From positions 1 through 64,000 of the forward strand of contig JAGWWY010000004.1 of the NCBI GenBank assembly GCA_018970145.1: a DNA stretch of 64,000 bases, written 5' to 3'. This DNA comes from Gammaproteobacteria bacterium (GTDB taxonomy: Bacteria > Pseudomonadota > Gammaproteobacteria > Steroidobacterales > Steroidobacteraceae). Below are positions 1 to 64,000 of this stretch, piece by piece. The position numbers were made by a program, and so were the translations under genes. The notes beneath the pieces were generated by a model, which was not told the DNA's origin, did not search any database, and saw only the letters and a list, made by a program, of their open reading frames with translations. How positions within the stretch are numbered: position 1 is the stretch's first letter; every line of letters starts with the position of its first letter.

Positions 1-1
1 G

Positions 2-849
2 GTGGGTCACGCGGGGCTCGCCGGTGTCGATGTGCCTGGTTCAAAGCGTCTGACGGTATCCGATTGGGGTGGCGCGCCGATCACACTCTGGTATCTGCGT
101 GGGGCCAATACGAGTGCTGACGCGCCGATCGTGTTCGTCATGCATGGAGTGGGGCGCGATGCCGATCGGTATCTCGCCGAATGGCGCGACATCGCGTTGG
201 CTAACGAGCTCGTGGTCGTCGTGCCGGAATACGCCCAAGACCATTTTCCGGTAGTGCAGGCTACAACTTCGGCGGCGTATTCGACGAGTCCGGCAACTTG
301 CAGCCGAAGTCACGCTGGGCGTATTCGTCGATCGAGCCCCTGTTCGATGCACTGCGCCATCACGAAAATTTGGGTGCCAAGCAGTATTGGTTATTCGGAC
401 ACTCGGCCGGCGCCCAGTTCGTTCACCGATTCGTGATGTTGGGCGTCGCGCAGCGCATGGTCGCGGCCATCGCCGCCAATGCGGGCTCGTACCTGTTTCC
501 AGTGGCTACCGTCGATTGGCCCTTCGGCTTGCGCGGCGCACCCGAGGGGGCTGCAGCCGGTGTGTTTGCATCGCCCATGGTCGTGATGCTCGGTGATGCA
601 GACGCCGACCCCAACCACCGTAGCTTGCTGCGGCAGCCGGAAGCCATGGCGCAGGGACCCCATCGTTATGCCCGAGGTCAAAATTTCTATGGCACTTCGC
701 GGCAGATCGCGATGCGCACCGGGCAGACTTTCAATTGGTCGTGTGTCGTCGTTCCGGGGGTTGCGCACGACAACGCTGGAATCGCGCGGGCGGCTGTTCG
801 TATCATCAAGGGATGGAAACCCACTCCCGGCGCCGATTGCACAAGCTGA
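2..849 (+). pseudogene. Frameshifted alpha/beta hydrolase, possibly 5'-incomplete
   Basis: The N-terminal half (residues up to ...VVVPEYAQDHFP) reads in one frame from a GTG at 2. The C-terminal half, starting at ...GYNFGGVFDE, reads in another frame and ends at 849. Restoring one G near position 250, in the run ccgg before tag, joins them as ...HFPGSAGYNFGG..., so one base is missing. The protein is an exported or cytoplasmic serine hydrolase of the PHB-depolymerase/feruloyl-esterase type. It shows an HGVGR oxyanion segment, nucleophile motif GHSAG, a likely acid in GDADAD and a His in GVAHDNAG. The window starts here, so the true 5' end is unknown. It may be a pseudogene or a sequencing error. 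The 3' end overlaps the start of the cupin gene. Confidence 0.75.
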
Positions 850-1655
850 TCCCCTTACTCGTACTCGCCGCGGCAGGGGCGATGATCGAGACTCAGGCCA
901 CTGACTTCAGCATTTTCGGGCGACACGCGCTTGATGTGCCCGCAGGTCCGCTTGCCGGATTTGAAGGTGCGGACGTTCGAGTCTTGCGCCACGATCCACG
1001 AGGTCTCGTGGCGGAGGTCAGGGTGCCGATCGGTGTAACGGTCAGTGCGCCGGATGGCGACCATACCGCCGAAGTCTTCGTGCTCGAGGGGCAATTGCGT
1101 CTAGAGCACGATTCGCGGCGCGAGATGCTCGCCAAGCACGACTATTTACACATCCCTGCGGTGGTACGTGCCGCGGCGCTGCAGGCGATCGCAGCGTCAA
1201 CCTTACTGGTTTTCTTTGATCCACCCCGTTTGACAGATGGCAACACAATCTCTTTAGTGCGAACGACTGCCGGCGATTGGTCGGCGGGAGTGGTGTCCGC
1301 GCGCGATACCGGCATCGCGCTGAAGTTGCAGGTGCGTGATCTTTACCAATCGCCGCAAAGTGGCCAGCGCACTTGGTTACTTCGCGCAGGAGCCGACCTG
1401 ACTTTGCCTTGGGAGCGGCACCGAACGATCGAAGAGGGTTATCTCGTCTCCGGTGACTATCGCTTGTTCGAGTGTCTCGCGGGTCGTGAGCAGCGTTTCG
1501 ATTATCGTTCCGGTGGTTATTTTTACAGGGCGCCCGGCATTGTGCACGGCGGACCTCGCTCGGGTAGCAGCGGCGAGATCGTCATGCTGCTGCGCACCCC
1601 CGATAAATTAACGGTTGAATTTCTAGCGACCTGCGCGACGCCCGCCAACCCATAG
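813..1655 (+). CDS. Secreted double-cupin (bicupin) protein
   Basis: About 280 residues. The ATG at 813 gives a plausible signal peptide (LHKLIPLLVLAAAGAM), and this start lies inside the end of the upstream hydrolase, suggesting translational coupling. The open frame extends further upstream to 735, but that part looks unlike a real N-terminus. Two cupin-like barrels are visible: TAEVFVLEG...YLHIPA around residues 85-120, and TIEEGYLVSG...FYRAPGIVHGG around 210-250. This resembles ChrR/DUF4437-type anti-sigma or metal-binding cupins. The substrate is unknown. The 3' end overlaps the convergent ubiB by about 33 bp. Confidence 0.65.
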   Translation: METHSRRRLHKLIPLLVLAAAGAMIETQATDFSIFGRHALDVPAGPLAGFEGADVRVLRHDPRGLVAEVRVPIGVTVSAPDGDHTAEVFVLEGQLRLEHDSRREMLAKHDYLHIPAVVRAAALQAIAASTLLVFFDPPRLTDGNTISLVRTTAGDWSAGVVSARDTGIALKLQVRDLYQSPQSGQRTWLLRAGADLTLPWERHRTIEEGYLVSGDYRLFECLAGREQRFDYRSGGYFYRAPGIVHGGPRSGSSGEIVMLLRTPDKLTVEFLATCATPANP

Positions 1656-3290
1656 CACGATCACGGCTGCGATCAGCAGCACCGGGCCGACCGCTGCTGG
1701 CCACAACTCGAGGCCGAACCACAGCAAAGAAGCGAAGCCGAGCATGGTAGCCACCAGAGTCGCGTTGCGACGCTTTTCGCTAGCACGAATTTCCTGTCGA
1801 AGTTTTTCGATATCTTCGGGCTGAACGCCGATATGCAGCTTGCCGTCCTGCCACTTCTGCACGGCTACCTTCAGCAGCGGCGGGAGCGCTTGCGTCACTT
1901 CGATCATGGCCGGCAAATGATTGCGGAACTGACGCAATTGAGCGCGCGGGCTCAAGCGATCGCGCATCCACTCGCGAAGGATGGGTGCGGCCGTCTGCCA
2001 GATGTCGAGTTCTGGATAGAGATCGCGACCAAGGCCTTCGATATTGAGTAGCGTTTTTTGCAATAGGATCAACTGCGGTTGGATACGCATGTCAAAGCGT
2101 CTGGAAATATCGAACAGGCGCAGCAGAATCGTGCCGAAAGAAATGTCTTTCAGCGGCTTGTTGAAGATCGGCTCCAAGACCGTACGAATCGCCGATTCCA
2201 TTTCATCGACCCGCGTATCAGCGGGGACCCAGCCCGACTCTACATGTAGCTCAGCCACGCGGCGATAGTTTCGATCAAAAACTGCGAGGAAATTCTCTGC
2301 CAGATAATGTTGATCACGAAGATCGAGTGTGCCGACGATCCCAAAATCTACGGCTGCATAGCGCGGGCGCGAAGGGTCATCTGCCAGAACGAAGATGTTC
2401 CCCGGGTGCATGTCGGCATGGAAAAAATTATGGCGAAACACTTGGGTGAAAAAGATCTTCACGCCGTTGGTCGCCAGCAGCGGAATATTCGTCCCCAGTT
2501 TTCGCAGTGTATCCATATCGCTGATGGTGATACCGCGAATGCGCTCCATCACCATCACGTTGACGCGGCAAAAATCGAAATAGACTTTCGGCACGTGCAG
2601 CAGATCGGAGTCCTCGAAGTTGCGTCGAAGTTGCGCCGCGTTGGCCGCCTCGCGCATCAAGTCGAGCTCATCGAGAATTGTCCTCTCGTATTCATAGACG
2701 ATCTCATCAACGCGTAATCGCCTCGCCTCATGCGAGTTGCGCTTGGCGAGTTTGGCGAGCGCATGCATGACCTCGAGATCGCGTTCGACGATCTCGCGCA
2801 TGCCCGGGCGCAAAACTTTGACGATAACATCGCAGCCGGAACCATCGGATCCATCCGCTTTGAGCTTAGCGACATGTACCTGTGCGATTGACGCCGCCGC
2901 CAGCGGTTGCTGCGAAAACTCCTCAAAGATCTCGAGTACGGGTCGCCGGAAGGCTGCTTCGACAATCTGTTTGGCGAGTGCACCATCGAACGGCGGGACA
3001 CGATCTTGAAGTTTGCACAGTTCGATCGCGATATCAGCTGGCAACAAATCACGACGGGTCGAGAGCGCCTGTCCGAGTTTGATGAAGATCGGACCGAGCT
3101 CTTCCAGTGCGAGACGGAGTCGTTCGGCACGCGTAGCCCCCTTGCGACGCGCGAACCAGGTCCAAGGCGAGGCGAGAAAGATAAAACGCAAAGGTCGATA
3201 GAGATGCGTTTCCGCGACGAACTCGTCGAGGCCGTGGCGCACGAGGACACGCTGGATCTGGATCAGTCGGGCAAGAACGCGCAGTTTCAT
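1623..3290 (-). CDS. ubiB: UbiB, ABC1-family atypical kinase/ATPase for ubiquinone synthesis
   Basis: 555 residues, the usual length. UbiB is an inner-membrane-associated ATPase that helps ubiquinone precursors reach the Ubi complex. Visible features are the family KxGQ motif (FIKLGQALSTR, about residue 70), an ABC1 core with HADMHPGNIF and VDFGIVG around 290-320 (kinase catalytic and metal loops), and two C-terminal membrane helices (ATMLGFASLLWFGLEL; VGPVLLIAAVIVLW). It is the last gene of ubiE-ubiJ-ubiB and its ATG overlaps the ubiJ stop by 4 bp. Family and context make this call secure. Confidence 0.96.
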   Translation of the reverse strand: MKLRVLARLIQIQRVLVRHGLDEFVAETHLYRPLRFIFLASPWTWFARRKGATRAERLRLALEELGPIFIKLGQALSTRRDLLPADIAIELCKLQDRVPPFDGALAKQIVEAAFRRPVLEIFEEFSQQPLAAASIAQVHVAKLKADGSDGSGCDVIVKVLRPGMREIVERDLEVMHALAKLAKRNSHEARRLRVDEIVYEYERTILDELDLMREAANAAQLRRNFEDSDLLHVPKVYFDFCRVNVMVMERIRGITISDMDTLRKLGTNIPLLATNGVKIFFTQVFRHNFFHADMHPGNIFVLADDPSRPRYAAVDFGIVGTLDLRDQHYLAENFLAVFDRNYRRVAELHVESGWVPADTRVDEMESAIRTVLEPIFNKPLKDISFGTILLRLFDISRRFDMRIQPQLILLQKTLLNIEGLGRDLYPELDIWQTAAPILREWMRDRLSPRAQLRQFRNHLPAMIEVTQALPPLLKVAVQKWQDGKLHIGVQPEDIEKLRQEIRASEKRRNATLVATMLGFASLLWFGLELWPAAVGPVLLIAAVIVLWVGGRRAGR

Positions 3291-3877
3291 CGGGTCTCTT
3301 CGAGGGTTCGCAGACGGGCTGCAGCCCGATCGACCTCTTCACGCAGTTGATCGACATCGGCCATGAAAGCTTCGGCCTCAGCTCGAGGCACCAGCGTGTG
3401 GTTCTCGTGTGCGAGATATTCCGCTGCATTACGCACCGTAGTCGACGCAGCGCGTCGCCCGAAACTCCAGAGCGAGCGCACCAGTCGGCCGATATGGTGG
3501 GCGGGCAGATCACCGACCAAACGCGAGAGTTCTTCCTCGAGATCCGGTTGCAGCAACAGGGCGAGTGCTCGATAGCGCTGCAGGATCTCGGCATCGCCAC
3601 GCACGCTGACCTGCCCCGATTGCAGCAATCGTTCCGGGTTGTCGCCGGTCAGAGCGAGCAGATTGATCGGGCTGCCTTCGACCGTGACGTTGTAATCCCC
3701 GGCGGGGGTTCGCGACAAACAGAGTGTATCGCCGAGCGACTCGATGCTGATCTCCAAGCCGGTGCCGGTGATACGCACCAACAAGCGCTGACCTTGCAAG
3801 GCAGCACAGCGCGCCCTCGCGCCTGGTGATGCAGCAAGTTGGCGATTGAGCCCGTTTTCGATCGCAGCAGTCAGCAC
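3287..3877 (-). CDS. ubiJ: UbiJ, SCP2-domain lipid-binding scaffold for ubiquinone synthesis
   Basis: About 196 residues. UbiJ carries an SCP2 lipid-binding fold and, with UbiK, organises the soluble ubiquinone-synthesis complex. The N-terminus chosen (GTG at 3877, LTAAIENGLNRQL) matches the usual start of the family. A GTG at 3922 in the same frame would add 15 residues overlapping ubiE. The C-terminal third is a helical, coiled-coil-like tail (EAEAFMADVDQLREEVDRAAARLRT is helix-rich), as in other UbiJ proteins. It lies between ubiE and ubiB in one operon. Confidence 0.9.
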   Translation of the reverse strand: MLTAAIENGLNRQLAASPGARARCAALQGQRLLVRITGTGLEISIESLGDTLCLSRTPAGDYNVTVEGSPINLLALTGDNPERLLQSGQVSVRGDAEILQRYRALALLLQPDLEEELSRLVGDLPAHHIGRLVRSLWSFGRRAASTTVRNAAEYLAHENHTLVPRAEAEAFMADVDQLREEVDRAAARLRTLEETR

Positions 3878-3884
3878 GAGCGGG

Positions 3885-4643
3885 TCAGACTTTGTAGCCG
3901 CGGTGCAGAGCGACGATGCCACCGGAGAGGTTGTGATAGCGGCACTGGTCGAAGCCCGCCGTTTTCATCATACCGAGCAGGGTTTCTTGATCGGGATGTT
4001 TGCGGATCGATTCGGCGAGATAGCGGTAACTCCCCTCGTCGTTGGCGACGAGGCGGCCGAGTATGGGCAGTACTTTGAAAGAGTAAGTGTCGTACAGGGG
4101 CTTGAGTCCCGGCGCCGTCGGCTGCGAGAACTCGAGAATCAACAATCGACCGCCCGGCCTCAGCACGCGATACATCGATCGCAGCGCCGCATCTTTGTCG
4201 GTCACGTTGCGCAGGCCGAAGCCGATCGTGACGCAATCAAAGCTGGCATCCGCGAACGGCAAGCATTCGGCATTGGCCTGCACGTAATCGACGCCTTTGA
4301 CGATACCGGTATCGATCAGTCGATCACGACCGTGGGAGAGCATTGAACCGTTGATGTCCGAGAGTACGACCAGGCCTTGTTCACCGACCTGACTCGCCAT
4401 GCCGCGAGCCAGATCGCCGGTACCGCCGGCGACATCCAGGGCTTTCTGACCCGGGCGCAGGTAGGTTTGAGATAGCGCAAAGCTCTTCCAAATGCGGTGC
4501 AAGCCACCTGACATCAGGTCGTTCATCAAATCGTACTTTGGTGCAACCGAATCGAAGACGCCGCGGACGCGACGCGCCTTGTCTTGCCAGGCGACTTCTT
4601 CGAAGCCGAAATGCGTGGTTTTAGACGAATCTTGGGCCGACAT
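3885..4643 (-). CDS. ubiE: UbiE, ubiquinone/menaquinone C-methyltransferase
   Basis: 252 residues, full length. It transfers a methyl group from SAM to the quinone ring (C2 of demethoxyubiquinol, and demethylmenaquinol where present). The SAM-binding motif I is [11 protein letters not shown] at about residues 70-80. Other UbiE/COQ5 signatures include [18 protein letters not shown] near the N-terminus, [11 protein letters not shown] in the middle and [12 protein letters not shown] at the C-terminus. It starts the ubiE-ubiJ-ubiB operon. A possible -10 (TACAAT on the minus strand, 4669-4674) lies 25 bp upstream with no convincing -35. Confidence 0.97.
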
Positions 4644-4790
4644 CGGTGGGCTCCAGGGACGGGGCTATATTGTAGCCTTGTTGGGGGGTGACTAGTTTTT
4701 GTCCGGAAACAGGCGTAAAAGGTTTGGTCAGGCGTATCGGCCCTTTTAAGGGTCGGGCGAACGGGGGGATAAAAACAAGAAGGGACTGAT

Positions 4791-4821
4791 AGGCCGGACG
4801 GGCTGTCCGGCCTTTTTTTTT
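4791..4821 (+). terminator. Strong rho-independent terminator pointing rightward
   Basis: A 9-bp perfect stem AGGCCGGAC/GTCCGGCCT (4791-4799 and 4805-4813) is followed by a run of nine T on the plus strand. The flanking genes (ubiE and DUF971) both run leftward, so no protein gene on this strand explains it. See the findings for a possible small RNA. Confidence 0.75.
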
Positions 4822-4824
4822 GCC

Positions 4825-5193
4825 TTAAGTCCCCGAGCCACTCTGCAATTGATCACGCACTTTTTGCAGGTAGGCAGCCCATCGGATCGCGTGTTCCGCG
4901 CCGAGTTCCCGGAGATATTTCCAAGTGTAAAGCCCGGTATCGTGCCCATCGTCGAACACCAAGCGAACGGCGTATTGGCCGATCGGCTCGACGGCCGTGA
5001 TCACCACCTGCTGTTTGCCGAGCACGAGCGTCTCCTGGCCCGCTCCGTGCCCTTGCACCTCGGCCGAGGGCGAGTGCACGCGCAAATACTCGAACGGCAG
5101 CGAATAACGCTCTGCCTCGCCAAAGGCCACATCCAACAGCCGCGATTGTTTGCGCAGGCGTATTTCCGTAGGCGTCGGATGCGTCGCCGTCAC
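4825..5193 (-). CDS. DUF971 family protein
   Basis: 122 residues from a GTG preceded by AGGAAG. It is a small stand-alone DUF971 domain (related to the N-terminal domain of gamma-butyrobetaine hydroxylase). The characteristic core is ...LPFEYLRVHSPSAEVQGHG... then VRLVFDDGHDTGLYTWKYL near residues 80-100. In Gammaproteobacteria such genes lie near hslVU or ubiE. The molecular role is not established, though a link to Fe-S or metal chemistry has been suggested. It is upstream of ubiE on the same strand, separated by 180 bp that contain an opposing terminator. Confidence 0.85.
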   Translation of the reverse strand: MTATHPTPTEIRLRKQSRLLDVAFGEAERYSLPFEYLRVHSPSAEVQGHGAGQETLVLGKQQVVITAVEPIGQYAVRLVFDDGHDTGLYTWKYLRELGAEHAIRWAAYLQKVRDQLQSGSGT

Positions 5194-5328
5194 GAGGGTC
5201 TTCCTGATCCAACGAGTGGTGGGAGGCGCATCCTACCCACTGTGGCGGGCTTGTCCACGGTGACATTTTTCCGAGGCTCTTGGATACTCGGGTGAAACAG
5301 GTGGTTGTTCGACAGACCGGGGGGTCAT

Positions 5329-7125
5329 ATGGCGTCGACGGATACCTCACATCCCGACTATTTCCATAAGGTCGTGGATTGCCAGTGGGCCTGTCCGGCT
5401 CACACCGATGTACCCGAATACATTCGGTTGATCGCGCAGGGGCGTTTCACCGATGCGTATTTGGTCAATCGACGCTCCAACGTCTTTCCAGGCATTCTCG
5501 GGCGAGTGTGTGACCGCCCCTGCGAGCCGGCCTGTCGGAGGGGTCGGGTCGAGGAAAAGCCGGTCGCCATTTGCCGGCTCAAACGAGTCGCCGCCGACCA
5601 TAAAGAAAGCTATCGCGATCGACTGCCGGCGGTCCCCGCCATCAAGAACGGTAAGAAGATCGCTTGCATCGGCGCCGGATGCGCCTCGCTCACGGTCGCT
5701 AACGATTTGATGCCCCTCGGTTACGAGGTGACTATTTTCGAACAGTTCGCGGTCGCCGGCGGCCTGATGCGTACCAACATCCCCTCGTTCCGTTTGCCGG
5801 GCAGCGTGCTCGATGAGGAGATCGGAACGATCGTCGACATGGGAGTCGATTTGCGCCTCGGATATCGTATCGACTCAATGCGCCGACTGCTCGACGAGGG
5901 TGGCTTCGATGCCATCTTCGTCGGTTCTGGTGCACCAAAGGGCAAAGAATTGAATTTGCCCGGTCGTGCCGACGCCTCCGCCAACGTCCATATCGGCATT
6001 GCATGGCTCGAATCCATCGCGTTCGACCATGTGCAGTCGATCGGTACGAACGTGTTGATCATCGGCGTCGGCAATACGGCGATGGATTGCTGCCGCAGTT
6101 CGTTGCGTCTTGGCGCTAAGAGCGTCAAGGTGATGGCGCGTAAGCCGCGACAGTTTTTCAAAGCCTCCGAGTGGGAGCTCGAGGATGCCGAGGCCGAGAG
6201 CGTCGAGATCGTCGTCAATCGCTCGCCGAAGTCGTTCGTGCTCGAGGACGGCCGTCTGCGCGGCATGCTGTTCGACGTGGTGGAGTACGACTTCGATGCC
6301 ACCGGTCGTATCACGGCCGAGCGTATCGTCGCTGAGGAGTTTTTTCCGGCTGACGATGTGATTCTCGCTATCGGCCAAGAGAACGCCTTTCCGTGGATCG
6401 AGCGCGATCTCGGTATCGAGTTTGATCGCTGGGATGTCCCGACGGTAGACGCAGTCACTTTCCAAAGTACGCGCAGCGGCGTTTTCTTTGGTGGTGACGC
6501 TGCTTTTGGTCCCAAAAATATCATCTGGTCGGTTGAACACGGACATCAGGCTGCAATTTCTATCCATCTGCATTGCCAAGGTGGCGATTTAAGCGCACGA
6601 ATGTCACCAGGTGTGAATCTGCAGAGTCGCAAGATGGGCATGCACGAATGGTCGTATGCCAACGACTACAACGTAGCGGAGCGACGTCTCGTTCCGCACG
6701 TGTCACTCAAAGAACGCTTCAAGAACATCGATATCGAAGTTGAGCTTGGCTTCACGGCAGAGCAGGCAGCAGCGGAAGTTCAACGTTGTCTCAACTGCGA
6801 CGTACAGACGATCTTCGAAACCAAACTGTGTATCGAGTGCGACGCCTGTATCGACATCTGTCCCGTCGACTGTCTGACCATGACGGCTGATGGTGAAGAC
6901 GCCGATCTACGTGCGCGACTCAAGGCGCCTGCGAAGAATGTCACACAGGCGCTCTATGTCAGCGATCCGCTGAAGTTCACGGGCCGGGTGATGGTCAAAG
7001 ACGAAGACGTCTGCGTACATTGCGGTCTGTGCGCCGAGCGCTGTCCGACGGCCGCGTGGGATATGCAAAAGTCGTGGGTGCAGTGGCCCCATGCCATCGA
7101 CCAGCGCTCAGGAGGTGCCGTCTGA
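5329..7125 (+). CDS. GltD-like FAD/NAD(P) oxidoreductase with ferredoxin domain
   Basis: 598 residues from ATG 5329 (an in-frame TTG at 5305 is less likely). Domain order: N-terminal GltD-type Fe-S region (CQWACPAHTDVPEY, then VCDRPCEPACRRG), an FAD-binding motif near residue 115 written GAGCASL instead of the usual GAGPAGL, an NAD(P)-binding GVGNTAMD near residue 245, and a C-terminal 2x[4Fe-4S] ferredoxin (CIECDACIDICP; CVHCGLCAERCP). It is the first gene of an operon with two 2-oxoacid oxidoreductase subunits, and its TGA overlaps the next ATG. It probably passes electrons between the oxidoreductase and NAD(P)(H). Confidence 0.88.
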   Translation: MASTDTSHPDYFHKVVDCQWACPAHTDVPEYIRLIAQGRFTDAYLVNRRSNVFPGILGRVCDRPCEPACRRGRVEEKPVAICRLKRVAADHKESYRDRLPAVPAIKNGKKIACIGAGCASLTVANDLMPLGYEVTIFEQFAVAGGLMRTNIPSFRLPGSVLDEEIGTIVDMGVDLRLGYRIDSMRRLLDEGGFDAIFVGSGAPKGKELNLPGRADASANVHIGIAWLESIAFDHVQSIGTNVLIIGVGNTAMDCCRSSLRLGAKSVKVMARKPRQFFKASEWELEDAEAESVEIVVNRSPKSFVLEDGRLRGMLFDVVEYDFDATGRITAERIVAEEFFPADDVILAIGQENAFPWIERDLGIEFDRWDVPTVDAVTFQSTRSGVFFGGDAAFGPKNIIWSVEHGHQAAISIHLHCQGGDLSARMSPGVNLQSRKMGMHEWSYANDYNVAERRLVPHVSLKERFKNIDIEVELGFTAEQAAAEVQRCLNCDVQTIFETKLCIECDACIDICPVDCLTMTADGEDADLRARLKAPAKNVTQALYVSDPLKFTGRVMVKDEDVCVHCGLCAERCPTAAWDMQKSWVQWPHAIDQRSGGAV

Positions 7126-8945
7126 TGTCGCGCGTCAATGATTTCGCCATCAAAATTGCGACCGTGAACGGGACTGGCTCGGCGAGTGCTAATACGCTGC
7201 TGATGAAGTCGATTTTCCGTAGTGGCATCCCGGTGATGGGAAAGAACTACTTCCCGTCGAACATTCAGGGGTTACCCACTTGGTACGAAATCCGGGTGTC
7301 GAAAGACGGCTATGTCGCAAGGTCAGGCAAGGTCGACATCATGGTTTGCATGAATGCCGAGACTTATGCGCGCGATGTCCGTGAGGTTGCCGCCGGCGGA
7401 TATCTGATCTACGACTCGAGCTGGCCGCGCCCCGCTCTGCTCAAGCGTGAAGATGTCACCGTGCTCGGCGTGCCGCTCGCGCAGATGTGCAACGAGAACT
7501 TCAAGGGCGTGCGAACGCGCATCCTGATGAAGAATATCTGCTACGCGGGCGTTTTGGCCGCACTGCTCGACCTGGATCTCGCGCGGATTCGGGAACTGCT
7601 AGCCGAGACCTACGCCAAGAAACCGGCGCTGGTCGAGTCGAACATGCAGGCGATTCAACTTGGCTATGACTATGCCCGGGCGAATTTCGTCTGTCCGTTG
7701 CCGCTGCGGGTCTCGCCGCTGGAGAAGACCGCCGGCCACATCATGATTGACGGTAACACGGCTGCGGCGCTCGGCTGTCTCTATGCCGGAGCCACCGTTG
7801 CAGCGTGGTATCCGATCACGCCGTCGACTTCTTTAATGGATGCTTTCAAGTCCTTCGCTGACAAGACTCGTATCGATCCCGAGACAAAGCGCGCTCAGTT
7901 CGCCTTCATCCAGGCGGAGGACGAGTTATCTGCTATCGGTATGGTGCTCGGCGCTAACTGGAACGGCGCCAGAGCCTTCACGGCGACATCGGGCCCCGGC
8001 GTGTCCCTGATGGGAGAGTTTTTGGGGCTCGCCTATTACGCCGAGGTGCCAGCCGTGTTGTTCGATGTGCAGCGCGTCGGTCCCTCGACAGGCATGCCGA
8101 CTCGCACTCAGCAGTGCGATGTACTCGCGGCGGCTTATGCATCCCACGGCGACACCAAGCATGTCTGTCTCTATCCTGCCAACCCCGAAGAGTGCTTCTA
8201 CATGGCGGTGCAAGCGTTTGATCTCGCCGAGAGGTTACAAACGCCTGTGATGGTGTTGCTCGATCTCGATATCGGTATGAACGACTGGATGTGTCGTGAT
8301 CTCGTTTGGGACGACGCGTACCGTCCAGATCGCGGCAAGGTACTCGGCAAGGACGAAATCGAGAAGCTCGAGAAGTTTCATCGATATGTCGACAAAGACG
8401 AAGATGGCATCACGTATCGCACCTTGCCCGGCGTACATCCCAAGGGCGCTTACTTTACGCGCGGCTCGGGTCATACGCAGTTCGGAACTTACACCGAAGA
8501 TGCCGCCGAATATCAAGTCGTGATGGATCGGCTTACCCGAAAATTTGCGACTGCCAAGCGCTACGTTCCCAAGGCCGTTCTGCAGGGGGACGGAAAAGCG
8601 AAGGTTGCCATCATTTCGATCGGTAGTTGCGATGGCGCCATTCGTGAGGCGCTCGATGTTCTCGCACAGCGGGGTATCAAGCTCGACTATCTGCGGGTGC
8701 GCGGCTTCCCCTTCGGCGAAGATGTCGAGGCCTTTCTCGAGTCGCACGATCGTCTCTATGTGGTCGAGCAGAATCGCGACGCCCAGTTTCGGTCCTTGTT
8801 GATTCTCGAAACTCGAGTCGAAAAAGCGAAGCTACATTCTTTGTTGCACTACAGTGGACTACCGGTTTCGTCGGCGTTTATCGTGGATGGTGTGCTCGCC
8901 GATCTGGCCGAAGGGCAGCAGACCGTTGTGGGAGTTGGAGCATGA
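7125..8945 (+). CDS. 2-oxoacid:acceptor oxidoreductase, fused gamma-alpha subunit (KorA-like)
   Basis: 606 residues. The start at ATG 7125 is fixed by a textbook AGGAGGT at 7110-7116 and the TGATG junction with the previous gene. The first 190 residues are the gamma domain (NGTGSASANTLL...). The rest is the alpha domain with the pyrimidine-binding part (AAWYPITPSTSLMDAF, TSGPGVSLMGE). Enzymes of this family decarboxylate 2-oxoglutarate or another 2-oxoacid to the acyl-CoA using TPP and Fe-S clusters. The substrate is inferred only. It overlaps the beta gene by 4 bp. Confidence 0.88.
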   Translation: MSRVNDFAIKIATVNGTGSASANTLLMKSIFRSGIPVMGKNYFPSNIQGLPTWYEIRVSKDGYVARSGKVDIMVCMNAETYARDVREVAAGGYLIYDSSWPRPALLKREDVTVLGVPLAQMCNENFKGVRTRILMKNICYAGVLAALLDLDLARIRELLAETYAKKPALVESNMQAIQLGYDYARANFVCPLPLRVSPLEKTAGHIMIDGNTAAALGCLYAGATVAAWYPITPSTSLMDAFKSFADKTRIDPETKRAQFAFIQAEDELSAIGMVLGANWNGARAFTATSGPGVSLMGEFLGLAYYAEVPAVLFDVQRVGPSTGMPTRTQQCDVLAAAYASHGDTKHVCLYPANPEECFYMAVQAFDLAERLQTPVMVLLDLDIGMNDWMCRDLVWDDAYRPDRGKVLGKDEIEKLEKFHRYVDKDEDGITYRTLPGVHPKGAYFTRGSGHTQFGTYTEDAAEYQVVMDRLTRKFATAKRYVPKAVLQGDGKAKVAIISIGSCDGAIREALDVLAQRGIKLDYLRVRGFPFGEDVEAFLESHDRLYVVEQNRDAQFRSLLILETRVEKAKLHSLLHYSGLPVSSAFIVDGVLADLAEGQQTVVGVGA

Positions 8946-10000
8946 CGTTCATTCCGAAACCGAAAATCCGTCATCCCGATTTGCCACTCAACGAGCTCGG
9001 GCTCACGCGGCGAGACTACGAAGGATCGTTGTCGACGCTTTGTGCTGGCTGTGGTCACGATTCGATCACCGCAGCGATCACCGAGGCCTGTTGGGGGATT
9101 TCGATTCGTCCCGAGAATCTTGCCAAACTCTCGGGTATCGGTTGCTCCTCGAAGACTACAGCTTACTTCGTCAATGGCGGGCATGGCTTCAACTCTGTTC
9201 ATGGCCGTATGCCGTCCATCGCCGCTGGTGCCAATGCCGCTAATCGGGATCTCTACTACATCGGTATTTCCGGTGATGGCGATTCTTTGTCGATCGGCCT
9301 TGGACAGTTCTGTCACGCCATCCGGCGTAATCTCAACATGCTGTACATCATCGAAAACAACGGTGTGTACGGGTTGACCAAAGGGCAGTTCTCCGCGTCG
9401 GCCGATCTCGGTACCAAAGCGAAGAAGGGCGAAGTCAATCAGCAACCGCCGATCGATCCGGTGTTGCTCGCGATGAACTTGGGCGCTGGCTTCGTCGCAC
9501 GCAGTTTCTCGGGTGACAAGCAGCAGCTGGTACCGCTGATCCAAGCGGGACTCAACTACCCCGGCTTCGCGCTGATCGATGTGCTGTCACCGTGTGTGAC
9601 ATTCAACGATCATGAGGGCTCGACCAAGAGTTATGCCTACACGCGTGAGCATTACGAGCCGATCGTCGAGGCCGACTTTGTGCCACTGCGTCAGGAAATC
9701 CGCACCGACTACGCTGCGGGCGAGTCGATGGCCGTGATGCTGCATGATGGCAATCAGGTGGTGCTCCGCAAGCTCGCCGAGGATTACGATCCGACGGACT
9801 CTCATCGCGCCTACGACTATGTTCAGCAGCACATTACCCGCGGTGAATATCTGACTGGGCTGTTGCACTGCCGTTCGACAGCCGAAACCGAGTTCCATGC
9901 GCTCAGCCGAACGCCGTCTCAGCCCTTGAATCAAATTCCCTACTCGCAGCTACATCCGGGATCAGCGGGGCTCGCACGTTTATTGGCGCGCTACCGTTGA
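8942..10000 (+). CDS. 2-oxoacid:acceptor oxidoreductase beta subunit (KorB-like)
   Basis: 352 residues. It has the TPP-binding motif GDGDSLSIG...ENNGVYG around residues 115-145. Cysteines for a [4Fe-4S] cluster are in CAGCGHDS, GIGCSSK and SPCVTFND. It pairs with the fused gamma-alpha subunit encoded immediately upstream (ATGA overlap). The C-terminal 60 residues extend beyond the minimal family core and contain SHRAYDYVQQHI. The most likely reaction is oxidative decarboxylation of 2-oxoglutarate to succinyl-CoA, but pyruvate or branched 2-oxoacids cannot be excluded. Confidence 0.88.
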   Translation: MTFIPKPKIRHPDLPLNELGLTRRDYEGSLSTLCAGCGHDSITAAITEACWGISIRPENLAKLSGIGCSSKTTAYFVNGGHGFNSVHGRMPSIAAGANAANRDLYYIGISGDGDSLSIGLGQFCHAIRRNLNMLYIIENNGVYGLTKGQFSASADLGTKAKKGEVNQQPPIDPVLLAMNLGAGFVARSFSGDKQQLVPLIQAGLNYPGFALIDVLSPCVTFNDHEGSTKSYAYTREHYEPIVEADFVPLRQEIRTDYAAGESMAVMLHDGNQVVLRKLAEDYDPTDSHRAYDYVQQHITRGEYLTGLLHCRSTAETEFHALSRTPSQPLNQIPYSQLHPGSAGLARLLARYR

Positions 10001-10012
10001 GTGTCCTACACT
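9983..10012 (+). promoter_or_regulatory. Candidate promoter for the ribosomal protein THX gene
   Basis: TTGGCG at 9983-9988 and TACACT at 10007-10012 are separated by 18 bp, ending about 40 bp before the THX start codon. Pattern match by eye only. Confidence 0.35.
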
Positions 10013-10053
10013 TGCCGCTTCGATAACGATTTAAACCAGTGGAGTAGAGCTAG

Positions 10054-10176
10054 ATGGGTAAGGGAGACAGCAGGAGCCGTCGCGGCAAGATTTATCAAGG
10101 TTCTTTCGGCAAAACGCGCCTGAAAGATCCGGTTCGCGCCAAAAAGCGCGCAGCCAAGAAAACGTCCAAGAAGTAA
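10054..10176 (+). CDS. Small ribosomal subunit protein bTHX-like
   Basis: A 40-residue, very basic protein that starts MGKGDSRSRRGKIYQGSFGK and ends in a lysine-rich tail (KKRAAKKTSKK). The MGKGD...(T/S)RRGKI..G(S/T)(Y/F)GK pattern is the hallmark of 30S ribosomal protein THX, which sits at the top of the 30S head. The C-terminal tail is longer than in Thermus. GGAG at 10041-10044 is a good ribosome binding site. The gene is short enough to be missed by automatic callers. It follows the oxidoreductase operon but has its own possible promoter. Confidence 0.85.
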   Translation: MGKGDSRSRRGKIYQGSFGKTRLKDPVRAKKRAAKKTSKK

Positions 10177-10195
10177 AAAACCCCGGCTTTAGCCG
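10174..10195 (-). terminator. Terminator of the MFS gene, leftward
   Basis: On the minus strand GGCT/AGCC forms a short hairpin (CGGCTAAAGCCG, with extra GG) followed by GGGTTTTTT. It lies 10 bp after the MFS stop codon and abuts the convergent THX stop. Confidence 0.6.
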
Positions 10196-10203
10196 ACCGA
10201 CGC

Positions 10204-11424
10204 TCAAGTGGCGTGGGTCGATCCTCGTCGCAGCAGCATGATCGCGCCCGTCAGCAGTACGAAAGCTGCCGCAAAAAACGCGGCGCCGGCAAAGTCGAAG
10301 CGGCTCGTGGCGATGCTGAACAAGTGAGTCATCGCAAATGGCGCCACGATGGCCGTGAAACTTACGATGCCACTGATCGCACCTTGCAACTCTCCTTGTG
10401 CGTTGGCGGGCACCTGTCTCGAGAGCATGGCGCGGATCGATGGCATGGTGAGTCCGAGCAAGCAACCGAGCGGAATGCTGGCGAACAACATCGCAGGTGA
10501 GCTTGCGAAGGCGTAGCCCAGAAAGCCGAGTGCACCTCCGGTCATCCCGATGATCGCGGTGCGATGCTCACCCAATCGTCGGGTAAATATCCCGACGAGG
10601 CCGCCCTGGACGATCGCAGTGCCGAGACCCAGTGCGGCCAGAGACAGGCCAACGTCCCGCTCCGTCCAGCCAAACTTGGCCATGACAGTCCAAGTCCAGG
10701 TCGAGGGCAGTGTGTCGTGGCCGATCTGATAGAAAAACAGCACGATCAGCAATACGACAGCGCCGGGAATCATCCTTAGCGATTTCAATGCGCCGATGAC
10801 GTTGGCACGGTGGACCGAGAAGGCACGTCGTTGGGTGGTGGGCAGCGTTTCGCGCAGGACGAGGATCGCTATCAAGAAATTCAGCGCCGTGAAAGCGGCC
10901 GCTGCAAAAAAGGGTACACGCGCCCCATAACCTCCCAGCAACCCACCGACTACTGGGCCAACGATGAAGCCCATGCCCCAAGCTGCGCCATTGAGACCAA
11001 AATATTTGGCTCGCTCGGCAGGCGGAATAAGATCGGCCACGACGGCGTTGGCTGTCGCAAACGTGGCGCCCGCAATGCCGGCGATGATACGACCGACAAA
11101 CAGCCAAGCAAGCGTTGGTGCGAGACCCATCAAAACATAATCGACGGACAATGCGGCGAGCGATGCCAACAGGATGGGCTTTCGTCCGTAACGATCGCTG
11201 AGATTGCCGAGAATGGGTGAGAAGACGAATTGCATCGAGGCATAGGCGAGCGTCAGCCATCCGGCGATGGGGGCAGCATCTGCCAACGTCGCCCCCGAGA
11301 GCTCCATGACCAATTGTGGTGCGATCGGAATGATGATTCCGATGCCGAGCGAGTCGATGAAGAGCGCCATGGCCACGACGGGCAGCATGGCGCGGCTTGG
11401 CGTACTCGCTGAGCCCGTGCTCAT
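10204..11424 (-). CDS. MFS exporter of the TetA-like (DHA1) type
   Basis: 406 residues with 12 predicted membrane helices. Motif A between helices 2 and 3 is present (GNLSDRYGRKPILL), as is a motif-C-like GPVVGGLLGGYG in helix 5. Closest in layout to class-A tetracycline/proton antiporters and related drug exporters, but the substrate cannot be read from sequence. Its ATG overlaps the stop of the FabH-like gene by 4 bp, so it may export the product of, or protect against, that enzyme's pathway. This link is inference. Confidence 0.85.
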   Translation of the reverse strand: MSTGSASTPSRAMLPVVAMALFIDSLGIGIIIPIAPQLVMELSGATLADAAPIAGWLTLAYASMQFVFSPILGNLSDRYGRKPILLASLAALSVDYVLMGLAPTLAWLFVGRIIAGIAGATFATANAVVADLIPPAERAKYFGLNGAAWGMGFIVGPVVGGLLGGYGARVPFFAAAAFTALNFLIAILVLRETLPTTQRRAFSVHRANVIGALKSLRMIPGAVVLLIVLFFYQIGHDTLPSTWTWTVMAKFGWTERDVGLSLAALGLGTAIVQGGLVGIFTRRLGEHRTAIIGMTGGALGFLGYAFASSPAMLFASIPLGCLLGLTMPSIRAMLSRQVPANAQGELQGAISGIVSFTAIVAPFAMTHLFSIATSRFDFAGAAFFAAAFVLLTGAIMLLRRGSTHAT

Positions 11425-12500
11425 GTCAGCGCATGACCCTTAGCGTGTCGATAACGTTGTACGAGTTCGAGAGCGGAATAGGGCGAAGGCGGCAGCTCGA
11501 TCGAAGACACACCGATCGGTTGAGTGCGCTTACCCCAACGGATCAAATGTGCGCAAAAGGTGAGTCCGGCGCCGAATGCCGGCATCAGCAACAGTGAGCC
11601 TGATTTGATACGGCCTTGTTCGAGAGCCTCACACAAGGCAACCGGCACGGTCGCAGCCGACATATTTCCATAACGCTGCACATTCACGAAGACTCGATCC
11701 ATGGGCACGTTGGCGCGTTTGGCGACGTACTCGATGATGCGCAGATTGGCTTGATGGGGGATGACGAGTTCGATGTCATCGGGAGTCTTGTCGGCCCGTC
11801 GCAGAACATCTTCACAGGCGCCGCCCATGCCAGTGACCGCTTTCTTGAAAATCTCCTGGCCTTCGAATTGCCATTCCGTCACGCCCGAGAGTCGATCTTG
11901 ATGGACGTACGCACCGCCAATACCGTGTATGCGCAGAATGTCTCGTGCATCGCCGTAGCAGCCGAGTTTTTCCAGTATGACGCCGGACTCCTCGTCGGTG
12001 GCTTGCAGGATGACAGCGGCCGCGCCATCGCCGAAGAGTACCGAGACGTTGCGATCATCCCAATCCATGTACGGTGCGATTCGCTCACCACCGATAACCA
12101 AGGCTGAACGGACGACTCCGCTGCGGATCATGGCGGTCGCCGTGGATAATCCGTAGAGAAAGCTGGTACACGCCGTATTCACATCCATTGCCGCGCAACC
12201 GTCGGCGCCGATCCGCTGCTGCAAGCCCGAGGCCATGTTCGGACACTGATCGTCGTGCGTCGTCGTACCGAAAACGATGAGCTCGATATCTTTACCGGTC
12301 AATCCGGCGCAAGCGAGGGCTCGCTCAGCGGCGACGTGTGCCATGTCGGCGAGCGGAACATGCGAAATACGCCGCTCGCTGATGCCCGTTCGAGTCGTGA
12401 TCCACTCGTCCGAGGTATCAAGAAAGGTGGCGATGTCGTTGTTGTTGAGTATGGCTGGTGGCAGGCACTTGCCCCAGCCCGTGATGCCTGCGTGCGGCAT
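11421..12500 (-). CDS. FabH-like beta-ketoacyl-ACP synthase III
   Basis: 359 residues from ATG 12500, chosen because AGGGAGG precedes it at the right distance. An in-frame ATG at 12608 would add an unusual 36-residue leader. The full catalytic triad of KAS III enzymes is visible: Cys in NTACTSFLYG, His in VIPHQANLRI and Asn in RYGNMSAAT. KAS III condenses an acyl-CoA starter with malonyl-ACP. No other fatty-acid genes are near, so it may be a secondary KAS III rather than the housekeeping FabH. It is the first gene of a two-gene operon with the MFS exporter. Confidence 0.85.
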   Translation of the reverse strand: MPHAGITGWGKCLPPAILNNNDIATFLDTSDEWITTRTGISERRISHVPLADMAHVAAERALACAGLTGKDIELIVFGTTTHDDQCPNMASGLQQRIGADGCAAMDVNTACTSFLYGLSTATAMIRSGVVRSALVIGGERIAPYMDWDDRNVSVLFGDGAAAVILQATDEESGVILEKLGCYGDARDILRIHGIGGAYVHQDRLSGVTEWQFEGQEIFKKAVTGMGGACEDVLRRADKTPDDIELVIPHQANLRIIEYVAKRANVPMDRVFVNVQRYGNMSAATVPVALCEALEQGRIKSGSLLLMPAFGAGLTFCAHLIRWGKRTQPIGVSSIELPPSPYSALELVQRYRHAKGHALT

Positions 12501-12670
12501 GAGCGTCCCCTCCCTGGATCCCGGGTGTATCCCCGCGTGTGGCGCGAGGATACCCCTCGCCGACGACGGGTTCCAACTGTTGGCCAAATAGATGAATTTT
12601 GCGGTCACAAGCGGCGTGCCGCGCTACCGTCGAGGTCGTCGGACCACCTGATGAAGAGGAGAGGCTCGCG

Positions 12671-13168
12671 ATGTGGATGCCACCGCTCGATGATGCTTGG
12701 CAAGGCAAGGTACAGTTTTACGAGTTGTTGTTCGGTACCTGGACTGTCTACATCTTTCTGGTCTTGATGTGGGAGCGAGTGCTCAAAGCGCCGCTGGAAG
12801 AATGGCGCTATGTGCTGCTGACCTTCTTCGGTGCAGGCGCTTTTTGGATCAACCATTACTGGCTTAAGGCGCCGCCGCCCACTTGGCTCATCCTGATCAA
12901 TCTCTACACCGTCTTCTTCGTCACGGCCTGGTGGATGATCGGCATGCGAGGACCTCAGCGCTCGTTCAGGTGGAAGATATCTGCTTTACTCGGCAGCATC
13001 GTTTTCACAGTATCTTTTATATTCTTTGAGCAAATCGCACGCATCGGTGTCGAGCTTTGGGGTATGCACGAATTCTGCTTCATGACGCTGAGTTTCTTCG
13101 GGTTCTGGTGGCTGATCCTCTGGCGCGCGAGACAGCTGCGCGTGACTGCAGCCTCGAGGTCCGCTTAG
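12671..13168 (+). CDS. Small integral membrane protein of unknown function
   Basis: 165 residues from ATG 12671, with GAGGAGAGG upstream. The open frame begins at 12599. Four or five hydrophobic helices are visible (YIFLVLMWERVL, LLTFFGAGAFWINHYW, LILINLYTVFFVTAWWMI, LLGSIVFTVSFIFFEQ, FMTLSFFGFWWLILW) with short loops and a basic C-terminus. It is rich in Trp and Phe. I do not recognise the family. It runs opposite to its neighbours and overlaps the amine oxidase stop by 4 bp at the 3' end. Confidence 0.65.
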   Translation: MWMPPLDDAWQGKVQFYELLFGTWTVYIFLVLMWERVLKAPLEEWRYVLLTFFGAGAFWINHYWLKAPPPTWLILINLYTVFFVTAWWMIGMRGPQRSFRWKISALLGSIVFTVSFIFFEQIARIGVELWGMHEFCFMTLSFFGFWWLILWRARQLRVTAASRSA

Positions 13169-14697
13169 GCGGTTACGGCTAGGACTTCCAACGCGACCCG
13201 TTCAGCCGATTCGAGGGCGCCTTCCATGCCACGACTGCCGATTGCCGTGTGTTCACCACAGAAGAAGAGCCGCTCGTGAGGCGTGGCGATCGCTGCGCGT
13301 AGCTCCCGAACTTGCCCCGGCTGAAAGATGGCCCAATCACCGGCCGCGAAGGGATCGGCCGTCCACGAATGAACGGCTGCGACGCTGAGCAAACCCTTTG
13401 ATGCCGGCCGTAACCGTGCGAATTCCGAGACGACGAGTTGTTTGCCGGCCTCGATACCGAGACGATCGACATACAGTCCGTTGAGCCCACGACACCAAAC
13501 GGTAAGACTGGTGACCTCGTCGTCGGTCTTGCCAAATTTTTGTGCGAGTACGAGCCCAAGTGGCCCATCGGTCCACATCGAAGGCGACAAGCCATCCATT
13601 TCCCAAAAGGGCTTCTTGGCAATGAGATGAAACTGCGTGATTGGTATGTGACCGAGCGTTTGAATGGCTTTATTTTTGACGGGCTCGGGCAGCGGTGAGA
13701 TTGCAACGTGACGCAGCGTCGAGAAAGGCATCGAACACACCACGGCCTTGGCGCGGTAGCGAGTGCCATCATCACAGATGACCTCCGCACTTCGATCATC
13801 GACGTTGATCGCGATCACGCGCTTGTTCAGCAGCAAATCGCCTTTGAGCGCTTTGGCCATGGCGATCGGCAAGTTTTGATTACCACCCTTGAAGGCGCCG
13901 ATCAGCAGACCGGGCGGAGCGCCAGCGGGCGGGGCGGCCGCTGCGGCCGGACCTGAGGGCACCACGTTCGCAGCGCCGGTGCGTGAGAAAGCCGCAACAG
14001 CTCCCCGATTCACGTTCTGCCAATTATCGGAGAACGCTTGCTGCAGCAACGATACGTCGTGTGCGGTCGTGCCGTAAGCGATATTGGTGTCGAAGCCGAG
14101 GCGGATCATTGTATCGTCGGCGCCGTGCGAGCGCAGGAACTCATGCACAGAAATATCGTGTTGCGCGTATTTCTCATCATGCCAGTTTTCGAGATCGCGA
14201 AACGGCATGTGCTGTTTGAACATGGCGTCGGCCCAACTCCAGGGCGCGAGCTTTTTCATCTCGCCATCAAAAGGGTTACGCGCGTGAGTCGTCCAATCTT
14301 TGATGGGAATATGTTCGCCACCCAAGAAGAGCTCTTGCCCTGCTCGATTGGCAAACAGTCGCGGTGCGAGATTGACGATGTCGATCTTGTGTCGGGCGGC
14401 GGCTGCGATGCAGCGACCGTAGGCGTTGGCAATGGTATTGCCCCCCGCCTCCGGATGTCCGGGTACATCAAACATCGTGAAGACTCGACCGCCCACCCGA
14501 TTACGCCCTTCGAGGGTGAGCGTTTTCAAACCGTTTTCTTCGAGCGTCAGCGCTGCTTCAAGCCCGGAGAGACCTGCACCGATGACGATGACATCAAGCT
14601 CACCGGAACCGCTTGCGCTGTGAGCGATCGGCTGCAGACCGCTGATCGCCGCAGTAACAGCGGAAGAGACGACGAACTGGCGACGATTCAGCTTCAT
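13165..14697 (-). CDS. Exported flavin-containing amine oxidase
   Basis: 510 residues. A Tat-type signal (NRRQFVVSSAVTAAIS) precedes the FAD-binding Rossmann motif VIGAGLSGLEAALTL and GRNRVGGRVFT of the monoamine-oxidase family. The C-terminal FAD motif is FFCGEHTAIGSRGMEGALESAERV. An Ala/Pro-rich loop (about residues 248-262) is inserted mid-protein. The family oxidises amines, amino acids or other C-N bonds with oxygen. It is the last gene of the six-gene leftward operon from 19590, overlapping the preceding gene by 4 bp. The substrate is unknown. Confidence 0.85.
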   Translation of the reverse strand: MKLNRRQFVVSSAVTAAISGLQPIAHSASGSGELDVIVIGAGLSGLEAALTLEENGLKTLTLEGRNRVGGRVFTMFDVPGHPEAGGNTIANAYGRCIAAAARHKIDIVNLAPRLFANRAGQELFLGGEHIPIKDWTTHARNPFDGEMKKLAPWSWADAMFKQHMPFRDLENWHDEKYAQHDISVHEFLRSHGADDTMIRLGFDTNIAYGTTAHDVSLLQQAFSDNWQNVNRGAVAAFSRTGAANVVPSGPAAAAAPPAGAPPGLLIGAFKGGNQNLPIAMAKALKGDLLLNKRVIAINVDDRSAEVICDDGTRYRAKAVVCSMPFSTLRHVAISPLPEPVKNKAIQTLGHIPITQFHLIAKKPFWEMDGLSPSMWTDGPLGLVLAQKFGKTDDEVTSLTVWCRGLNGLYVDRLGIEAGKQLVVSEFARLRPASKGLLSVAAVHSWTADPFAAGDWAIFQPGQVRELRAAIATPHERLFFCGEHTAIGSRGMEGALESAERVALEVLAVTA

Positions 14698-15806
14698 GGT
14701 TCGACCCCGATATTCTCTGATCTGACGTTGTCCGGCAGGCGACAGGCCAAAAGCTGAGGCTCTGTGATCGAACCGATCAGCAGTTGCCCCTCGAACGGTG
14801 TCCCGACGCTGCCAGCGGAGACAGCTTGTCCGAGGTCGAGGAATATGTCGCGAATTTCGACGCGGTCGTCCACTCGCGGAGCATCGGGCCGGTTTCGGTA
14901 GCGGATGATGCGGGTCGGCGCCGGATGCGCCGGGTCAGTAAAGTGACGAACGAGATCGAGCAGCTTCGGATGTGCGGCGATCCAGAGATTCCCGTTCGGG
15001 TCGACTTGCAGGTTATCCGGGGCACCATCGATGTCGAGATGTTCCCGCAGACGTAAATCGCCGCTGGAGGTGTTGCGATCAAATATCGCAATACGGCGTC
15101 CGAAGGTTTCGGCGACATACAGTGTGAGCCCGTCAGGGCTCATCGCCATACCGACGGCGTTTTTGAGACCACGCGCGACGACTCGCATGCGCTCGCCATC
15201 AAAATAGACGATGGTCGAAAATCCTTCTCGAAACACCAGTTCACGCAAGCGCGTCAGGAATCCACCGGCACCTTTGTCGTTGGCCACGTAGAACTGGCGC
15301 GGACCCACTCCGACGATGGCGTTGGGTGAGACCAACAACGCATCAAGCACCGTCTCGACGGGTTGGAAAAGCCCGTTCGATCGTTGTTCAAACACTTCGA
15401 TGGTGTGCGCCGCTTCGGGAGGATGTGAAATGACGAACAAGCGTTGTGCGCCATCTCCCATACGATAGAGCGACATGCCGTGTGGCCGGAAGTTAGGTGG
15501 TAGCGAGGTCGCCGCATTCACCGCTGCGGCGGTGTTGTTCAGATCGAGCTGCATGAGCTGACCTGTCACTGGGAGTCCTTCGACTAGGCCACGCCGGTCG
15601 AGCACGGACAGATACGCGATACCGCGACTGCGATCGAGTTGCAGATCTTCTGCGCTGCCAGGGAGTGCGACGCTTCGACAGGTAGTGGGCGGTGACGGTT
15701 TCAGCTCACGGAACTGACCACCAAATCGCATGAGGTCGATGAAAAAACCGGTGACCATTAACAAGATGATCACGGCAGGCCAAGCGTAGCGTCCAAGGCG
15801 AGACAT
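14694..15806 (-). CDS. Membrane-anchored SMP-30/paraoxonase-like beta-propeller
   Basis: 370 residues. One N-terminal membrane anchor (WPAVIILLMVTGFFIDLM) is followed by a six-bladed propeller-type sequence with repeats such as NAVGMAMSPDGLTLYVAET and PDNLQVDPNGNLWIAAHP. These resemble calcium-dependent lactonases/arylesterases (SMP-30, paraoxonase). A lactone or ester hydrolase role fits the preceding monooxygenase and dehydrogenase genes. It follows the FAD monooxygenase by 10 bp and overlaps the amine oxidase gene. Confidence 0.75.
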   Translation of the reverse strand: MSRLGRYAWPAVIILLMVTGFFIDLMRFGGQFRELKPSPPTTCRSVALPGSAEDLQLDRSRGIAYLSVLDRRGLVEGLPVTGQLMQLDLNNTAAAVNAATSLPPNFRPHGMSLYRMGDGAQRLFVISHPPEAAHTIEVFEQRSNGLFQPVETVLDALLVSPNAIVGVGPRQFYVANDKGAGGFLTRLRELVFREGFSTIVYFDGERMRVVARGLKNAVGMAMSPDGLTLYVAETFGRRIAIFDRNTSSGDLRLREHLDIDGAPDNLQVDPNGNLWIAAHPKLLDLVRHFTDPAHPAPTRIIRYRNRPDAPRVDDRVEIRDIFLDLGQAVSAGSVGTPFEGQLLIGSITEPQLLACRLPDNVRSENIGVEP

Positions 15807-15816
15807 TTGCCAAAGT

Positions 15817-17025
15817 TTAGCGGATGCGAGCAGCCGCTCGCAGACCTTCGATCATGGAAGTGCGCAGCAGATAGTTTCGCGCACGCGTCGGATCCGCTGC
15901 GGTATCACGCATATCCTGTTGTCGCTCCAGCCGAGTCGCCGGGTCTTTCTCTTCGAGCAGTTTCTTGTTCGCGATAGTTTGGGCTTGCAAGACACTTTCA
16001 GCGACACTGCGACGACGTCGATCATAAACGTCCAAGCTGGCCAGATCCGCATCACCGCGAACGAGCGCGGCCAAGTGCGGTGCAAGCTCGTAGGCATCGT
16101 GCAATCCGAAGTTCAGACCCATGCCTCCCAAGGGATTGTTGACATGGGCGGCGTCACCCACCAGCACGACACGATCGCGACGATACGTGTTCGCAACTCG
16201 TTGATGTACTGCATAGAGGTTAGTGTGCAGGATCGTGCTACCGCGAGTTGCCGCTGAGAGCGCAGCGAGACGATTGGCAGCATGGCCGTGATCCAGCAGG
16301 TCATTCTCGTTTTCTTCCGGGCGTGTCGGAAAGACGCAGCGCCACACACCCGGCGGTCGGTCGCCGGGTATCTTGAACGTGGCGACCCACTCGATAGGGT
16401 CCATCGTGTAGGAGCTGAACGCATAGCCCTGCGTCGTAAAGTCGAAATCGGTGGTGATCACCAGAAATCGTTCGGCCCAGGTGAAACCATCAAAAGCGAT
16501 GTCTTGTGACTTTCGGACGACACTCCGTCCACCGTCGGCGCCGACCAGCCAGCGACCGCGGACGAGGCAGTCGCCGCCCTCGTTTCGACCGCGTACGGAA
16601 ACGCCCGACTCGTCTTGTTTGATCACTTCGACATCAACACCCTGCAGTACTCGTGCGTGCGAGGATTGCAGCACGCGTCGCTGCATCATCTCGACCAACT
16701 TGTGTTGCTCGCACTGCAGCCGATAGGGATAACGGGTATCGTCTCTGAGCACCGCAAGATCGAATTCGGCGACTAGCCCGGCGCGTCGGTCCCGCAGTTG
16801 CCAATGCCTTGCGATCAAACCGCGTTGGTGCAACTCAGCCGTCACACCAGACTTCTCCAGCATTTCGAGTGTCGGCGGATGGTAGGTGGCAGCGCGCGGA
16901 TCGGCGTGGGGTTTATCGCCACGCTCAAGCACCACCACGTTAATGCCGTAGTCGATCAGGAATAAAGCCGTTGCCATACCGGCAGGTCCGCCGCCGACGA
17001 TGACCACATCGGCGTCGATCGTCAT
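15817..17025 (-). CDS. FAD-dependent aromatic-type monooxygenase (PHBH fold)
   Basis: 402 residues from ATG 17025, which forms a TGATG junction with the upstream gene. An upstream in-frame extension to 17157 overlaps that gene and is rejected. Group A flavin monooxygenase signatures are complete: VVIVGGGPAGMATA at the N-terminus, the DG motif LVGADGGRSVV near residue 170, and the GD motif VLVGDAAHVNNPLGGMGLN near residue 290. Such enzymes hydroxylate phenolic or heteroaromatic rings using NAD(P)H and oxygen. Fourth gene of the six-gene operon. Confidence 0.86.
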   Translation of the reverse strand: MTIDADVVIVGGGPAGMATALFLIDYGINVVVLERGDKPHADPRAATYHPPTLEMLEKSGVTAELHQRGLIARHWQLRDRRAGLVAEFDLAVLRDDTRYPYRLQCEQHKLVEMMQRRVLQSSHARVLQGVDVEVIKQDESGVSVRGRNEGGDCLVRGRWLVGADGGRSVVRKSQDIAFDGFTWAERFLVITTDFDFTTQGYAFSSYTMDPIEWVATFKIPGDRPPGVWRCVFPTRPEENENDLLDHGHAANRLAALSAATRGSTILHTNLYAVHQRVANTYRRDRVVLVGDAAHVNNPLGGMGLNFGLHDAYELAPHLAALVRGDADLASLDVYDRRRRSVAESVLQAQTIANKKLLEEKDPATRLERQQDMRDTAADPTRARNYLLRTSMIEGLRAAARIR

Positions 17026-17768
17026 CAGTATCTTTCCAATACCAAGCCACAGTCGTGGATCGAATCGTCGATACCCGAGCGACGTAGCGCATCCCAATAG
17101 GTGACGGCATTGATGGCGAGCACTGGTTTGCCGAGCCACCGTTCGGCTTGGGCGCAAATCTGGATGGCGGCGAGGTTGGTGCCCACCTGCACGATCGCAT
17201 CGATGTCGTCACCGTCGAGTTGTTTGAGCGCATCGATGACCTGAGTGACGGTCGTGTGTGCGATCTGTACGGGTGAAGGGCATTTGAGACCGATTAATCT
17301 TGGAATAGCGAAGCCGGCCTCTTCAAAATAATTTCGAACCTGCTCGTCGCCACGTGGTTGGTGAGGTGTCAGTACGGCGATGCGCTTCGCGCCGAGCTTG
17401 GCGAGTGCGGTCACGGTTGCCGTCGAGCCCATCGACACGCCGACGCCCGCTCGGGCAGTCAGTTCGGCTTGCAGTTCATTTGCTGCCGCGACGCCACCCC
17501 AGAACGCCTCCAAGGCAACGCCCATGATGACGTGGGTTGGTTGACACGTGATGACTTGATCGACGGCGCTACGCATACCATCACGCATGGCTTGCACGTG
17601 TTCCATGAAAGCCCGTTCACTGATCAGCGGGCGTTCGCGGATGCTGATGCGGGCGATGTGGTTGGTGACACCGCGCGGACGCAGGCGTTCGGATTCAGGT
17701 TGGCAACTTGTGTTGGTGGAAGGAACGACGATCGCGATACGCCCGCGTGGGCCGAGTTGATCGGTCAT
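17025..17768 (-). CDS. Asp/Glu racemase superfamily (maleate isomerase/AMDase-like), atypical active site
   Basis: 247 residues. Family landmarks are IAIVVPSTNT at the N-terminus, GVSMGSTATVTALAKLGAKRIAVLTPH in the middle and PVLAINAVTYWDALRRSG near the end, as in maleate isomerases and arylmalonate decarboxylases. The two usual catalytic positions lack Cys: the first region reads MGVALEAFWGG and the second IVQVGTNLAA, where the family normally has a Cys before T/G-N. The reaction is therefore uncertain. It overlaps both neighbours (ATGA and TGATG), so it is surely co-transcribed. Confidence 0.72.
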   Translation of the reverse strand: MTDQLGPRGRIAIVVPSTNTSCQPESERLRPRGVTNHIARISIRERPLISERAFMEHVQAMRDGMRSAVDQVITCQPTHVIMGVALEAFWGGVAAANELQAELTARAGVGVSMGSTATVTALAKLGAKRIAVLTPHQPRGDEQVRNYFEEAGFAIPRLIGLKCPSPVQIAHTTVTQVIDALKQLDGDDIDAIVQVGTNLAAIQICAQAERWLGKPVLAINAVTYWDALRRSGIDDSIHDCGLVLERY

Positions 17769-18553
17769 GGACTTTTGGTGCTCCCACCGTCGATCGTGAT
17801 GGAGGTACCGGTCAGATGGGCGGCACGCGGCGAGGCGAGATAGACGACATGCGTGGCGACCTCCTCTGCGGAGCCGAGGCGACGTAGCGCGGTCTTTTCG
17901 AGGAAGCGTGTTTCCGCCTCTGTCACGGCGATACCCTCTCGGCTAGCTGCGGCCTGCATCAGGCGATCCCAGCGGGGCGATCGCACGGGTCCCGGGTTCA
18001 CGGCATTGATCGAGACGCCGTGTGGACCGAGCTCCTCGGCAAGCCCACGCACGATGGCCAGTAGCGCCGCATTGGCGGCAGCGCCTGGCAACATTCGCGG
18101 CTCCGGAAATTTCGCTGAGTTGCCGACCACTACCACGATGCGACCGGCGCGACGCTCGATCATCGCGGGTGCCACCGTGCGCAGGGCGCGAATGGCACCG
18201 AAGAGTTTGATCTCGAGGTTGTTCCTCCAGGCGAGATCGTCCATCTCCCAAAAGATGCCGCCTTGCGCAGCGCCTGCGGCAAATATAAATACGTCAATGC
18301 CGCCTTGCGCCTCGATTGCCGCACGTATGGCGCGATCCGTCGAGGTTTCTGAGTCGAGCTGGCACTCGACAGCGATCGCACCTGGCGAGCCGCTGGCTTC
18401 GACTTCGGCTTGCAATGCCGCCAACGCGTTCGCATGTCGACCGAGCAGCGCGATGTGGGCGCCTTCACGGGCGAGCTCGAGTGCGATGGTTTTCCCAATC
18501 AGACCAGTGGCACCGCACAACACCACTTTGCTGTTCCGTAACTGCAGATCCAT
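17765..18553 (-). CDS. SDR-fold protein lacking the catalytic Tyr and Lys
   Basis: 262 residues. The Rossmann start VVLCGATGLIGKTIALELA and C-terminal ...HLTGTSITIDGG are typical of classical short-chain dehydrogenases. The segment that should read YxxxK instead reads GAAAN (in PGAAANAALLAIVRGLAEEL), aligned by the following helix and by INAVNPGPVRSP. So Tyr is Gly and Lys is Asn. It may bind NAD(P) without classical reduction, or catalyse a different step. Second gene of the operon, 23 bp after the MetE-like gene. Confidence 0.78.
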   Translation of the reverse strand: MDLQLRNSKVVLCGATGLIGKTIALELAREGAHIALLGRHANALAALQAEVEASGSPGAIAVECQLDSETSTDRAIRAAIEAQGGIDVFIFAAGAAQGGIFWEMDDLAWRNNLEIKLFGAIRALRTVAPAMIERRAGRIVVVVGNSAKFPEPRMLPGAAANAALLAIVRGLAEELGPHGVSINAVNPGPVRSPRWDRLMQAAASREGIAVTEAETRFLEKTALRRLGSAEEVATHVVYLASPRAAHLTGTSITIDGGSTKSP

Positions 18554-18576
18554 CGTGTTCCTTTGGCGTCGGCGGG

Positions 18577-19590
18577 TTAACGTCGGCGGGCCAGCGCGGC
18601 GCCTCGGCCCAAGGCCTGCAGCTTGCCGCGAGCAAGCTCCGCCGACAACGGTGCCATACCGCAGTTGGTGCAGGCGATCAGGCGGTCCGACTCGACATGT
18701 TTTGCGGCGGCACGGATGTTGGCCGCCACTTCTTCGGCGCTTTCGAGTTTTCCCGGCAAGACTTCGACGGCACCGACCAATAGGGTCTTGTCAGGCAGCA
18801 GCCGCAACAGATCCGCCGGCACGCGAGAGCCTGCGAACTCGAGCGAGACCTGCTGCACGCAGCTCGCATTGATCCACGGAAAGATGGTTTCGTACTGGCG
18901 CCATGTATCGCCAAGGGAAGACTTCCATTTCATATTGGCCTCGATGCCGTAGCCATAACAAATGTGGACGATGGTCGTTGCCTGCAGGCCCTGCATGGCG
19001 CGCTCCAACGCGGCGATACCCCATTCGCCGACTTCATCGAGAAAAACATTGAAGGCCGGCTCGTCGAACTGGATGACATCGGCTCCCGCTGCTTCGAGTT
19101 CGCGTGCCTCGTCGTTGAGAATTTCGGCGAACCGCAAAGCCATGTCGGCGCGTCTTCCGTAATGTGCATCGGCCAAGGTATCGCAGATCGTCATGGGACC
19201 GGGCAGCGTGACTTTCAAAGCGTGCGTGGTGTGCGAGCGCATGAAAGCGGTATCGGTGACGTGAACGGCGGCGCGGCGTCTCAGTGGGGCAGTAACCGTT
19301 GGCACGTCGGCGATGTAACGGTTATTACGGATCCCCATCGGGGTTTTCAGATCCCAGTCGATACCCTCGAGTGTCTCGAGGAACCCATGCACGAAGTGGA
19401 TGCGAAACTGTTCGCCGTCACCCACGATGTCGATACCGGCATGCTCTTGTTCACGCAGCCATGCGAGCGCCGCTCGTTGTTGACCCCGTTGCAACGCGGC
19501 GGCGTCGAGGCGCCATGCCGCCCAGAGTTTTTCCGGCTCGGCGAGCCAAGCGGGTTTCGGCAGACTGCCGACGGTCGTGGTGAGGAACAT
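18577..19590 (-). CDS. MetE-core-like zinc methyltransferase/alkyltransferase
   Basis: 337 residues, matching only the C-terminal catalytic domain of cobalamin-independent methionine synthase. It opens with TTTVGSLPKP. The zinc ligands of the family are all present: HxC in TIVHICYGYG, Glu in VSLEFAG and Cys in CTNCGMAPL. Core-MetE proteins can be methionine synthases using simple methyl donors. Relatives such as epoxyalkane:CoM transferase alkylate other thiols. As first gene of a catabolic-looking operon it may act on a pathway intermediate rather than homocysteine. That is inference. Confidence 0.8.
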   Translation of the reverse strand: MFLTTTVGSLPKPAWLAEPEKLWAAWRLDAAALQRGQQRAALAWLREQEHAGIDIVGDGEQFRIHFVHGFLETLEGIDWDLKTPMGIRNNRYIADVPTVTAPLRRRAAVHVTDTAFMRSHTTHALKVTLPGPMTICDTLADAHYGRRADMALRFAEILNDEARELEAAGADVIQFDEPAFNVFLDEVGEWGIAALERAMQGLQATTIVHICYGYGIEANMKWKSSLGDTWRQYETIFPWINASCVQQVSLEFAGSRVPADLLRLLPDKTLLVGAVEVLPGKLESAEEVAANIRAAAKHVESDRLIACTNCGMAPLSAELARGKLQALGRGAALARRR

Positions 19591-19681
19591 CGACTCATGT
19601 TAGCGATGCTATCGTGGCGTCTCGCGCCACTCCGCGGCGATTGGTCGCCTAGCGGATTGGATTTTCAGGTCCCGAAATGTC

Positions 19682-19713
19682 CACGGCCGGATGGCTCTCG
19701 CCACCCGGCCGTG
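19682..19713 (-). terminator. Stem-loop after the fasciclin gene
   Basis: Perfect 9-bp stem CACGGCCGG/CCGGCCGTG with an inner TGGC/GCCA, between the fasciclin stop (19774) and the MetE-like start (19590). No T-run follows on either strand, so termination is plausible but not certain. Confidence 0.45.
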
Positions 19714-19773
19714 TCGTCCATGGACGTCAGCATCCCTGCTGTCGGGTCATCCGTGACCCGAGCGTAGGTTTGT

Positions 19774-20262
19774 TCAGTTCGGCAGCAACACGCTGTCGAC
19801 CGCCACCACGACGCCGTTGGCGGCGTTGTAGTCGCCCGTCACGCGAGCTCCGTCGACACGCAAACGACCGCGTACGAGCTCGACTTTGACGTCATCGCCC
19901 GCCTCGGTCTTGGCGGTACGGGTGCGCTTGAGGTCGTCTGATTCGAGCGCCTTACCCGGCACCACGTGGCGGGTGAGGATCTTTACCAGCTGATCCTTGT
20001 TCTCAGGACGCAGCAGTGACTCGAGCTGCTCCGGCGGCAGCTTCGCGAACGCCTCGTCGGTCGGCGCGAAGATCGTGACCGGGCCTTGGGCGGTGAGAGC
20101 ATCTTGCAAGCCAGCAACCTCGATGGCCTTGGCGAGGGTGTTGAAGTTACCCTTCTGCTTAGCGACATCGAGAACCGTCGGGCTGCCGGCGTACGCCGAG
20201 GCGGCCGATAACAAAGACAAACAGGCGGCGAAGGCGGCCTTGCGAGTGAGTGAGCGAATCAT
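19774..20262 (-). CDS. Secreted fasciclin (FAS1) domain protein
   Basis: 162 residues from ATG 20262, chosen for the signal peptide (KAAFAACLSLLSAASAYA) and CGGAG upstream. The open frame extends to 20358. A single FAS1 domain follows, with the H1 motif VTIFAPTDEAFAKLP and the H2 region ILTRHVVPGKAL, ending NGVVVAVDSVLLPN. Such periplasmic or extracellular proteins mediate adhesion or bind small molecules. The gene is divergent from a B12-dependent light regulator and shares its control region, including a TTGACA on this strand at 20353-20358. Confidence 0.9.
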   Translation of the reverse strand: MIRSLTRKAAFAACLSLLSAASAYAGSPTVLDVAKQKGNFNTLAKAIEVAGLQDALTAQGPVTIFAPTDEAFAKLPPEQLESLLRPENKDQLVKILTRHVVPGKALESDDLKRTRTAKTEAGDDVKVELVRGRLRVDGARVTGDYNAANGVVVAVDSVLLPN

Positions 20263-20359
20263 GGCAGTACTCCGTTTAATTTGTGGGGCGTACCGCGATC
20301 CTGCGTACGCGAATCTATTTGACGCGAGGAGAGTGACATCGCCCGGAAAGTTTGTCAAG

Positions 20360-20390
20360 ATGTTGTACAGCTAATGGCTGTACACAACAT
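20360..20390. promoter_or_regulatory. TGTACA operator dyad between fasciclin and LitR-type genes
   Basis: Two TGTACA hexamers (20364-20369 and 20379-20384) separated by 9 bp sit within a larger imperfect dyad: ATGTTGTACAGC at 20360-20371 and GCTGTACACAACAT at 20377-20390. TGTACA-type half-sites are known for MerR-type LitR/CarH photoreceptors. It lies 10 bp upstream of the regulator's start and directly abuts a minus-strand TTGACA, so it can control both genes. Confidence 0.6.
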
Positions 20391-20399
20391 GGACAAATG

Positions 20400-21338
20400 A
20401 TGAACAAACCGGCAGCCATGGGATCTTCAGGTCAATTCACCATCAAAGCGGTCGCGCAGGCGACGGGCCTGACAGTCGAGACCTTGCGTGCCTGGGAGCG
20501 CCGGTACGAGGTCGTCCGTCCCTCGCGCGACGGATCCGGTCGACGAACGTACTCGGCGGCCGACGTGGCCCGACTGCGTTTGCTGCGCACCGCAACCGAG
20601 CTTGGCCATACGATTAGCCGGCTCGCCGCCCTGGATGCCGACGAGCTCGCCAAGTTGGTGGCCGACTCGGGTGGGCAAGCTCGTCCCGGCCCGTCGCGCG
20701 GTCAATCGTTCGTTGAGCGGGCACTCGATGCGGTCGCTCACTCCGATCCCTCTGGTGTCGAAGAGGTGCTGACCTCGGCCGTCGCCCTGTTGCCGCCTAA
20801 CGAAGTGGTCAACACGATCCTAGTGCCGCTCGTGCAAGAAGTTGGTGAACGTTGGCACCGCGGTCAGGTGTCGATTGCCCAAGAGCACATGACGACAGAC
20901 ATCGTCCGACGCTTGATCATCTCGGTCTCGCGAGGTTACTTGCGTTCGGATAACGGACCCTGTCTCGTGCTGTCGACCCTGTCGGGTGAGCGGCATGAGC
21001 TCGGAATTTTGATGTGTAGTTGGCTTGCCGCGACGCGTCGGCTTCGCACGCACTACCTTGGTGTCGATTGTCCGGCCGAGGAAATTGCCCGTTTCGCGCT
21101 TGAAGTGGATGCCTGTGCGGTGCTCGTATCCCTCGTGATGCCCGAGAATGAGGTACCGGCACTCCAGCAGCTGCGCAAATTGGCCGAGTTGCTCGTCGGC
21201 AAGTGCGAGGTGTGGGTCGGTGGTTTCGCGGCTCGCTCTCTATCCCCCGAAGAGGTGCCCGCCGGCTGTTTGTTGTTGCCGACCGCCGGCGCTTTCGAAC
21301 AGCGGCTCGATCTGCTCGCGGCGCAGTTCCACTCCTGA
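20400..21338 (+). CDS. LitR/CarH-type MerR regulator with B12 photoreceptor domain
   Basis: 312 residues from ATG 20400 (ATG 20397 is adjacent). The N-terminal MerR winged helix is FTIKAVAQATGLTVETLRAWERRY. A four-helix cap carries the W-x9-EH signature of light-sensing members (WHRGQVSIAQEH, near residue 155). The Rossmann B12-binding domain has the base-off motif as ERHELG, with Glu replacing the usual Asp. In this family adenosylcobalamin keeps the DNA-bound tetramer together in the dark and light releases it. Divergent from the fasciclin gene, probably autoregulated through the TGTACA dyad. Confidence 0.87.
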   Translation: MNKPAAMGSSGQFTIKAVAQATGLTVETLRAWERRYEVVRPSRDGSGRRTYSAADVARLRLLRTATELGHTISRLAALDADELAKLVADSGGQARPGPSRGQSFVERALDAVAHSDPSGVEEVLTSAVALLPPNEVVNTILVPLVQEVGERWHRGQVSIAQEHMTTDIVRRLIISVSRGYLRSDNGPCLVLSTLSGERHELGILMCSWLAATRRLRTHYLGVDCPAEEIARFALEVDACAVLVSLVMPENEVPALQQLRKLAELLVGKCEVWVGGFAARSLSPEEVPAGCLLLPTAGAFEQRLDLLAAQFHS

Positions 21339-21425
21339 TCGCGCGACCCTGATCGCGCCGTCTTTGCCAAACTTTTCGATCTAACCCCTAGCCAACGTTC
21401 GGCGATTCGTCATAGCCTCAGCGTC

Positions 21426-23210
21426 ATGAGGCGATTACTACTCGGTTTGGTGTTCGCGGTTCTCACGGCTTGCGGTGGGGGCGGTGGCGGGTCCGGCTCC
21501 GGTGGCGGTTTTTCGCTCGGCGGTAGCGGCGCGGCGCCGACCAATCCGCCTGTGACGACGAGCGATGCGTTTCGTTTTCTCAACCAAGCAACGTTCGGTG
21601 CGACCGAAGATACCGCTCGTGCATTAATCGCACTCGGTGACTCGTCGAATGCCTACGCACGTTGGATCGATGCGCAAATCACCAAGCCGACCTCGGTGTT
21701 GTTGCCCGCCGTCGAGGCGGCTTATCCGAATCCCGTGCCCACCGGCTTCAATGTCGGTAGCTTAAATGCAGTCCGTCTCGAGACCTGGTTTGCGCATGCC
21801 GTGCGGGGCGAAGATCAGCTGCGCCAACGCGTTGCGTTCGCCCTATCTGAAATTTTCGTCGTGTCGCAGATCGGCGCGTTGCAGAACTTGCCGAATGCCA
21901 CAGCCGATTTCCACGACATGCTCGCGCGCAATGCCTTTGGCAATTATCGCGACTTGCTGGAGCAAGTGACTCTGCATCCGGCGATGGGGATTTATCTCTC
22001 GATGCTCGGTAATCAGCGCGCCGTTGCCGGCACGAATCTGCGCCCCGACGAAAATTACGCACGCGAGATGATGCAGCTTTTCAGCATCGGTCTCGTGGAG
22101 CTCAACATCGATGGCACCCTCAAGCGCGATGCGACCGGTCAACCGATACCGACCTACAACCAAGACATCATCGAGGGGTTTGCGCGGGTATTCACCGGCT
22201 GGAAATGGGCCTGTCCGACGACGACACCGACCTGCACCTTCGCTAACACGCGGCCACAGGTCGCGCCGGTTGCCGGATATAACCAGATCAAGCCGATGCA
22301 ACTGTTCGAAGCGCAGCACGAGTCCGGCGAAAAACGCGTCTTGAGTTACAGCGGTTCAGCGTTGAGCGGTGGTCTTATCGCGGCGAATCAAGGCGGTGAG
22401 CGTGATCTACGCTCCGCACTCGACAACGTGTTCAATCATCCGAACGTCGGGCCCTTTATCTCGAAACAACTCATTCAGAAGTTGGTGACGAGCAATCCCT
22501 CGGCGGGCTACATACAGCGCGTCGCCGAGAAGTTCAACAACGATGGGTCTGGACGTCGAGGCAATCTCGAGGCGGTGGTGCGAGCGGTCCTGCTCGATGC
22601 GGAAGCGCGTGCGACGCCTAGCGGCAACGCAATCGCGACTGCCGGCAAGCTCAAAGAGCCGCTGCTGCGGTTGACGCAACTGTGGCGTGCCTACGATGCA
22701 CGCTCTGGCGGTGAAAAACTGGGTGCGGCGCGTAACTTCTCGGGTGGTGCAAGCGGCACCTTTGGCCAGGCACAGGGCTCGTCACCGTCGGTCTTCAATT
22801 TTTTCAGCCCGTTTTATGCGCCGCCAGGAGAAATTGCCGATGCCGGACTCGTTGCACCCGAAATGCAACTGGCAACGGAGTATCTCAACACGCAGACGAC
22901 CAATTTCTTTTGGACGCAAGTGACGACACGTACCCATTTGAACGCGGCGCGCTTGAATGTCGATGATGTCTATATCGACATCTCGAGTGATTTGTCTTTG
23001 GCAAGCAATCCGGATGGTCTGATCGATCGTGCCGCCACGCGTCTTTTGGGCGATCCGGGCGTGTTGTCGTCCGAATTGCGCGCAGCGATCAAGACGCAAG
23101 TGGAACGCACGACTATTCCGGCAACGAACCCGACCGCCGCGCAAGCCACGCGAGTCGGCGATGCGCTCTATCTCATCCTCACTTCACCTAGCTACGCCTT
23201 GCAGCGTTGA
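21426..23210 (+). CDS. DUF1800 family lipoprotein
   Basis: 594 residues. A lipoprotein signal (LLLGLVFAVLTAC) is followed by a Gly/Ser-rich tether (GGGGGGSGSGGG). The DUF1800 body starts at TSDAFRFLNQATFGAT and shows the family hallmarks LRQRVAFALSEIFVVS, ENYAREMMQLFSIGL and GFARVFTGW. DUF1800 and DUF1501 genes occur as neighbours in many bacteria. The biochemical role is not established. It is 17 bp upstream of the DUF1501 gene and probably co-transcribed with it. Confidence 0.87.
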   Translation: MRRLLLGLVFAVLTACGGGGGGSGSGGGFSLGGSGAAPTNPPVTTSDAFRFLNQATFGATEDTARALIALGDSSNAYARWIDAQITKPTSVLLPAVEAAYPNPVPTGFNVGSLNAVRLETWFAHAVRGEDQLRQRVAFALSEIFVVSQIGALQNLPNATADFHDMLARNAFGNYRDLLEQVTLHPAMGIYLSMLGNQRAVAGTNLRPDENYAREMMQLFSIGLVELNIDGTLKRDATGQPIPTYNQDIIEGFARVFTGWKWACPTTTPTCTFANTRPQVAPVAGYNQIKPMQLFEAQHESGEKRVLSYSGSALSGGLIAANQGGERDLRSALDNVFNHPNVGPFISKQLIQKLVTSNPSAGYIQRVAEKFNNDGSGRRGNLEAVVRAVLLDAEARATPSGNAIATAGKLKEPLLRLTQLWRAYDARSGGEKLGAARNFSGGASGTFGQAQGSSPSVFNFFSPFYAPPGEIADAGLVAPEMQLATEYLNTQTTNFFWTQVTTRTHLNAARLNVDDVYIDISSDLSLASNPDGLIDRAATRLLGDPGVLSSELRAAIKTQVERTTIPATNPTAAQATRVGDALYLILTSPSYALQR

Positions 23211-23227
23211 CGTTCAGGACGATACTC

Positions 23228-24634
23228 ATGAATCGGCAACGACGACGATTTTTGAAAGCAGCCACTGCCGGTGGCGTTGCATACGCCTTCGGTCGCACGA
23301 TCGGCACGCTCGATGCCCAGATGACTGGTGTCGGTGGCTTTGGCGACTACAAGGCTTTGGTCTGCCTGTTTCTTTTTGGCGGCAACGATTCCTGGAACAT
23401 GTTCGTTCCGACGAGCACCGCTGAATACAACGCGTACTCGCGCTCGCGCGGCGGCGGTACCACTTCGAGCTTGGCGGTTGATCGCGCCGCGTTGTTGCCG
23501 GTGGCATACGCCGGGCAAACGAGTGGAGATCCAACTTACGGGTTCCATCCGTCCATGACCGGCGTGCGTGAGTTGTTCCAGTCGGGTCGATTGGCGGTTA
23601 TGGCGAACATGGGCCCATTGCTGCGGCCGACCACCAAAGCGCAGTACCAGTCTGCCGCAACGAGCGGACATGCTCTGCCCCCACAACTGTTCTCGCACAA
23701 CGATCAGCAGGATCAGTGGCATAGCTTGCGAGGCAGGACCATCTCGAAATCCGGCTGGGCGGGTCGGGTCGCCGATGTCTTGAACGCGCAGGTTGCGAGT
23801 CAACAGCTCTCGCTGAATGTTTCGTTGGCGGGTCAAACCTATTTCCAAGCGGGTGAAATCGCGCGTCCCTATGTGATGGGTGCCGCGGGTGCGACCAATT
23901 TTGCCGGTTTTGCCACCTCGGGAGTGGGCCTAGGTCGGCGTGGTGCGGTCGAAGCGGGTCTGACGGCGGCGCTCGCGAGCCGGAGCAATAGCGTTTACGA
24001 GCGCAGCTACGCGACTATCCAACAGCGCGCGGTGCAATTTGCTGATCGTGTCAATGGATCTCTTGCCACAGCGCGCGACTTTGCCGCGTTACCCAACACG
24101 GGCGTAACGCTCTCTGGCCTGCAGACGCAGCTACGAACCGTCGCTAAGTTAATCTCGGTGCGTACGAATCTGTCTTTGTCGCGACAGATTTTCTTCGTTT
24201 CTTTGGGTGGCTTTGATCAGCACGACGATTTGGTGGCCGACCAGCCGGGTTTACTGGCCACCGTCAGCAACGGAATCAAAAGTTTCTACGATGCGCTGAC
24301 CGAGATGGGGATGGAGAACTCGGTCACGCTATTCACACAGTCGGATTTTGGTCGCACGCTGACTTCGAACGGCGATGGCTCCGACCACGCTTGGGGTGGT
24401 CTTCAGTTGGTCGCCGGTGGCGCCGTTCGTGGCGGACGAATCTACGGTCAATATCCGCTGCTCGAAATCGGCAGTTCACTGGATGTGGGTGGCGGTCGCT
24501 TCATCCCGACGACCTCAGCCGACCAATATGCCGCAACCTTGGCATCGTGGTTCGGTGTGGGGGCGAGTGATCTCTCTAAGGTCGCACCGAACATCGGCGC
24601 ATTTGCGACGCGAGATCTCGGCTTCCTCGGCTAG
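23228..24634 (+). CDS. DUF1501 family exported protein
   Basis: 468 residues from ATG 23228 with AGGA upstream. A Tat signal (NRQRRRFLKAATAGG) precedes a sulfatase/alkaline-phosphatase-like body: CLFLFGGNDSWNMFVP near the N-terminus, SLGGFDQHDDL in the middle, TQSDFGRTLTSNGDGSDHAWGG and GRIYGQYP towards the C-terminus. The D-H-W cluster suggests a metal-dependent hydrolase fold. Partner of the DUF1800 lipoprotein, and both are exported. Substrate unknown. Confidence 0.87.
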   Translation: MNRQRRRFLKAATAGGVAYAFGRTIGTLDAQMTGVGGFGDYKALVCLFLFGGNDSWNMFVPTSTAEYNAYSRSRGGGTTSSLAVDRAALLPVAYAGQTSGDPTYGFHPSMTGVRELFQSGRLAVMANMGPLLRPTTKAQYQSAATSGHALPPQLFSHNDQQDQWHSLRGRTISKSGWAGRVADVLNAQVASQQLSLNVSLAGQTYFQAGEIARPYVMGAAGATNFAGFATSGVGLGRRGAVEAGLTAALASRSNSVYERSYATIQQRAVQFADRVNGSLATARDFAALPNTGVTLSGLQTQLRTVAKLISVRTNLSLSRQIFFVSLGGFDQHDDLVADQPGLLATVSNGIKSFYDALTEMGMENSVTLFTQSDFGRTLTSNGDGSDHAWGGLQLVAGGAVRGGRIYGQYPLLEIGSSLDVGGGRFIPTTSADQYAATLASWFGVGASDLSKVAPNIGAFATRDLGFLG

Positions 24635-24664
24635 TCGCGATCGCGTTGACTACCCGTGAACCGT

Positions 24665-25195
24665 TCAGGCGCGGGGTTTGCCTTGTGCGGCCCGACGCAG
24701 GAATCTCGCGAGTTCAACGGTGGCATCGCCGCGCGTGCTGATCGGTAATGGTCCGCTGATCACCCCGCAATAGTAGCGAGAGCGGCCGGCGTCGAGCCAG
24801 AGTTCGTCCGCCACGGCGATGGTCGTCCCGTAGCGTCGATCGACGACCTGATAACGATCCATCGAGACCTCAAACCAGAGGTTCGAATGATGGATGACGC
24901 GTGCGGTCTGCAATTGCAGTAGCTCTGGAGGCGTTGAGGTTTCACGTCGGAACTCGGGTGTCGCGTAAGCCTGGCAGAGAGGTTCGAGGTGGGCCGCTCC
25001 CGCCGCAGCCCAGAGAGAGTAAAACAGCGGCACACTGAGCGGAACGGCGGCAACCCAGAGCGCGATCCGAATCCAACGTCGCTTTCGACCCGGGCCCTCG
25101 AGTTTGACGACATCCGCCAAAATCAGAAACGCCAGCGACGCCGGCATAGCAGCAATCAGCAGCACGATCGCGGCGAGCGCCAGGTCGTCGCTCAC
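24665..25195 (-). CDS. Two-helix membrane protein with periplasmic domain, unknown
   Basis: 176 residues. Two N-terminal membrane helices (ALAAIVLLIAAMPASLAFLI; IRIALWVAAVPLSVPLFYSL) are followed by a soluble domain with two Cys (EPLCQAYATPEF and RYYCGVISG). I do not recognise a family. It runs in the same direction as hslU and lies 8 bp after its stop, so it may be the last gene of that operon. Confidence 0.6.
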   Translation of the reverse strand: MSDDLALAAIVLLIAAMPASLAFLILADVVKLEGPGRKRRWIRIALWVAAVPLSVPLFYSLWAAAGAAHLEPLCQAYATPEFRRETSTPPELLQLQTARVIHHSNLWFEVSMDRYQVVDRRYGTTIAVADELWLDAGRSRYYCGVISGPLPISTRGDATVELARFLRRAAQGKPRA

Positions 25196-25202
25196 GTACC
25201 GC

Positions 25203-26552
25203 TCAAAGAATGAACCTGCTTAAATCTTCATCCTGCGACAAGGCCTCAAGATGAGCGTCGACATAGGCGGCGTCGATATCGATTTTGTCGCCCGGTCTGT
25301 CTGTCGCTTCGTAAGATAGCGTCTCGAGCAGCCGCTCCATCACGGTATGTAGACGCCGAGCACCGATGTTCTCGGTGCGTTCGTTGACATGGAAAGCGAT
25401 CTCCGCTAATCGACGAACGCCGCTCGCGACGAAGTGGACATGCACCCCTTCGGTTTCGAGCAGCGCGGCATACTGTGTCGTCAACGAGGCATTGGGCTCG
25501 GTCAGGATGCGGACAAAATCCTCGACGGCGAGCGACGTGAGTTCGACGCGAATCGGGAAGCGTCCTTGTAACTCCGGAATGAGATCGGAGGGTTTGGCGA
25601 CATGGAAAGCACCCGATGCGATGAACAGAACATGGTCGGTCTTGATCGGACCATACTTCGTATTCACGGTGCAGCCCTCGACGAGAGGCAGGAGGTCTCT
25701 CTGAACGCCCTCGCGCGAGACATCGGCGCCGTAGCTGTCTTGTCTGCGACATACTTTGTCGATCTCGTCGATGAATACGATGCCGTTCTGTTCCGCGTTT
25801 TGGATGGCTTTGGTGCGCAGCTCTTCTTCGTTGAGCAGTTTGGAGGCCTCTTCCTCGAGCAACAGTTTCTGCGCTTCGCGAATCTTGAGTTTCCGAGAGC
25901 GGGCTTTTCCTGCGCCGAGATTTTGGAACATCGATTGCAGCTGTTGCTGCATCTCCTCCATGCCAGGCGGTGCGACGATTTCCATGCCGAGCACGGGGTT
26001 ACGTAATTCGATTTCGATTTCGCGATCATCGAGCTGACCTTCGCGCAGCATTTTGCGGAATTTTTGCCGGGTCTCGGCATCGCGCGGAGTGACCGGCTCG
26101 TCGGTCGAGAATCCCATCAAACGTGGCTTCGGAAGCAGCGCATCAAGAATACGCTCTTCGGCAGCATCCGCAGCGCCGTCACGAGCGCGGGCGAGCGCCT
26201 CCTCGCGCTCGAGTTTGACGGCGAGTTCGACGAGATCTTTGACGATTGAGTCGACGTCTCGGCCGACATAGCCGACTTCGGTGAACTTGGTCGCTTCGAC
26301 CTTCACAAACGGCGCCTTGGCCAAGCGGGCCAGACGACGCGCGATCTCGGTTTTGCCGCAGCCTGTTGGGCCGATCATCAGGATATTTTTGGGGGTGATC
26401 TCCGAGCGCAGGTCTTCACGAACCTGCATACGTCGCCAACGGTTTCGCAGTGCGATGGCCACCGACTTTTTCGCCGCGTCTTGGCCGACGATGTGCTGAT
26501 CGAGCTCGGCGACGATCGCCTTCGGTGTCAGTGCAGAGGGCAGCACACTCAT
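25203..26552 (-). CDS. hslU: HslU, ATPase subunit of the HslUV protease
   Basis: 449 residues. AAA+ unfoldase that feeds proteins to the HslV peptidase. Walker A is [15 protein letters not shown] (Cys where most have Val), the Walker B region is [13 protein letters not shown], and the C-terminal tail ...[10 protein letters not shown] matches the HslV-docking end of the family. The I-domain is present between about residues 110 and 240. Its ATG overlaps the hslV stop by 4 bp. Confidence 0.97.
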
Positions 26553-27094
26553 GAGCCGAGCTCCTCGATGACGAGATTGCGGTTCGTGTAGATACAGATG
26601 TCGGCTGCAATATTGAGCGAGCGCGCGACGATGTCGCGAGCACTGAGATCGGTATCAGCGAGCAGCGCTTGTGCAGCCGCTTGGGCGAAGGCGCCGCCTG
26701 AGCCGATGGCGACGAGATCGTGCTCAGGCTCGATGACATCGCCGTTGCCCGAAATCACCAGTAACTTTTGCGGATCACCGACGAGAAGCAAAGCTTCGAG
26801 ACGACGTAGCGCGCGATCCGAGCGCCAATCTTTGGCAAGTTCGATTGCCGCTCGAGTCAGATTACCGAATTTATCGAGTTTGCCCTCGAAGCGTTCGAAC
26901 AAGGTAAAGGCATCGGCTGTGCCACCGGCAAATCCGCCGATGACTTTGCCGTTGCCCAGCAGCCTGACCTTGCGGGCGTTACCCTTCATGACGATGTTGC
27001 CCAGCGTAACCTGGCCGTCGCCGCCGATAGCGACGATGCCGTTTCGGCGTACGCCGAGAATAGTGGTGCCGTGTGGATTGAAGCCTTCAGCCAT
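26549..27094 (-). CDS. hslV: HslV, peptidase subunit with N-terminal propeptide
   Basis: 181 residues from ATG 27094 (GTG at 27103 is an alternative). HslV is a threonine protease whose N-terminal Thr is exposed after processing. Here MAEGFNPHG precedes [10 protein letters not shown], so about nine residues must be removed. A similar leader is known in Xanthomonas-type HslV and unlike the Met-only leader in E. coli. The rest is canonical ([18 protein letters not shown]-like segment, ICIYTNRN). Sits between xerC and hslU in one operon. Confidence 0.95.
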
Positions 27095-27099
27095 GACGA

Positions 27100-27999
27100 T
27101 CACTTCTTCCGTGCCCGCGGATGCGATTGATCATAAATGCGGGCGAGGTGTTGGAAATCAAGGTGGGTGTAGACCTGGGTCGTGGCGATATCGGCGTGGC
27201 CGAGCAACTCCTGAACGCCTCGCAAATCTTGGCTGGATTCGAGCAAGTGTGAGGCGAAGGAATGTCGGAAGAGGTGCGGATGAACGTGGACGGGCAATCC
27301 TTGCCGTCTAGCCCAAGCGGCGACACGTTTCTGGACGGTTCTGGCGCCGAGACGACGTCCGTTGCGGCTGACGAAGACGGCTCTCTCGTCTATCGGCGCC
27401 ATTGAGGCGCGTTCCGCGAGCCAGGCTCGCAGGGCTTCACAGGCTTTTCGGCCGACCGGCAAGATCCGCATCTTGTTACCTTTGCCTGTGACTCGGACGG
27501 TACGGTCGGTCAGGTCGAGATCGTTCAGATCGAGACTCAATAATTCCGCCAGACGCAGACCCGACGAGTAAAAAAGCTCCATGACCGCGCGATCGCGCTT
27601 GGCGAGTGCATCATCGCCGCTGATCTCCAGCAGGCGACTCATCTGATCGGCATCCACGGTCCGCGGCAGTGGTCGGCGTGCTTTGGGTGCGCGGACGTCG
27701 CTCGCCGGATTGTGTGCGATCACGCGTTCGCGCTGTAGATAGCGAAGAAAGCTCCGTATAGCCGAGAGACGGCGTTGCACACTGCGAGGTGCAAGGCCGG
27801 CGGCGTGGGAACGAGCGGCGAACGAGCGAACATGGTGCTCATCGACGGATACCCAGTCGTCGATTTTTTGCAAAGTACACCACTGCGCGAAAGCTTCGAT
27901 CTCCCGCCGATAATTCAGGGTGGTGTGCGGCGACATTCGCCGCTCACGCGACAGATGCGTGACGAATTTTTCGATCCACTCCCGTGCCGTTGGGTTCAC
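27100..27999 (-). CDS. xerC: XerC tyrosine recombinase
   Basis: 299 residues. Acts with XerD at dif to resolve chromosome dimers. The catalytic residues are all visible: Arg in [10 protein letters not shown], Lys in [10 protein letters not shown], HxxR in [12 protein letters not shown], His in [10 protein letters not shown] and Tyr in VYTHLDF. It overlaps DUF484 by 4 bp upstream and ends just before hslV, the conserved gammaproteobacterial dapF-DUF484-xerC order, so it is the chromosomal recombinase and not a phage integrase. Confidence 0.95.
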
Positions 28000-28616
28000 G
28001 CTGCCTGCATGCGACAGCGCAAGAGCACCGCCCCGAGTAGCTCGCCCATCCGAGCGAGGAAATCGGTGCTCATCGCCGGTGTAAAACGTTCGGCATCGAT
28101 ACTGCCGAGCGCCATGGCGCCAAGACTAGCTTCAGGTCCGATCGGAACCAGTGCCATCGAAGCGATAGAGTCGGCTTCGTCGCCGAAGACGACGCGTCTT
28201 TGCTCGAGTGCAAAGTGACCACAGCGTGTGCGCGCAGCCGGCAACAGTGCCTCGATGTCAGAACGCACTGTGGGACCCAGCAACAGCCGTGCCGAGACGA
28301 TATCAAAATCGGTTCGTAACGAAGCATGCACGCGCGTGACTAGATCGGCTTCGTTGTGGGCGGGTATCAAAGCTAGCGTGAAGCGGTGCATACGCTCTGC
28401 AATCGCATCGTTGTCACGACCGACGCGCACCCATTCAGCGAGCTTCTCACGGTTAGCCGACTGTCGCTCACGCAAAACTTTGATTTGGCGCTCCATCAAG
28501 GATACTGCACCGTCACCGGTGTCGTGATGGAGGGCGAGCTGATCGAGTACTTCCGGATGCTTTTGTAGAAAGTCCGGATGTTGTTTCAGAAATTCGACAA
28601 CTTGCTCATCCCGCAT
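27996..28616 (-). CDS. DUF484 (GAF-like) protein
   Basis: 206 residues, almost always located between dapF and xerC in Gammaproteobacteria. The N-terminus VVEFLKQHPDFLQKHPEVLDQL is the family signature, followed by a short coiled coil and a GAF-like domain (LVTRVHASLRTDFDIVSARLL; ASMALVPIGPEASLGAMALGS). Function unknown. Downstream of dapF by 3 bp. Confidence 0.9.
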   Translation of the reverse strand: MRDEQVVEFLKQHPDFLQKHPEVLDQLALHHDTGDGAVSLMERQIKVLRERQSANREKLAEWVRVGRDNDAIAERMHRFTLALIPAHNEADLVTRVHASLRTDFDIVSARLLLGPTVRSDIEALLPAARTRCGHFALEQRRVVFGDEADSIASMALVPIGPEASLGAMALGSIDAERFTPAMSTDFLARMGELLGAVLLRCRMQAA

Positions 28617-28619
28617 CGA

Positions 28620-29414
28620 TCAATCCTCGATTGAACCTTCGAACGAGACCAAGGCAGGTCCCGTCATCCATAAATGTGAGCCAGCACCCTCCCAACGCAG
28701 TGACAAGCGACCGCCCGGAAGATCGATCGCGACACTGGATTCGAAGCGCCCACTGCGTCTGCCAACGGCCATCGCAGCGCAGGCACCCGTACCACAGGCG
28801 AGGGTCTCACCCACACCGCGCTCGAAAACGCGTAATCGTGCATGGGCAGAATCGATGAACTGTAAGAATCCCACATTGGTTCTTTGCGGGAACATCCGAT
28901 GCGACTCGAGTACCGGACCAATCTCGGCGACGGGCGCTGCGTTGATATCAGGAACCCAGAGGACGATATGGGGGTTTCCCATCGAGACCCGCGTGAAACG
29001 CACGGTTGCAACGCCGATGGAGAGTTCGATTTCCTCTGCATCCAAAAATTGCGGTTCACCCATATCGACCGATATGAGCCCCTCATTTTCGAAGCGCGCT
29101 TCGATGACGCCACCGCAGCTTTCGAGACGGATCGGCCCGCGGAGCTTGCGCTGTCGGCGTAACCACTCGGCGACGCAGCGTACCCCGTTGCCGCATTGTT
29201 CGACCTCGCCGCCATCCGCATTGAAGATGCGGTAGTAGGCGAGCGTTTCGGCATTGCGAGCGGGTTGGATCACGAGTGCTTGATCGAAACCGATACCGGT
29301 CTTGCGATTAGACCAAGCGCGCCAGCGCTCGGCGGAAGGCAGCTTGGCGTTGGCGGCGGTCTCGAATACGACGAAGTCGTTGCCGAGACCGTGCATTTTG
29401 GTGAAGCGGATCAT
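28620..29414 (-). CDS. dapF: Diaminopimelate epimerase
   Basis: 264 residues. Interconverts LL- and meso-diaminopimelate for lysine and peptidoglycan synthesis. Both catalytic cysteines are present: CGNGVRCVAEW near residue 73 and ACGTGACAAM near residue 210. The N-terminus MHGLGNDFVV is typical. Part of the dapF-DUF484-xerC-hslVU string. Its start overlaps the end of the upstream dehydrogenase gene by 4 bp. Confidence 0.97.
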   Translation of the reverse strand: MIRFTKMHGLGNDFVVFETAANAKLPSAERWRAWSNRKTGIGFDQALVIQPARNAETLAYYRIFNADGGEVEQCGNGVRCVAEWLRRQRKLRGPIRLESCGGVIEARFENEGLISVDMGEPQFLDAEEIELSIGVATVRFTRVSMGNPHIVLWVPDINAAPVAEIGPVLESHRMFPQRTNVGFLQFIDSAHARLRVFERGVGETLACGTGACAAMAVGRRSGRFESSVAIDLPGGRLSLRWEGAGSHLWMTGPALVSFEGSIED

Positions 29415-30277
29415 CTGGCGAAGAGTTCGGCCTTCAAACGATATATCGCCGATATGTCTTCATCGCCGTATCCGCGAGCGATCAGCTCGGCGTACTCACG
29501 CAAAACATCCTCTACAACCGGTAGAACGACGCCGCTCGCAGCGGCCATGTCCCGACAGATACGCAAATCTTTTTCATGCAGCTTGATGCGAAATCCAGCC
29601 GGATATTCGCCGCGGATCATGTTGGGCGCACGGTTCACGAAATACCAAGAGGACCCGGCTCCTTGCCCGAGTGTTTCGACCACTTGCTCGAGCGGCAAAG
29701 CGTGTTGTCGGGCGAAGGCCATCGCTTCGCCGACAGCACGAATAATGCCCGCGCACATGATCTGGTTCGTGGCTTTCGTTGCCTGGCCAGCACCGTGCGG
29801 TCCGAAGTGACGAACTGTCCGACCCATTGTCTCGAGTAAAGGACGAGCATTTTCGAAGTCGGTCGCATCGCCGCCGCACATGATGGCGAGCGTACCGTTT
29901 TTAGCCCCTTCCACGCCGCCACTGACGGGACAGTCGAGAAAGCGGGTACCGTGTCGCGCGAGCTGCTCAGCCGCTGATCGCGCCGTGGCGGCGCTCACCG
30001 TCGAACAGTCGATGACGAGTGTTCCGGGTTTGAGCCCTGATTCGAGGGCTGCCAGCACATCAAGCACATCACGATCGGCCGACACACACAGTATCAGCGC
30101 GTCGCAATCCGCGGCGAGCGCAGCGGCAGTGGTTGCGGCGGAGCAGCCCAACTCTGCTGCCAATACTCTTGCCTTCTCGTGGCTTCGATTCCAGATTCCT
30201 TGCAGCAGACCCGCCTTGGCTAGATTACGCGCCATTGGCGCACCCATGGCACCCAGGCCGAGAAAACCGGTTTTCAT
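29411..30277 (-). CDS. Beta-hydroxyacid dehydrogenase (HIBADH/tartronate semialdehyde reductase family)
   Basis: 288 residues from ATG 30277. The upstream frame to 30358 runs through the amtB terminator and is rejected. The NAD(P)-binding GFLGLGAMGAPMARNL opens the protein. The substrate-binding signature DCPVSGGVEGAKNGTL (near 120) and catalytic Lys in GAGQATKATNQIM (near 170) are intact. Members reduce or oxidise 3-hydroxyisobutyrate, tartronate semialdehyde, succinic semialdehyde or similar; the substrate is not predictable. It heads the dapF operon by overlap. Confidence 0.88.
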   Translation of the reverse strand: MKTGFLGLGAMGAPMARNLAKAGLLQGIWNRSHEKARVLAAELGCSAATTAAALAADCDALILCVSADRDVLDVLAALESGLKPGTLVIDCSTVSAATARSAAEQLARHGTRFLDCPVSGGVEGAKNGTLAIMCGGDATDFENARPLLETMGRTVRHFGPHGAGQATKATNQIMCAGIIRAVGEAMAFARQHALPLEQVVETLGQGAGSSWYFVNRAPNMIRGEYPAGFRIKLHEKDLRICRDMAAASGVVLPVVEDVLREYAELIARGYGDEDISAIYRLKAELFAR

Positions 30278-30302
30278 AAGAAGTGATCTTATCAGCCACG
30301 CG

Positions 30303-30339
30303 AAAAAAAACGGGGCGGTGATCTTGCGACCACCGCCCC
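30303..30339 (-). terminator. amtB terminator, leftward
   Basis: On the minus strand the 9-bp stem GGGGCGGTG/CACCGCCCC (30312-30320 and 30331-30339) is followed by G and eight T. It lies 35 bp after the amtB stop. Confidence 0.88.
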
Positions 30340-30373
30340 CAGGCTTTACAGGGGACAACTGTAAATCGAGAAC

Positions 30374-31801
30374 TCAGTTCGTATAGGCGCGTTCGTTGTG
30401 CTCGTTGGTGTCGAGGCCTTCGCGTTCAGCCTCCTCGGCGACGCGCAGACCGACGAGCCAATCAGCCACCTTAAAGGCGATGAAGGCGGCTACGGCCGAC
30501 CAGACAACCGTGACGCCCACCGCTTTCGCCTGCGTCAACACTTGCGTGGCGATCGGATTCGAACCAACGGAAGCCGTGACCCAATCGGTGACGAGACCTG
30601 GACCGCCGAGTGCCTGTGTGTTGAACACGCCGGTGAGCAGGGCGCCCAGAATTCCGCCGAGACCGTGTACGCCAAAAACATCGAGGGAGTCGTCTGCTTT
30701 CAGCAGGCGCTTTAGGCCTGTCACGCCCCACAGACAGACCACACCCGCGATCAGGCCAATGGCGATCGCGCCCATCAAGCCAACGTTGCCAGCGGCAGGC
30801 GTGATGGCGACGAGACCGGCGACCGCGCCCGAAGCGGCGCCGAGCATGGAGGCGTGGCCTTTCAAGATCCACTCCGCCGCGGACCAAGCGATCACGGCGG
30901 CTGCCGTGGCGAGCAAGGTGTTGATGAAGGCGAGTGCCGCGAAGTTACCGGCCTCTAGCGCTGAGCCCGCGTTGAAGCCGAACCAGCCGACCCACAGTAA
31001 CGAGGCACCGACCATCGTGAGCACGAGGTTGTGAGGCGGCATCGGCTCGCGTCCGTAACCGACGCGACGGCCAACCATGTAGGCGCCCACGAGGCCGGCG
31101 ACCCCGGCGTTGATATGGACGACCGTACCGCCGGCGAAGTCGAGCGCACCCCATTGCCACAACAAACCGGCTTTTGCGTTCATGGCATCTACGACGCTCG
31201 GATCCGTATACGCATCCGGGCCCATCCAGAACCAAACCATGTGGGCGATCGGGACGTAGCAAATCGTGAACCAGATCACCATGAATATCAGCACCGCAGA
31301 GAACTTCATTCTTTCGGCAAAAGCACCGACGATGAGCGCGCAGGTGATACCGGCGAAGGTGGCTTGGAAGGCGACGAAACTGATTTCTGGAATCACGACG
31401 CCTTTGCTGAAGGTAGCGGCGTACGCGAAGGTTCCCGCTGCCGGATCCCATACGCCGTTCAAAAACAAACGAGCCGTTCCGCCAATGAATTCATTACCTT
31501 CGGTGAAGGCAAACGAGTACCCGTAGACTGCCCAGAGGACAATGATCAAAGAAAACCCGACCATCACCTGCATCAACACGGATAAAATATTCTTTGAGCG
31601 GACGAGACCGCCATAGAAAAGCGCAAGACCGGGCAGAACCATCAGGATGACGAGCAATGTCGATACCATCATCCAGGACACATCGCCCTTGTCGGGCACC
31701 GGCCCATCCTGTGCCAGCGCCAACAGCGGCGTCGCTGCAGCGGTTATGGCTAACAATCCGCCGAGCCATCCTTTCCCAATCAGCCGTTGTCTATTCAGCA
31801 T
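30374..31801 (-). CDS. amtB: Ammonium transporter AmtB
   Basis: 475 residues from ATG 31801 with GGGAG upstream. A cleavable signal (GLLAITAAATPLLALA) precedes 11 helices. Family signatures include LALFYGGLVRSKN, WFWMGPDAYTD, the pore-region DFAGGTVVHINAGVAGL and DVFGVHGLGGILGALLTG, which contains a conserved pore His. Co-transcribed with glnK, 28 bp downstream of it, and ended by a strong terminator. GlnK plugs AmtB when nitrogen is plentiful. Confidence 0.95.
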   Translation of the reverse strand: MLNRQRLIGKGWLGGLLAITAAATPLLALAQDGPVPDKGDVSWMMVSTLLVILMVLPGLALFYGGLVRSKNILSVLMQVMVGFSLIIVLWAVYGYSFAFTEGNEFIGGTARLFLNGVWDPAAGTFAYAATFSKGVVIPEISFVAFQATFAGITCALIVGAFAERMKFSAVLIFMVIWFTICYVPIAHMVWFWMGPDAYTDPSVVDAMNAKAGLLWQWGALDFAGGTVVHINAGVAGLVGAYMVGRRVGYGREPMPPHNLVLTMVGASLLWVGWFGFNAGSALEAGNFAALAFINTLLATAAAVIAWSAAEWILKGHASMLGAASGAVAGLVAITPAAGNVGLMGAIAIGLIAGVVCLWGVTGLKRLLKADDSLDVFGVHGLGGILGALLTGVFNTQALGGPGLVTDWVTASVGSNPIATQVLTQAKAVGVTVVWSAVAAFIAFKVADWLVGLRVAEEAEREGLDTNEHNERAYTN

Positions 31802-31829
31802 TGTCGATACTCCCTGCTCGCCATTGACT

Positions 31830-32168
31830 TCAGGTGGCCGCCACGCCGGTTTCGCCCGTGCGTATGCGAATCGCCTGCTCGATCCCGGATACGAAAATAC
31901 GGCCGTCACCGACCTTGCCGGTTCGCGTCACGTTCGCGATCGCTTCGACCACCGGTTCGACGATGCTTTCGTCGACCGCGATCAGCACTTGTATGCGCGC
32001 GACGAAATCCACTTGGTATTCGGCGGCGCGATAGATCTCGAGATGTCCGAGTTCGGCGCCATATCCGCGTACCTCGAGAATCGTCATGCCTTGCACACCC
32101 AGTTGCGCGACAGCCAACTCGAGATCGTCCAACTTGAAGGGACGGATGATGGCGGTGATCATCTTCAT
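31830..32168 (-). CDS. glnK: PII signalling protein, GlnK type
   Basis: 112 residues from ATG 32168 (AGGG upstream; an in-frame start 12 bp earlier is less likely). The N-terminus KMITAIIRPFKLDDL and the C-terminal TGKVGDGRIFVSGIEQAIRIRTGETG are PII signatures. The T-loop contains AEYQVDFV, keeping the Tyr that is uridylylated in this family. The T-loop is otherwise divergent (GYGAELGHLEIY instead of GFGRQKGHTELY). Upstream of amtB, with a sigma-54 promoter. Confidence 0.92.
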   Translation of the reverse strand: MKMITAIIRPFKLDDLELAVAQLGVQGMTILEVRGYGAELGHLEIYRAAEYQVDFVARIQVLIAVDESIVEPVVEAIANVTRTGKVGDGRIFVSGIEQAIRIRTGETGVAAT

Positions 32169-32287
32169 CGCACGGACCATCCCTTTGGAATCGAACGATT
32201 AACCGCTTCGTCACATCAGGAATGCGACTCGGCGTCCCGACCGTCGGCGCGGTATCCTTCGCAGCGACGGCTCGATAGTTTCGAAAG

Positions 32288-32303
32288 TGCAGAATCCGTG
32301 CCA
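32288..32303 (-). promoter_or_regulatory. Sigma-54 promoter of glnK-amtB
   Basis: On the minus strand TGGCACGGATTCTGCA matches the -24/-12 consensus TGGCACG-N4-TTGCA at all fixed positions but one. It lies about 120 bp upstream of glnK. GCACC/GGTGC half-sites (32343, 32366, 32377, 32391) further upstream could bind NtrC, though their spacing is not the textbook one. Confidence 0.8.
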
Positions 32304-32434
32304 CACCGGATCGCCGCTTAAGCCGTTGTTTTGTGGCCTCTTGGTGCAAATTGAGCCGTTGCTCCGCACCGTTTTGGCACCGGCTCGTTCGGTGCTGCGT
32401 CATAAAAGGGCAGTAAGGCCCGGAGTGTCATGCT

Positions 32435-32701
32435 ATGGACCAGAAAATCGACGATCTCGTCAGACGCCTGCTCGGTTCGCTGCCGACGTCCCTTCAAGAC
32501 TCTGCCCAAGGTCTTCGTCGGGACATCGAAGCTAATTTCCGCGCCGTGCTGCAGGCCAATCTGACCAAGCTCGACTTGCTCTCGCGCGACGAATTTCTCG
32601 CTCAAGCGAAGGTGCTCGAGCGAACTCGAGCGCAGGTCACCGAACTCGAGCGACGTCTCTCGGCCTTGGAGGCCAAGTCGGTCGACGCGCCGCGGGAGTA
32701 A
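32435..32701 (+). CDS. ubiK: UbiK, accessory factor of ubiquinone synthesis
   Basis: 88 residues. A small helical protein of the BMFP/YqiC family: KIDDLVRRLLGSLP at the N-terminus, DIEANFRAVLQANLTKLDLLSRDEF in the middle (split by family pattern), and a C-terminal coiled coil (AQVTELERRLSALEAK). It binds UbiJ and is needed for efficient aerobic ubiquinone synthesis. Followed after 5 bp by comM, a common pairing. Confidence 0.9.
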   Translation: MDQKIDDLVRRLLGSLPTSLQDSAQGLRRDIEANFRAVLQANLTKLDLLSRDEFLAQAKVLERTRAQVTELERRLSALEAKSVDAPRE

Positions 32702-32706
32702 GCGCT

Positions 32707-34236
32707 GTGAGTGTCGCCCGGGTGGCTTGCCGAGGGCAGGTGGGATTGCAGTCCCCGCCGGTGCAGATTGAGGTCTACCTCGGTAACGGGCTGCCCTGTT
32801 TTCACATCGTGGGTCTGCTTTCGACCGAGGTCAAAGAGAGTCGGGAGCGAGTCAGGGCAGCGATCAGTACGACGGGCTTCGAATTACCCGCGGGTCGTAT
32901 CACCGTCAATCTCGCACCGGCTGACTTACCCAAAGATGGCGGGCGGTTCGATCTGGCGATCGCACTTGGCATCCTGTCCGCTTCTGGCCAGTTGCGGCCG
33001 AGGTCCAGTCTCGAGCGCATCGAATGTTTCGCCGAGCTCGGTCTCTCTGGAGAGTTGCGCGCCGTTCGAGGCGCGCTGCCCGCCGCCGCGGCGGCGCAAG
33101 CGGCCGGTCACGACGTGATCGTCGCGCGCGATAACGCACCCGAGTTACGTCACTTGGTGGGTGCGCAGGTCGTCATCGCCGATACCCTGCAGGAAGTGTG
33201 CGACTACCTCGAAGGCCGTCGCGAACTGACCCCGGTGCGAGGCCGCGTTCGATCCCGCGACGAGTCAGCCGTCAGACCACCGACGGCGGCATTGGCGGAT
33301 GTTCGAGGACAAGCATCGGGTAAGCGAGCCCTCGAAGTGGCCGCAGCGGGAGAGCATAGTTTACTGCTGATCGGCCCACCGGGCTGCGGCAAGAGCATGC
33401 TCGCTGCGCGGCTGGCGGGTTTGCTGCCGCCACTGTCACCTGAAGAAGAGCTCGAGGTCGCGATGATCGCCTCGATCACCGGCGGGCGCACGCCCGCAAG
33501 TTCGCAGGGTCGGATATCCCGTCCGTTTCGCTCGCCGCATCATGGCGCATCGGCCAGTGCGATCATCGGTGGGGGTGCTTCTGCCCGCGCCGGTGAAATC
33601 ACCCTCGCGCATCGTGGCGTGCTTTTCCTTGATGAGTTGCCGGAGTTCGATCGGCGGGTCCTCGAGGCCCTGCGCGAGCCACTCGAGACCGGCGTGGTAT
33701 CCATTGTTCGGGCCGAGGCTGCGGCTGACTATCCCGCGAGGTTCCAGTTGGTTGCCGCAATGAACCCGTGCCCTTGCGGGCAACGCGGGTCTCGTTTGGG
33801 TCTTTGCCGCTGTTCCGATTCGCAGATCGAGCGCTATACCGCGCGACTATCGGGGCCGCTTCTCGATCGGATCGACCTGCGTATCGCACTCGAGGCGGTC
33901 AGTGATGCCGAACTTCGTGATGACAGCCTTGCGCTACGCGAAGTCGACGAGACGGCGATTCGCTCCCGAATCTGCGAGGCGCGCAGGCAGCAGCGAGAGC
34001 GACAGGCTTGCTCGAACGCCCGCCTCGAAGGCGCGCAACTGGCTGCCTTTGCCGAGCCTGACGCGGCCGGTCGTCGCTTGCTCGCCGCAATGCGCAGCAA
34101 ACTCGGACTCAGTATGCGCGGTTACGATCGCACCTTGCGCGTTGCACGGACATTGGCTGATCTCGACCAAAAAAAATGCCTCGGCGAGGAGCACCTTGCC
34201 GAGGCATTTCAGTTACGACGATCTTTGGGAGCTTGA
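32707..34236 (+). CDS. comM: ComM/YifB, AAA+ helicase of the Mg-chelatase family
   Basis: 509 residues from GTG 32707. ComM promotes branch migration during natural transformation and recombination. An N-terminal Lon-protease-like fold (VQIEVYLGNGLPCFHIVG) is followed by the AAA+ core with Walker A GPPGCGKSMLAARL near residue 218 and Walker B GVLFLDELPEF near 300. A zinc-finger-like CPCGQRGS...LCRC lies near 355, and the C-terminal GLSMRGYDRTLRVARTLADL is typical. The last codons overlap the neighbouring gene's terminator. Confidence 0.94.
   Translation: MSVARVACRGQVGLQSPPVQIEVYLGNGLPCFHIVGLLSTEVKESRERVRAAISTTGFELPAGRITVNLAPADLPKDGGRFDLAIALGILSASGQLRPRSSLERIECFAELGLSGELRAVRGALPAAAAAQAAGHDVIVARDNAPELRHLVGAQVVIADTLQEVCDYLEGRRELTPVRGRVRSRDESAVRPPTAALADVRGQASGKRALEVAAAGEHSLLLIGPPGCGKSMLAARLAGLLPPLSPEEELEVAMIASITGGRTPASSQGRISRPFRSPHHGASASAIIGGGASARAGEITLAHRGVLFLDELPEFDRRVLEALREPLETGVVSIVRAEAAADYPARFQLVAAMNPCPCGQRGSRLGLCRCSDSQIERYTARLSGPLLDRIDLRIALEAVSDAELRDDSLALREVDETAIRSRICEARRQQRERQACSNARLEGAQLAAFAEPDAAGRRLLAAMRSKLGLSMRGYDRTLRVARTLADLDQKKCLGEEHLAEAFQLRRSLGA
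34169..34209 (-). terminator. Terminator of the cytochrome gene, embedded in comM
   Basis: A perfect 12-bp stem AAATGCCTCGGC/GCCGAGGCATTT (34174-34185 and 34198-34209) is followed on the minus strand by eight T (34176-34169). It ends leftward transcripts of the cytochrome c gene (stop at 34242) and lies wholly within the last codons of convergent comM. Confidence 0.85.
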
Positions 34237-34241
34237 GGCGG

Positions 34242-34748
34242 CTACTGCGCGAGCATGTGATCGACGGCCGCTTGAATCAGCTCGTCTGACAGATCCGCTC
34301 GGCCACCCTTTGCAGGCATCACACCGGCTTTACCCGTGTAGCCTTCGATCGCGTGTTTGTAGAGTGTCGCCTTGCCTTGCGCGATGCGCGGCGCCCAAAC
34401 GGCTGCGTCACCCGTCTTTGGCGCGCCGGCGATGCCGCCCGCGTGGCACGCGCCGCAGACTTGCTCGTAGACACTCGGCCCGTCGGTAAGCACCGCCATC
34501 GCTGTCGTCATGGCGCCTGCGCCCGGCGCGATTGCAAGAGCGGCGTTGTCGACGCCGGCGACGGCCACACGAACCGAAGTCAGGTTGCGTTCGACGTCCG
34601 CCACGTATTTGGGCTCGGTCAGCAGGTGTGCTTGCTGAGTGTTTTTGCCGACGCCGCGAGCCAAGGCAAATAGCAGGATCGCAATCACGATCAGGATGCC
34701 GAGTACGAGACTGAAGATGTTGAAAAACTGGGAGTCCTGCTTGCTCAC
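34242..34748 (-). CDS. Membrane-anchored cytochrome c5-like protein
   Basis: 168 residues. One N-terminal helix (FSLVLGILIVIAILLFALA) anchors a periplasmic monohaem domain with CGACH near residue 98 and the distal Met in GVMPAKGGR near residue 147. The spacing and VYEQVCGACHAGGIAGAPKTGD match cytochrome c5/c-555. Probably an electron carrier to a terminal oxidase. Overlaps the upstream unknown gene by 4 bp. Confidence 0.9.
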   Translation of the reverse strand: MSKQDSQFFNIFSLVLGILIVIAILLFALARGVGKNTQQAHLLTEPKYVADVERNLTSVRVAVAGVDNAALAIAPGAGAMTTAMAVLTDGPSVYEQVCGACHAGGIAGAPKTGDAAVWAPRIAQGKATLYKHAIEGYTGKAGVMPAKGGRADLSDELIQAAVDHMLAQ

Positions 34749-35449
34749 GTGGGTGTCCGGCGGGTGTTGAAAACCCCCGGATTATAGCCGTTGGTCGGCA
34801 GCGGCTCCAACACTGACACCAGATGGCCGCTCTCGCGCATGCTCTCCCAGTCAGCCCGCCGGGCACTGTGCAGGCTCGCGGTCGGCATGATGGTTCGAAG
34901 CACCACTTCCCCGTAGGCGGGGATATCGCCGGCGGCGAGACCGTACTCGAGCGCAAACCAAGCGTTGCCACGCCGATCCCAGGTTGGCCACTGTTCGGGC
35001 GGGGCGCTGTCTGCCCACCCCACTTGAGCGATCAGCAGGCGTACGACGTCGATCAGGGTCGTGATCAGCGTGTGGCCCTCGAACTTGAAGCCTTGGATGA
35101 CGCGTTCGTAGAAGTGCGGCGTCGCCAACAGCGGATAGATCTGTACGTCCGTCGCGAGACGCCCGTCACATCGCTGCACCGACTCACCGCGCAATTGATA
35201 AAAGCCGGTGGCGTTGAGCTCGCTGTAGGCCCACATGGCGAGCTTCTTGGTTCGTTCGATCAGGACGACGCGCTCCGGCCCGAGCGTAGAAAACAAGGCC
35301 TCGTGAGTCGATCGGACTCGCGGCCCGAAGCGATCAGGTTTACGGGATAGGCGGTAGGTCGCGAGGCGGCTCGCCACGCGTCGATCGGATTCGCGACGCA
35401 GCCCGCGAGCATGCGTGTCGCTGATGGCAAATTGTGAGTAGTCGAGCAT
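34745..35449 (-). CDS. Unknown protein co-transcribed with cytochrome c5
   Basis: 234 residues from ATG 35449 (AAGG upstream; the frame continues to 35518). No family recognised. It lacks a signal peptide and membrane helices. Basic N-terminal region (ESDRRVASRLATYRLSRK), then mixed alpha/beta sequence with AMWAYSELNATGFYQL and PHFYERVIQGFKFEGHTLIT. Overlap with the cytochrome gene suggests a shared operon; function unknown. Confidence 0.6.
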   Translation of the reverse strand: MLDYSQFAISDTHARGLRRESDRRVASRLATYRLSRKPDRFGPRVRSTHEALFSTLGPERVVLIERTKKLAMWAYSELNATGFYQLRGESVQRCDGRLATDVQIYPLLATPHFYERVIQGFKFEGHTLITTLIDVVRLLIAQVGWADSAPPEQWPTWDRRGNAWFALEYGLAAGDIPAYGEVVLRTIMPTASLHSARRADWESMRESGHLVSVLEPLPTNGYNPGVFNTRRTPT

Positions 35450-35530
35450 GGACGCACCTTCCCCGAGAAAGGTAACGGCCGACCGGCGCTTGGGGTGATC
35501 ACGAGTTCCGTGATACACGTCACCTAATGT

Positions 35531-36025
35531 CTACTGGCGTACGCTCGCTGGCTTCGAATCGAGGGTGGGCGCGCGTTTTCGCAGTTGTTCGGTCTTACGC
35601 TGCGTTTGCACGAACGCGTTGTATCGTGGGTTTGGAACCGTGAAGGCCTTGTACGACAAGTCGTCGTGTCCGGCTACCGGAATCGCGCGTGTACCGCTGA
35701 TCGCGATGACAAGGCCGGTGTCATCGTCGGCCACACTGCCCGAGACGGAGCATCGGTACGTTTGCCCTGCAACGAGGCTACCGAAATCGCAAGCCCGGAC
35801 GGCGCCGCCAAGTGCATTCGGCAATTCGACCGTCACGTCTTTGAAGGTGATGCGTGGTTGCAAGTTGATCGTGGCCCGCACCGGATCGACACTGACGACG
35901 GAGATAGTGGCGCCGAGTTCCAAGCCTTCGTCGATCTCGTGCGCGTGTGCGAGCTGTTGACCGATACCTAACACCATCAACGTGTAAAGACTCAAGAAAA
36001 AACGCAGCATCAAAAAGTACGGCAT
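35531..36025 (-). CDS. Secreted hypothetical protein
   Basis: 164 residues with a signal peptide (FFLSLYTLMVLGIGQQLAHA). The mature part is beta-rich with two Cys (VRACDFGSL and TYRCSVSG) that could form a disulfide, and a basic tail. It resembles a small Ig-like or DUF11-like module, but I cannot name it. It follows the metalloprotease-like lipoprotein by 16 bp on the same strand, so they probably share a transcript. Confidence 0.55.
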   Translation of the reverse strand: MPYFLMLRFFLSLYTLMVLGIGQQLAHAHEIDEGLELGATISVVSVDPVRATINLQPRITFKDVTVELPNALGGAVRACDFGSLVAGQTYRCSVSGSVADDDTGLVIAISGTRAIPVAGHDDLSYKAFTVPNPRYNAFVQTQRKTEQLRKRAPTLDSKPASVRQ

Positions 36026-36041
36026 CAGGGTGAGCCTCGGG

Positions 36042-38282
36042 TTAGGGCGTGGGCGCCGGCGCGGGTGCGGCCGTGATGGTGAAGCACTGTTCTGCAGGAG
36101 CCGTATAGGTCGTCGCCGAGCATTCGTTGCGAGTCGTCTCGGCGATGGAACTCAAAACGACGCTGCACTCGCCAACCCAGCCCCAGCTGCCCTCCGACGG
36201 GATTGTCTGATCGACAAAAATACTGCGTGCGCCTTTGGCGTAGCCGCCGGCGAGCGAGCCGTTGGTTCGCGCGATGACAAACACCGGAATGTTGTTGTTG
36301 GCCGCGCTGACGGTGTATCGCCGGGCTGTACCATCACCATCGAAGCGCAGGTAACGACGGTTCGACAGTTTGTTGTATTCGTTGGCGCTGCCAGCGGCGC
36401 AGACTGTGACCGAGCCGCTCAGTGGCACACGCGTGAATACCGGAAACGTTTGCGTCGACGATCGATTTCCTAGAATCGATTCCGTCGATCCCCACTCGTC
36501 GTTACCGGCGAAGGTGATGTTGAGTGACGAGCCGACCGCATCGATGTTTCCCGCCAGCGTCGGGTGCTGCTTCTTCAAGATGCCGGCATATGCCCAAATA
36601 TTGGGTCCGAAGGTGCCGCTGCGCCAATCCGACGAATAAAACGGCGCCAAAATTTGCGGACCCGAGAGTTTGATCGAACCGGCTGGATCAAACAGGCGCC
36701 AGATGAACTGGATCACCGTTCGCTCCTGAAACCAGCCGAGCGGTGTATCGTTACCACGATAGTCACTGCGTACGGCGCGCACTGAGCCATCACGAAAGAT
36801 GAATCGATCAAGCGTCGGCGCCTTGGCGATCATCAAGGCCGTTCCCGTGGCGAGTCCCTCGTGCTGGACCAGCGCAATATCTTGGTGCTCACCACGCTCG
36901 GAGTGTGGGCCACCCGGTGAATAGTTGCGCTGCGACTTGTCCTGCGTGAAGTGCGTCATCTCGTGCGCGGTGATCGCGGTCGAGAGTTCCTGCAATTCGA
37001 ATGCGGGTGCGCCTGAGAGAAAAATATGCGGAATATTTTCGCTACCGCCGGTGCTCACACGGCCATCTACCGCGATCGTGACGGCGCTACGAGAATAAAA
37101 AGCACCTGAGCTGCGCACCAGGCCACGATCGTAGTTGTTGTTATCGGTGGCGCCACCTTTGTTTTGTGCGCTCCAGAGTATCGAGACGCTATCGACCGAA
37201 TTCACTGCGCCGTTCTGCGCTACGTACGCTTGTTGCTCCATGGCATCGGCGAGGACGATATAAGGTGCCGAGATGCGCTGATCATCCCGCAGGATCTTAA
37301 GAGTGGCGTCCCACCCGAGTCTCGCTGTTAGTTCTGTCGCCTGCTTGAGTCGCTTGGGGTCAGGCGTGTATTCGGTGGCGCGGTTGAGATAGGGCTCATA
37401 GCGAGTGCGAAGCGTACTTGCTGCCGTTGATACCGGGCGCATGTTATCGAGCACATGGATCTCAAAGCCGCTACTGTTCTTGCCAACTGATTTGATGACC
37501 GGGGTATATTTTTTCTTGGGATCGAGACCGGTGAAGCGCACGCTCCCGGCATCCGATGCATGCGTTCCAGCGATCTTGTTACCAGCACCGTCTTGCAGCT
37601 CGATGTAGACGTTGCGGATACCGCTCGTCACCGGGTTATCCATGTCCGCTTCGAGTCGACCCGACGAGTTGATCTTGCTCGGTCCGGGACGCTCATACTT
37701 CGCCGTGACCAGAAGTTCGAACGTATCGGCAACCGTAATCGTGACGCTGGAGTTGACGGCCGGATATGCTGGGTTAGAGCACTCGAGCGCGTAAGTCACC
37801 GTTTGCGTCAACGCAGGCGTGGTCAAGCTGCCAGAGGTCGCGATCGCCTCGGCGAAGCCGGCTGTGCCGCGACAGCTTTTGATATGGGTTGCCGACCACT
37901 CAAGCTTGGCAGCGTTGCCGGCGAGCAGATCGGAGTCGGACGCCGCCAGCGACAAGGTGGGCGCATTCCAGCCGGTGACCGCAGCACTGCCGTTGGCGCT
38001 GCCACCGCGACCGCTGCACGAGAGGGTAAAGCTCGATAATTCTTTGGTGATATTGACGGATTGGCTTCCGGCGCTCGCGAGAGATCCCGCCCAGTCCCCT
38101 CCGGCCGTGCAGCCGTCGGCATTGGTCGACGACCACGTCAGCGCGACGGTTGCACCAATGCGGGCGTCTGCTGTGGCTGCCGAGAAGGTGACAATCGGCG
38201 CGGGCGGCGGACCGCCACCGCCGCCGCAGCTGATGAGCAGGCCAGTCAAGCCGATGACAACGATCGAGTGCCACGCACGCAT
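36042..38282 (-). CDS. Large lipoprotein with HExxH metalloprotease-like centre
   Basis: 746 residues. The lipobox LLISC is followed by a poly-Gly/Pro tether. Two Ig-like domains with paired Cys follow (about 28-105 and 108-185: VTFSAATADARIG..., PTLSLAASDSDLL...), then a beta domain with ELQDGAGNKIAGTH. The central region has ITAHEMTHFTQD, an HExxH zinc motif, with a possible third ligand Glu in VQHEGLATGT about 30 residues on, as in gluzincins. The C-terminus is Cys-containing and ends in an Ala/Pro tail. No named peptidase family recognised. Confidence 0.7.
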   Translation of the reverse strand: MRAWHSIVVIGLTGLLISCGGGGGPPPAPIVTFSAATADARIGATVALTWSSTNADGCTAGGDWAGSLASAGSQSVNITKELSSFTLSCSGRGGSANGSAAVTGWNAPTLSLAASDSDLLAGNAAKLEWSATHIKSCRGTAGFAEAIATSGSLTTPALTQTVTYALECSNPAYPAVNSSVTITVADTFELLVTAKYERPGPSKINSSGRLEADMDNPVTSGIRNVYIELQDGAGNKIAGTHASDAGSVRFTGLDPKKKYTPVIKSVGKNSSGFEIHVLDNMRPVSTAASTLRTRYEPYLNRATEYTPDPKRLKQATELTARLGWDATLKILRDDQRISAPYIVLADAMEQQAYVAQNGAVNSVDSVSILWSAQNKGGATDNNNYDRGLVRSSGAFYSRSAVTIAVDGRVSTGGSENIPHIFLSGAPAFELQELSTAITAHEMTHFTQDKSQRNYSPGGPHSERGEHQDIALVQHEGLATGTALMIAKAPTLDRFIFRDGSVRAVRSDYRGNDTPLGWFQERTVIQFIWRLFDPAGSIKLSGPQILAPFYSSDWRSGTFGPNIWAYAGILKKQHPTLAGNIDAVGSSLNITFAGNDEWGSTESILGNRSSTQTFPVFTRVPLSGSVTVCAAGSANEYNKLSNRRYLRFDGDGTARRYTVSAANNNIPVFVIARTNGSLAGGYAKGARSIFVDQTIPSEGSWGWVGECSVVLSSIAETTRNECSATTYTAPAEQCFTITAAPAPAPTP

Positions 38283-38385
38283 GCCATCACGATACTGGAG
38301 TTCCCGACACGATCAAAGAGTCCTGCCGATGACGGCAGACTCCAGACGACACCGACATTGAGATATCTGGATAGCCAAGGTCGGG

Positions 38386-38413
38386 TTGTGGGTTTGACGC
38401 GGGTTGGTAATAA
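38386..38413 (+). promoter_or_regulatory. Candidate promoter for the TPR-PAP2-eptA operon
   Basis: TTGTGG at 38386-38391 and TAATAA at 38408-38413, 16 bp apart, about 90 bp upstream of the TPR gene. This is in the 219-bp divergent intergenic region, which otherwise shows nothing I can name. Confidence 0.3.
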
Positions 38414-38501
38414 TTCTGCCTACGACGACACAAGATGTGTCCCGCTTGGTGGCGCCCTTCATATCCACGGCGATTACCAACAACCAACGAGGTTATGCAA
38501 C

Positions 38502-39158
38502 ATGACGGGTGCCTGCGGCTGTAAACTTCTCGCGACGCTGTTGCTGCTGGCCTTGTCAAACTCGGTCCGTGCAGCTTCTTTAGACACCGACTTGCTTGAC
38601 ATTCAGCAGACATGGGCTCGCATCAACTATTCGACAGCGCCTGTCGATCGAAAAGCGACGGAGTTCGGGCACTTGGCGACCAAAGCAGCGACGCTGTCCG
38701 CAAGTCAGCCGGGACGAGCTGAGCCGATGATCTGGCACGGCATTGCCCTCGCGAGTCAAGCCGGTGCCAAAGGCGGTGCAGGGGCGCTGTCGCTGGTTAA
38801 GCAAGCACGCGGCGTGTTGGAGACGGCACTCAAGATCGATGCCACGGCACTCTCCGGATCGGCGCACACCACGCTTGGCACTCTGTATCACAAAGTGCCC
38901 GGATTCCCGGTCGGCTTCGGTGATGACAAGAAAGCGCGCAAGCATTTCGAGGCCGCCCTGAAACTCAATCCGGCGGGCGTCGACCCTAATTTCTTTTACG
39001 CAGAATTCCTACTCAACAAAGGCGAGACGGTTTTGGCGGTCAAGCATTTGAAGATCGCGCAAGCGGCACCATCAAGACCCGGTCGTGAGATGGCAGATGC
39101 AGGTCGCCGTCAAGAGATAGCCGCGCTTCTCGGCAAAGCGGGATCTATAGGACGTTAG
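38502..39158 (+). CDS. Secreted tetratricopeptide-repeat protein
   Basis: 218 residues from ATG 38502. The frame is open back to 38061, but GAGG and a signal peptide (LLATLLLLALSNSVRAA) fit this start. The mature part is helical with TPR-like units, clearest in ARKHFEAALKLNPAGVDPNF and NKGETVLAVKHLKIAQ. The mid-part SAHTTLGTLYHKVPGFPVGF resembles TRAP-transporter-associated TPR proteins. First gene of an operon with a PAP2 phosphatase and EptA. Confidence 0.75.
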   Translation: MTGACGCKLLATLLLLALSNSVRAASLDTDLLDIQQTWARINYSTAPVDRKATEFGHLATKAATLSASQPGRAEPMIWHGIALASQAGAKGGAGALSLVKQARGVLETALKIDATALSGSAHTTLGTLYHKVPGFPVGFGDDKKARKHFEAALKLNPAGVDPNFFYAEFLLNKGETVLAVKHLKIAQAAPSRPGREMADAGRRQEIAALLGKAGSIGR

Positions 39159-39171
39159 TCAATTTTTACTC

Positions 39172-39867
39172 ATGTCGCTAAAGTTAATTCGACGAATCCG
39201 TCTCGACGTGTGGGTCATGGGCTTCGTCGCACTCTTCTTGTTAGTGCTCGTATTGTTCGAAGGCGATTTGCTGATTGCTCGAGCTTTCTTCTTCGATACC
39301 ACGACGAACGAATGGATTGCGAGGCACGACTGGTGGGCGAACGAGTTGCTCCATACAGGCGGGCGTAATCTGATGCGTCTCGTTGGCGTTTTCGCGCTGT
39401 TCGCTTGGGCGAGCAGTTATCGCTTGACGCGCTTGGCAACTCATCGGGCGGATCTCGGTTACTTTGCTGCGTGTATGGTGCTTGTGCCCCTGACCATCGG
39501 TATCCTGAAGCAGATCACCAATGTCGACTGTCCCTGGGATCTGCAAGGGTTCGGCGGCAGCATGCCCGTGATCCATTGGTTCGAGCCGCGACCCGCAGAG
39601 TTGCCGCATGCGGCCTGTTTTCCGGGCGCTCATTCGTCATCCGCGTTTGCTTTGTTCGGTTTGTTCTTCATGTGGCGCTCGATAAGACCTGCATGGGCGA
39701 CGGTCGCTCTGTTTGGTACCCTTGCTTTAGGTGGTGCGTTTTCGATCGCCCAGCAATCTCGAGGCGCCCATTTTGTCTCGCACGATGTCGTATCCGCCTT
39801 GCTCGCATGGCTGATGTGTTTCGCGCTGCATCGGTTCAGGAGTGGCGATGCCAGCCAGACTACTTAA
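39172..39867 (+). CDS. PAP2-family membrane phosphatase (lipid A phosphatase-like)
   Basis: 231 residues with six predicted helices. The acid-phosphatase signature is complete: KQITNVDCPWD (motif 1 variant), CFPGAHSSSAFAL (motif 2, PSGH variant with Ala) and QSRGAHFVSHDVVSA (motif 3, SR-x5-H-x3-D). Such enzymes remove or transfer phosphate on lipid A or undecaprenyl pyrophosphate. The 3' end overlaps the EptA gene by 20 bp. Lipid A 1-phosphate processing together with EptA is the likeliest role. Confidence 0.87.
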   Translation: MSLKLIRRIRLDVWVMGFVALFLLVLVLFEGDLLIARAFFFDTTTNEWIARHDWWANELLHTGGRNLMRLVGVFALFAWASSYRLTRLATHRADLGYFAACMVLVPLTIGILKQITNVDCPWDLQGFGGSMPVIHWFEPRPAELPHAACFPGAHSSSAFALFGLFFMWRSIRPAWATVALFGTLALGGAFSIAQQSRGAHFVSHDVVSALLAWLMCFALHRFRSGDASQTT

Positions 39868-41500
39868 GGTTATCCACACGCAGCGACCTGGTCTGACAGC
39901 GCTGACGGCACTGGTCTCGTTGTGGTGTCTGCTGTTGCTGAATGTGCCGCTTTGGTCTCATCTGAGTACGATTAGACCGGTACACAATGCTCAAGATGCA
40001 GCTTTCCTGGCGAGCTTTTTCTTACTGGCCGGGCTCGTAACTCATCTTTTTCTGACGCCGTTGACACTGATTCGTCCCTTGGCAAAGCCGCTGCTGGCGC
40101 TCGTGCTGGTCCTCGCAGCTTCGGCGAGTTACTTCGTCGATGTCTATGGTGTGCTCATCGACAAAGTGATGATCCGCAACGTGTTGGAAACCGACGCGAC
40201 CGAGAGCGTCGAGCTTTTCACGGGACGCATGCTTTTACAGGTAGGTGTATTCGGAATCCTGCCCGCGCTGTTGTTGCTGTCGATGCCCGTCACGCTGAAG
40301 AGCTGGCGCAGTGAGCTGCGCGATCGTGGTATCGCACTGATGTTGACAATTGCCGGCGTCGGTGTAGTTGCCGGTTTCTTCTACCAGGATCACGCCTCGC
40401 TATTGCGTAACCATCGCGAGCTCCGACATATGCTGGTGCCCGTCAATTTCATCGCGGGGCTCGGTAGCCATGTCGGTGACAAATTTCAGCCGACATTGCC
40501 TTATACCCGCGTCGGTATGGACGCAAAGCGGGTTGTGAGTGCAGCCAACCAAAAACCGGTGCTGGTGGTATTCGTGCTGGGCGAAACGGCGCGCGCTGCC
40601 AATTTTTCGCTAGGTGGATATCCACGCCCGACCAATCCTGCACTCTCGCGTGTCAAAGACTTGATTTACTTTCCCGAAGTGACTTCTTGCGGAACTTCAA
40701 CGGCGATTTCCGTGCCCTGTCTTTTTTCGGATATGGGCAGAGCAGGGTTCGATGCCGAAGAGGCGAGGGCTCGGGATAACTTGATCGACATCGCCCTGCG
40801 CGCCGGGCTTGAAGTGCAATGGTATGGCAACAACACGGACTGCAAAGGTGTTTGTCGTAGCGTGCCGGAGCGTCGAGTCGATCGGGCGCAGCATCCGCAA
40901 GCTTGCATAGAGGACAGACCCTGTCTCGATGGCGCCCTGTTCGACGATTTTTTTCGTTCGTTGAGTGACATACGGCGCGATCGCTTTACTGTGATCCATA
41001 CGCTCGGTAGTCATGGCCCTGGATATCATCTGCGCTATCCGGCGGAGTTCGAACAGTTCAAGCCGGCTTGCCGCGAGGTTGATTTCGAGAAGTGCTCGAC
41101 CGAAGAAATCATTAATGCTTACGACAACACGCTGTTATACGACGATCATCTTCTTGCGAAGACGATCGATCAATTAACTGCGATCAGCGATCGCGTGGAT
41201 GTTGCGATGTTGTACGTATCCGATCACGGCGAGTCACTCGGCGAGAATGGTCTCTTCTTGCATGCGCTGCCCTATGCTATCGCGCCGGAGACGCAGACTC
41301 ATGTGCCAATGATTTTTTGGGCGTCTCCAGGATTCGTGCAGCGAGTCGCAGTCGAACCAACCTGTGCCCGTGAGCGATCGCGGGCGACGGTGTCGCACGA
41401 TCATATTTTTCATACGCTGCTTGATCTGCTCGAGATTCAATCGGTCGCCAAGCGGCGCGAGCTCACGATCTTCGCGGACTGCCATGCGCAGGCGGATTAA
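39848..41500 (+). CDS. eptA: EptA-type lipid A phosphoethanolamine transferase
   Basis: 550 residues from ATG 39848; AGGAG at 39838-39842 is correctly placed for it and argues against the in-frame GTG at 39842. Five N-terminal helices are followed by a periplasmic sulfatase-like domain. Metal and catalytic residues are visible: Glu in LGETARAANFS, nucleophile Thr in SCGTSTAISVPC, YGNNTDCKGVC, LGSHGPGYH and SDHGESLGE. Cysteine pairs match EptA/MCR. It adds phosphoethanolamine to lipid A, lowering polymyxin binding. Confidence 0.92.
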   Translation: MPARLLKVIHTQRPGLTALTALVSLWCLLLLNVPLWSHLSTIRPVHNAQDAAFLASFFLLAGLVTHLFLTPLTLIRPLAKPLLALVLVLAASASYFVDVYGVLIDKVMIRNVLETDATESVELFTGRMLLQVGVFGILPALLLLSMPVTLKSWRSELRDRGIALMLTIAGVGVVAGFFYQDHASLLRNHRELRHMLVPVNFIAGLGSHVGDKFQPTLPYTRVGMDAKRVVSAANQKPVLVVFVLGETARAANFSLGGYPRPTNPALSRVKDLIYFPEVTSCGTSTAISVPCLFSDMGRAGFDAEEARARDNLIDIALRAGLEVQWYGNNTDCKGVCRSVPERRVDRAQHPQACIEDRPCLDGALFDDFFRSLSDIRRDRFTVIHTLGSHGPGYHLRYPAEFEQFKPACREVDFEKCSTEEIINAYDNTLLYDDHLLAKTIDQLTAISDRVDVAMLYVSDHGESLGENGLFLHALPYAIAPETQTHVPMIFWASPGFVQRVAVEPTCARERSRATVSHDHIFHTLLDLLEIQSVAKRRELTIFADCHAQAD

Positions 41501-41511
41501 ACGGCTAAGAT

Positions 41512-41588
41512 TGGCGCGCCCGGCGAGATTCGAACTCACGACCCCTGCCTTCGGAGGGCAGTACTCTATCCAGCTGAGCTACGGGCGC
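41512..41588 (-). tRNA. tRNA-Arg (anticodon CCG)
   Basis: 77 nt on the minus strand. Acceptor stem GCGCCCG/CGGGCGC, D-arm AGCTCAGCTGGATAGAGT, anticodon stem CTGCC/GGCAG with loop CTCCGAA giving anticodon CCG, T-loop TTCGAAT, discriminator G and encoded CCA. Decodes CGG. The YhhN stop codon lies within its first 10 nt. Confidence 0.96.
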
Positions 41589-42265
41589 TCGGCCGGCATT
41601 ATATCCGGCGAATCCGCGGAAGCGGATGCAGCGATCGCCCACTGGCCGCCCCAATACAGCAGCATGAGCAGCAGTGCGAGCGTAGTCGAGGGCTCAACGA
41701 ACCGATTCCAGGCGACCAGCGTATCGCTCAACGCAAAACTCGTTGCGCCGAGCGCTGCCGACCACGCCTTTTGCGGCTCGCGTGGGTGTTCGCCGACCAG
41801 TGCCCACGCGCGCCAGAGCATGCAGCAGATGACGGTCGTGTAGAGCGCCACCGGAATCGTCATGTCGCCGAGTGAGAACTCAAGCACTCGGAAGCTGCCG
41901 ATGCCGAATGCGGCAACCGGCACCAACAAGGTCAAGCGGGCACGACGAACGAGGCGGACAAACGCGGTGAGGTAGGCAAGATGTGCCAGCAGGAAGGCAG
42001 CCAATCCCGTCAGAAACCAAGAGCTTGCCCACTCGAGGCAAAAATCGCCGACGGCCGACAGCAGCAAACCGAGCGTGATCCAGCGCGCGTTGGCGTTGCG
42101 CCGTGGCAGCAACCAAAGACTCAAGCAGAGCACGGGTACGATTTTGGTGACGAGCCGACCTGTCGGGTCACCGGTCGCGGTCGAGTACAGGAAAACCGCC
42201 GCAAAGGCGACGCCGATCAAGGCCAACCAACTCGGGCGATTGAGAGTGGGCACACTCGCGATCAT
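41579..42265 (-). CDS. YhhN family membrane protein (lysoplasmalogenase-like)
   Basis: 228 residues, about eight helices. Family features include KIVPVLCLSLWLLP, LLLSAVGDFCLEW (conserved acidic residues near 70), FLLAHLAYLTAF and GATSFALSDTLVAWNRF. YhhN/TMEM86 relatives hydrolyse the vinyl-ether bond of lysoplasmalogens, but activity in this bacterium is unproven. Its stop codon is inside the tRNA-Arg gene on the same strand, so the transcript may carry the tRNA. Confidence 0.85.
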   Translation of the reverse strand: MIASVPTLNRPSWLALIGVAFAAVFLYSTATGDPTGRLVTKIVPVLCLSLWLLPRRNANARWITLGLLLSAVGDFCLEWASSWFLTGLAAFLLAHLAYLTAFVRLVRRARLTLLVPVAAFGIGSFRVLEFSLGDMTIPVALYTTVICCMLWRAWALVGEHPREPQKAWSAALGATSFALSDTLVAWNRFVEPSTTLALLLMLLYWGGQWAIAASASADSPDIMPAERP

Positions 42266-42315
42266 CCGTTATCGTGTCGATAAAGTCTTCTAGCAAATCG
42301 CCGAGGGGAGTGGTG

Positions 42316-42930
42316 ATGTTCAAATATGCTGCTATCGCGCTGACGATCTTATTAGCGGCGCCACATGCTGGCGCCGTCGAGTTCAAAAGTTTCGACAAAG
42401 ACCAACACTCGCAGACAGTGACCGAGTGTGATCGCGTTGCTGCTCATCCGGATGACCCCTTGAGAGTTGTTCGTGGCGTCGAAACCCGAGCGATGGATCT
42501 GCCGGCAGCGATTGCGGCTTGTCGTCGGGACCTTGCGCAGGATCCGAACAATCCACGCCTGCGCTACCAACTTGCGCGCGCCCTGACGTATGCGGGCGAG
42601 GTCAACGAAGCATTGCCCTTTATCGAATCTTCAGCTGCACAAAAATACCCTCAATCCCTGTTCGTGACGGGCTATCTCTACTTGTCGGGCGCGTATCAAT
42701 CGCCCAAGGATGTATGCCGAGCCGCTGAGCTGATCTATGAGTCGGCTATCTACGGTCGGCATGCGGGGCAGCTGGGTTATCCAGCCTATGTTCTCGATGG
42801 CAGCTTTGCACCGTGCAAAACACCACAAGACAAGGCGACTCTGCGTGTTCTGGTGGAGCAGGCAAAGAAAGCGAAGCTCGACTACTACCCATCGGTGTTG
42901 GCCGACGTCTTGTTACGCGAATTGCGCTAA
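42316..42930 (+). CDS. Secreted TPR/Sel1-like repeat protein
   Basis: 204 residues from ATG 42316 with GGGGAG upstream (frame opens at 42274). The signal peptide is KYAAIALTILLAAPHAGA. The mature part begins FDKDQHSQTVTECDRVAAHPDDP and contains TPR/SEL1-like helices (AAIAACRRDLAQDPNNPRLR; ALTYAGEVNEALPFIES). Paired Cys at several points suggest disulfides. Overlaps the convergent corA by 4 bp. Confidence 0.7.
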   Translation: MFKYAAIALTILLAAPHAGAVEFKSFDKDQHSQTVTECDRVAAHPDDPLRVVRGVETRAMDLPAAIAACRRDLAQDPNNPRLRYQLARALTYAGEVNEALPFIESSAAQKYPQSLFVTGYLYLSGAYQSPKDVCRAAELIYESAIYGRHAGQLGYPAYVLDGSFAPCKTPQDKATLRVLVEQAKKAKLDYYPSVLADVLLRELR

Positions 42931-43901
42931 AGCCAGCCGCGACGTTTGAAAAGCAGATACGGGCCGACGGCCGAGAGCACCATTGCGCCGATGGCAGCCC
43001 AGAATCCGAAAGCATGGTTCGCCGCCGGAATATGACTGAAGTTCATTCCGAAGACCGCACCGATGACCGAAGGCGGTAGCAGAACGACGGTGGCAACCGA
43101 GAAGATCTTCAGGATGTTGTTCTGATCGATGTTGATCATGCCGAGCGTGGCGTCGAGCATGAATTGCACTTTGTCACCCAAGAAAGAGGCGTGACCGCTC
43201 ATCTGCTCGATGTCGCGCGTCGAGGTCTTCAGACGGCTGCGCACGTCGCTGCCGATATGAGGATGACTGGCTTGCAGCAGAAAAACGAGCAGGCGCCCAA
43301 GGCTTCCGAGGGTTTCACGTGCTTTGGAGTTCAGATCGCCGATGCGGCCAACGCGCTCGAGAATTTGGCGATAGTCGATGTCGCGGCGACGGGTGCCATT
43401 ACTCAAGGGCTCAAAGATATGCTGCGAGAGATGATCAATATCGTCACTGGTACGCTCGAGCACATCGGCGATGCGGTTGACCTTGAATTCCAGCAATCCC
43501 GCGAGGACGGCAGCGGCATTACTGCAGGCGTTCGGATGTTTTTCGGCATACGCGATGAAGCGACGGAACGGTAACGGATCGGCATAACGCACGGTTACGA
43601 GCGCATCACCCCTCAGAATGTAGGTGACTTGCGTATTCTCAGGGCGCTCAGTGTCGAGTTTAGTGACGACGGTTGCCGTCATGTAGAGCGAGCCTTCGTC
43701 TTCGTATAGCCGGTTCGAGCTCTCGATCTCGCGCATTTCATCGCGCGTTGGAATACTGATGCGCACCCGGCGCTCGACGGAACTGATTTCGTCAGCGGTC
43801 GGGTTCAACAGATCGAACCACAGCGGCTCTGCAGCAGCGCCGGCCGCGTCGACACCGCGGGGGTGAAGACCCGTGGTGTCCAAGAAAAAATAGTGAATCA
43901 T
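42927..43901 (-). CDS. corA: CorA-family magnesium/divalent cation channel
   Basis: 324 residues. A cytoplasmic N-terminal domain is followed by two C-terminal helices separated by the signature GMNF (IGAVFGMNFSHIP) and a second helix ending FKRRGWL. The pre-pore helix ...QFMLDATLGMINIDQNNI is typical. Transports Mg2+ (or Co2+/Zn2+ in some members). Shares direction with dsbA and cytochrome c4 upstream, 31 bp after dsbA. Confidence 0.9.
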   Translation of the reverse strand: MIHYFFLDTTGLHPRGVDAAGAAAEPLWFDLLNPTADEISSVERRVRISIPTRDEMREIESSNRLYEDEGSLYMTATVVTKLDTERPENTQVTYILRGDALVTVRYADPLPFRRFIAYAEKHPNACSNAAAVLAGLLEFKVNRIADVLERTSDDIDHLSQHIFEPLSNGTRRRDIDYRQILERVGRIGDLNSKARETLGSLGRLLVFLLQASHPHIGSDVRSRLKTSTRDIEQMSGHASFLGDKVQFMLDATLGMINIDQNNILKIFSVATVVLLPPSVIGAVFGMNFSHIPAANHAFGFWAAIGAMVLSAVGPYLLFKRRGWL

Positions 43902-43932
43902 GCGCGCTGGCTTTGATCCACGCGCGTCTGGC

Positions 43933-44604
43933 TTAACGACGCTTTTCGGCGTTCGCGAGGTCGTTGATCAAATTCAACATTTGCGGGATACCGCCGGCAG
44001 AGCCCACGTCGGTGGTGTATTTGCCGTTGATCACCATGAAGGGCGTGCCCTCGGCGCGGTAACGACGCACCGTCTCGTCGGCCTGGCGCAGGCGAGTGTT
44101 CACCCACATGGAATTCCAGGCGTCGGTGAAGGCTTTTTCTTCGATCCCGTTCTGCTTCGCCCAAGCCAACATCACCGGCAGCGTTGTCCCCTCGTCACGA
44201 CCGAGCAGCCCGTTACCGCCACGGTGGATGCTATCGAATACTTTGGTGTGCAAACGATCATCTTGCTTCAGGGCTTGCAGCGTGTAATAGAGACGCGCGT
44301 GCAGTTTAGCACCCGCGTTCCACGTTACCGGGACACGCACGAATTCGACATGGGCCGGTTTGGATTTTTTCCAAGTTTCGAGATAGGGGTCGAGCACGAA
44401 GCACGCGCCGCAGCCGTACCAAAAGATTTCGATGACTTCGACTTTGTCAGCGCTCACCCCAGTCGCCTGCGGCGGCGACACCACACGATAATGACGTCCC
44501 GCTTGCCACTTGCCCGTAGGCAGGTTTTGTTGAGCGAGCACCGGCGCTGAAACGACAGCGGCAACGGTGAGCAGCAGAGACAGGAAACGCGCGCGTGTGA
44601 TCAT
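43933..44604 (-). CDS. dsbA: DsbA-type thiol:disulfide oxidoreductase with CGAC centre
   Basis: 223 residues with a signal peptide (FLSLLLTVAAVVSAPVLA). Thioredoxin fold with the redox motif FWYGCGACF near residue 67 (CxxC is CGAC, where E. coli DsbA has CPHC), and the cis-Pro in GTPFMVING. DsbA introduces disulfides in the periplasm. The dipeptide between the cysteines sets the redox potential, so this variant may be less oxidising. Follows cytochrome c4, as in other Gammaproteobacteria. Confidence 0.9.
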   Translation of the reverse strand: MITRARFLSLLLTVAAVVSAPVLAQQNLPTGKWQAGRHYRVVSPPQATGVSADKVEVIEIFWYGCGACFVLDPYLETWKKSKPAHVEFVRVPVTWNAGAKLHARLYYTLQALKQDDRLHTKVFDSIHRGGNGLLGRDEGTTLPVMLAWAKQNGIEEKAFTDAWNSMWVNTRLRQADETVRRYRAEGTPFMVINGKYTTDVGSAGGIPQMLNLINDLANAEKRR

Positions 44605-44629
44605 CGAGGGGTTCTCCGATACAGTTCGA

Positions 44630-45280
44630 TCAGCGCAGACCTTGGATGTAGCTTGCGAGGTTGCGCATATCTTCTTCGGTCAGTCGCTTGGCGATCGTGG
44701 CCATCATATGACCATTACGCGACTTGGTCGGCTCGCCGGTGTTCACGTCGCGATAGCGCTGGTCGTTCTGGTAGTCGAGCAGTTGCTTGACCGTGTAGAC
44801 CGAGTGCTGCGCGCGTAAAGCGGGATAGGCCGCGCTCGTTGCACCGAGACCCGCCGGTCCGTGACAGGACGTGCAGGAGGGAATGTTGCGAGCACGATCG
44901 CCGCCGCGATAGAGAGCCTCACCGGCTTTGTAGGTGGCGCTGTCGGCTTCGAGCCCCGCTGGCGTTTGACGCGAGAAGTAAGCGGCGAGATCCGCAATGT
45001 CCTCGTCGGTCAGCGCAATCGCCATCGGCCACATCACCGCATTGTTGCGATGTCCGGCGCGAAAAATGGTGAGCTGCTCGGTGACGTAAGCCGCGCCCTG
45101 GCCGGCGAGGTTTGGCCACTCGGGGTTGACGCTGTTGCCATTCGGGCCATGACAGGCCGTACAAACGGCAGCTTTGGTAGCACCGGCTTCGGGATTGCCA
45201 CGAGCCTCGACGGTGGGCGAGCAGAGCGCCGCCACGGCAAGAGCGGCGAGTAGGCGGATGCTGGAGTTGACGGTGAACAT
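44630..45280 (-). CDS. Dihaem cytochrome c4
   Basis: 216 residues from ATG 45280 (GGAG upstream; frame opens at 45310). Signal peptide then two cytochrome c domains with CTACHGPNG (near 45) and CTSCHGPAG (near 140). Met ligands lie in NAVMWPMAI and RNGHMMATI. Cytochrome c4 carries electrons from the bc1 complex to terminal oxidases such as cbb3. Upstream of dsbA, divergent from engB. Confidence 0.93.
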   Translation of the reverse strand: MFTVNSSIRLLAALAVAALCSPTVEARGNPEAGATKAAVCTACHGPNGNSVNPEWPNLAGQGAAYVTEQLTIFRAGHRNNAVMWPMAIALTDEDIADLAAYFSRQTPAGLEADSATYKAGEALYRGGDRARNIPSCTSCHGPAGLGATSAAYPALRAQHSVYTVKQLLDYQNDQRYRDVNTGEPTKSRNGHMMATIAKRLTEEDMRNLASYIQGLR

Positions 45281-45366
45281 GTTCGGACGGCTCCGGACGG
45301 TCTGATTCAAGCGCGGGAGTTTACACTACCACCCGTTTCAGGTGCCTTATCGGGCAGGCGGTTTCC

Positions 45367-45972
45367 GTGTCGCGTTTTCCCCATGTGGAGTTCTTGTTGA
45401 GTGTGGCTGCACCGGTGCAGTTTCCGCCGGATGCGGGTGCTGAGGTGGCGATTGCCGGGCGGTCAAATGCAGGCAAATCCAGTGCAATCAACGCCATTGC
45501 CGAGCGCAAGGCACTCGCCCGAACCAGCAAGACGCCGGGCCAAACCCGGCTGCTCAACTACTTCGAGCTCGAGGAAAGCCACCGTATCGTGGATTTGCCG
45601 GGTTATGGCTATGCCGCCGTGCGTCCCGATGAGCGGCGCAAGTGGGCGCCGTTGATCGATGCCCTGCGGGCGCGAACGAGTTTGAAGGGGCTTTGTCTGA
45701 TCGTCGATTCGAGAAGAGGCTTGCGGGATGAGGATTTTGGTCTGATCGAATGGGCGGACCCCACGCGGCGCGGCGTCCATGTGCTGCTCTCGAAGGCCGA
45801 CAAATTGAACCAAGCCGAGCGGGCGGCTGTCCTGAAAGACTCCCGCGCACAGCTCGGCAGCCTTGCGAGCGTACAGGTGTTTTCGGCCCACTCTGGGCTC
45901 GGGGTCAAGGAGGCCCAAACGGCTTTGGCAGCGCTCTGGGGGCGGGATAAAAAAACCCCCGACGGCCCATAG
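45367..45972 (+). CDS. engB: EngB/YihA, ribosome-biogenesis GTPase
   Basis: 201 residues from GTG 45367. G motifs: G1 GRSNAGKSSAINA, G3 DLPGYGYA, G4 SKADKLNQ and G5 FSAHSG. Essential in many bacteria for 50S maturation. Its stop codon overlaps the hairpin that ends the convergent polA transcript. Confidence 0.96.
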   Translation: MSRFPHVEFLLSVAAPVQFPPDAGAEVAIAGRSNAGKSSAINAIAERKALARTSKTPGQTRLLNYFELEESHRIVDLPGYGYAAVRPDERRKWAPLIDALRARTSLKGLCLIVDSRRGLRDEDFGLIEWADPTRRGVHVLLSKADKLNQAERAAVLKDSRAQLGSLASVQVFSAHSGLGVKEAQTALAALWGRDKKTPDGP

Positions 45973-45984
45973 GGCTGCCGGGGG
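45949..45984 (-). terminator. polA-side terminator at the end of engB
   Basis: Stem CCCCCG-A-CGGCCC/GGGCTGCCGGGGG (45956-45968 and 45972-45984) with one mismatch, followed on the minus strand by seven T (45955-45949). It would end transcripts from polA (stop at 46178), leaving a 3' leader of about 200 nt. It overlaps the last engB codons. Confidence 0.8.
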
Positions 45985-46177
45985 CAGACATAACCCGGCA
46001 CAGGTCTAGAGGCCGGGACCCGCTCAGGGAGGGAAGAAGCGGGGAACGTGATACGTTCGGTAAGTCAGACCTCTGAGCGGCTGAAATAGTTCCGCCATAG
46101 ACGACAAAAATATCGTTACGGATCAGTAATTTGAGTCGTGGTTTATCCGTCACGCTGTGGCTGACATGCCACAGATT

Positions 46178-48955
46178 TCAGTGCGCCTCGTCCCAGTTTC
46201 GGCCGACGCCGATGTCCACCTTGAGCGGAACTTTCAGCGCATCACCACCGGCTGCGATCATGGCTGTGCATACCGCCTCGCGGACCCGCTCGACCGCCGT
46301 CTCGACTACCTCGAGTACGAGTTCATCGTGAACTTGCATGATCAGTTTCGCCGATCCTTCGGCGTCATCACGGCTCCAACGATCGACCGCAATCATGGCA
46401 AGTTTAATGAGGTCGGCCGCAGTACCCTGCATCGGCGCGTTGATGGCGCTGCGCTCGGCGTATTGCTGCATGGCACGATTACGAGAGCGAATATCGGGCA
46501 GATACAGCCGTCGGCCAAAGACGGTTTCGACATAGCCGAGTTCGCGCGCCTGTTCGCGAGTGCGATCCATGTAAGCCTTCACACCTGGATAGCGGGCGAA
46601 GTAGAGCTCGACGTAGCGCTGAGCAGAGCTGCGATCGATACCGAGTTGTCGGGCGAGACCGAAAGCCGACATGCCATAGATCAGGCCGAAATTGATCGCC
46701 TTAGCAGAGCGTCTTTGATCGGGCGTGACGTCCTCGAGGGCCACATCGAACACCTCGGCTGCCGTTGCCTGGTGCACGTCGCGATCGGCCGCAAAAGCGG
46801 CGAGCAAACCGCCATCGCCTGACAAGTGCGCCATGATGCGCAATTCGATCTGCGAGTAATCCGCTGCGAGCAGCAGTGATCCTCGTGGTGCGATGAAAGC
46901 TTGACGGATACGCCGACCTTCTGGAGTTCGGATCGGAATATTTTGAAGATTGGGGTCGGTCGATGAGAGTCGACCGGTTTGTGCCACTGCTTGATGATAG
47001 GAAGTGTGGATGCGGCCCGTCTTCGGATCGGCCTGCAGCGGTAGTTTTTCGGTATATGTACTACGCAACTTGGCGATGCTGCGATAGTCGAGGATCAACT
47101 GCGGCAGCTTGTATGATTCTGCCAACTCTTCGAGCACATCCTCTGCGGTCGATGGCTGACCGGTCGGCGTTTTACGCAGCACTGGGATCTGCATTTTCTC
47201 GAACAGAATCTGCTGTAACTGCTTCGGTGAGTCGACGTTGAATTCCGTCCCTGCTTCTTGGTGCGCCGCTGCCTGCAATTCGGCAGCACGTTGCGCGAGT
47301 TCACTGCTCTGAACTCGCAGCATGTCACGATCGATCAAAACACCGTGACGCTCCATGCGTTGCAGCACGGCTACGAGAGGTTGCTCGAACTGCTCGTACA
47401 ATATTTTAAGCAACGGCTCATGATCGATTGCTGGCCACAAGGTGCGATGCAAGCGCAGCGTGATGTCGGCATCCTCGGCGGCATACTCTGCAGCGCGCTC
47501 GATCGACACCTGATTGAATGGAATCTGTTTGGCGCCTTTGCCCGCAACATCCTCGTAGTGAATGGTTTTGATACCGAGGTAGTTCTCTGCGGCAGAATCC
47601 ATATCGTGTCGCGTCGCCACGCTGTTCCACACGTACGACTCCAGCATCGAGTCGTATGCCATACCGCGCAGCTCTATGCCGTGATTGGCGAGTACGTGTG
47701 CGTCGTATTTGAGATGGTGCCCTAGTTTGGCGTGTCGTTCGCTTTCGAGCAGCGGACGCAAGCGCGCGAGGACTGCCTCGCGGTCGAGTTGTGCGGGCGC
47801 GCCGACGTAGTCATGAGTGAGCGGCACGTAGGCAGCGTGGCCCGGCTCGATGCAGAATGAGACACCGACAATCCGCGCTTCACGATAGTCGAGACTCGTT
47901 GTTTCCGTATCAAAGGCGAACAGGCTCGCTTTCTCGAGCGCGGCAATCCAGTGATCGAGATGCGCGATTTCCAGCACGGTCTCGTAGCGTCGTGGCGCCT
48001 CGGTGACGCGCGGGTCGCGCTCGAGAGCGTGTGTACTGATAGACGGTGGCGCAACCGATGGACTCGGAGTCTCACCTTTGGTCGAGCGGTCGTCGCTCGT
48101 AGCGTCTCCACCTAAACTGCGTAATAAGGCACGGAATTCCATGCGCGTATAGATTTCCCGCAAGCGCGAGTCGTCGGTAGCGCGACGCGTCAGGTCGTTC
48201 GCCTCGATTGGCAATTCCAGATCACAACGGATCGTCGCGAGCTGCCTCGACAACTCGAGCGTCGAAAGCCCAGCGCGCAGGTTCTCGCCAACTTTACCGC
48301 TGATCTCCTCGGCATGTGCGACGAGATTATCGAGGGTTTGATATTGGCCGAGCCATTTGGCCGCCGTTTTGGGGCCTACTTTTTCGATGCCCGGTATGTT
48401 GTCCGAGGTGTCACCGACGAGCGCAAGGTAGTCGATGATCTGCTCGGGCCACACATCGAATTTGGCTTTCACGCCATCGCGATCGTAGAGGCTTCCCGAC
48501 ATTGTGTTTATGAGGGTGATGTGCTCGCTGACGAGCTGGCACATATCTTTGTCGCCGGTGGAGATCAGCACTTGTTGACCTGCCGCGGCGGCGCGCCGAG
48601 CCAGTGTTCCGATGACGTCATCGGCTTCGACACCGCCGACGCGTAACAGCGGCAGTCCCAAGGCTTCGACCGTCTCGAGCAGTGGCTGCACCTGAGCCCG
48701 CAGATCATCGGGCATCGGGGGCCTATGCGATTTGTACTCGGCAAATATTTCGTCCCGAAATGTTTTGCCTGGCGCATCGAAAACCACAGCAAACTGCGTG
48801 GCCTCGTACTCACGCAAGAATTTCAGCAACATATTGACGACGCCGAGTACGGCGCCGGTCGGTTCACCGCGTGAGTTGGTGAAAGGCGGTAGGGCGTGGA
48901 AAGCCCGATAGAGATACGAAGAACCGTCGATGAGGACGAGGTCGGCCTTGTTCAC
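46178..48955 (-). CDS. polA: DNA polymerase I
   Basis: 925 residues with all three domains. The 5'-3' exonuclease domain is at 1-290 (LVLIDGSSYLYRAFHALPP, GIEKVGPKTAAKWL). The 3'-5' exonuclease starts near 330 and keeps its metal residues (FAFDTETTSLDY). The polymerase domain has motif A (LAADYSQIELRIMAHLSGD), the O-helix (RRSAKAINFGLIYGMSAFGL) and motif C (QVHDELVLEV). Repair and Okazaki-fragment processing. Monocistronic. Confidence 0.97.
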   Translation of the reverse strand: MNKADLVLIDGSSYLYRAFHALPPFTNSRGEPTGAVLGVVNMLLKFLREYEATQFAVVFDAPGKTFRDEIFAEYKSHRPPMPDDLRAQVQPLLETVEALGLPLLRVGGVEADDVIGTLARRAAAAGQQVLISTGDKDMCQLVSEHITLINTMSGSLYDRDGVKAKFDVWPEQIIDYLALVGDTSDNIPGIEKVGPKTAAKWLGQYQTLDNLVAHAEEISGKVGENLRAGLSTLELSRQLATIRCDLELPIEANDLTRRATDDSRLREIYTRMEFRALLRSLGGDATSDDRSTKGETPSPSVAPPSISTHALERDPRVTEAPRRYETVLEIAHLDHWIAALEKASLFAFDTETTSLDYREARIVGVSFCIEPGHAAYVPLTHDYVGAPAQLDREAVLARLRPLLESERHAKLGHHLKYDAHVLANHGIELRGMAYDSMLESYVWNSVATRHDMDSAAENYLGIKTIHYEDVAGKGAKQIPFNQVSIERAAEYAAEDADITLRLHRTLWPAIDHEPLLKILYEQFEQPLVAVLQRMERHGVLIDRDMLRVQSSELAQRAAELQAAAHQEAGTEFNVDSPKQLQQILFEKMQIPVLRKTPTGQPSTAEDVLEELAESYKLPQLILDYRSIAKLRSTYTEKLPLQADPKTGRIHTSYHQAVAQTGRLSSTDPNLQNIPIRTPEGRRIRQAFIAPRGSLLLAADYSQIELRIMAHLSGDGGLLAAFAADRDVHQATAAEVFDVALEDVTPDQRRSAKAINFGLIYGMSAFGLARQLGIDRSSAQRYVELYFARYPGVKAYMDRTREQARELGYVETVFGRRLYLPDIRSRNRAMQQYAERSAINAPMQGTAADLIKLAMIAVDRWSRDDAEGSAKLIMQVHDELVLEVVETAVERVREAVCTAMIAAGGDALKVPLKVDIGVGRNWDEAH

Positions 48956-48972
48956 GACGGTGTGCGATCAAT

Positions 48973-49001
48973 GCCGGACGGCGCGCGTCGCACCGTCCGG
49001 C
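48973..49001 (-). terminator. Hairpin after the HiPIP gene
   Basis: Perfect 9-bp stem GCCGGACGG/CCGTCCGGC just past the HiPIP stop (49013) and before polA. No T-run, so the termination role is uncertain. Confidence 0.5.
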
Positions 49002-49012
49002 TGATCAATGAT

Positions 49013-49351
49013 TTAAGCGACGCCGGGGGCCTTCACGTAGACCTTGCACCAGCCCGCATTCTTCACGAGTTTGCCCGGGAAGAGATTGCACTTGCCTTGA
49101 GCGGCCTTACGGTCCTTCTCGGCCCACTGCAGACAGTTGCCGCAGATCTGGCCAGGCTTGTGGTTCGGATTCGCCTTGGCATCAACTTTCTTGGCGTCTT
49201 CGACGTAACCCAAGGCTTTCGCAGCCGGTTCGTCAACTTTGAGTGCAGGCAACGCGGCTTGCGCTTGCGCCGTTTCGACGGCGACACCGATCGCAGAAAG
49301 ACCAAGGACGCTGGCGCCGATCACTTGGCGACGGGTCAGTTTGTCAGTCAT
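49013..49351 (-). CDS. High-potential iron-sulfur protein (HiPIP)
   Basis: 112 residues. A Tat signal (KLTRRQVIGASVLGLS) is followed by the HiPIP fold with four cluster Cys in the order CGNC...KCNLFPGK...GWCKVY near residues 70-105. HiPIPs are periplasmic one-electron carriers with a [4Fe-4S] 3+/2+ cluster, often donating to cytochrome c or oxidases. Stand-alone gene with its own hairpin downstream. Confidence 0.93.
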   Translation of the reverse strand: MTDKLTRRQVIGASVLGLSAIGVAVETAQAQAALPALKVDEPAAKALGYVEDAKKVDAKANPNHKPGQICGNCLQWAEKDRKAAQGKCNLFPGKLVKNAGWCKVYVKAPGVA

Positions 49352-49514
49352 GGCAAATTCCTTTTCGTCTGGGGTTACTGATCAGTTGGCATTATACCGA
49401 TTCGTCAGTAGAACTCGTGACGATGCAGCGACAGGTGCGCTGGGACCGACACCGTTCGTGTCGCAAATGAGACTCGCTCGCGATACGGTGCGCAGTTACG
49501 GGTCGCCCTGACCG

Positions 49515-49655
49515 TTATTCGGGCGAGGACTCGGCGGCGGGCTTGATGACAACTTTGGCGTCGTCATCGGGAAGGTACAAGGGTCCGGTTTGGCCGCAGC
49601 CGGCGAGGTAAAGGCTCGCCACGACACAGATCAAGCCGATCAGTCGCGAGTTCAC
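49515..49655 (-). CDS. lptM: LptM/YifL-type small lipoprotein
   Basis: 46 residues from GTG 49655, which forms a GTGA overlap with the upstream gene. The longer frame up to 49865 is a shadow of that gene. Lipobox in SLYLAGC, and the mature start CGQTGPLYLPDDD matches the CG.xGPLYxP pattern of LptM, which binds LptD-LptE and helps its maturation. Last gene of the arginine operon. Confidence 0.85.
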   Translation of the reverse strand: MNSRLIGLICVVASLYLAGCGQTGPLYLPDDDAKVVIKPAAESSPE

Positions 49656-50056
49656 GACGGCACCACCCGCCCATCTCGCAGCGCGAGCCAACCGCGCAAC
49701 ACGCGATAGAGAACCCAGATTCCGATCACCAAAAAGCCGAGTGCTGCGGTGGCGAACCCGACGAGGATCAGCATCAGCGGTGCAGAGAGTGCGAGAACGA
49801 CGAGACTGGTGAAGAACGCCCACCAGAATGTGCGGATCTGCCAGCGGAAGTGGCTCTCGAGCCACGTCTCGCGAGCTTCGCTACGACGCGCATAGTTCAT
49901 CACGACGGCAACGATCGAGGGCAGCCCAAAAATAAAACTGCCGACGATCGTCGCGGCACCGGTGATCCCGATCAGTACTGAAAGCGCGTGCAGACCGTAG
50001 ATCACGTGCGTATAGGTGATGAGCGATGGATCCGGTGTGCGTATGAAATCGTTCAT
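49652..50056 (-). CDS. DUF4870-like small membrane protein
   Basis: 134 residues from ATG 50056 (ATGA overlap with the upstream gene). Three helices (YGLHALSVLIGITGAATIVG; FWWAFFTSLVVLALSAPL; ATAALGFLVIGIWVLY), with the family-like ESHFRWQIRTFW between them. Role unknown. Confidence 0.75.
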   Translation of the reverse strand: MNDFIRTPDPSLITYTHVIYGLHALSVLIGITGAATIVGSFIFGLPSIVAVVMNYARRSEARETWLESHFRWQIRTFWWAFFTSLVVLALSAPLMLILVGFATAALGFLVIGIWVLYRVLRGWLALRDGRVVPS

Positions 50057-50490
50057 CGGCGATTGATCACGGCCATGGTGATCCGTGAGATACAAACGAG
50101 CTGACTGCGATCATTGTGAATTTCGATGGACCAGACCTGACTGCGTGAGCCGGCATGCAGAAGGTAGGTGGTGCCGGTGACTCGCTCGCCTTTCGGGACC
50201 GGACGCAGATGGTTCGCGTTGATCTCTTGCCCGAGTACGCGATGCGCATCATCCATCGTAGCGTTCGAGGCTGTGCTCGCGAGTGTCTCGGCAAACGCAA
50301 CCGAGGCGCCGCCATGCAACACACCCATGGGCTGACAGCTGCGTTCATCCACGGGCATCGTGCCGCGCAGGAAATTCGGGCCAATCTCGGTAAAGACGAT
50401 GCCGAGGCCTTCGACCATCGTGTCTTTGGCGTATGAGTTGAGTCCCTCAAGCGTGAGATCGGCGCGCCAGGGTACCGGAAGTCCGCTCAT
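50053..50490 (-). CDS. Hotdog-fold acyl-CoA thioesterase (PaaI/YdiI family)
   Basis: 145 residues. The signature GVLHGGASVAFAETLAS contains the catalytic Glu of YdiI/MenI-type enzymes; VLGQEINANHLRPV and GSRSQVWSIEIHND are also typical. Hydrolyses an aromatic or aliphatic acyl-CoA; substrate unknown. It overlaps argH by 4 bp, so it is expressed with arginine genes, possibly without metabolic connection. Confidence 0.88.
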   Translation of the reverse strand: MSGLPVPWRADLTLEGLNSYAKDTMVEGLGIVFTEIGPNFLRGTMPVDERSCQPMGVLHGGASVAFAETLASTASNATMDDAHRVLGQEINANHLRPVPKGERVTGTTYLLHAGSRSQVWSIEIHNDRSQLVCISRITMAVINRR

Positions 50491-51689
50491 TTTTCGTTCA
50501 CCTGGTTCGCTCGTAGTTCGATGCCGATGCGGCGATAAGCTTCGCGGAACGGAATGCCCTCGTTGACCACGAGTTGATTGGCGCGTTCTGCGGCGTGGAT
50601 GGTGGGATCGAGATCGATGTTCTCACGTTTGAAGCGCATCGCGTCGATTGCAGGTGGCAGGATGGCCGTGCTGGCGAGTGCGAGGTCGATGCCGCGGAAC
50701 AGCGGCAGCTTCAGTAATTGCAGATCCCGCTGATAGCCCGACGGTAGTTTCGCGAAAATACCGAGCGCTTCGACGAGGCAGCCGTGCGCAGTCGCCGTTC
50801 TGCCGCGGAGCAACTCGAAAACGTCGGGATTACGTTTTTGCGGCATGATCGACGAGCCCGTCGTGAACTCATCCGGTAGTTCGAGGAAAGCAAATTCTTG
50901 GGTGTAATAGAGGCAGACATCGGCTGCGAATCGGCCGAGGTCTTGCATCAATAACACGATCTCGAACAAGAGGTGCGATTCGGCCTTGCCGCGCGAAAGC
51001 TGCACCGCCGTGACCGGTTCGTGCACGGATTCGAAGTCGAGTGCACGAGTGGTGGCATCGCGATCGAGCGGTAAACCCGGGGTGCCGTAACCTGCTGCGG
51101 AACCAAGCGGATTCTTGCCGAGGCGCCGCTGCACGGCGCGCAAGCCTGCCGCATCGTCACGAAGTTCGGCTGCAAAGCCGCCGGCCCACAGGGCCACCGA
51201 ACTCGGCATCGCTTGTTGCATGTGGGTGTAGCCGGGCAGATCGAGGTCGCCTTCGCGAGCGGCGAGTCGTGACAGCGCGAGCGCGACAGCTTCGGCACCT
51301 TCGGCGATCTGCAGGGTGACATCGCGCAGATACAGGCGAAGCGCGGTGAGAACTTGATCGTTGCGTGAGCGACCGAGATGCACTCGTCCGCCCGCAGCAC
51401 CGATGAGTGCCGTCAGACGCCTCTCGAGCGCCGTCTGGCCATCTTCATCGCCGAGCTCGATCTGCCAATCGCCTTTGGCATGCGAGGCGATCAAGGACTC
51501 GAGACCACTCTCGATGGCTTCGCAGTCTTCGGCCGAGAGCAGCTCCTGCGCGTGCAACATTTGGGCATGGGCGATCGAGGCGCGTGCATCGTAGGGGACG
51601 AGGCGCTCATCGAGAGCGTGATCTTCGCCCGCCGTGTATTGCAGCACGCGCTCATCGAGCGGTACGCCCTTATCCCAGAGTCGTGTCAT
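50487..51689 (-). CDS. argH: Argininosuccinate lyase
   Basis: 400 residues, shorter than the usual ~460, as in other acetylornithine-type arginine clusters. Splits argininosuccinate into arginine and fumarate. The fumarase/aspartase signature TGSSIMPQKRNPD is intact, as are GRVHLGRSRNDQV near residue 105 and PGYTHMQQAMPSS near 150 with the catalytic His. N-terminus RLWDKGVPLDERVLQYTAG. Overlaps argB and the thioesterase gene by 4 bp each. Confidence 0.93.
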   Translation of the reverse strand: MTRLWDKGVPLDERVLQYTAGEDHALDERLVPYDARASIAHAQMLHAQELLSAEDCEAIESGLESLIASHAKGDWQIELGDEDGQTALERRLTALIGAAGGRVHLGRSRNDQVLTALRLYLRDVTLQIAEGAEAVALALSRLAAREGDLDLPGYTHMQQAMPSSVALWAGGFAAELRDDAAGLRAVQRRLGKNPLGSAAGYGTPGLPLDRDATTRALDFESVHEPVTAVQLSRGKAESHLLFEIVLLMQDLGRFAADVCLYYTQEFAFLELPDEFTTGSSIMPQKRNPDVFELLRGRTATAHGCLVEALGIFAKLPSGYQRDLQLLKLPLFRGIDLALASTAILPPAIDAMRFKRENIDLDPTIHAAERANQLVVNEGIPFREAYRRIGIELRANQVNEK

Positions 51690-52633
51690 GCGCGCGCCGA
51701 GTGTGCAGCGGCAAGTTCCGCGGGCGCCAGCTTGCCGATATCGGCGACAACGAGTGTGCCGGTGCCTTCGTTGGTAAAGACCTCGGCTAGAATCGCATCG
51801 GCCGCCTTGTAAGCAATGACGTGCACGCGCTGCACACCACCTTGGATTGCCGCCTCGATCGCTTTTGCCTTTGGCAACATGCCATCGACGAGACGCTTTT
51901 CGTCTTTGAGACGCTTAAGACCCGCGAGGTCGGTGTACGAGATCACCGAGGTGGGGTCCTCGACGCGCTCGAGAATCCCGGGGGCGCCCGTGCAGAGCAC
52001 CAGTTTCTCCGCACCGAGGGCAGCGCCGATCGCGGCAGCCACGGTATCGGCATTGATGTTGAGCAGCGTGCCCGAGTCGTCGCTCGAAAGCGGCGAGATG
52101 ACGGGCATCAAGCCGTTATCGAGCAGTTTGCGGATGACGTCGGTATCGATGTAGTCGATATCACCGACGAAACCGTAGTCGACGGTGGCATCGCTGCTCT
52201 GCAGTTTCACCGGCGCGCGCTTGTGTGCCTGGATGAGACCGGCATCCACACCGCTGATGCCGATGGCCGGCACGTCGAGTTCGCGACAGGTCGCGAGAAT
52301 GCGGGTGTTGATGAGACCACTCAGTACCATCGCCGTAGCATCGATCGAACGCTCGTCCGTGACGCGACGACCCTCGATCATCTGCGTGGGCACGCCGAGT
52401 TTCTCGGTCACTTCGGTCAACTGCGGACCGCCCCCGTGCACGAAGACGACGCGAACGCCGAGTGTGTGCAGGATCGCGATCTGCTCGATGATGTTGCGTG
52501 TCGCTTCCGGATCGCCAAAGACTCCGCCGCCCGCCTTCACGACGAAGGTCTTGCCTTTGAACAGACGGATATAAGGCGCTGCACCACGCAGGGCACGGAT
52601 CACGGCCGAGGGGTCGGGGCGATGCATGATCAT
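51686..52633 (-). CDS. argB: N-acylglutamate kinase
   Basis: 315 residues, a stand-alone amino-acid-kinase domain. It has no C-terminal GNAT domain, unlike the fused ArgA-ArgB of Xanthomonas. The phosphate-binding Gly-rich loops are VVKAGGGVFGD and VFVHGGGPQLT; TLLNINADTVAAAIGAALGA and LVDGMLPKAKAIEAAI are family signatures. Phosphorylates N-acetyl- (or N-succinyl-) glutamate. The extended N-terminal helix (AVIRALRGAAPYIRLF) is typical of hexameric, arginine-sensitive forms. Confidence 0.92.
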   Translation of the reverse strand: MIMHRPDPSAVIRALRGAAPYIRLFKGKTFVVKAGGGVFGDPEATRNIIEQIAILHTLGVRVVFVHGGGPQLTEVTEKLGVPTQMIEGRRVTDERSIDATAMVLSGLINTRILATCRELDVPAIGISGVDAGLIQAHKRAPVKLQSSDATVDYGFVGDIDYIDTDVIRKLLDNGLMPVISPLSSDDSGTLLNINADTVAAAIGAALGAEKLVLCTGAPGILERVEDPTSVISYTDLAGLKRLKDEKRLVDGMLPKAKAIEAAIQGGVQRVHVIAYKAADAILAEVFTNEGTGTLVVADIGKLAPAELAAAHSARA

Positions 52634-53643
52634 CGTTGAGATACTCCAGTCGAAAGCAGTCGATGTAACACCGCCATCTGGGCGGGCAAACGGTTGTAAG
52701 CCTCTTGCAGCACGATGCTGCGCGGACCGTCAAGAATGTCATCGGCAACAGCAACGTTGCGTCGCACCGGCAAGCAATGCATGAACTTGCAGTCCTTTGC
52801 AGCCGTATCGAACCAGGATTCATGCACGCACCAGTCGCTGAGCTTGGCGCGCAGCGCGGCATCGGCGGCTGCATCACCATAATGCGCGGTCGAGCCCCAT
52901 TCTTTGGCGTAGAGCACATGTGCGCCTTGCATGGCGGCCGCACGATCGGTGGTCTCAGTGACCGAGCCGCCCGAGGCCACTGCAGCAGCGCGTGCTTTGT
53001 CCATCATCTGCGGCGGCAACGCGTAACCTTCTGGACGCAAGACGACCACTTCCATGCCGCGTTGGGCGGCCATGTGCACGGTGGCTGCCGGAACGGCAAG
53101 CGGCGTAACTCGCGGATGATTCGCCCACGACAGCACGAACTTCGCACGCTGTGGGACTTTCCGATCTTCGAGCGTCTTCCAGTCGGCAAGCGCCTGACAG
53201 GGATGATTGATGGCGGACTCGAGATTGATCAGCGGTTTGTCAATGACCGACGCCATCGCTTTGAAAGCGGTTTCGGCCAGATCGTAGTGCAAATCTTTGC
53301 CTTCCGCGAAAGCACGAATTCCGAGTGCATCGGCAAAGGAGGCGAGCACGGGCAAGCCTTCGCGCACATGCTCTGCTGCGCCGCCGTTCATGACGGCGCC
53401 GGTACGAGTTTCGAGTTGCCACGTGCCCTGACCCGGCGTGATGACGAACGATGAGCCGCCAAGTCGCATCATCCCCACTTGGAACGACGACAACGTACGC
53501 AGCGACGGGTTGAAAAACACCAAGCCAAGGATTTTGCCGGCGAGCGCCTGAGGCTCGGGGTGCTTCTCGAGGTGTTGCGCCAGCGCGATTAAATCAAGGA
53601 CTTCCTCGCGGCTAAAATCTGCCAGATCGAGGAAACGATTCAT
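52630..53643 (-). CDS. argF': N-acylornithine carbamoyltransferase (AOTCase/SOTCase family)
   Basis: 337 residues from ATG 53643, overlapping argD by 4 bp. It belongs to the acylornithine branch, not OTCase: FFNPSLRTLSSFQVG near 44, the W-containing GQGTWQLETRTGAVMNG, HPCQALAD near 150, YAKEWGS and HCLPVRRN near 300. The position equal to Glu92 of Xanthomonas AOTCase, which reads out acetyl versus succinyl, is Ala90 here (NGGAAEHVRE). Published E92A/P/S/V mutants turn AOTCase into SOTCase, so succinylornithine is the predicted substrate. Not tested. Confidence 0.88.
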   Translation of the reverse strand: MNRFLDLADFSREEVLDLIALAQHLEKHPEPQALAGKILGLVFFNPSLRTLSSFQVGMMRLGGSSFVITPGQGTWQLETRTGAVMNGGAAEHVREGLPVLASFADALGIRAFAEGKDLHYDLAETAFKAMASVIDKPLINLESAINHPCQALADWKTLEDRKVPQRAKFVLSWANHPRVTPLAVPAATVHMAAQRGMEVVVLRPEGYALPPQMMDKARAAAVASGGSVTETTDRAAAMQGAHVLYAKEWGSTAHYGDAAADAALRAKLSDWCVHESWFDTAAKDCKFMHCLPVRRNVAVADDILDGPRSIVLQEAYNRLPAQMAVLHRLLSTGVSQR

Positions 53644-54776
53644 AAATCCTCCAACGCAGCGCGCAGCAGATCCACGTGCTCGATTTTCAGGGTGTAGGGT
53701 GGAAGCAGACGCAGGACCTGCGGGTCGGCGCTGGTACCGGCAAGAATGTCCCGCGCGAGAAGGGCAGCTTGAACCTCTTTGGCAGGTCGATCTAAGCGCA
53801 GTCCGTGCAGGAACCCGGCGCCTTGATGTCCAACGACGGGGCCCACGGTGCACGTCTCGCGCAGATAGCGCGAGACCTCGCGCACGTTCGCGAGGAGATC
53901 CTCGGTTTCGATGGCGTCGACCACGGCCTCGATCGCAGCACAAGCCATCGGACCACCACCAAAGGTAGTACCGAGACCTTCGAGCTTCAAAGAGTCGGTC
54001 ACGGGTGGTGACATCAGGAGCGCGCCGCAGGGGAAGCCGTTGCCGAGGGCTTTAGCCGTCGTGATCATGTCGGGCATCACGCGATACATGTTGGCGGCGA
54101 ACGGCCAGCCACTGCGGCCGACACCGATCTGCACTTCATCGAAAATCAACTGCGCGCCCATGAGCGTGCAGCGTTGACGCAGCGCGCCTAGAAATTCTGC
54201 TCCCATGTCGAAGGCGCCGCCGACGCCCTGCACGGGTTCGACGATGACAGCCGCCGTGTCACGCGTGACGAGTTGGCTGATCGCCGCAAGGTCACCGCGC
54301 GGTATGTAGGCAACGCCAAACGGCGTGCGCGGGAACTCGTACCATTTTTTATCCGCACCCCAAGTGACTGCGCCTGCAGCAGCCGTTCGGCCGTGGAAAG
54401 CGCCTTCGACACCGACGATATTCGGTCGTCGTGTCATCTTAAACGCCATGCGAAGTGCGTTCTCATTGGCTTCGGCACCGGAGTTGACGAAGAAAACGCT
54501 GTCAAAATGACCACCGGCGAACTTTGTCAGCTTGTTAGCGGCGCGGACTCGCACTTCCATGGGTACGGCATTACTTTGGAAATTACATAGCCCGGCTTGT
54601 TGCGCGATCGCTTGCGTCCAACCCGGGTGTTTGTATCCGAGCGCTGCGACGGCGTGACCACCATACAAATCTAGGATGCGACGACCATCGCGCGTATGCA
54701 GCCAGACACCTTCGGCATCGACGACTTCGATGGGGTATTGCGCGAACACGGGCGCGAGATGATCGGCGGGGCTCAT
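53640..54776 (-). CDS. argD: Acylornithine aminotransferase
   Basis: 378 residues, class III PLP aminotransferase. It makes N-acylornithine from the semialdehyde using glutamate. Visible: LDLYGGHAVAALGYKHP near residue 36, NSGAEANENALRMA near 98, VEPVQGVGGAFDM near 185, QLIFDEVQIGVGRSG near 215 and the PLP Lys in TTAKALGNGFPCGALL near 243. It can act on acetyl or succinyl substrates in this family. Confidence 0.93.
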   Translation of the reverse strand: MSPADHLAPVFAQYPIEVVDAEGVWLHTRDGRRILDLYGGHAVAALGYKHPGWTQAIAQQAGLCNFQSNAVPMEVRVRAANKLTKFAGGHFDSVFFVNSGAEANENALRMAFKMTRRPNIVGVEGAFHGRTAAAGAVTWGADKKWYEFPRTPFGVAYIPRGDLAAISQLVTRDTAAVIVEPVQGVGGAFDMGAEFLGALRQRCTLMGAQLIFDEVQIGVGRSGWPFAANMYRVMPDMITTAKALGNGFPCGALLMSPPVTDSLKLEGLGTTFGGGPMACAAIEAVVDAIETEDLLANVREVSRYLRETCTVGPVVGHQGAGFLHGLRLDRPAKEVQAALLARDILAGTSADPQVLRLLPPYTLKIEHVDLLRAALEDL

Positions 54777-54809
54777 GAAAGATGTCCTTGTAAATTCCGT
54801 CGGAAAAGC

Positions 54810-55871
54810 TCAGGTCCAGCCCGGTGCCACGGCGGTCAGGCCGCGGTGCTCAGGAAGACCGAGCAAGCGATTCATCCACTGCACGGCACCACCGGCGGCG
54901 CCTTTGTTGAGATTGTCGAGCACACACATCACGGCAATCGTACGACCGTTGCTGGTTGCCGACAGGTTGGCGTAGTTGCTGGCGACCACGTCTTTAATAC
55001 GCGGTGCCGACTCGAGCACTCTCACGAACGGGGAGTGTGAATAGAATGCGCGCAACTTGTCGCGAAGCTCAGCTGTCGTGATCGTGATGCCCGGCGCCAG
55101 CGTTGCTTGCACCGTCACGTGAATGCCTCGGGCGATCGGTGCTGAGTGCGGCACGAACGCAAAATCGGCTTCGATGCCGGAGACGGCTGCGGCGCAAGCC
55201 GTAATTTCCGGAATATGCCGATGCGAGAGCGCGTTGTACGAATAGAGATCGCTGTGTCGGACCGGGTGATGCGTGCCATCCACGGGCTTTCTTCCGGAGC
55301 CTGTACTGCCCGTGATGCCGCTCACGAAGATCGTCGGTGAAACCAGTTTCTCAGCAAGCAGCGGCACCGAGGCGAGCAGTGTAGCCGTCGCGAAGCATCC
55401 GGGATGCGCCACGTGTTTGGCTGGCTGCGTGCGCAGGTGTTCAGGCACGGCACAAACGAAATCTTTGATACGGGCTGCTGCGCCGTGAGCATGATGGTAA
55501 ACAGCGGCATAAGCCTCAGCCGTGCTGTAGCGATAATCTGCTGAGATATCGACCACCCGAGGCGCGGTGCCCGCGACCTCGGCAGATTCGAGCAAGCGAT
55601 CGATCAAAGCGGCGCTCACGCCGTGTGGTGCTGCTGAGAACAAGGCGGATATCGGCAGGGTACTGATCAGTGCCGTCAACTCGGCTTCCGAACAGAAGGT
55701 GAGTTCGCCGAGCGCGGGTGCCAGATGCGGAAACGCTTTGGCAACCGACTCGCCAGGCTGAGAGTCGGAGAGAATTCCGGCGATCTCGAGATCCGGATGC
55801 GCAACGAGCAAGCGCAGCAGTTCACCCGCTACGTAACCGGTTCCACCCAGAATGAGCGCAGGGGTTTTCAT
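54810..55871 (-). CDS. argC: N-acyl-gamma-glutamyl-phosphate reductase
   Basis: 353 residues. NADPH-binding ILGGTGYVAGELLRLL at the N-terminus and the catalytic Cys in AHPGCFATATLLASVP near residue 153. GITGSTGSGRKPVDGTHHP and HRHIPEI are typical. Reduces N-acylglutamyl phosphate to the semialdehyde. Start forms a TGATG junction with the DUF1611 gene. Confidence 0.95.
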   Translation of the reverse strand: MKTPALILGGTGYVAGELLRLLVAHPDLEIAGILSDSQPGESVAKAFPHLAPALGELTFCSEAELTALISTLPISALFSAAPHGVSAALIDRLLESAEVAGTAPRVVDISADYRYSTAEAYAAVYHHAHGAAARIKDFVCAVPEHLRTQPAKHVAHPGCFATATLLASVPLLAEKLVSPTIFVSGITGSTGSGRKPVDGTHHPVRHSDLYSYNALSHRHIPEITACAAAVSGIEADFAFVPHSAPIARGIHVTVQATLAPGITITTAELRDKLRAFYSHSPFVRVLESAPRIKDVVASNYANLSATSNGRTIAVMCVLDNLNKGAAGGAVQWMNRLLGLPEHRGLTAVAPGWT

Positions 55872-56950
55872 CAGTTCGCTGCCGCTACCGGAAATTTTGC
55901 ATCGAGACCGATGGCCGAGATCACGCAGTCACCGAGCGCCGCACCGTCGCTCAGGGCGTTGTGAGCCGGCACTTTCATTTGATCGCGGATGATGTCGACG
56001 CCGACGGCATTGTCGGTGGCGGGGCCTGTGACGGCGCAAGGCTCGATACCGAAGCGCTCTCGCAGCAGCTTCACGCCACCCCACGCCGCGACCGGATCGT
56101 TGGCCGACAGCACGACACCGGTCAGCGCCTTGCGGATATCGTCGCACTCGAGAATCGAGTCGACGCCGTATGTGCCGAGAATGCCGTCGCCGAGTTCGAA
56201 GACGATGACATCCGGCTTCTTCGCCGAGATTTCAGTGATCATCGTACGCGTAAGCGCAGGGCCCACGGCACGCGTGGTCGTGATGATGCCGAGATCGGTG
56301 AAGATCATCGAGTTGCGGGCGCCGGCATCTTCCATCGCCAAGATATCGCGACGCAGTGATACGCCGGTCGCCTTGAACACATCGACGGTGAGACCGCGAT
56401 GGCGCATACGACTGACCATCTGGCAGGCCGCTGCTGTTTTACCCGCTTCCATGCAGGTGCCCGCCAGCGCGACGACCGGCACACCGTGAGTCTCTAGCGG
56501 CGCATTCAGATCGAGCTTTCGATAGCCTGCGCGCGCTGGCACGCCGATGCGTTCACCGAGATAGGGGAAGGTGAGCACGACACCCAGCACCTTACAGTCG
56601 AAGGGTTTGCCTTTGTCGGGATTGGCTGAGTCGCAGATGCCGAGCACGCCACCGATGTTGAGCATCTGGATGACATCACCGGCTTTGAGCGTTTCGGGCA
56701 CGTGTCCGGAAAAACCGAAAAGTGCTTTGCGATGACCCAGTGCACCCACGACGATATCGCCCTTGTTGACCTTGGCCATGCGGCCACTCGTCAATTCGAG
56801 CGTGTTGTAGTTGGCTTTGCTCGTGAGTATTTCCACGACGACTACGATGCCCTCTTCGGAGGGCAAGTTGTCGGTGGAGATACGCAATTCGTGGCCGAGA
56901 CCACAGGCTTGAGTGACCGAGGCCACCTTATCGACGACGATGGTTCGCAT
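55871..56950 (-). CDS. DUF1611 (DgcN-related) P-loop protein in the arginine operon
   Basis: 359 residues. The N-terminal domain (about 1-140) is followed by a P-loop domain with LAGTCMEAGKTAAACQMVSRM near residue 165 and downstream FELGDGILGTYGVDSIL near 250. A characterised DUF1611 member, DgcN, N-acetylates D-glutamate. This one sits between argG and argC with no gap to argG, while no argA or argJ is nearby. It is therefore a candidate for the first, glutamate N-acylating step. The fold is clear; the function is inference. Confidence 0.85.
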   Translation of the reverse strand: MRTIVVDKVASVTQACGLGHELRISTDNLPSEEGIVVVVEILTSKANYNTLELTSGRMAKVNKGDIVVGALGHRKALFGFSGHVPETLKAGDVIQMLNIGGVLGICDSANPDKGKPFDCKVLGVVLTFPYLGERIGVPARAGYRKLDLNAPLETHGVPVVALAGTCMEAGKTAAACQMVSRMRHRGLTVDVFKATGVSLRRDILAMEDAGARNSMIFTDLGIITTTRAVGPALTRTMITEISAKKPDVIVFELGDGILGTYGVDSILECDDIRKALTGVVLSANDPVAAWGGVKLLRERFGIEPCAVTGPATDNAVGVDIIRDQMKVPAHNALSDGAALGDCVISAIGLDAKFPVAAAN

Positions 56951-58171
56951 TTAGTTTGACTCCCCTGCGGCCGCGCGTTCGCCGGCTCGACGATGAAACA
57001 CACCCGTGAGGCCCACGATGCGCGAGAAACCGAGTGCATCGGCTGCGGTCCATTCGCCTGTCGCTTCGCCGTAGACCCCTTTCGAGGCCGCCATCAAGGA
57101 GTAGGGTGAGTCCACGCCTTCGATGAAAAGCGAACCCGGTCGAAACAGCACGTTCACGATGCCTGTGACGCGTTCCTGCGATTGTAGGAAAAGGGCTTCG
57201 ATATCGCGGCAGACCGGATCAAGCAACTGACCCTCGTGTACCCAATCGCCGTAAGGACCTGCCAACATTTCTTTGATACGCTGCTGTCGACCCGTCAGTA
57301 CGAGCTTTTCGAGCTCGCGATGGGCATTGAGCAACACCTCGGCGGCGGGCGCCTCGAACGCGACGCGACCCTTGGTGCCGATGATGGTGTCGCCCAAGTG
57401 AATGCCGCGACCGATACCGTAGGGCCCAGCCAACTGCTCGAGGCGCTCGATGACCTCGACAGCGGTCATGGTTTGACCATCGATACCGCAGGGAACACCC
57501 CGATCGAAACGAATGACATGGCGTGCGGGCGCCCTCGGTTGCGTGAAGGCGTCTTTGGAGAGCACCCACGCATCGTCGGGGATGCCACCCTGCGAGGTCA
57601 GCGTTTCCTTGCCGCCGATACTGACGCCCCAGAGACCGCGATTGATCGAGTATGCGGCGCCGTGCGGCGGGACCGGCAGTTGCCGCGCAGTGAGAAAATC
57701 GAGCTCTTCCTGACGTTTGAAGTGCCGGTCGCGTACGGGCGCGATGACCTCGAGCTCGGGGGCGAGTGTGCGCAGCGCCACTTCGAATCGCACCTGATCA
57801 TTGCCGGCTGCCGTGCAACCATGCGCGATGCTGCCGGTGCCAAGCTCGCGCGCCATGCGAGCGATGATTTGTGCCTGCATTACTCGCTCTGCGCCGACCG
57901 ACAGCGGATAGAGCTGGCCGCGACGGACGTTCCCCATGATCAAAAAACGCAGCACCTGCTCGAAGTAGTTGGCGCGCGCATCGATCTGGTGATGCTCCGA
58001 TGCGCCGAGCGCCAAGGCGCGTTCGTGCAGCGTCTTCGCCGCTGCGGCATCGATACCTCCCGTATCGACCGTGACGGTGATGATCGGGCGCCGATACTCC
58101 TCTTTCAGCCACGGAACAAGGAAAGAGGTGTCGAGGCCGCCGGAATAGGCGAGAACGATCGGTTGGGACAT
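56951..58171 (-). CDS. argG: Argininosuccinate synthase
   Basis: 406 residues. The PP-loop SGGLDTS opens the protein (LAYSGGLDTSFLVPWL), and the second signature GSIAHGCTAAGNDQVRFE is near residue 115. It couples citrulline and aspartate using ATP. AAGERAAAGE tail is Ala-rich. AAGGA upstream. Placed 9 bp after argR and directly before the DUF1611 gene. Confidence 0.95.
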   Translation of the reverse strand: MSQPIVLAYSGGLDTSFLVPWLKEEYRRPIITVTVDTGGIDAAAAKTLHERALALGASEHHQIDARANYFEQVLRFLIMGNVRRGQLYPLSVGAERVMQAQIIARMARELGTGSIAHGCTAAGNDQVRFEVALRTLAPELEVIAPVRDRHFKRQEELDFLTARQLPVPPHGAAYSINRGLWGVSIGGKETLTSQGGIPDDAWVLSKDAFTQPRAPARHVIRFDRGVPCGIDGQTMTAVEVIERLEQLAGPYGIGRGIHLGDTIIGTKGRVAFEAPAAEVLLNAHRELEKLVLTGRQQRIKEMLAGPYGDWVHEGQLLDPVCRDIEALFLQSQERVTGIVNVLFRPGSLFIEGVDSPYSLMAASKGVYGEATGEWTAADALGFSRIVGLTGVFHRRAGERAAAGESN

Positions 58172-58180
58172 GGAGGATCC

Positions 58181-58633
58181 TTAAAGACGAAATAGCTTGC
58201 GCAGGCGTACCACGAGTGTGGTTTGGGCTTCGCCGGAATCGGTGGCGATGAAGATGGTGTCATCGCCCGAAATGGTGCCGACGACTTCAGGCCACGCGGC
58301 TTTGTCGATGGCGATGGCGACGCTTTGCGCAGCGCCAATCGTGGTTCGCAGTACCGTCAGGGCTGCGCCGGCTGTCGCCACACCCCGCACGAACTGGCGC
58401 AGGGTGTCGAAGTCATCGAGCGTCCGGGACGACTCTTCGGACGGCGGCAGGTAGCGACCGCTCGCTTTCAAGACGCCGAGTTCCCGCAGATCGCGACTGA
58501 CGGAGGACTGGGTGACATCGTGACCGGCCTCGCGCAGCAGGCGCACCAACTCGTCCTGCTTGCGCACGGGTGCGCCGCGCAGGATGCGCAGGATGGCCTC
58601 GCGGCGGTGCGGGTGGTGGGGGTCGGCTTGCAT
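58181..58633 (-). CDS. argR: ArgR, arginine repressor
   Basis: 150 residues. N-terminal winged helix ([24 protein letters not shown]) binds ARG boxes; the C-terminal oligomerisation and arginine-binding domain includes [17 protein letters not shown]. First gene of the arginine operon. The ATG at 58633 has no Shine-Dalgarno, and the predicted transcription start is only about 6 nt upstream, so the mRNA may be nearly leaderless. Confidence 0.93.
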
Positions 58634-58638
58634 AAAAT

Positions 58639-58674
58639 TTCACGAATAGTGAATAAAGATGCAAGATCTGTCAA
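58639..58674 (-). promoter_or_regulatory. Promoter and ARG-box-like operator of the arginine operon
   Basis: On the minus strand TTGACA (58674-58669), a 17-bp spacer and CACTAT (58651-58646) form a good sigma-70 promoter. Between them TGCATCTTTATTCA (58663-58650) matches 12 of 14 core positions of the ARG box TGAATWWWWATTCA. An overlapping dyad TTCAC-GAATA-GTGAA lies at 58639-58653. ArgR bound here would block its own promoter. Confidence 0.75.
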
Positions 58675-58683
58675 TAGAGGCAG

Positions 58684-59943
58684 CTAGTTTTGCAGGGCCG
58701 TGATCCGTTCCACTATTGGGGGGTGTGAGTAGTGGAAGCGCACGTAGATCGGATCAGGGGTCAACGTGACAGCGTTGTCCTCGGTCAGCTTCACCAGCGC
58801 CTGCACGAGCGCCGGGGCACTCGCTTGCTGCTTGGCGTAAGCGTCAGCCTGAAACTCGTGCCGCCTCGAAGCTGCGCTCCAGAGCGGTTCGATCAGTGGC
58901 GAGAGGGTTGGAATCACGAGCAGGAACAGCAGGATCGCGAGTGCATCGTTCGGCAGCGCGGCATTCGGGGTGACGCCTAGGCCGACGAAGAAGACCGGCT
59001 GCATCGAAAGCCAGCCCAAGGCCGCGAAGCCAACGAGCGTCAGGGCGAAAATCGAAATCAGACTCTTGCGTAAATGGCGGTGGTGAAAGTGGCCAAGTTC
59101 ATGCGCGAGCACGGCTTCGAGCTCGTCGTGGGAAAGTCGTTCGAGCAGCGTGTCGTAGAACACCACGCGCTTGGCTTTGCCGAGCCCCGTGAAGTAGGCG
59201 TTCGATTCGGCGGAGCGTTTACTACCGTCCATCACGAATAGGCCCTCGGCCGCGAAACCACAGCGCTGCATCAGCGCCTGAACGCGCTCTTTCAGGGTAT
59301 CGTCCGCCAGCGGTTCGAATTGATTGAACAACGGAGCGATCCAAATCGGGTAGATCACCATGAGCAGCAGGTTGAAGATCACCCAGGCAGCCCAAGCCCA
59401 GAGCCACCACGTTGCTCCTGCAGTGCCCATCAACCAAAGCACCAGTGCGATCAAGGGCAGGCCGATCAACGAGCTGACGAATAAATTTTTGATTAAATCG
59501 GCCAGCCATATGCCGAGCGACATGCGGTTGAATCCAAATCGCTGCTCGATACGGAAATGGCTGTACCAATCCAGCGGCAGTTCGATGACTCCGCCAATCA
59601 AAGAAAAAATGAAAATGAACGCTATCTGGTAGCCGATGCCGCCGAGCGTGATCCCGTATGGCTGCAACAGCAGATTGAGCGATTCGAGACCGCCGAGAAG
59701 TGTCCAGCCGAACAGCATCGCGATCGACAGGATCGTATGTACGACGCTGAAGTTTTGTCTTGCAATGGTGTAGTCGGCCGCCTTCTGGTGTGCCTCGAGC
59801 GAAATTCGGCTGCTGAAGGCGCTCGGGACCGTAGCACGATGGCGTTGGACATATTGGATCTGCCTTCGCGTCAGCCATAGTTGCAAGAGGGTGGCGACGA
59901 CGACGAGTCCGATGAAGAGCATGGTTATGACGTTAGCGTCCAT
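58684..59943 (-). CDS. M48 CAAX-type membrane zinc protease (Ste24-like)
   Basis: 419 residues from ATG 59943 (ATG 59952 is equally possible; neither has a good ribosome binding site). Several membrane helices surround the zinc site VLAHELGHFHHRHL near residue 280, with the third ligand Glu in SRRHEFQADAYAKQQ near 350. The N-terminal CAAX-protease-like half is present (Ste24 layout). Bacterial members cleave membrane or exported proteins; the target is unknown. Confidence 0.88.
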   Translation of the reverse strand: MDANVITMLFIGLVVVATLLQLWLTRRQIQYVQRHRATVPSAFSSRISLEAHQKAADYTIARQNFSVVHTILSIAMLFGWTLLGGLESLNLLLQPYGITLGGIGYQIAFIFIFSLIGGVIELPLDWYSHFRIEQRFGFNRMSLGIWLADLIKNLFVSSLIGLPLIALVLWLMGTAGATWWLWAWAAWVIFNLLLMVIYPIWIAPLFNQFEPLADDTLKERVQALMQRCGFAAEGLFVMDGSKRSAESNAYFTGLGKAKRVVFYDTLLERLSHDELEAVLAHELGHFHHRHLRKSLISIFALTLVGFAALGWLSMQPVFFVGLGVTPNAALPNDALAILLFLLVIPTLSPLIEPLWSAASRRHEFQADAYAKQQASAPALVQALVKLTEDNAVTLTPDPIYVRFHYSHPPIVERITALQN

Positions 59944-59962
59944 GCCCGTCATGATACCGAAA

Positions 59963-60002
59963 GGTTCGAGCCCGTCAGGTTTGACCTAACCAGGCTCGAA
60001 CC
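59963..60002. repeat. 10-bp inverted repeat between phoD and the M48 gene
   Basis: GGTTCGAGCC at 59963-59972 and GGCTCGAACC at 59993-60002 with a 20-nt loop containing AGGT/ACCT. It follows the phoD stop (60019). No T-run is present; it could slow or end transcription, or mask the M48 leader. Confidence 0.6.
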
Positions 60003-60018
60003 GTTCACGTGAGAGTGC

Positions 60019-61635
60019 TCAGCCCTCGATCAAGCGCCGCTCTCCGTGACGCACGCGCAGGCTCCGCGTCTCAGCGAGCTCCGTGGACCTCTCACGGATC
60101 GTCTTCATGAAGTGGAACTGACCCACTGCCTGATCGCGGCCCAACAAAATGCTGGTGTAGCCACGCTGGTGGGTGTTGCTGAACACGAGCCCCGGATTCG
60201 TAGCCTGCAGTGCCGCGGCGACATCGGTCGGCGCGCCGCGGCGCAGATAACTCTCAAACCCGGGCGAAGTCACCGAGTGTGTGGCGAACTCGACACCGGC
60301 TGCGGTATTACCGAGCGATAAATTCTGGGCCCACGCATTATGGCTATCGCCTGCGAGCACGATCGGGTTTGCGCCCGCCTCGAGCGAGTCTTGCAGCAGC
60401 CTCGTTCGAGCCGCTGGAAAACCGCCCCAGCTGTCGAAGTTGTACGGCAAGCCGAGTTTGGCGGCGACGAGACCGGCTGCCATGCGACGCTTCAAGAACT
60501 CTGGCGCGTCCTCGGGCAACCACTGACCCACCTGTTGCGGCGCGACGATTTCGCCCATGACGATCTGTTGGGAAACGATCTGCCAACGCGTCTTCGATTG
60601 CGTGGACTTACGCAGGTTTTCCTTGAGCCACGATTCCTGTTGCATACCGAGCAGCGTTCGTGCCGGGTCGCGCAGCACACCATCTCGAAAGTTGAGCAGT
60701 GCCTTGGCGATATCGGGCTGATCTTTCAGCGCAGCTTCGAGACTCGGTGGTGCACTGCGACCGCTGATCCGCGTTTCGAGTTTGAAGAGCGTGGCGAGGT
60801 CGCCGATCTGATAGCTGCCAAAGCGATCGTCCGAAACGGGCATCCATTCCCGATAGACGCGCTCGGCGATCGCTTTGCGTGTCTCCCAATCACCTTCCTT
60901 GTCGGCTTGGTGGTTCTCAGCACCGCCGACCCACGCATCGTTAGTCAACTCGTGATCATCCCACTGCGCAATCATGGGATAACTTTGATGTAGCTTTTGC
61001 AGATCCGGATCGAGGCGATACGACGCGTAGCGCAAGCGGTAGTCAGCGAGTGTGACCATCTCGTGCGCCGGTTCGATCACGCGGCCCGTAAGCGTCTCGC
61101 CAACCGAGGGGTAGGTGCCGATCGCATACTCATACAAATAATCGCCGACGTGCACGATGAGATCGAGGTCGTTGCGTTCGCAAGCATGCGCATAGGCATT
61201 GAACCAACCGAAGGGCAGGTTTGAGCAAGAGAAGAGACCGATACCAAATTTGTCGAGTGAGCCGTTTGGCAGGGTGCGCGTACGGCCGACAACACTACGA
61301 GTGCCATCCGGCGCGACGAAGCGATAGTAGTACCAGCGCCCCGGAGCTAGACCTTTGACAATCACTTTAGCGGTGTAGTCTCGATCAGGGGCAGCGACGA
61401 CTTCGGCGCCGGTCACGAGCTTCTGGAACATCGCATCGCTGGCCACTTCTGCCCGCAGCTTGACATCGGCCTCGCCGACGAATCGTGTCCATAGCAGTAC
61501 CGAATTCGCCGACGGCTCACCACTTGCGACACCATGCGTGAAGCCTTGACGCAGGAACATGCCAGCAACGCCCGGCAGCGCCATGGCGCCGAGACCCAAT
61601 ACGCCAGCTTGGATGAGCCGTCTACGATCGATCAT
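60019..61635 (-). CDS. phoD: Exported alkaline phosphatase D (PhoD)
   Basis: 538 residues from ATG 61635 (GGAG upstream; the frame continues to 61662). Tat signal IDRRRLIQAGVLGLGAMALPG. The PhoD metal site is complete: HVGDYLYEYA, QWDDHELTNDAW, ASGEPSANSVLLWTR near the start and LAGDSHNAWAQNL near residue 420. Releases phosphate from mono- and diesters outside the cytoplasm. Follows a TonB-dependent receptor gene by 40 bp. Confidence 0.94.
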   Translation of the reverse strand: MIDRRRLIQAGVLGLGAMALPGVAGMFLRQGFTHGVASGEPSANSVLLWTRFVGEADVKLRAEVASDAMFQKLVTGAEVVAAPDRDYTAKVIVKGLAPGRWYYYRFVAPDGTRSVVGRTRTLPNGSLDKFGIGLFSCSNLPFGWFNAYAHACERNDLDLIVHVGDYLYEYAIGTYPSVGETLTGRVIEPAHEMVTLADYRLRYASYRLDPDLQKLHQSYPMIAQWDDHELTNDAWVGGAENHQADKEGDWETRKAIAERVYREWMPVSDDRFGSYQIGDLATLFKLETRISGRSAPPSLEAALKDQPDIAKALLNFRDGVLRDPARTLLGMQQESWLKENLRKSTQSKTRWQIVSQQIVMGEIVAPQQVGQWLPEDAPEFLKRRMAAGLVAAKLGLPYNFDSWGGFPAARTRLLQDSLEAGANPIVLAGDSHNAWAQNLSLGNTAAGVEFATHSVTSPGFESYLRRGAPTDVAAALQATNPGLVFSNTHQRGYTSILLGRDQAVGQFHFMKTIRERSTELAETRSLRVRHGERRLIEG

Positions 61636-61651
61636 GTCTGTACTCCAAATC

Positions 61652-61682
61652 GCGTCAATCAAAAAATAGCGTCAATCAAAAA
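61652..61682. repeat. 14-bp direct repeat at the 3' end of the TonB receptor gene
   Basis: GCGTCAATCAAAAA occurs at 61652-61665 and 61669-61682 with a 17-bp period. The second copy contains the receptor's stop codon, so the first looks like a small tandem duplication of the gene end. Confidence 0.7.
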
Positions 61683-63985
61683 CGAGTCGAAACCTGCAAA
61701 CCGTAGAGACGGGGCTCTGCCGGGATGAAGGTCGGGATACCGAATGCGCCGCCGGTGTTACCGGCGTCGAGGAGGTAGTTCTCATCGAGAAGGTTACGAG
61801 CGTAAGCGACGATTTCCCACTTGTCACCCGCGAAAGCAACACCGGCGCGGAGATTCACGAGGGTGACAGCCTCTTGGCTGATCGCCGGATTGTTCGGCAC
61901 TTCGAAGAAGATTTTGCCGCGATAAGTGACGCTCGGTGTTGCGAACAGGCGCATCCCGTTTCCGAGTGTAGACTCGATTGTAAAGCCGGCAGCGGATTGG
62001 ACCTCCGGCTGCAGACGGAAGCGAGCACCACGAAAATTCGGTGCAATGCCCGGCTTGTCGTCGATGCCACCATCGATGTAGCCGACGTTAGCGAAGAAGT
62101 TAAACCAGTTAGTCGGACGAACTTGAATTTCTGCTTCTGTACCGAGATTACTCGCCGAGCCGGCGCTCGCGGTCACGATAACGCCGTCCTCGCGCACGAT
62201 GCTGACTTGGAAGTCGTCGTACTTTTGGTAATACACACCGATCGAACCTGATACGACGTTGTTACCACCTTTGAGGCCGATCTCGTAGTTCCAGACATTC
62301 TCCTCGGCAACGGGCGTGAACGACGGCGCAGGGCCGGTCGGGGTCGCGCGCGCGCCGAGCTGAACCGTCGGTGACCGACGACCCTTTGACACGGTCGCAA
62401 AAACGTTCACTTCCGAGTTGAGGCGATACAGCGCGTTGAAGCGCGGCAGAACAGCCGAGAAAGAGTCTTCATCTCGGAAGACTTGTCGACCGGTATCGAC
62501 TTGGCCGGGAATCAACGAGGCACCGCCTGTGATCACCGATCGCGCGACCTCGGCGTAATAACCTGAGCGACGCTTTTCACCCAGTAAACGAACACCCGCA
62601 GTCAGGTCCCATTTCGCATTGGGAGACCAAGTGGCGTCCGCAAAGACGGAGTAGCTGTCGTTATTACCTTGATTTTCGAAGACCGAGCGATACGGGAGCG
62701 ATGTGGCGAGACCGCGCGTCAATAACGCCGTCGCACCGGCTGCCGCAACCGTGCCGTTGCTGGCGACGCAGGGTAGATTTGGAACGAGGCGAGCCACGCA
62801 CTGCAGGAAAATCCCTTCTTCACTCGTGAAGGGAACATTTTGGACGCCGTACTCACGGAAAAGATTCCAGCCGGCCGAGGCGCGCAGGGTATCGCTGCTG
62901 TAGGCGAATCGAGTCTCGTGACTGCCTTGGGTGCCACGAGCGATCTCGGCGAACTCGAGATACCACGCCGCTGATCCGTCGGCGTCGAAGGTTTCCAGAC
63001 TATCGAAGCGACGATAGCCATTGACCGTGGTGAGAGACCAGCGTTCACTCAAAGAATGATTGATGGTCAGATTCACATCATAGACGTCTCGATCCAGACC
63101 CAGCTTGGTTTTACCCAACACGGTTGCTGAGAGCGGTGAGCCGCCAAGAAAAGCCTTACCGAAAGGATCGCCAGGGCCGGCCGCTGTCGGCAACGCTTTC
63201 GAAACGAACGCCGTGCCGGGGTTTCGTTGGCGATCCCAAGTCACGATCGCATCGATGGTCGTATCGTCGCTCGGCGTGTAGCGGATCGAGCCGCGCATGC
63301 CGAGTTGATCTTGACCGTTGAGATCATCCTGGTTGGGGGCGAGGTTTTCGACGTAGCCTTGTCGCTGCTTCCACGCGAAAGCAATGCGCGTCGCGAGTGT
63401 CTCGTCACCGGCGTTCAAATGGCCAGCGAGTAATTGCTGACCATAATTGCCAAGTCCAGCCTCGATGGCACCGGAGAAACCCGACTTGGGTCGAGCAGAG
63501 ATCAGGCTGATCGCGCCGATGGCCGATGCGGTGCCGAAAAGCGTCGCCTGCGGCCCCTTGATGACCTCAATGCGCTCCATGTCGTAGATATCTTGGTATG
63601 AGCCACGTGAACGAGAGATATCGACGCCGTTGTAATACAGCGTAACGCGAGCCGCTTGCTGCGCAGAGCCGCTGTCGGATGTGATGCCGCGTATCACGAT
63701 GCCCGGGTTGTTCGCGCTCTGTTCTTGCACGTTGAGACCGGGGATGTAGAACGCGAGTTCGTCCAAATCCGAGACGCCGAGTTCACGCATGCGTTCACCC
63801 GAGGTGGCGCTGATCGTGATGGGCACGTCGCGGATATTTTCCTCACGTTTCTGTGCCGTGACGACGACGACCTGCAGATCGTCGATAGATTCGGCGGCGA
63901 GCGCCGCTTGCGGCGTGGCGCTCAACGTCGCAGCGGCCGAAGCAACATACAAAGCGACACGAGTGTCGAGACGAATACGCGACAT
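61676..63985 (-). CDS. TonB-dependent outer-membrane receptor
   Basis: 769 residues with AGGGAG upstream of ATG 63985. Signal peptide, then TonB-box-like VVVVTAQKREENIRDVPITIS, a plug domain (IPGLNVQEQSANNPGIVIRG; MERIEVIKGPQATLFGT) and a long beta-barrel ending in the required terminal Phe (GLQVSTRF). Lies upstream of phoD in one operon, so it may import organic phosphate or a phosphate-containing compound. The ligand is unknown. Confidence 0.92.
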   Translation of the reverse strand: MSRIRLDTRVALYVASAAATLSATPQAALAAESIDDLQVVVVTAQKREENIRDVPITISATSGERMRELGVSDLDELAFYIPGLNVQEQSANNPGIVIRGITSDSGSAQQAARVTLYYNGVDISRSRGSYQDIYDMERIEVIKGPQATLFGTASAIGAISLISARPKSGFSGAIEAGLGNYGQQLLAGHLNAGDETLATRIAFAWKQRQGYVENLAPNQDDLNGQDQLGMRGSIRYTPSDDTTIDAIVTWDRQRNPGTAFVSKALPTAAGPGDPFGKAFLGGSPLSATVLGKTKLGLDRDVYDVNLTINHSLSERWSLTTVNGYRRFDSLETFDADGSAAWYLEFAEIARGTQGSHETRFAYSSDTLRASAGWNLFREYGVQNVPFTSEEGIFLQCVARLVPNLPCVASNGTVAAAGATALLTRGLATSLPYRSVFENQGNNDSYSVFADATWSPNAKWDLTAGVRLLGEKRRSGYYAEVARSVITGGASLIPGQVDTGRQVFRDEDSFSAVLPRFNALYRLNSEVNVFATVSKGRRSPTVQLGARATPTGPAPSFTPVAEENVWNYEIGLKGGNNVVSGSIGVYYQKYDDFQVSIVREDGVIVTASAGSASNLGTEAEIQVRPTNWFNFFANVGYIDGGIDDKPGIAPNFRGARFRLQPEVQSAAGFTIESTLGNGMRLFATPSVTYRGKIFFEVPNNPAISQEAVTLVNLRAGVAFAGDKWEIVAYARNLLDENYLLDAGNTGGAFGIPTFIPAEPRLYGLQVSTRF

Positions 63986-64000
63986 GAGGAACTCCCTTTC

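Follow-up and report, generated by a model that had tools for sequence, protein, structure and literature searches.

A P-loop protein encoded between argG and argC is a candidate N-acylglutamate synthase of a gammaproteobacterial arginine operon

The window analysed here, i.e., the whole stretch of 64,000 nt from contig JAGWWY010000004.1 (GCA_018970145.1), carries a compact arginine operon in the order argR-argG-X-argC-argD-argF'-argB-argH, with all genes on the minus strand. The gene under study, referred to as X, occupies positions 55871-56950 (-). The features of the locus are the following:

58181..58633, minus strand: argR, arginine repressor; both Pfam domains above cut-off, below the NCBIfam cut-offs
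56951..58171, minus strand: argG, argininosuccinate synthase; above the NCBIfam cut-off of the arginine model
55871..56950, minus strand: gene X, 359 aa, candidate glutamate N-acyltransferase; ATG-started ORF
56426..56461, minus strand: Walker-A-like segment within X (residues 164-175), positioned by counting codons from the gene start (56950)
54810..55871, minus strand: argC, N-acyl-gamma-glutamyl-phosphate reductase; above the NCBIfam cut-off
53640..54776, minus strand: argD, N-acylornithine aminotransferase family; expected family, below the NCBIfam cut-offs
52630..53643, minus strand: argF', acylornithine carbamoyltransferase; above the NCBIfam cut-off
51686..52633, minus strand: argB, N-acylglutamate kinase without a fused acyltransferase domain; above the NCBIfam cut-off
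50487..51689, minus strand: argH, argininosuccinate lyase; above the NCBIfam cut-off
50053..50490, minus strand: hotdog thioesterase ORF, sharing 4 bp with the end of argH

The spacing within the operon is 9 bp between argR and argG and 33 bp between argC and argD, and from argD onwards each gene overlaps the next by 4 bp. An earlier sequence-only reading of this DNA had placed X almost without gaps between argG and argC, which is confirmed by the ATG-started 359-residue ORF directly abutting argG (0 bp) and overlapping argC by 1 bp. The same reading had pointed out that argB lacks the fused GNAT domain of the Xanthomonas type, and indeed the 315-residue ArgB consists of the kinase domain only. 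The hotdog thioesterase ORF at the end of the operon was matched in 28 of 80 related loci, some of which end before that point. Further along in the window, a small ORF at 49013-49351 (-) appears to resemble a high-potential iron-sulfur protein.

X had been labelled a DUF1611/DgcN-like protein, a label that does not hold. No Pfam or NCBIfam match was obtained for X at E 1e-3; its best weak Pfam match, DUF1611_C (PF07755), scores 17.9 bits (E 0.0022) where 25 would be required and covers residues 153-196 only, followed by MobB as the next weak match in a search at E<=10. Comparison of 15 X orthologues with seven true DUF1611 proteins using hhalign aligned 45 columns at the P-loop with a probability of 7%, both profiles being shallow. 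The N-terminal domain of DUF1611 proteins is Rossmann-like; Pfam gave no match to this domain in X, and both structure models are of low confidence in that part. Of ten scanned relatives, one (L116, a distant homologue) scores above the DUF1611 cut-off, with 29.5 bits for a match of 42 residues around the P-loop, and another (L119) above that of MobB (35 versus 26.6). The genome containing X encodes a true DUF1611 protein on another contig (C1:325224-325817, L132), which scores 253.9 bits and is a better DgcN candidate than X. With a score below cut-off, similarity confined to the P-loop and a separate true DUF1611 gene in the genome, X was rejected as a member of DUF1611, and all that stays true of the earlier label is a relationship of the P-loops. 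The likeness extends over about 45 residues and consists of a P-loop with the same spacing, read by eye as GTxxxxGK followed by F(K/R)ATG. DgcN, a DUF1611 protein and a D-glutamate N-acetyltransferase, would share with X a glutamate-related role, which for X is only proposed. D-glutamate N-acetyltransferase, EC 2.3.1.312, is named as an activity in a passage of PMC11747546. The argument leading from DgcN to the role of X falls together with the family label, the match being restricted to the P-loop.

The Walker-A-like stretch of X (GxxxxxGKT, comprising G164 and G170-K171-T172) is invariant in 81 aligned sequences, i.e., those of 80 loci and the window. An AlphaFold model calculated from 47 sequences has a mean pLDDT of 76.8, with most of the C-terminal domain modelled well and much of the N-terminal 140 residues poorly, and another model, built from 81 sequences, brought no improvement for the N-terminal region. 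Accordingly, the architecture comprises a poorly modelled region of mostly strands (residues ~1-150) and a P-loop domain (residues ~155-350). The best Foldseek match for the model is dethiobiotin synthetase 3of5 (E 8.2e-6, query TM 0.38), and among 128 matches at E<=0.001 the best 50 are dethiobiotin synthetases, SRP GTPases and HypB, with the SRP GTPases scoring nearly as high as dethiobiotin synthetase. In the predicted structure X has a P-loop NTPase-like fold, combining the Walker A loop with a matching fold. Its C-terminal fold resembles that of the dethiobiotin synthetase-like P-loop proteins, which belong to the SIMIBI class, although X differs from dethiobiotin synthetase in its N-terminal part and gene context and shares with it only 13-15% identity over the match. 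A sequence search of the PDB returned no meaningful relative of X, and no known acyltransferase resembling X beyond the P-loop was found by PDB sequence search, Pfam or profile comparison. Judged from its sequence, X is a member of a P-loop family for which neither Pfam nor NCBIfam holds a model.

A scan of one genome per species identified 304 encoded relatives of X, and linkage was counted in the best 80 of these 304 loci, which are close relatives with 73-100% X identity, several of them named Steroidobacteraceae and one belonging to an isolate, Povalibacter uvarum. A survey of linkage to argC and argG, which had been suggested for DUF1611 proteins, was thereby run for X: within this set argC lies at most 200 bp downstream of X in 78 of 78 testable loci, two contigs ending first, and argG is the nearest upstream operon gene in 78 of 79. 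Upstream, one contig starts 49 bp before X, and in L030 (9391-13129) the order is argR-X-argC-argB with argR instead of argG preceding X and argB running into the contig end. A computed argG-X gap of -1080 bp in one locus was taken for a start-picking error. Over the 56 loci with near-complete genes, the median identity of X (80.0%) is practically that of argG (80.3%), followed by argH (74.2%), argF (73.2%), argB (72.6%) and argC and argD (67.8% each). Two records titled Klebsiella pneumoniae (L001 and L014) contain the operon at 88-100% X identity; since another set of arginine genes would be expected in Klebsiella pneumoniae, both records are probably metagenome bins under a wrong name.

Beyond these close relatives, 274 genomes of the class were searched with a profile and X matches were obtained in 18, of which six are orthologue-like (E < 1e-90) and 12 contain distant homologues only. 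Three of the six orthologue-like cases come from the order of the window's genome, and the other three (L112, L113 and L114, from two families) encode X at 42-44% identity, still located between argG and argC. The operon reads argD-argF-argB-argH-argG-X-argC in both L112 and L114, the contig of L113 being short, so the gene order has changed but argG-X-argC is intact, indicating that the linkage survived rearrangement. Among 398 genomes of the phylum, X matches at E<=1e-10 occur in five, the window's genome included. One of the five, G528, is placed outside the window's class and carries X at 70% identity in the cluster argR-X-argC-argB (L144 6089-9739). Here X is accompanied by argC and argB, whose products catalyse the two steps that follow, and the cluster likely represents a transfer of the head of the pathway. 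The 13 distant homologues with surroundings listed lie outside arginine operons, as judged by the operon's own genes.

The surroundings of the distant homologues show recurrent neighbours of their own. L116, L121 and L145 directly adjoin an M20 hydrolase gene, with a flavin-reductase-like gene next in line in L121 and L145 (checked by Pfam in L121 only), and genome G167 has both the distant homologue L121 and X itself. L117 and L126 adjoin an ABC transporter ORF identified by Pfam, and L118, L119, L123, L124 and L146 adjoin an ORF that is similar by size and start only, the group ranging from 516 to 580 aa.

The absence of argA and argJ, previously noted for the window alone, extends to the full genome, which is 94.65% complete. 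ArgA (TIGR01890, cut-off 202.85 bits) was not found there, with argB providing the only match at 162.5 bits, and ArgJ (PF01960) gave no match at E<=10; X itself matches neither model. In the 274 genomes of the class, ArgJ is present in 207 and ArgA in 186, with at least one of them in 218 and neither in 56. All six genomes with orthologue-like X fall among these 56, and the 12 genomes with distant homologues only all have ArgA, 11 of them also having ArgJ. Fisher's test gives p 5.8e-5 for the association of X with the absence of ArgA and ArgJ, a value that overstates independence because three of the six X genomes come from one order. When argC was counted at E<=1e-25 in the 56 genomes without ArgA and ArgJ, it was present in ten: the six with X, two with an ArgB-NAT fusion (G012 and G165, the latter with one in-frame stop in its argC match), G079, with a completeness of 81%, and G024, with a fragment that scores below the cut-off where a contig ends. 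ArgJ was likewise absent from all of 49 further X genomes, namely G528 and 48 of those contributing the 80 loci (Povalibacter uvarum among them), although these 48 have no completeness figure and their species may overlap with the six; G504, which has a distant X homologue only, does contain ArgJ. The NAT halves of L127 and L128, searched against the window, 17 loci of its own genome and the 80 related loci, gave nothing convincing (best E 0.34).

The acyl group handled by the operon can be approached through the carbamoyltransferase. According to a passage of PMC4581275, Glu92, Asn185 and Lys302 of the Xanthomonas enzyme mark N-acetylornithine carbamoyltransferase and are replaced in the N-succinyl enzyme by A/S/P/V/Q, P and V/I/E, respectively; as stated in an excerpt of PMC7311316, a single residue switches the specificity, and succinyl is favoured by S, P, A or V. 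ArgF' of the window has the Ala90 noted earlier, which indeed occupies the position of Xanthomonas Glu92, and Pro181, both of the N-succinyl type, and Ala298, which is neither Lys nor V/I/E (numbered from the ATG). From the best 80 of the 304 loci, 71 ArgF' sequences were obtained and 68 were readable at the diagnostic positions: all 68 carry Ala in place of Glu92 and Pro in place of Asn185, and the third position is Ala in 67 and Val in one. Two more ArgF' sequences from the window's own order read Ala/Pro/Val (L115) and Ala/Pro/Ala (L122), and in the distant X operons the three residues are Pro/Pro/Glu for L112 and Val/Pro/Glu for L114. Glu/Asn/Lys, the N-acetyl type, is found in the two genomes that have ArgB-NAT and lack X. 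Thus three different succinyl-type residues accompany X, and the acetyl type accompanies the NAT fusion. Two observations speak against the succinyl type: the Ala found at the third position in 67 of the 68 sequences is outside the published list, and the ArgF' of the window passes the NCBIfam model of N-acetylornithine carbamoyltransferase with 352 versus 288 bits. The X operon resembles the succinyl route of Bacteroides (BT3761 and BT3717, treated in an excerpt of PMC7311316) in having succinyl-type residues at two of three carbamoyltransferase positions and in its predicted succinylated intermediates. The Bacteroides route differs in using the synthase BT3761, which is reported there to be >50% identical to the N-acetylglutamate synthase Cabys_1732.

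Taken together, the linkage, the missing-gene profile and the ArgF' residues single out X as the best candidate N-acylglutamate synthase of these genomes, with succinyl-CoA as the likeliest donor. We put the probability at about two in three that X opens arginine biosynthesis by acylating L-glutamate on a P-loop scaffold, the acyl group being in all likelihood the succinyl of succinyl-CoA. Each line of evidence is circumstantial and related genomes are not independent. The sequence-only reading had likewise proposed that N-acetylation or N-succinylation of L-glutamate by X would fill the missing first step; this role, in a succinyl-type route, is well supported by the same three lines, its basis in the DUF1611 family having failed. 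In the mechanism we propose, X would attach the acyl group to the alpha-amino group of L-glutamate, its P-loop domain of the dethiobiotin-synthetase-like class would replace the ArgA and ArgJ folds, and CoA (or ATP) would be bound by the P-loop through its phosphates. ArgB, ArgC and ArgD would then lead to N-acylornithine, which ArgF' would carbamoylate to N-acylcitrulline; a putative hydrolase would take off the acyl group, and ArgG and ArgH would complete arginine synthesis. X would therefore share with ArgA, ArgJ and ArgB-NAT the predicted formation of N-acylglutamate for arginine, but it matches none of their models and occurs where ArgA and ArgJ were not found.

The removal of the acyl group bears on the main rival to this proposal. 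As claimed before for the window, no argE was seen there, nor did an M20 search of the whole genome reveal an argE-type gene: of six matches (L106-L111), five above the Pfam cut-off, two were scanned with NCBIfam, one proving to be DapE and the other passing only an uncharacterised subfamily, and the remaining four were judged by eye to be exported or of another peptidase type, leaving DapE as the only ArgE/DapE-type enzyme identified. In nine loci, no deacylase was recognised in or beside the operon, as judged by eye from the first 90 residues with ORF picking often on the wrong strand. As a guess, DapE, which is a desuccinylase, might remove the N-acyl group. An alternative that we regard as unlikely is that X is a transacylase analogous to ArgJ, which would use N-acylcitrulline (or N-acylornithine) as the acyl donor for glutamate and thereby perform the first step and the deacylation at once. 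Such an enzyme would fill both gaps, the absence of ArgA and ArgJ and that of an ArgE-type deacylase other than DapE. However, a P-loop would be more in keeping with CoA or a nucleotide as donor than with an amide, the cycle would still need a primer synthase, none of which was seen, and in a genome that is only 94.65% complete the deacylase may simply be missing.

Another possibility, which we consider improbable, is that X is a regulator, chaperone or accessory subunit and that the true synthase is an unassigned GNAT or free NAT protein. The genome does encode eight PF00583 (GNAT) proteins, seven above cut-off and most without an assigned substrate; only RimI passes a named cut-off, and it matches an N-acetylglutamate synthase model weakly (27 of 280 bits). 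None of the eight passes a glutamate-synthase model and none was accepted as ArgA, a result that leaves room for one. Against an accessory function, X occurs among the 274 genomes only where both ArgA and ArgJ are missing, which would be unexpected of an accessory protein, and its conservation equals that of argG over the 56 loci compared.

Similarly doubtful, and in our view slightly more so, is an ATP-dependent ligase that would join a free acid such as succinate to glutamate with an acyl phosphate as intermediate, by chemistry like that of dethiobiotin synthetase. The best structural match and the invariant GxxxxxGKT loop speak for this activity, but the match is weak and the SRP GTPases score almost equally; moreover, P-loop folds of the dethiobiotin-synthetase-like class are very diverse in function. 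That X is the N-acylcitrulline deacylase or another late-step enzyme is very improbable: this step is also unfilled, but the L144 cluster groups X with early-step genes, the ArgA/ArgJ profile would be left unexplained, and no P-loop protein is known to act as a deacylase.

Returning to X as an N-acylglutamate synthase, a more far-reaching version, to which we give even odds, holds that X founds a new family of P-loop N-acyltransferases making N-succinyl-L-glutamate and that the proteobacteria would possess a succinylated arginine pathway independent of that of the Bacteroidetes. A search of open-licence PMC titles and abstract openings found no description of X. The first step of arginine biosynthesis has few known, unrelated solutions, and X, if our proposal is true, would add one on a P-loop scaffold and explain how arginine is synthesised in genomes without ArgA and ArgJ. 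It would also name a family that has no Pfam or NCBIfam model, lead to a corrected name for the adjacent carbamoyltransferase, at present a protein that passes an acetyl-type model, and extend succinylated arginine synthesis beyond the Bacteroidetes.
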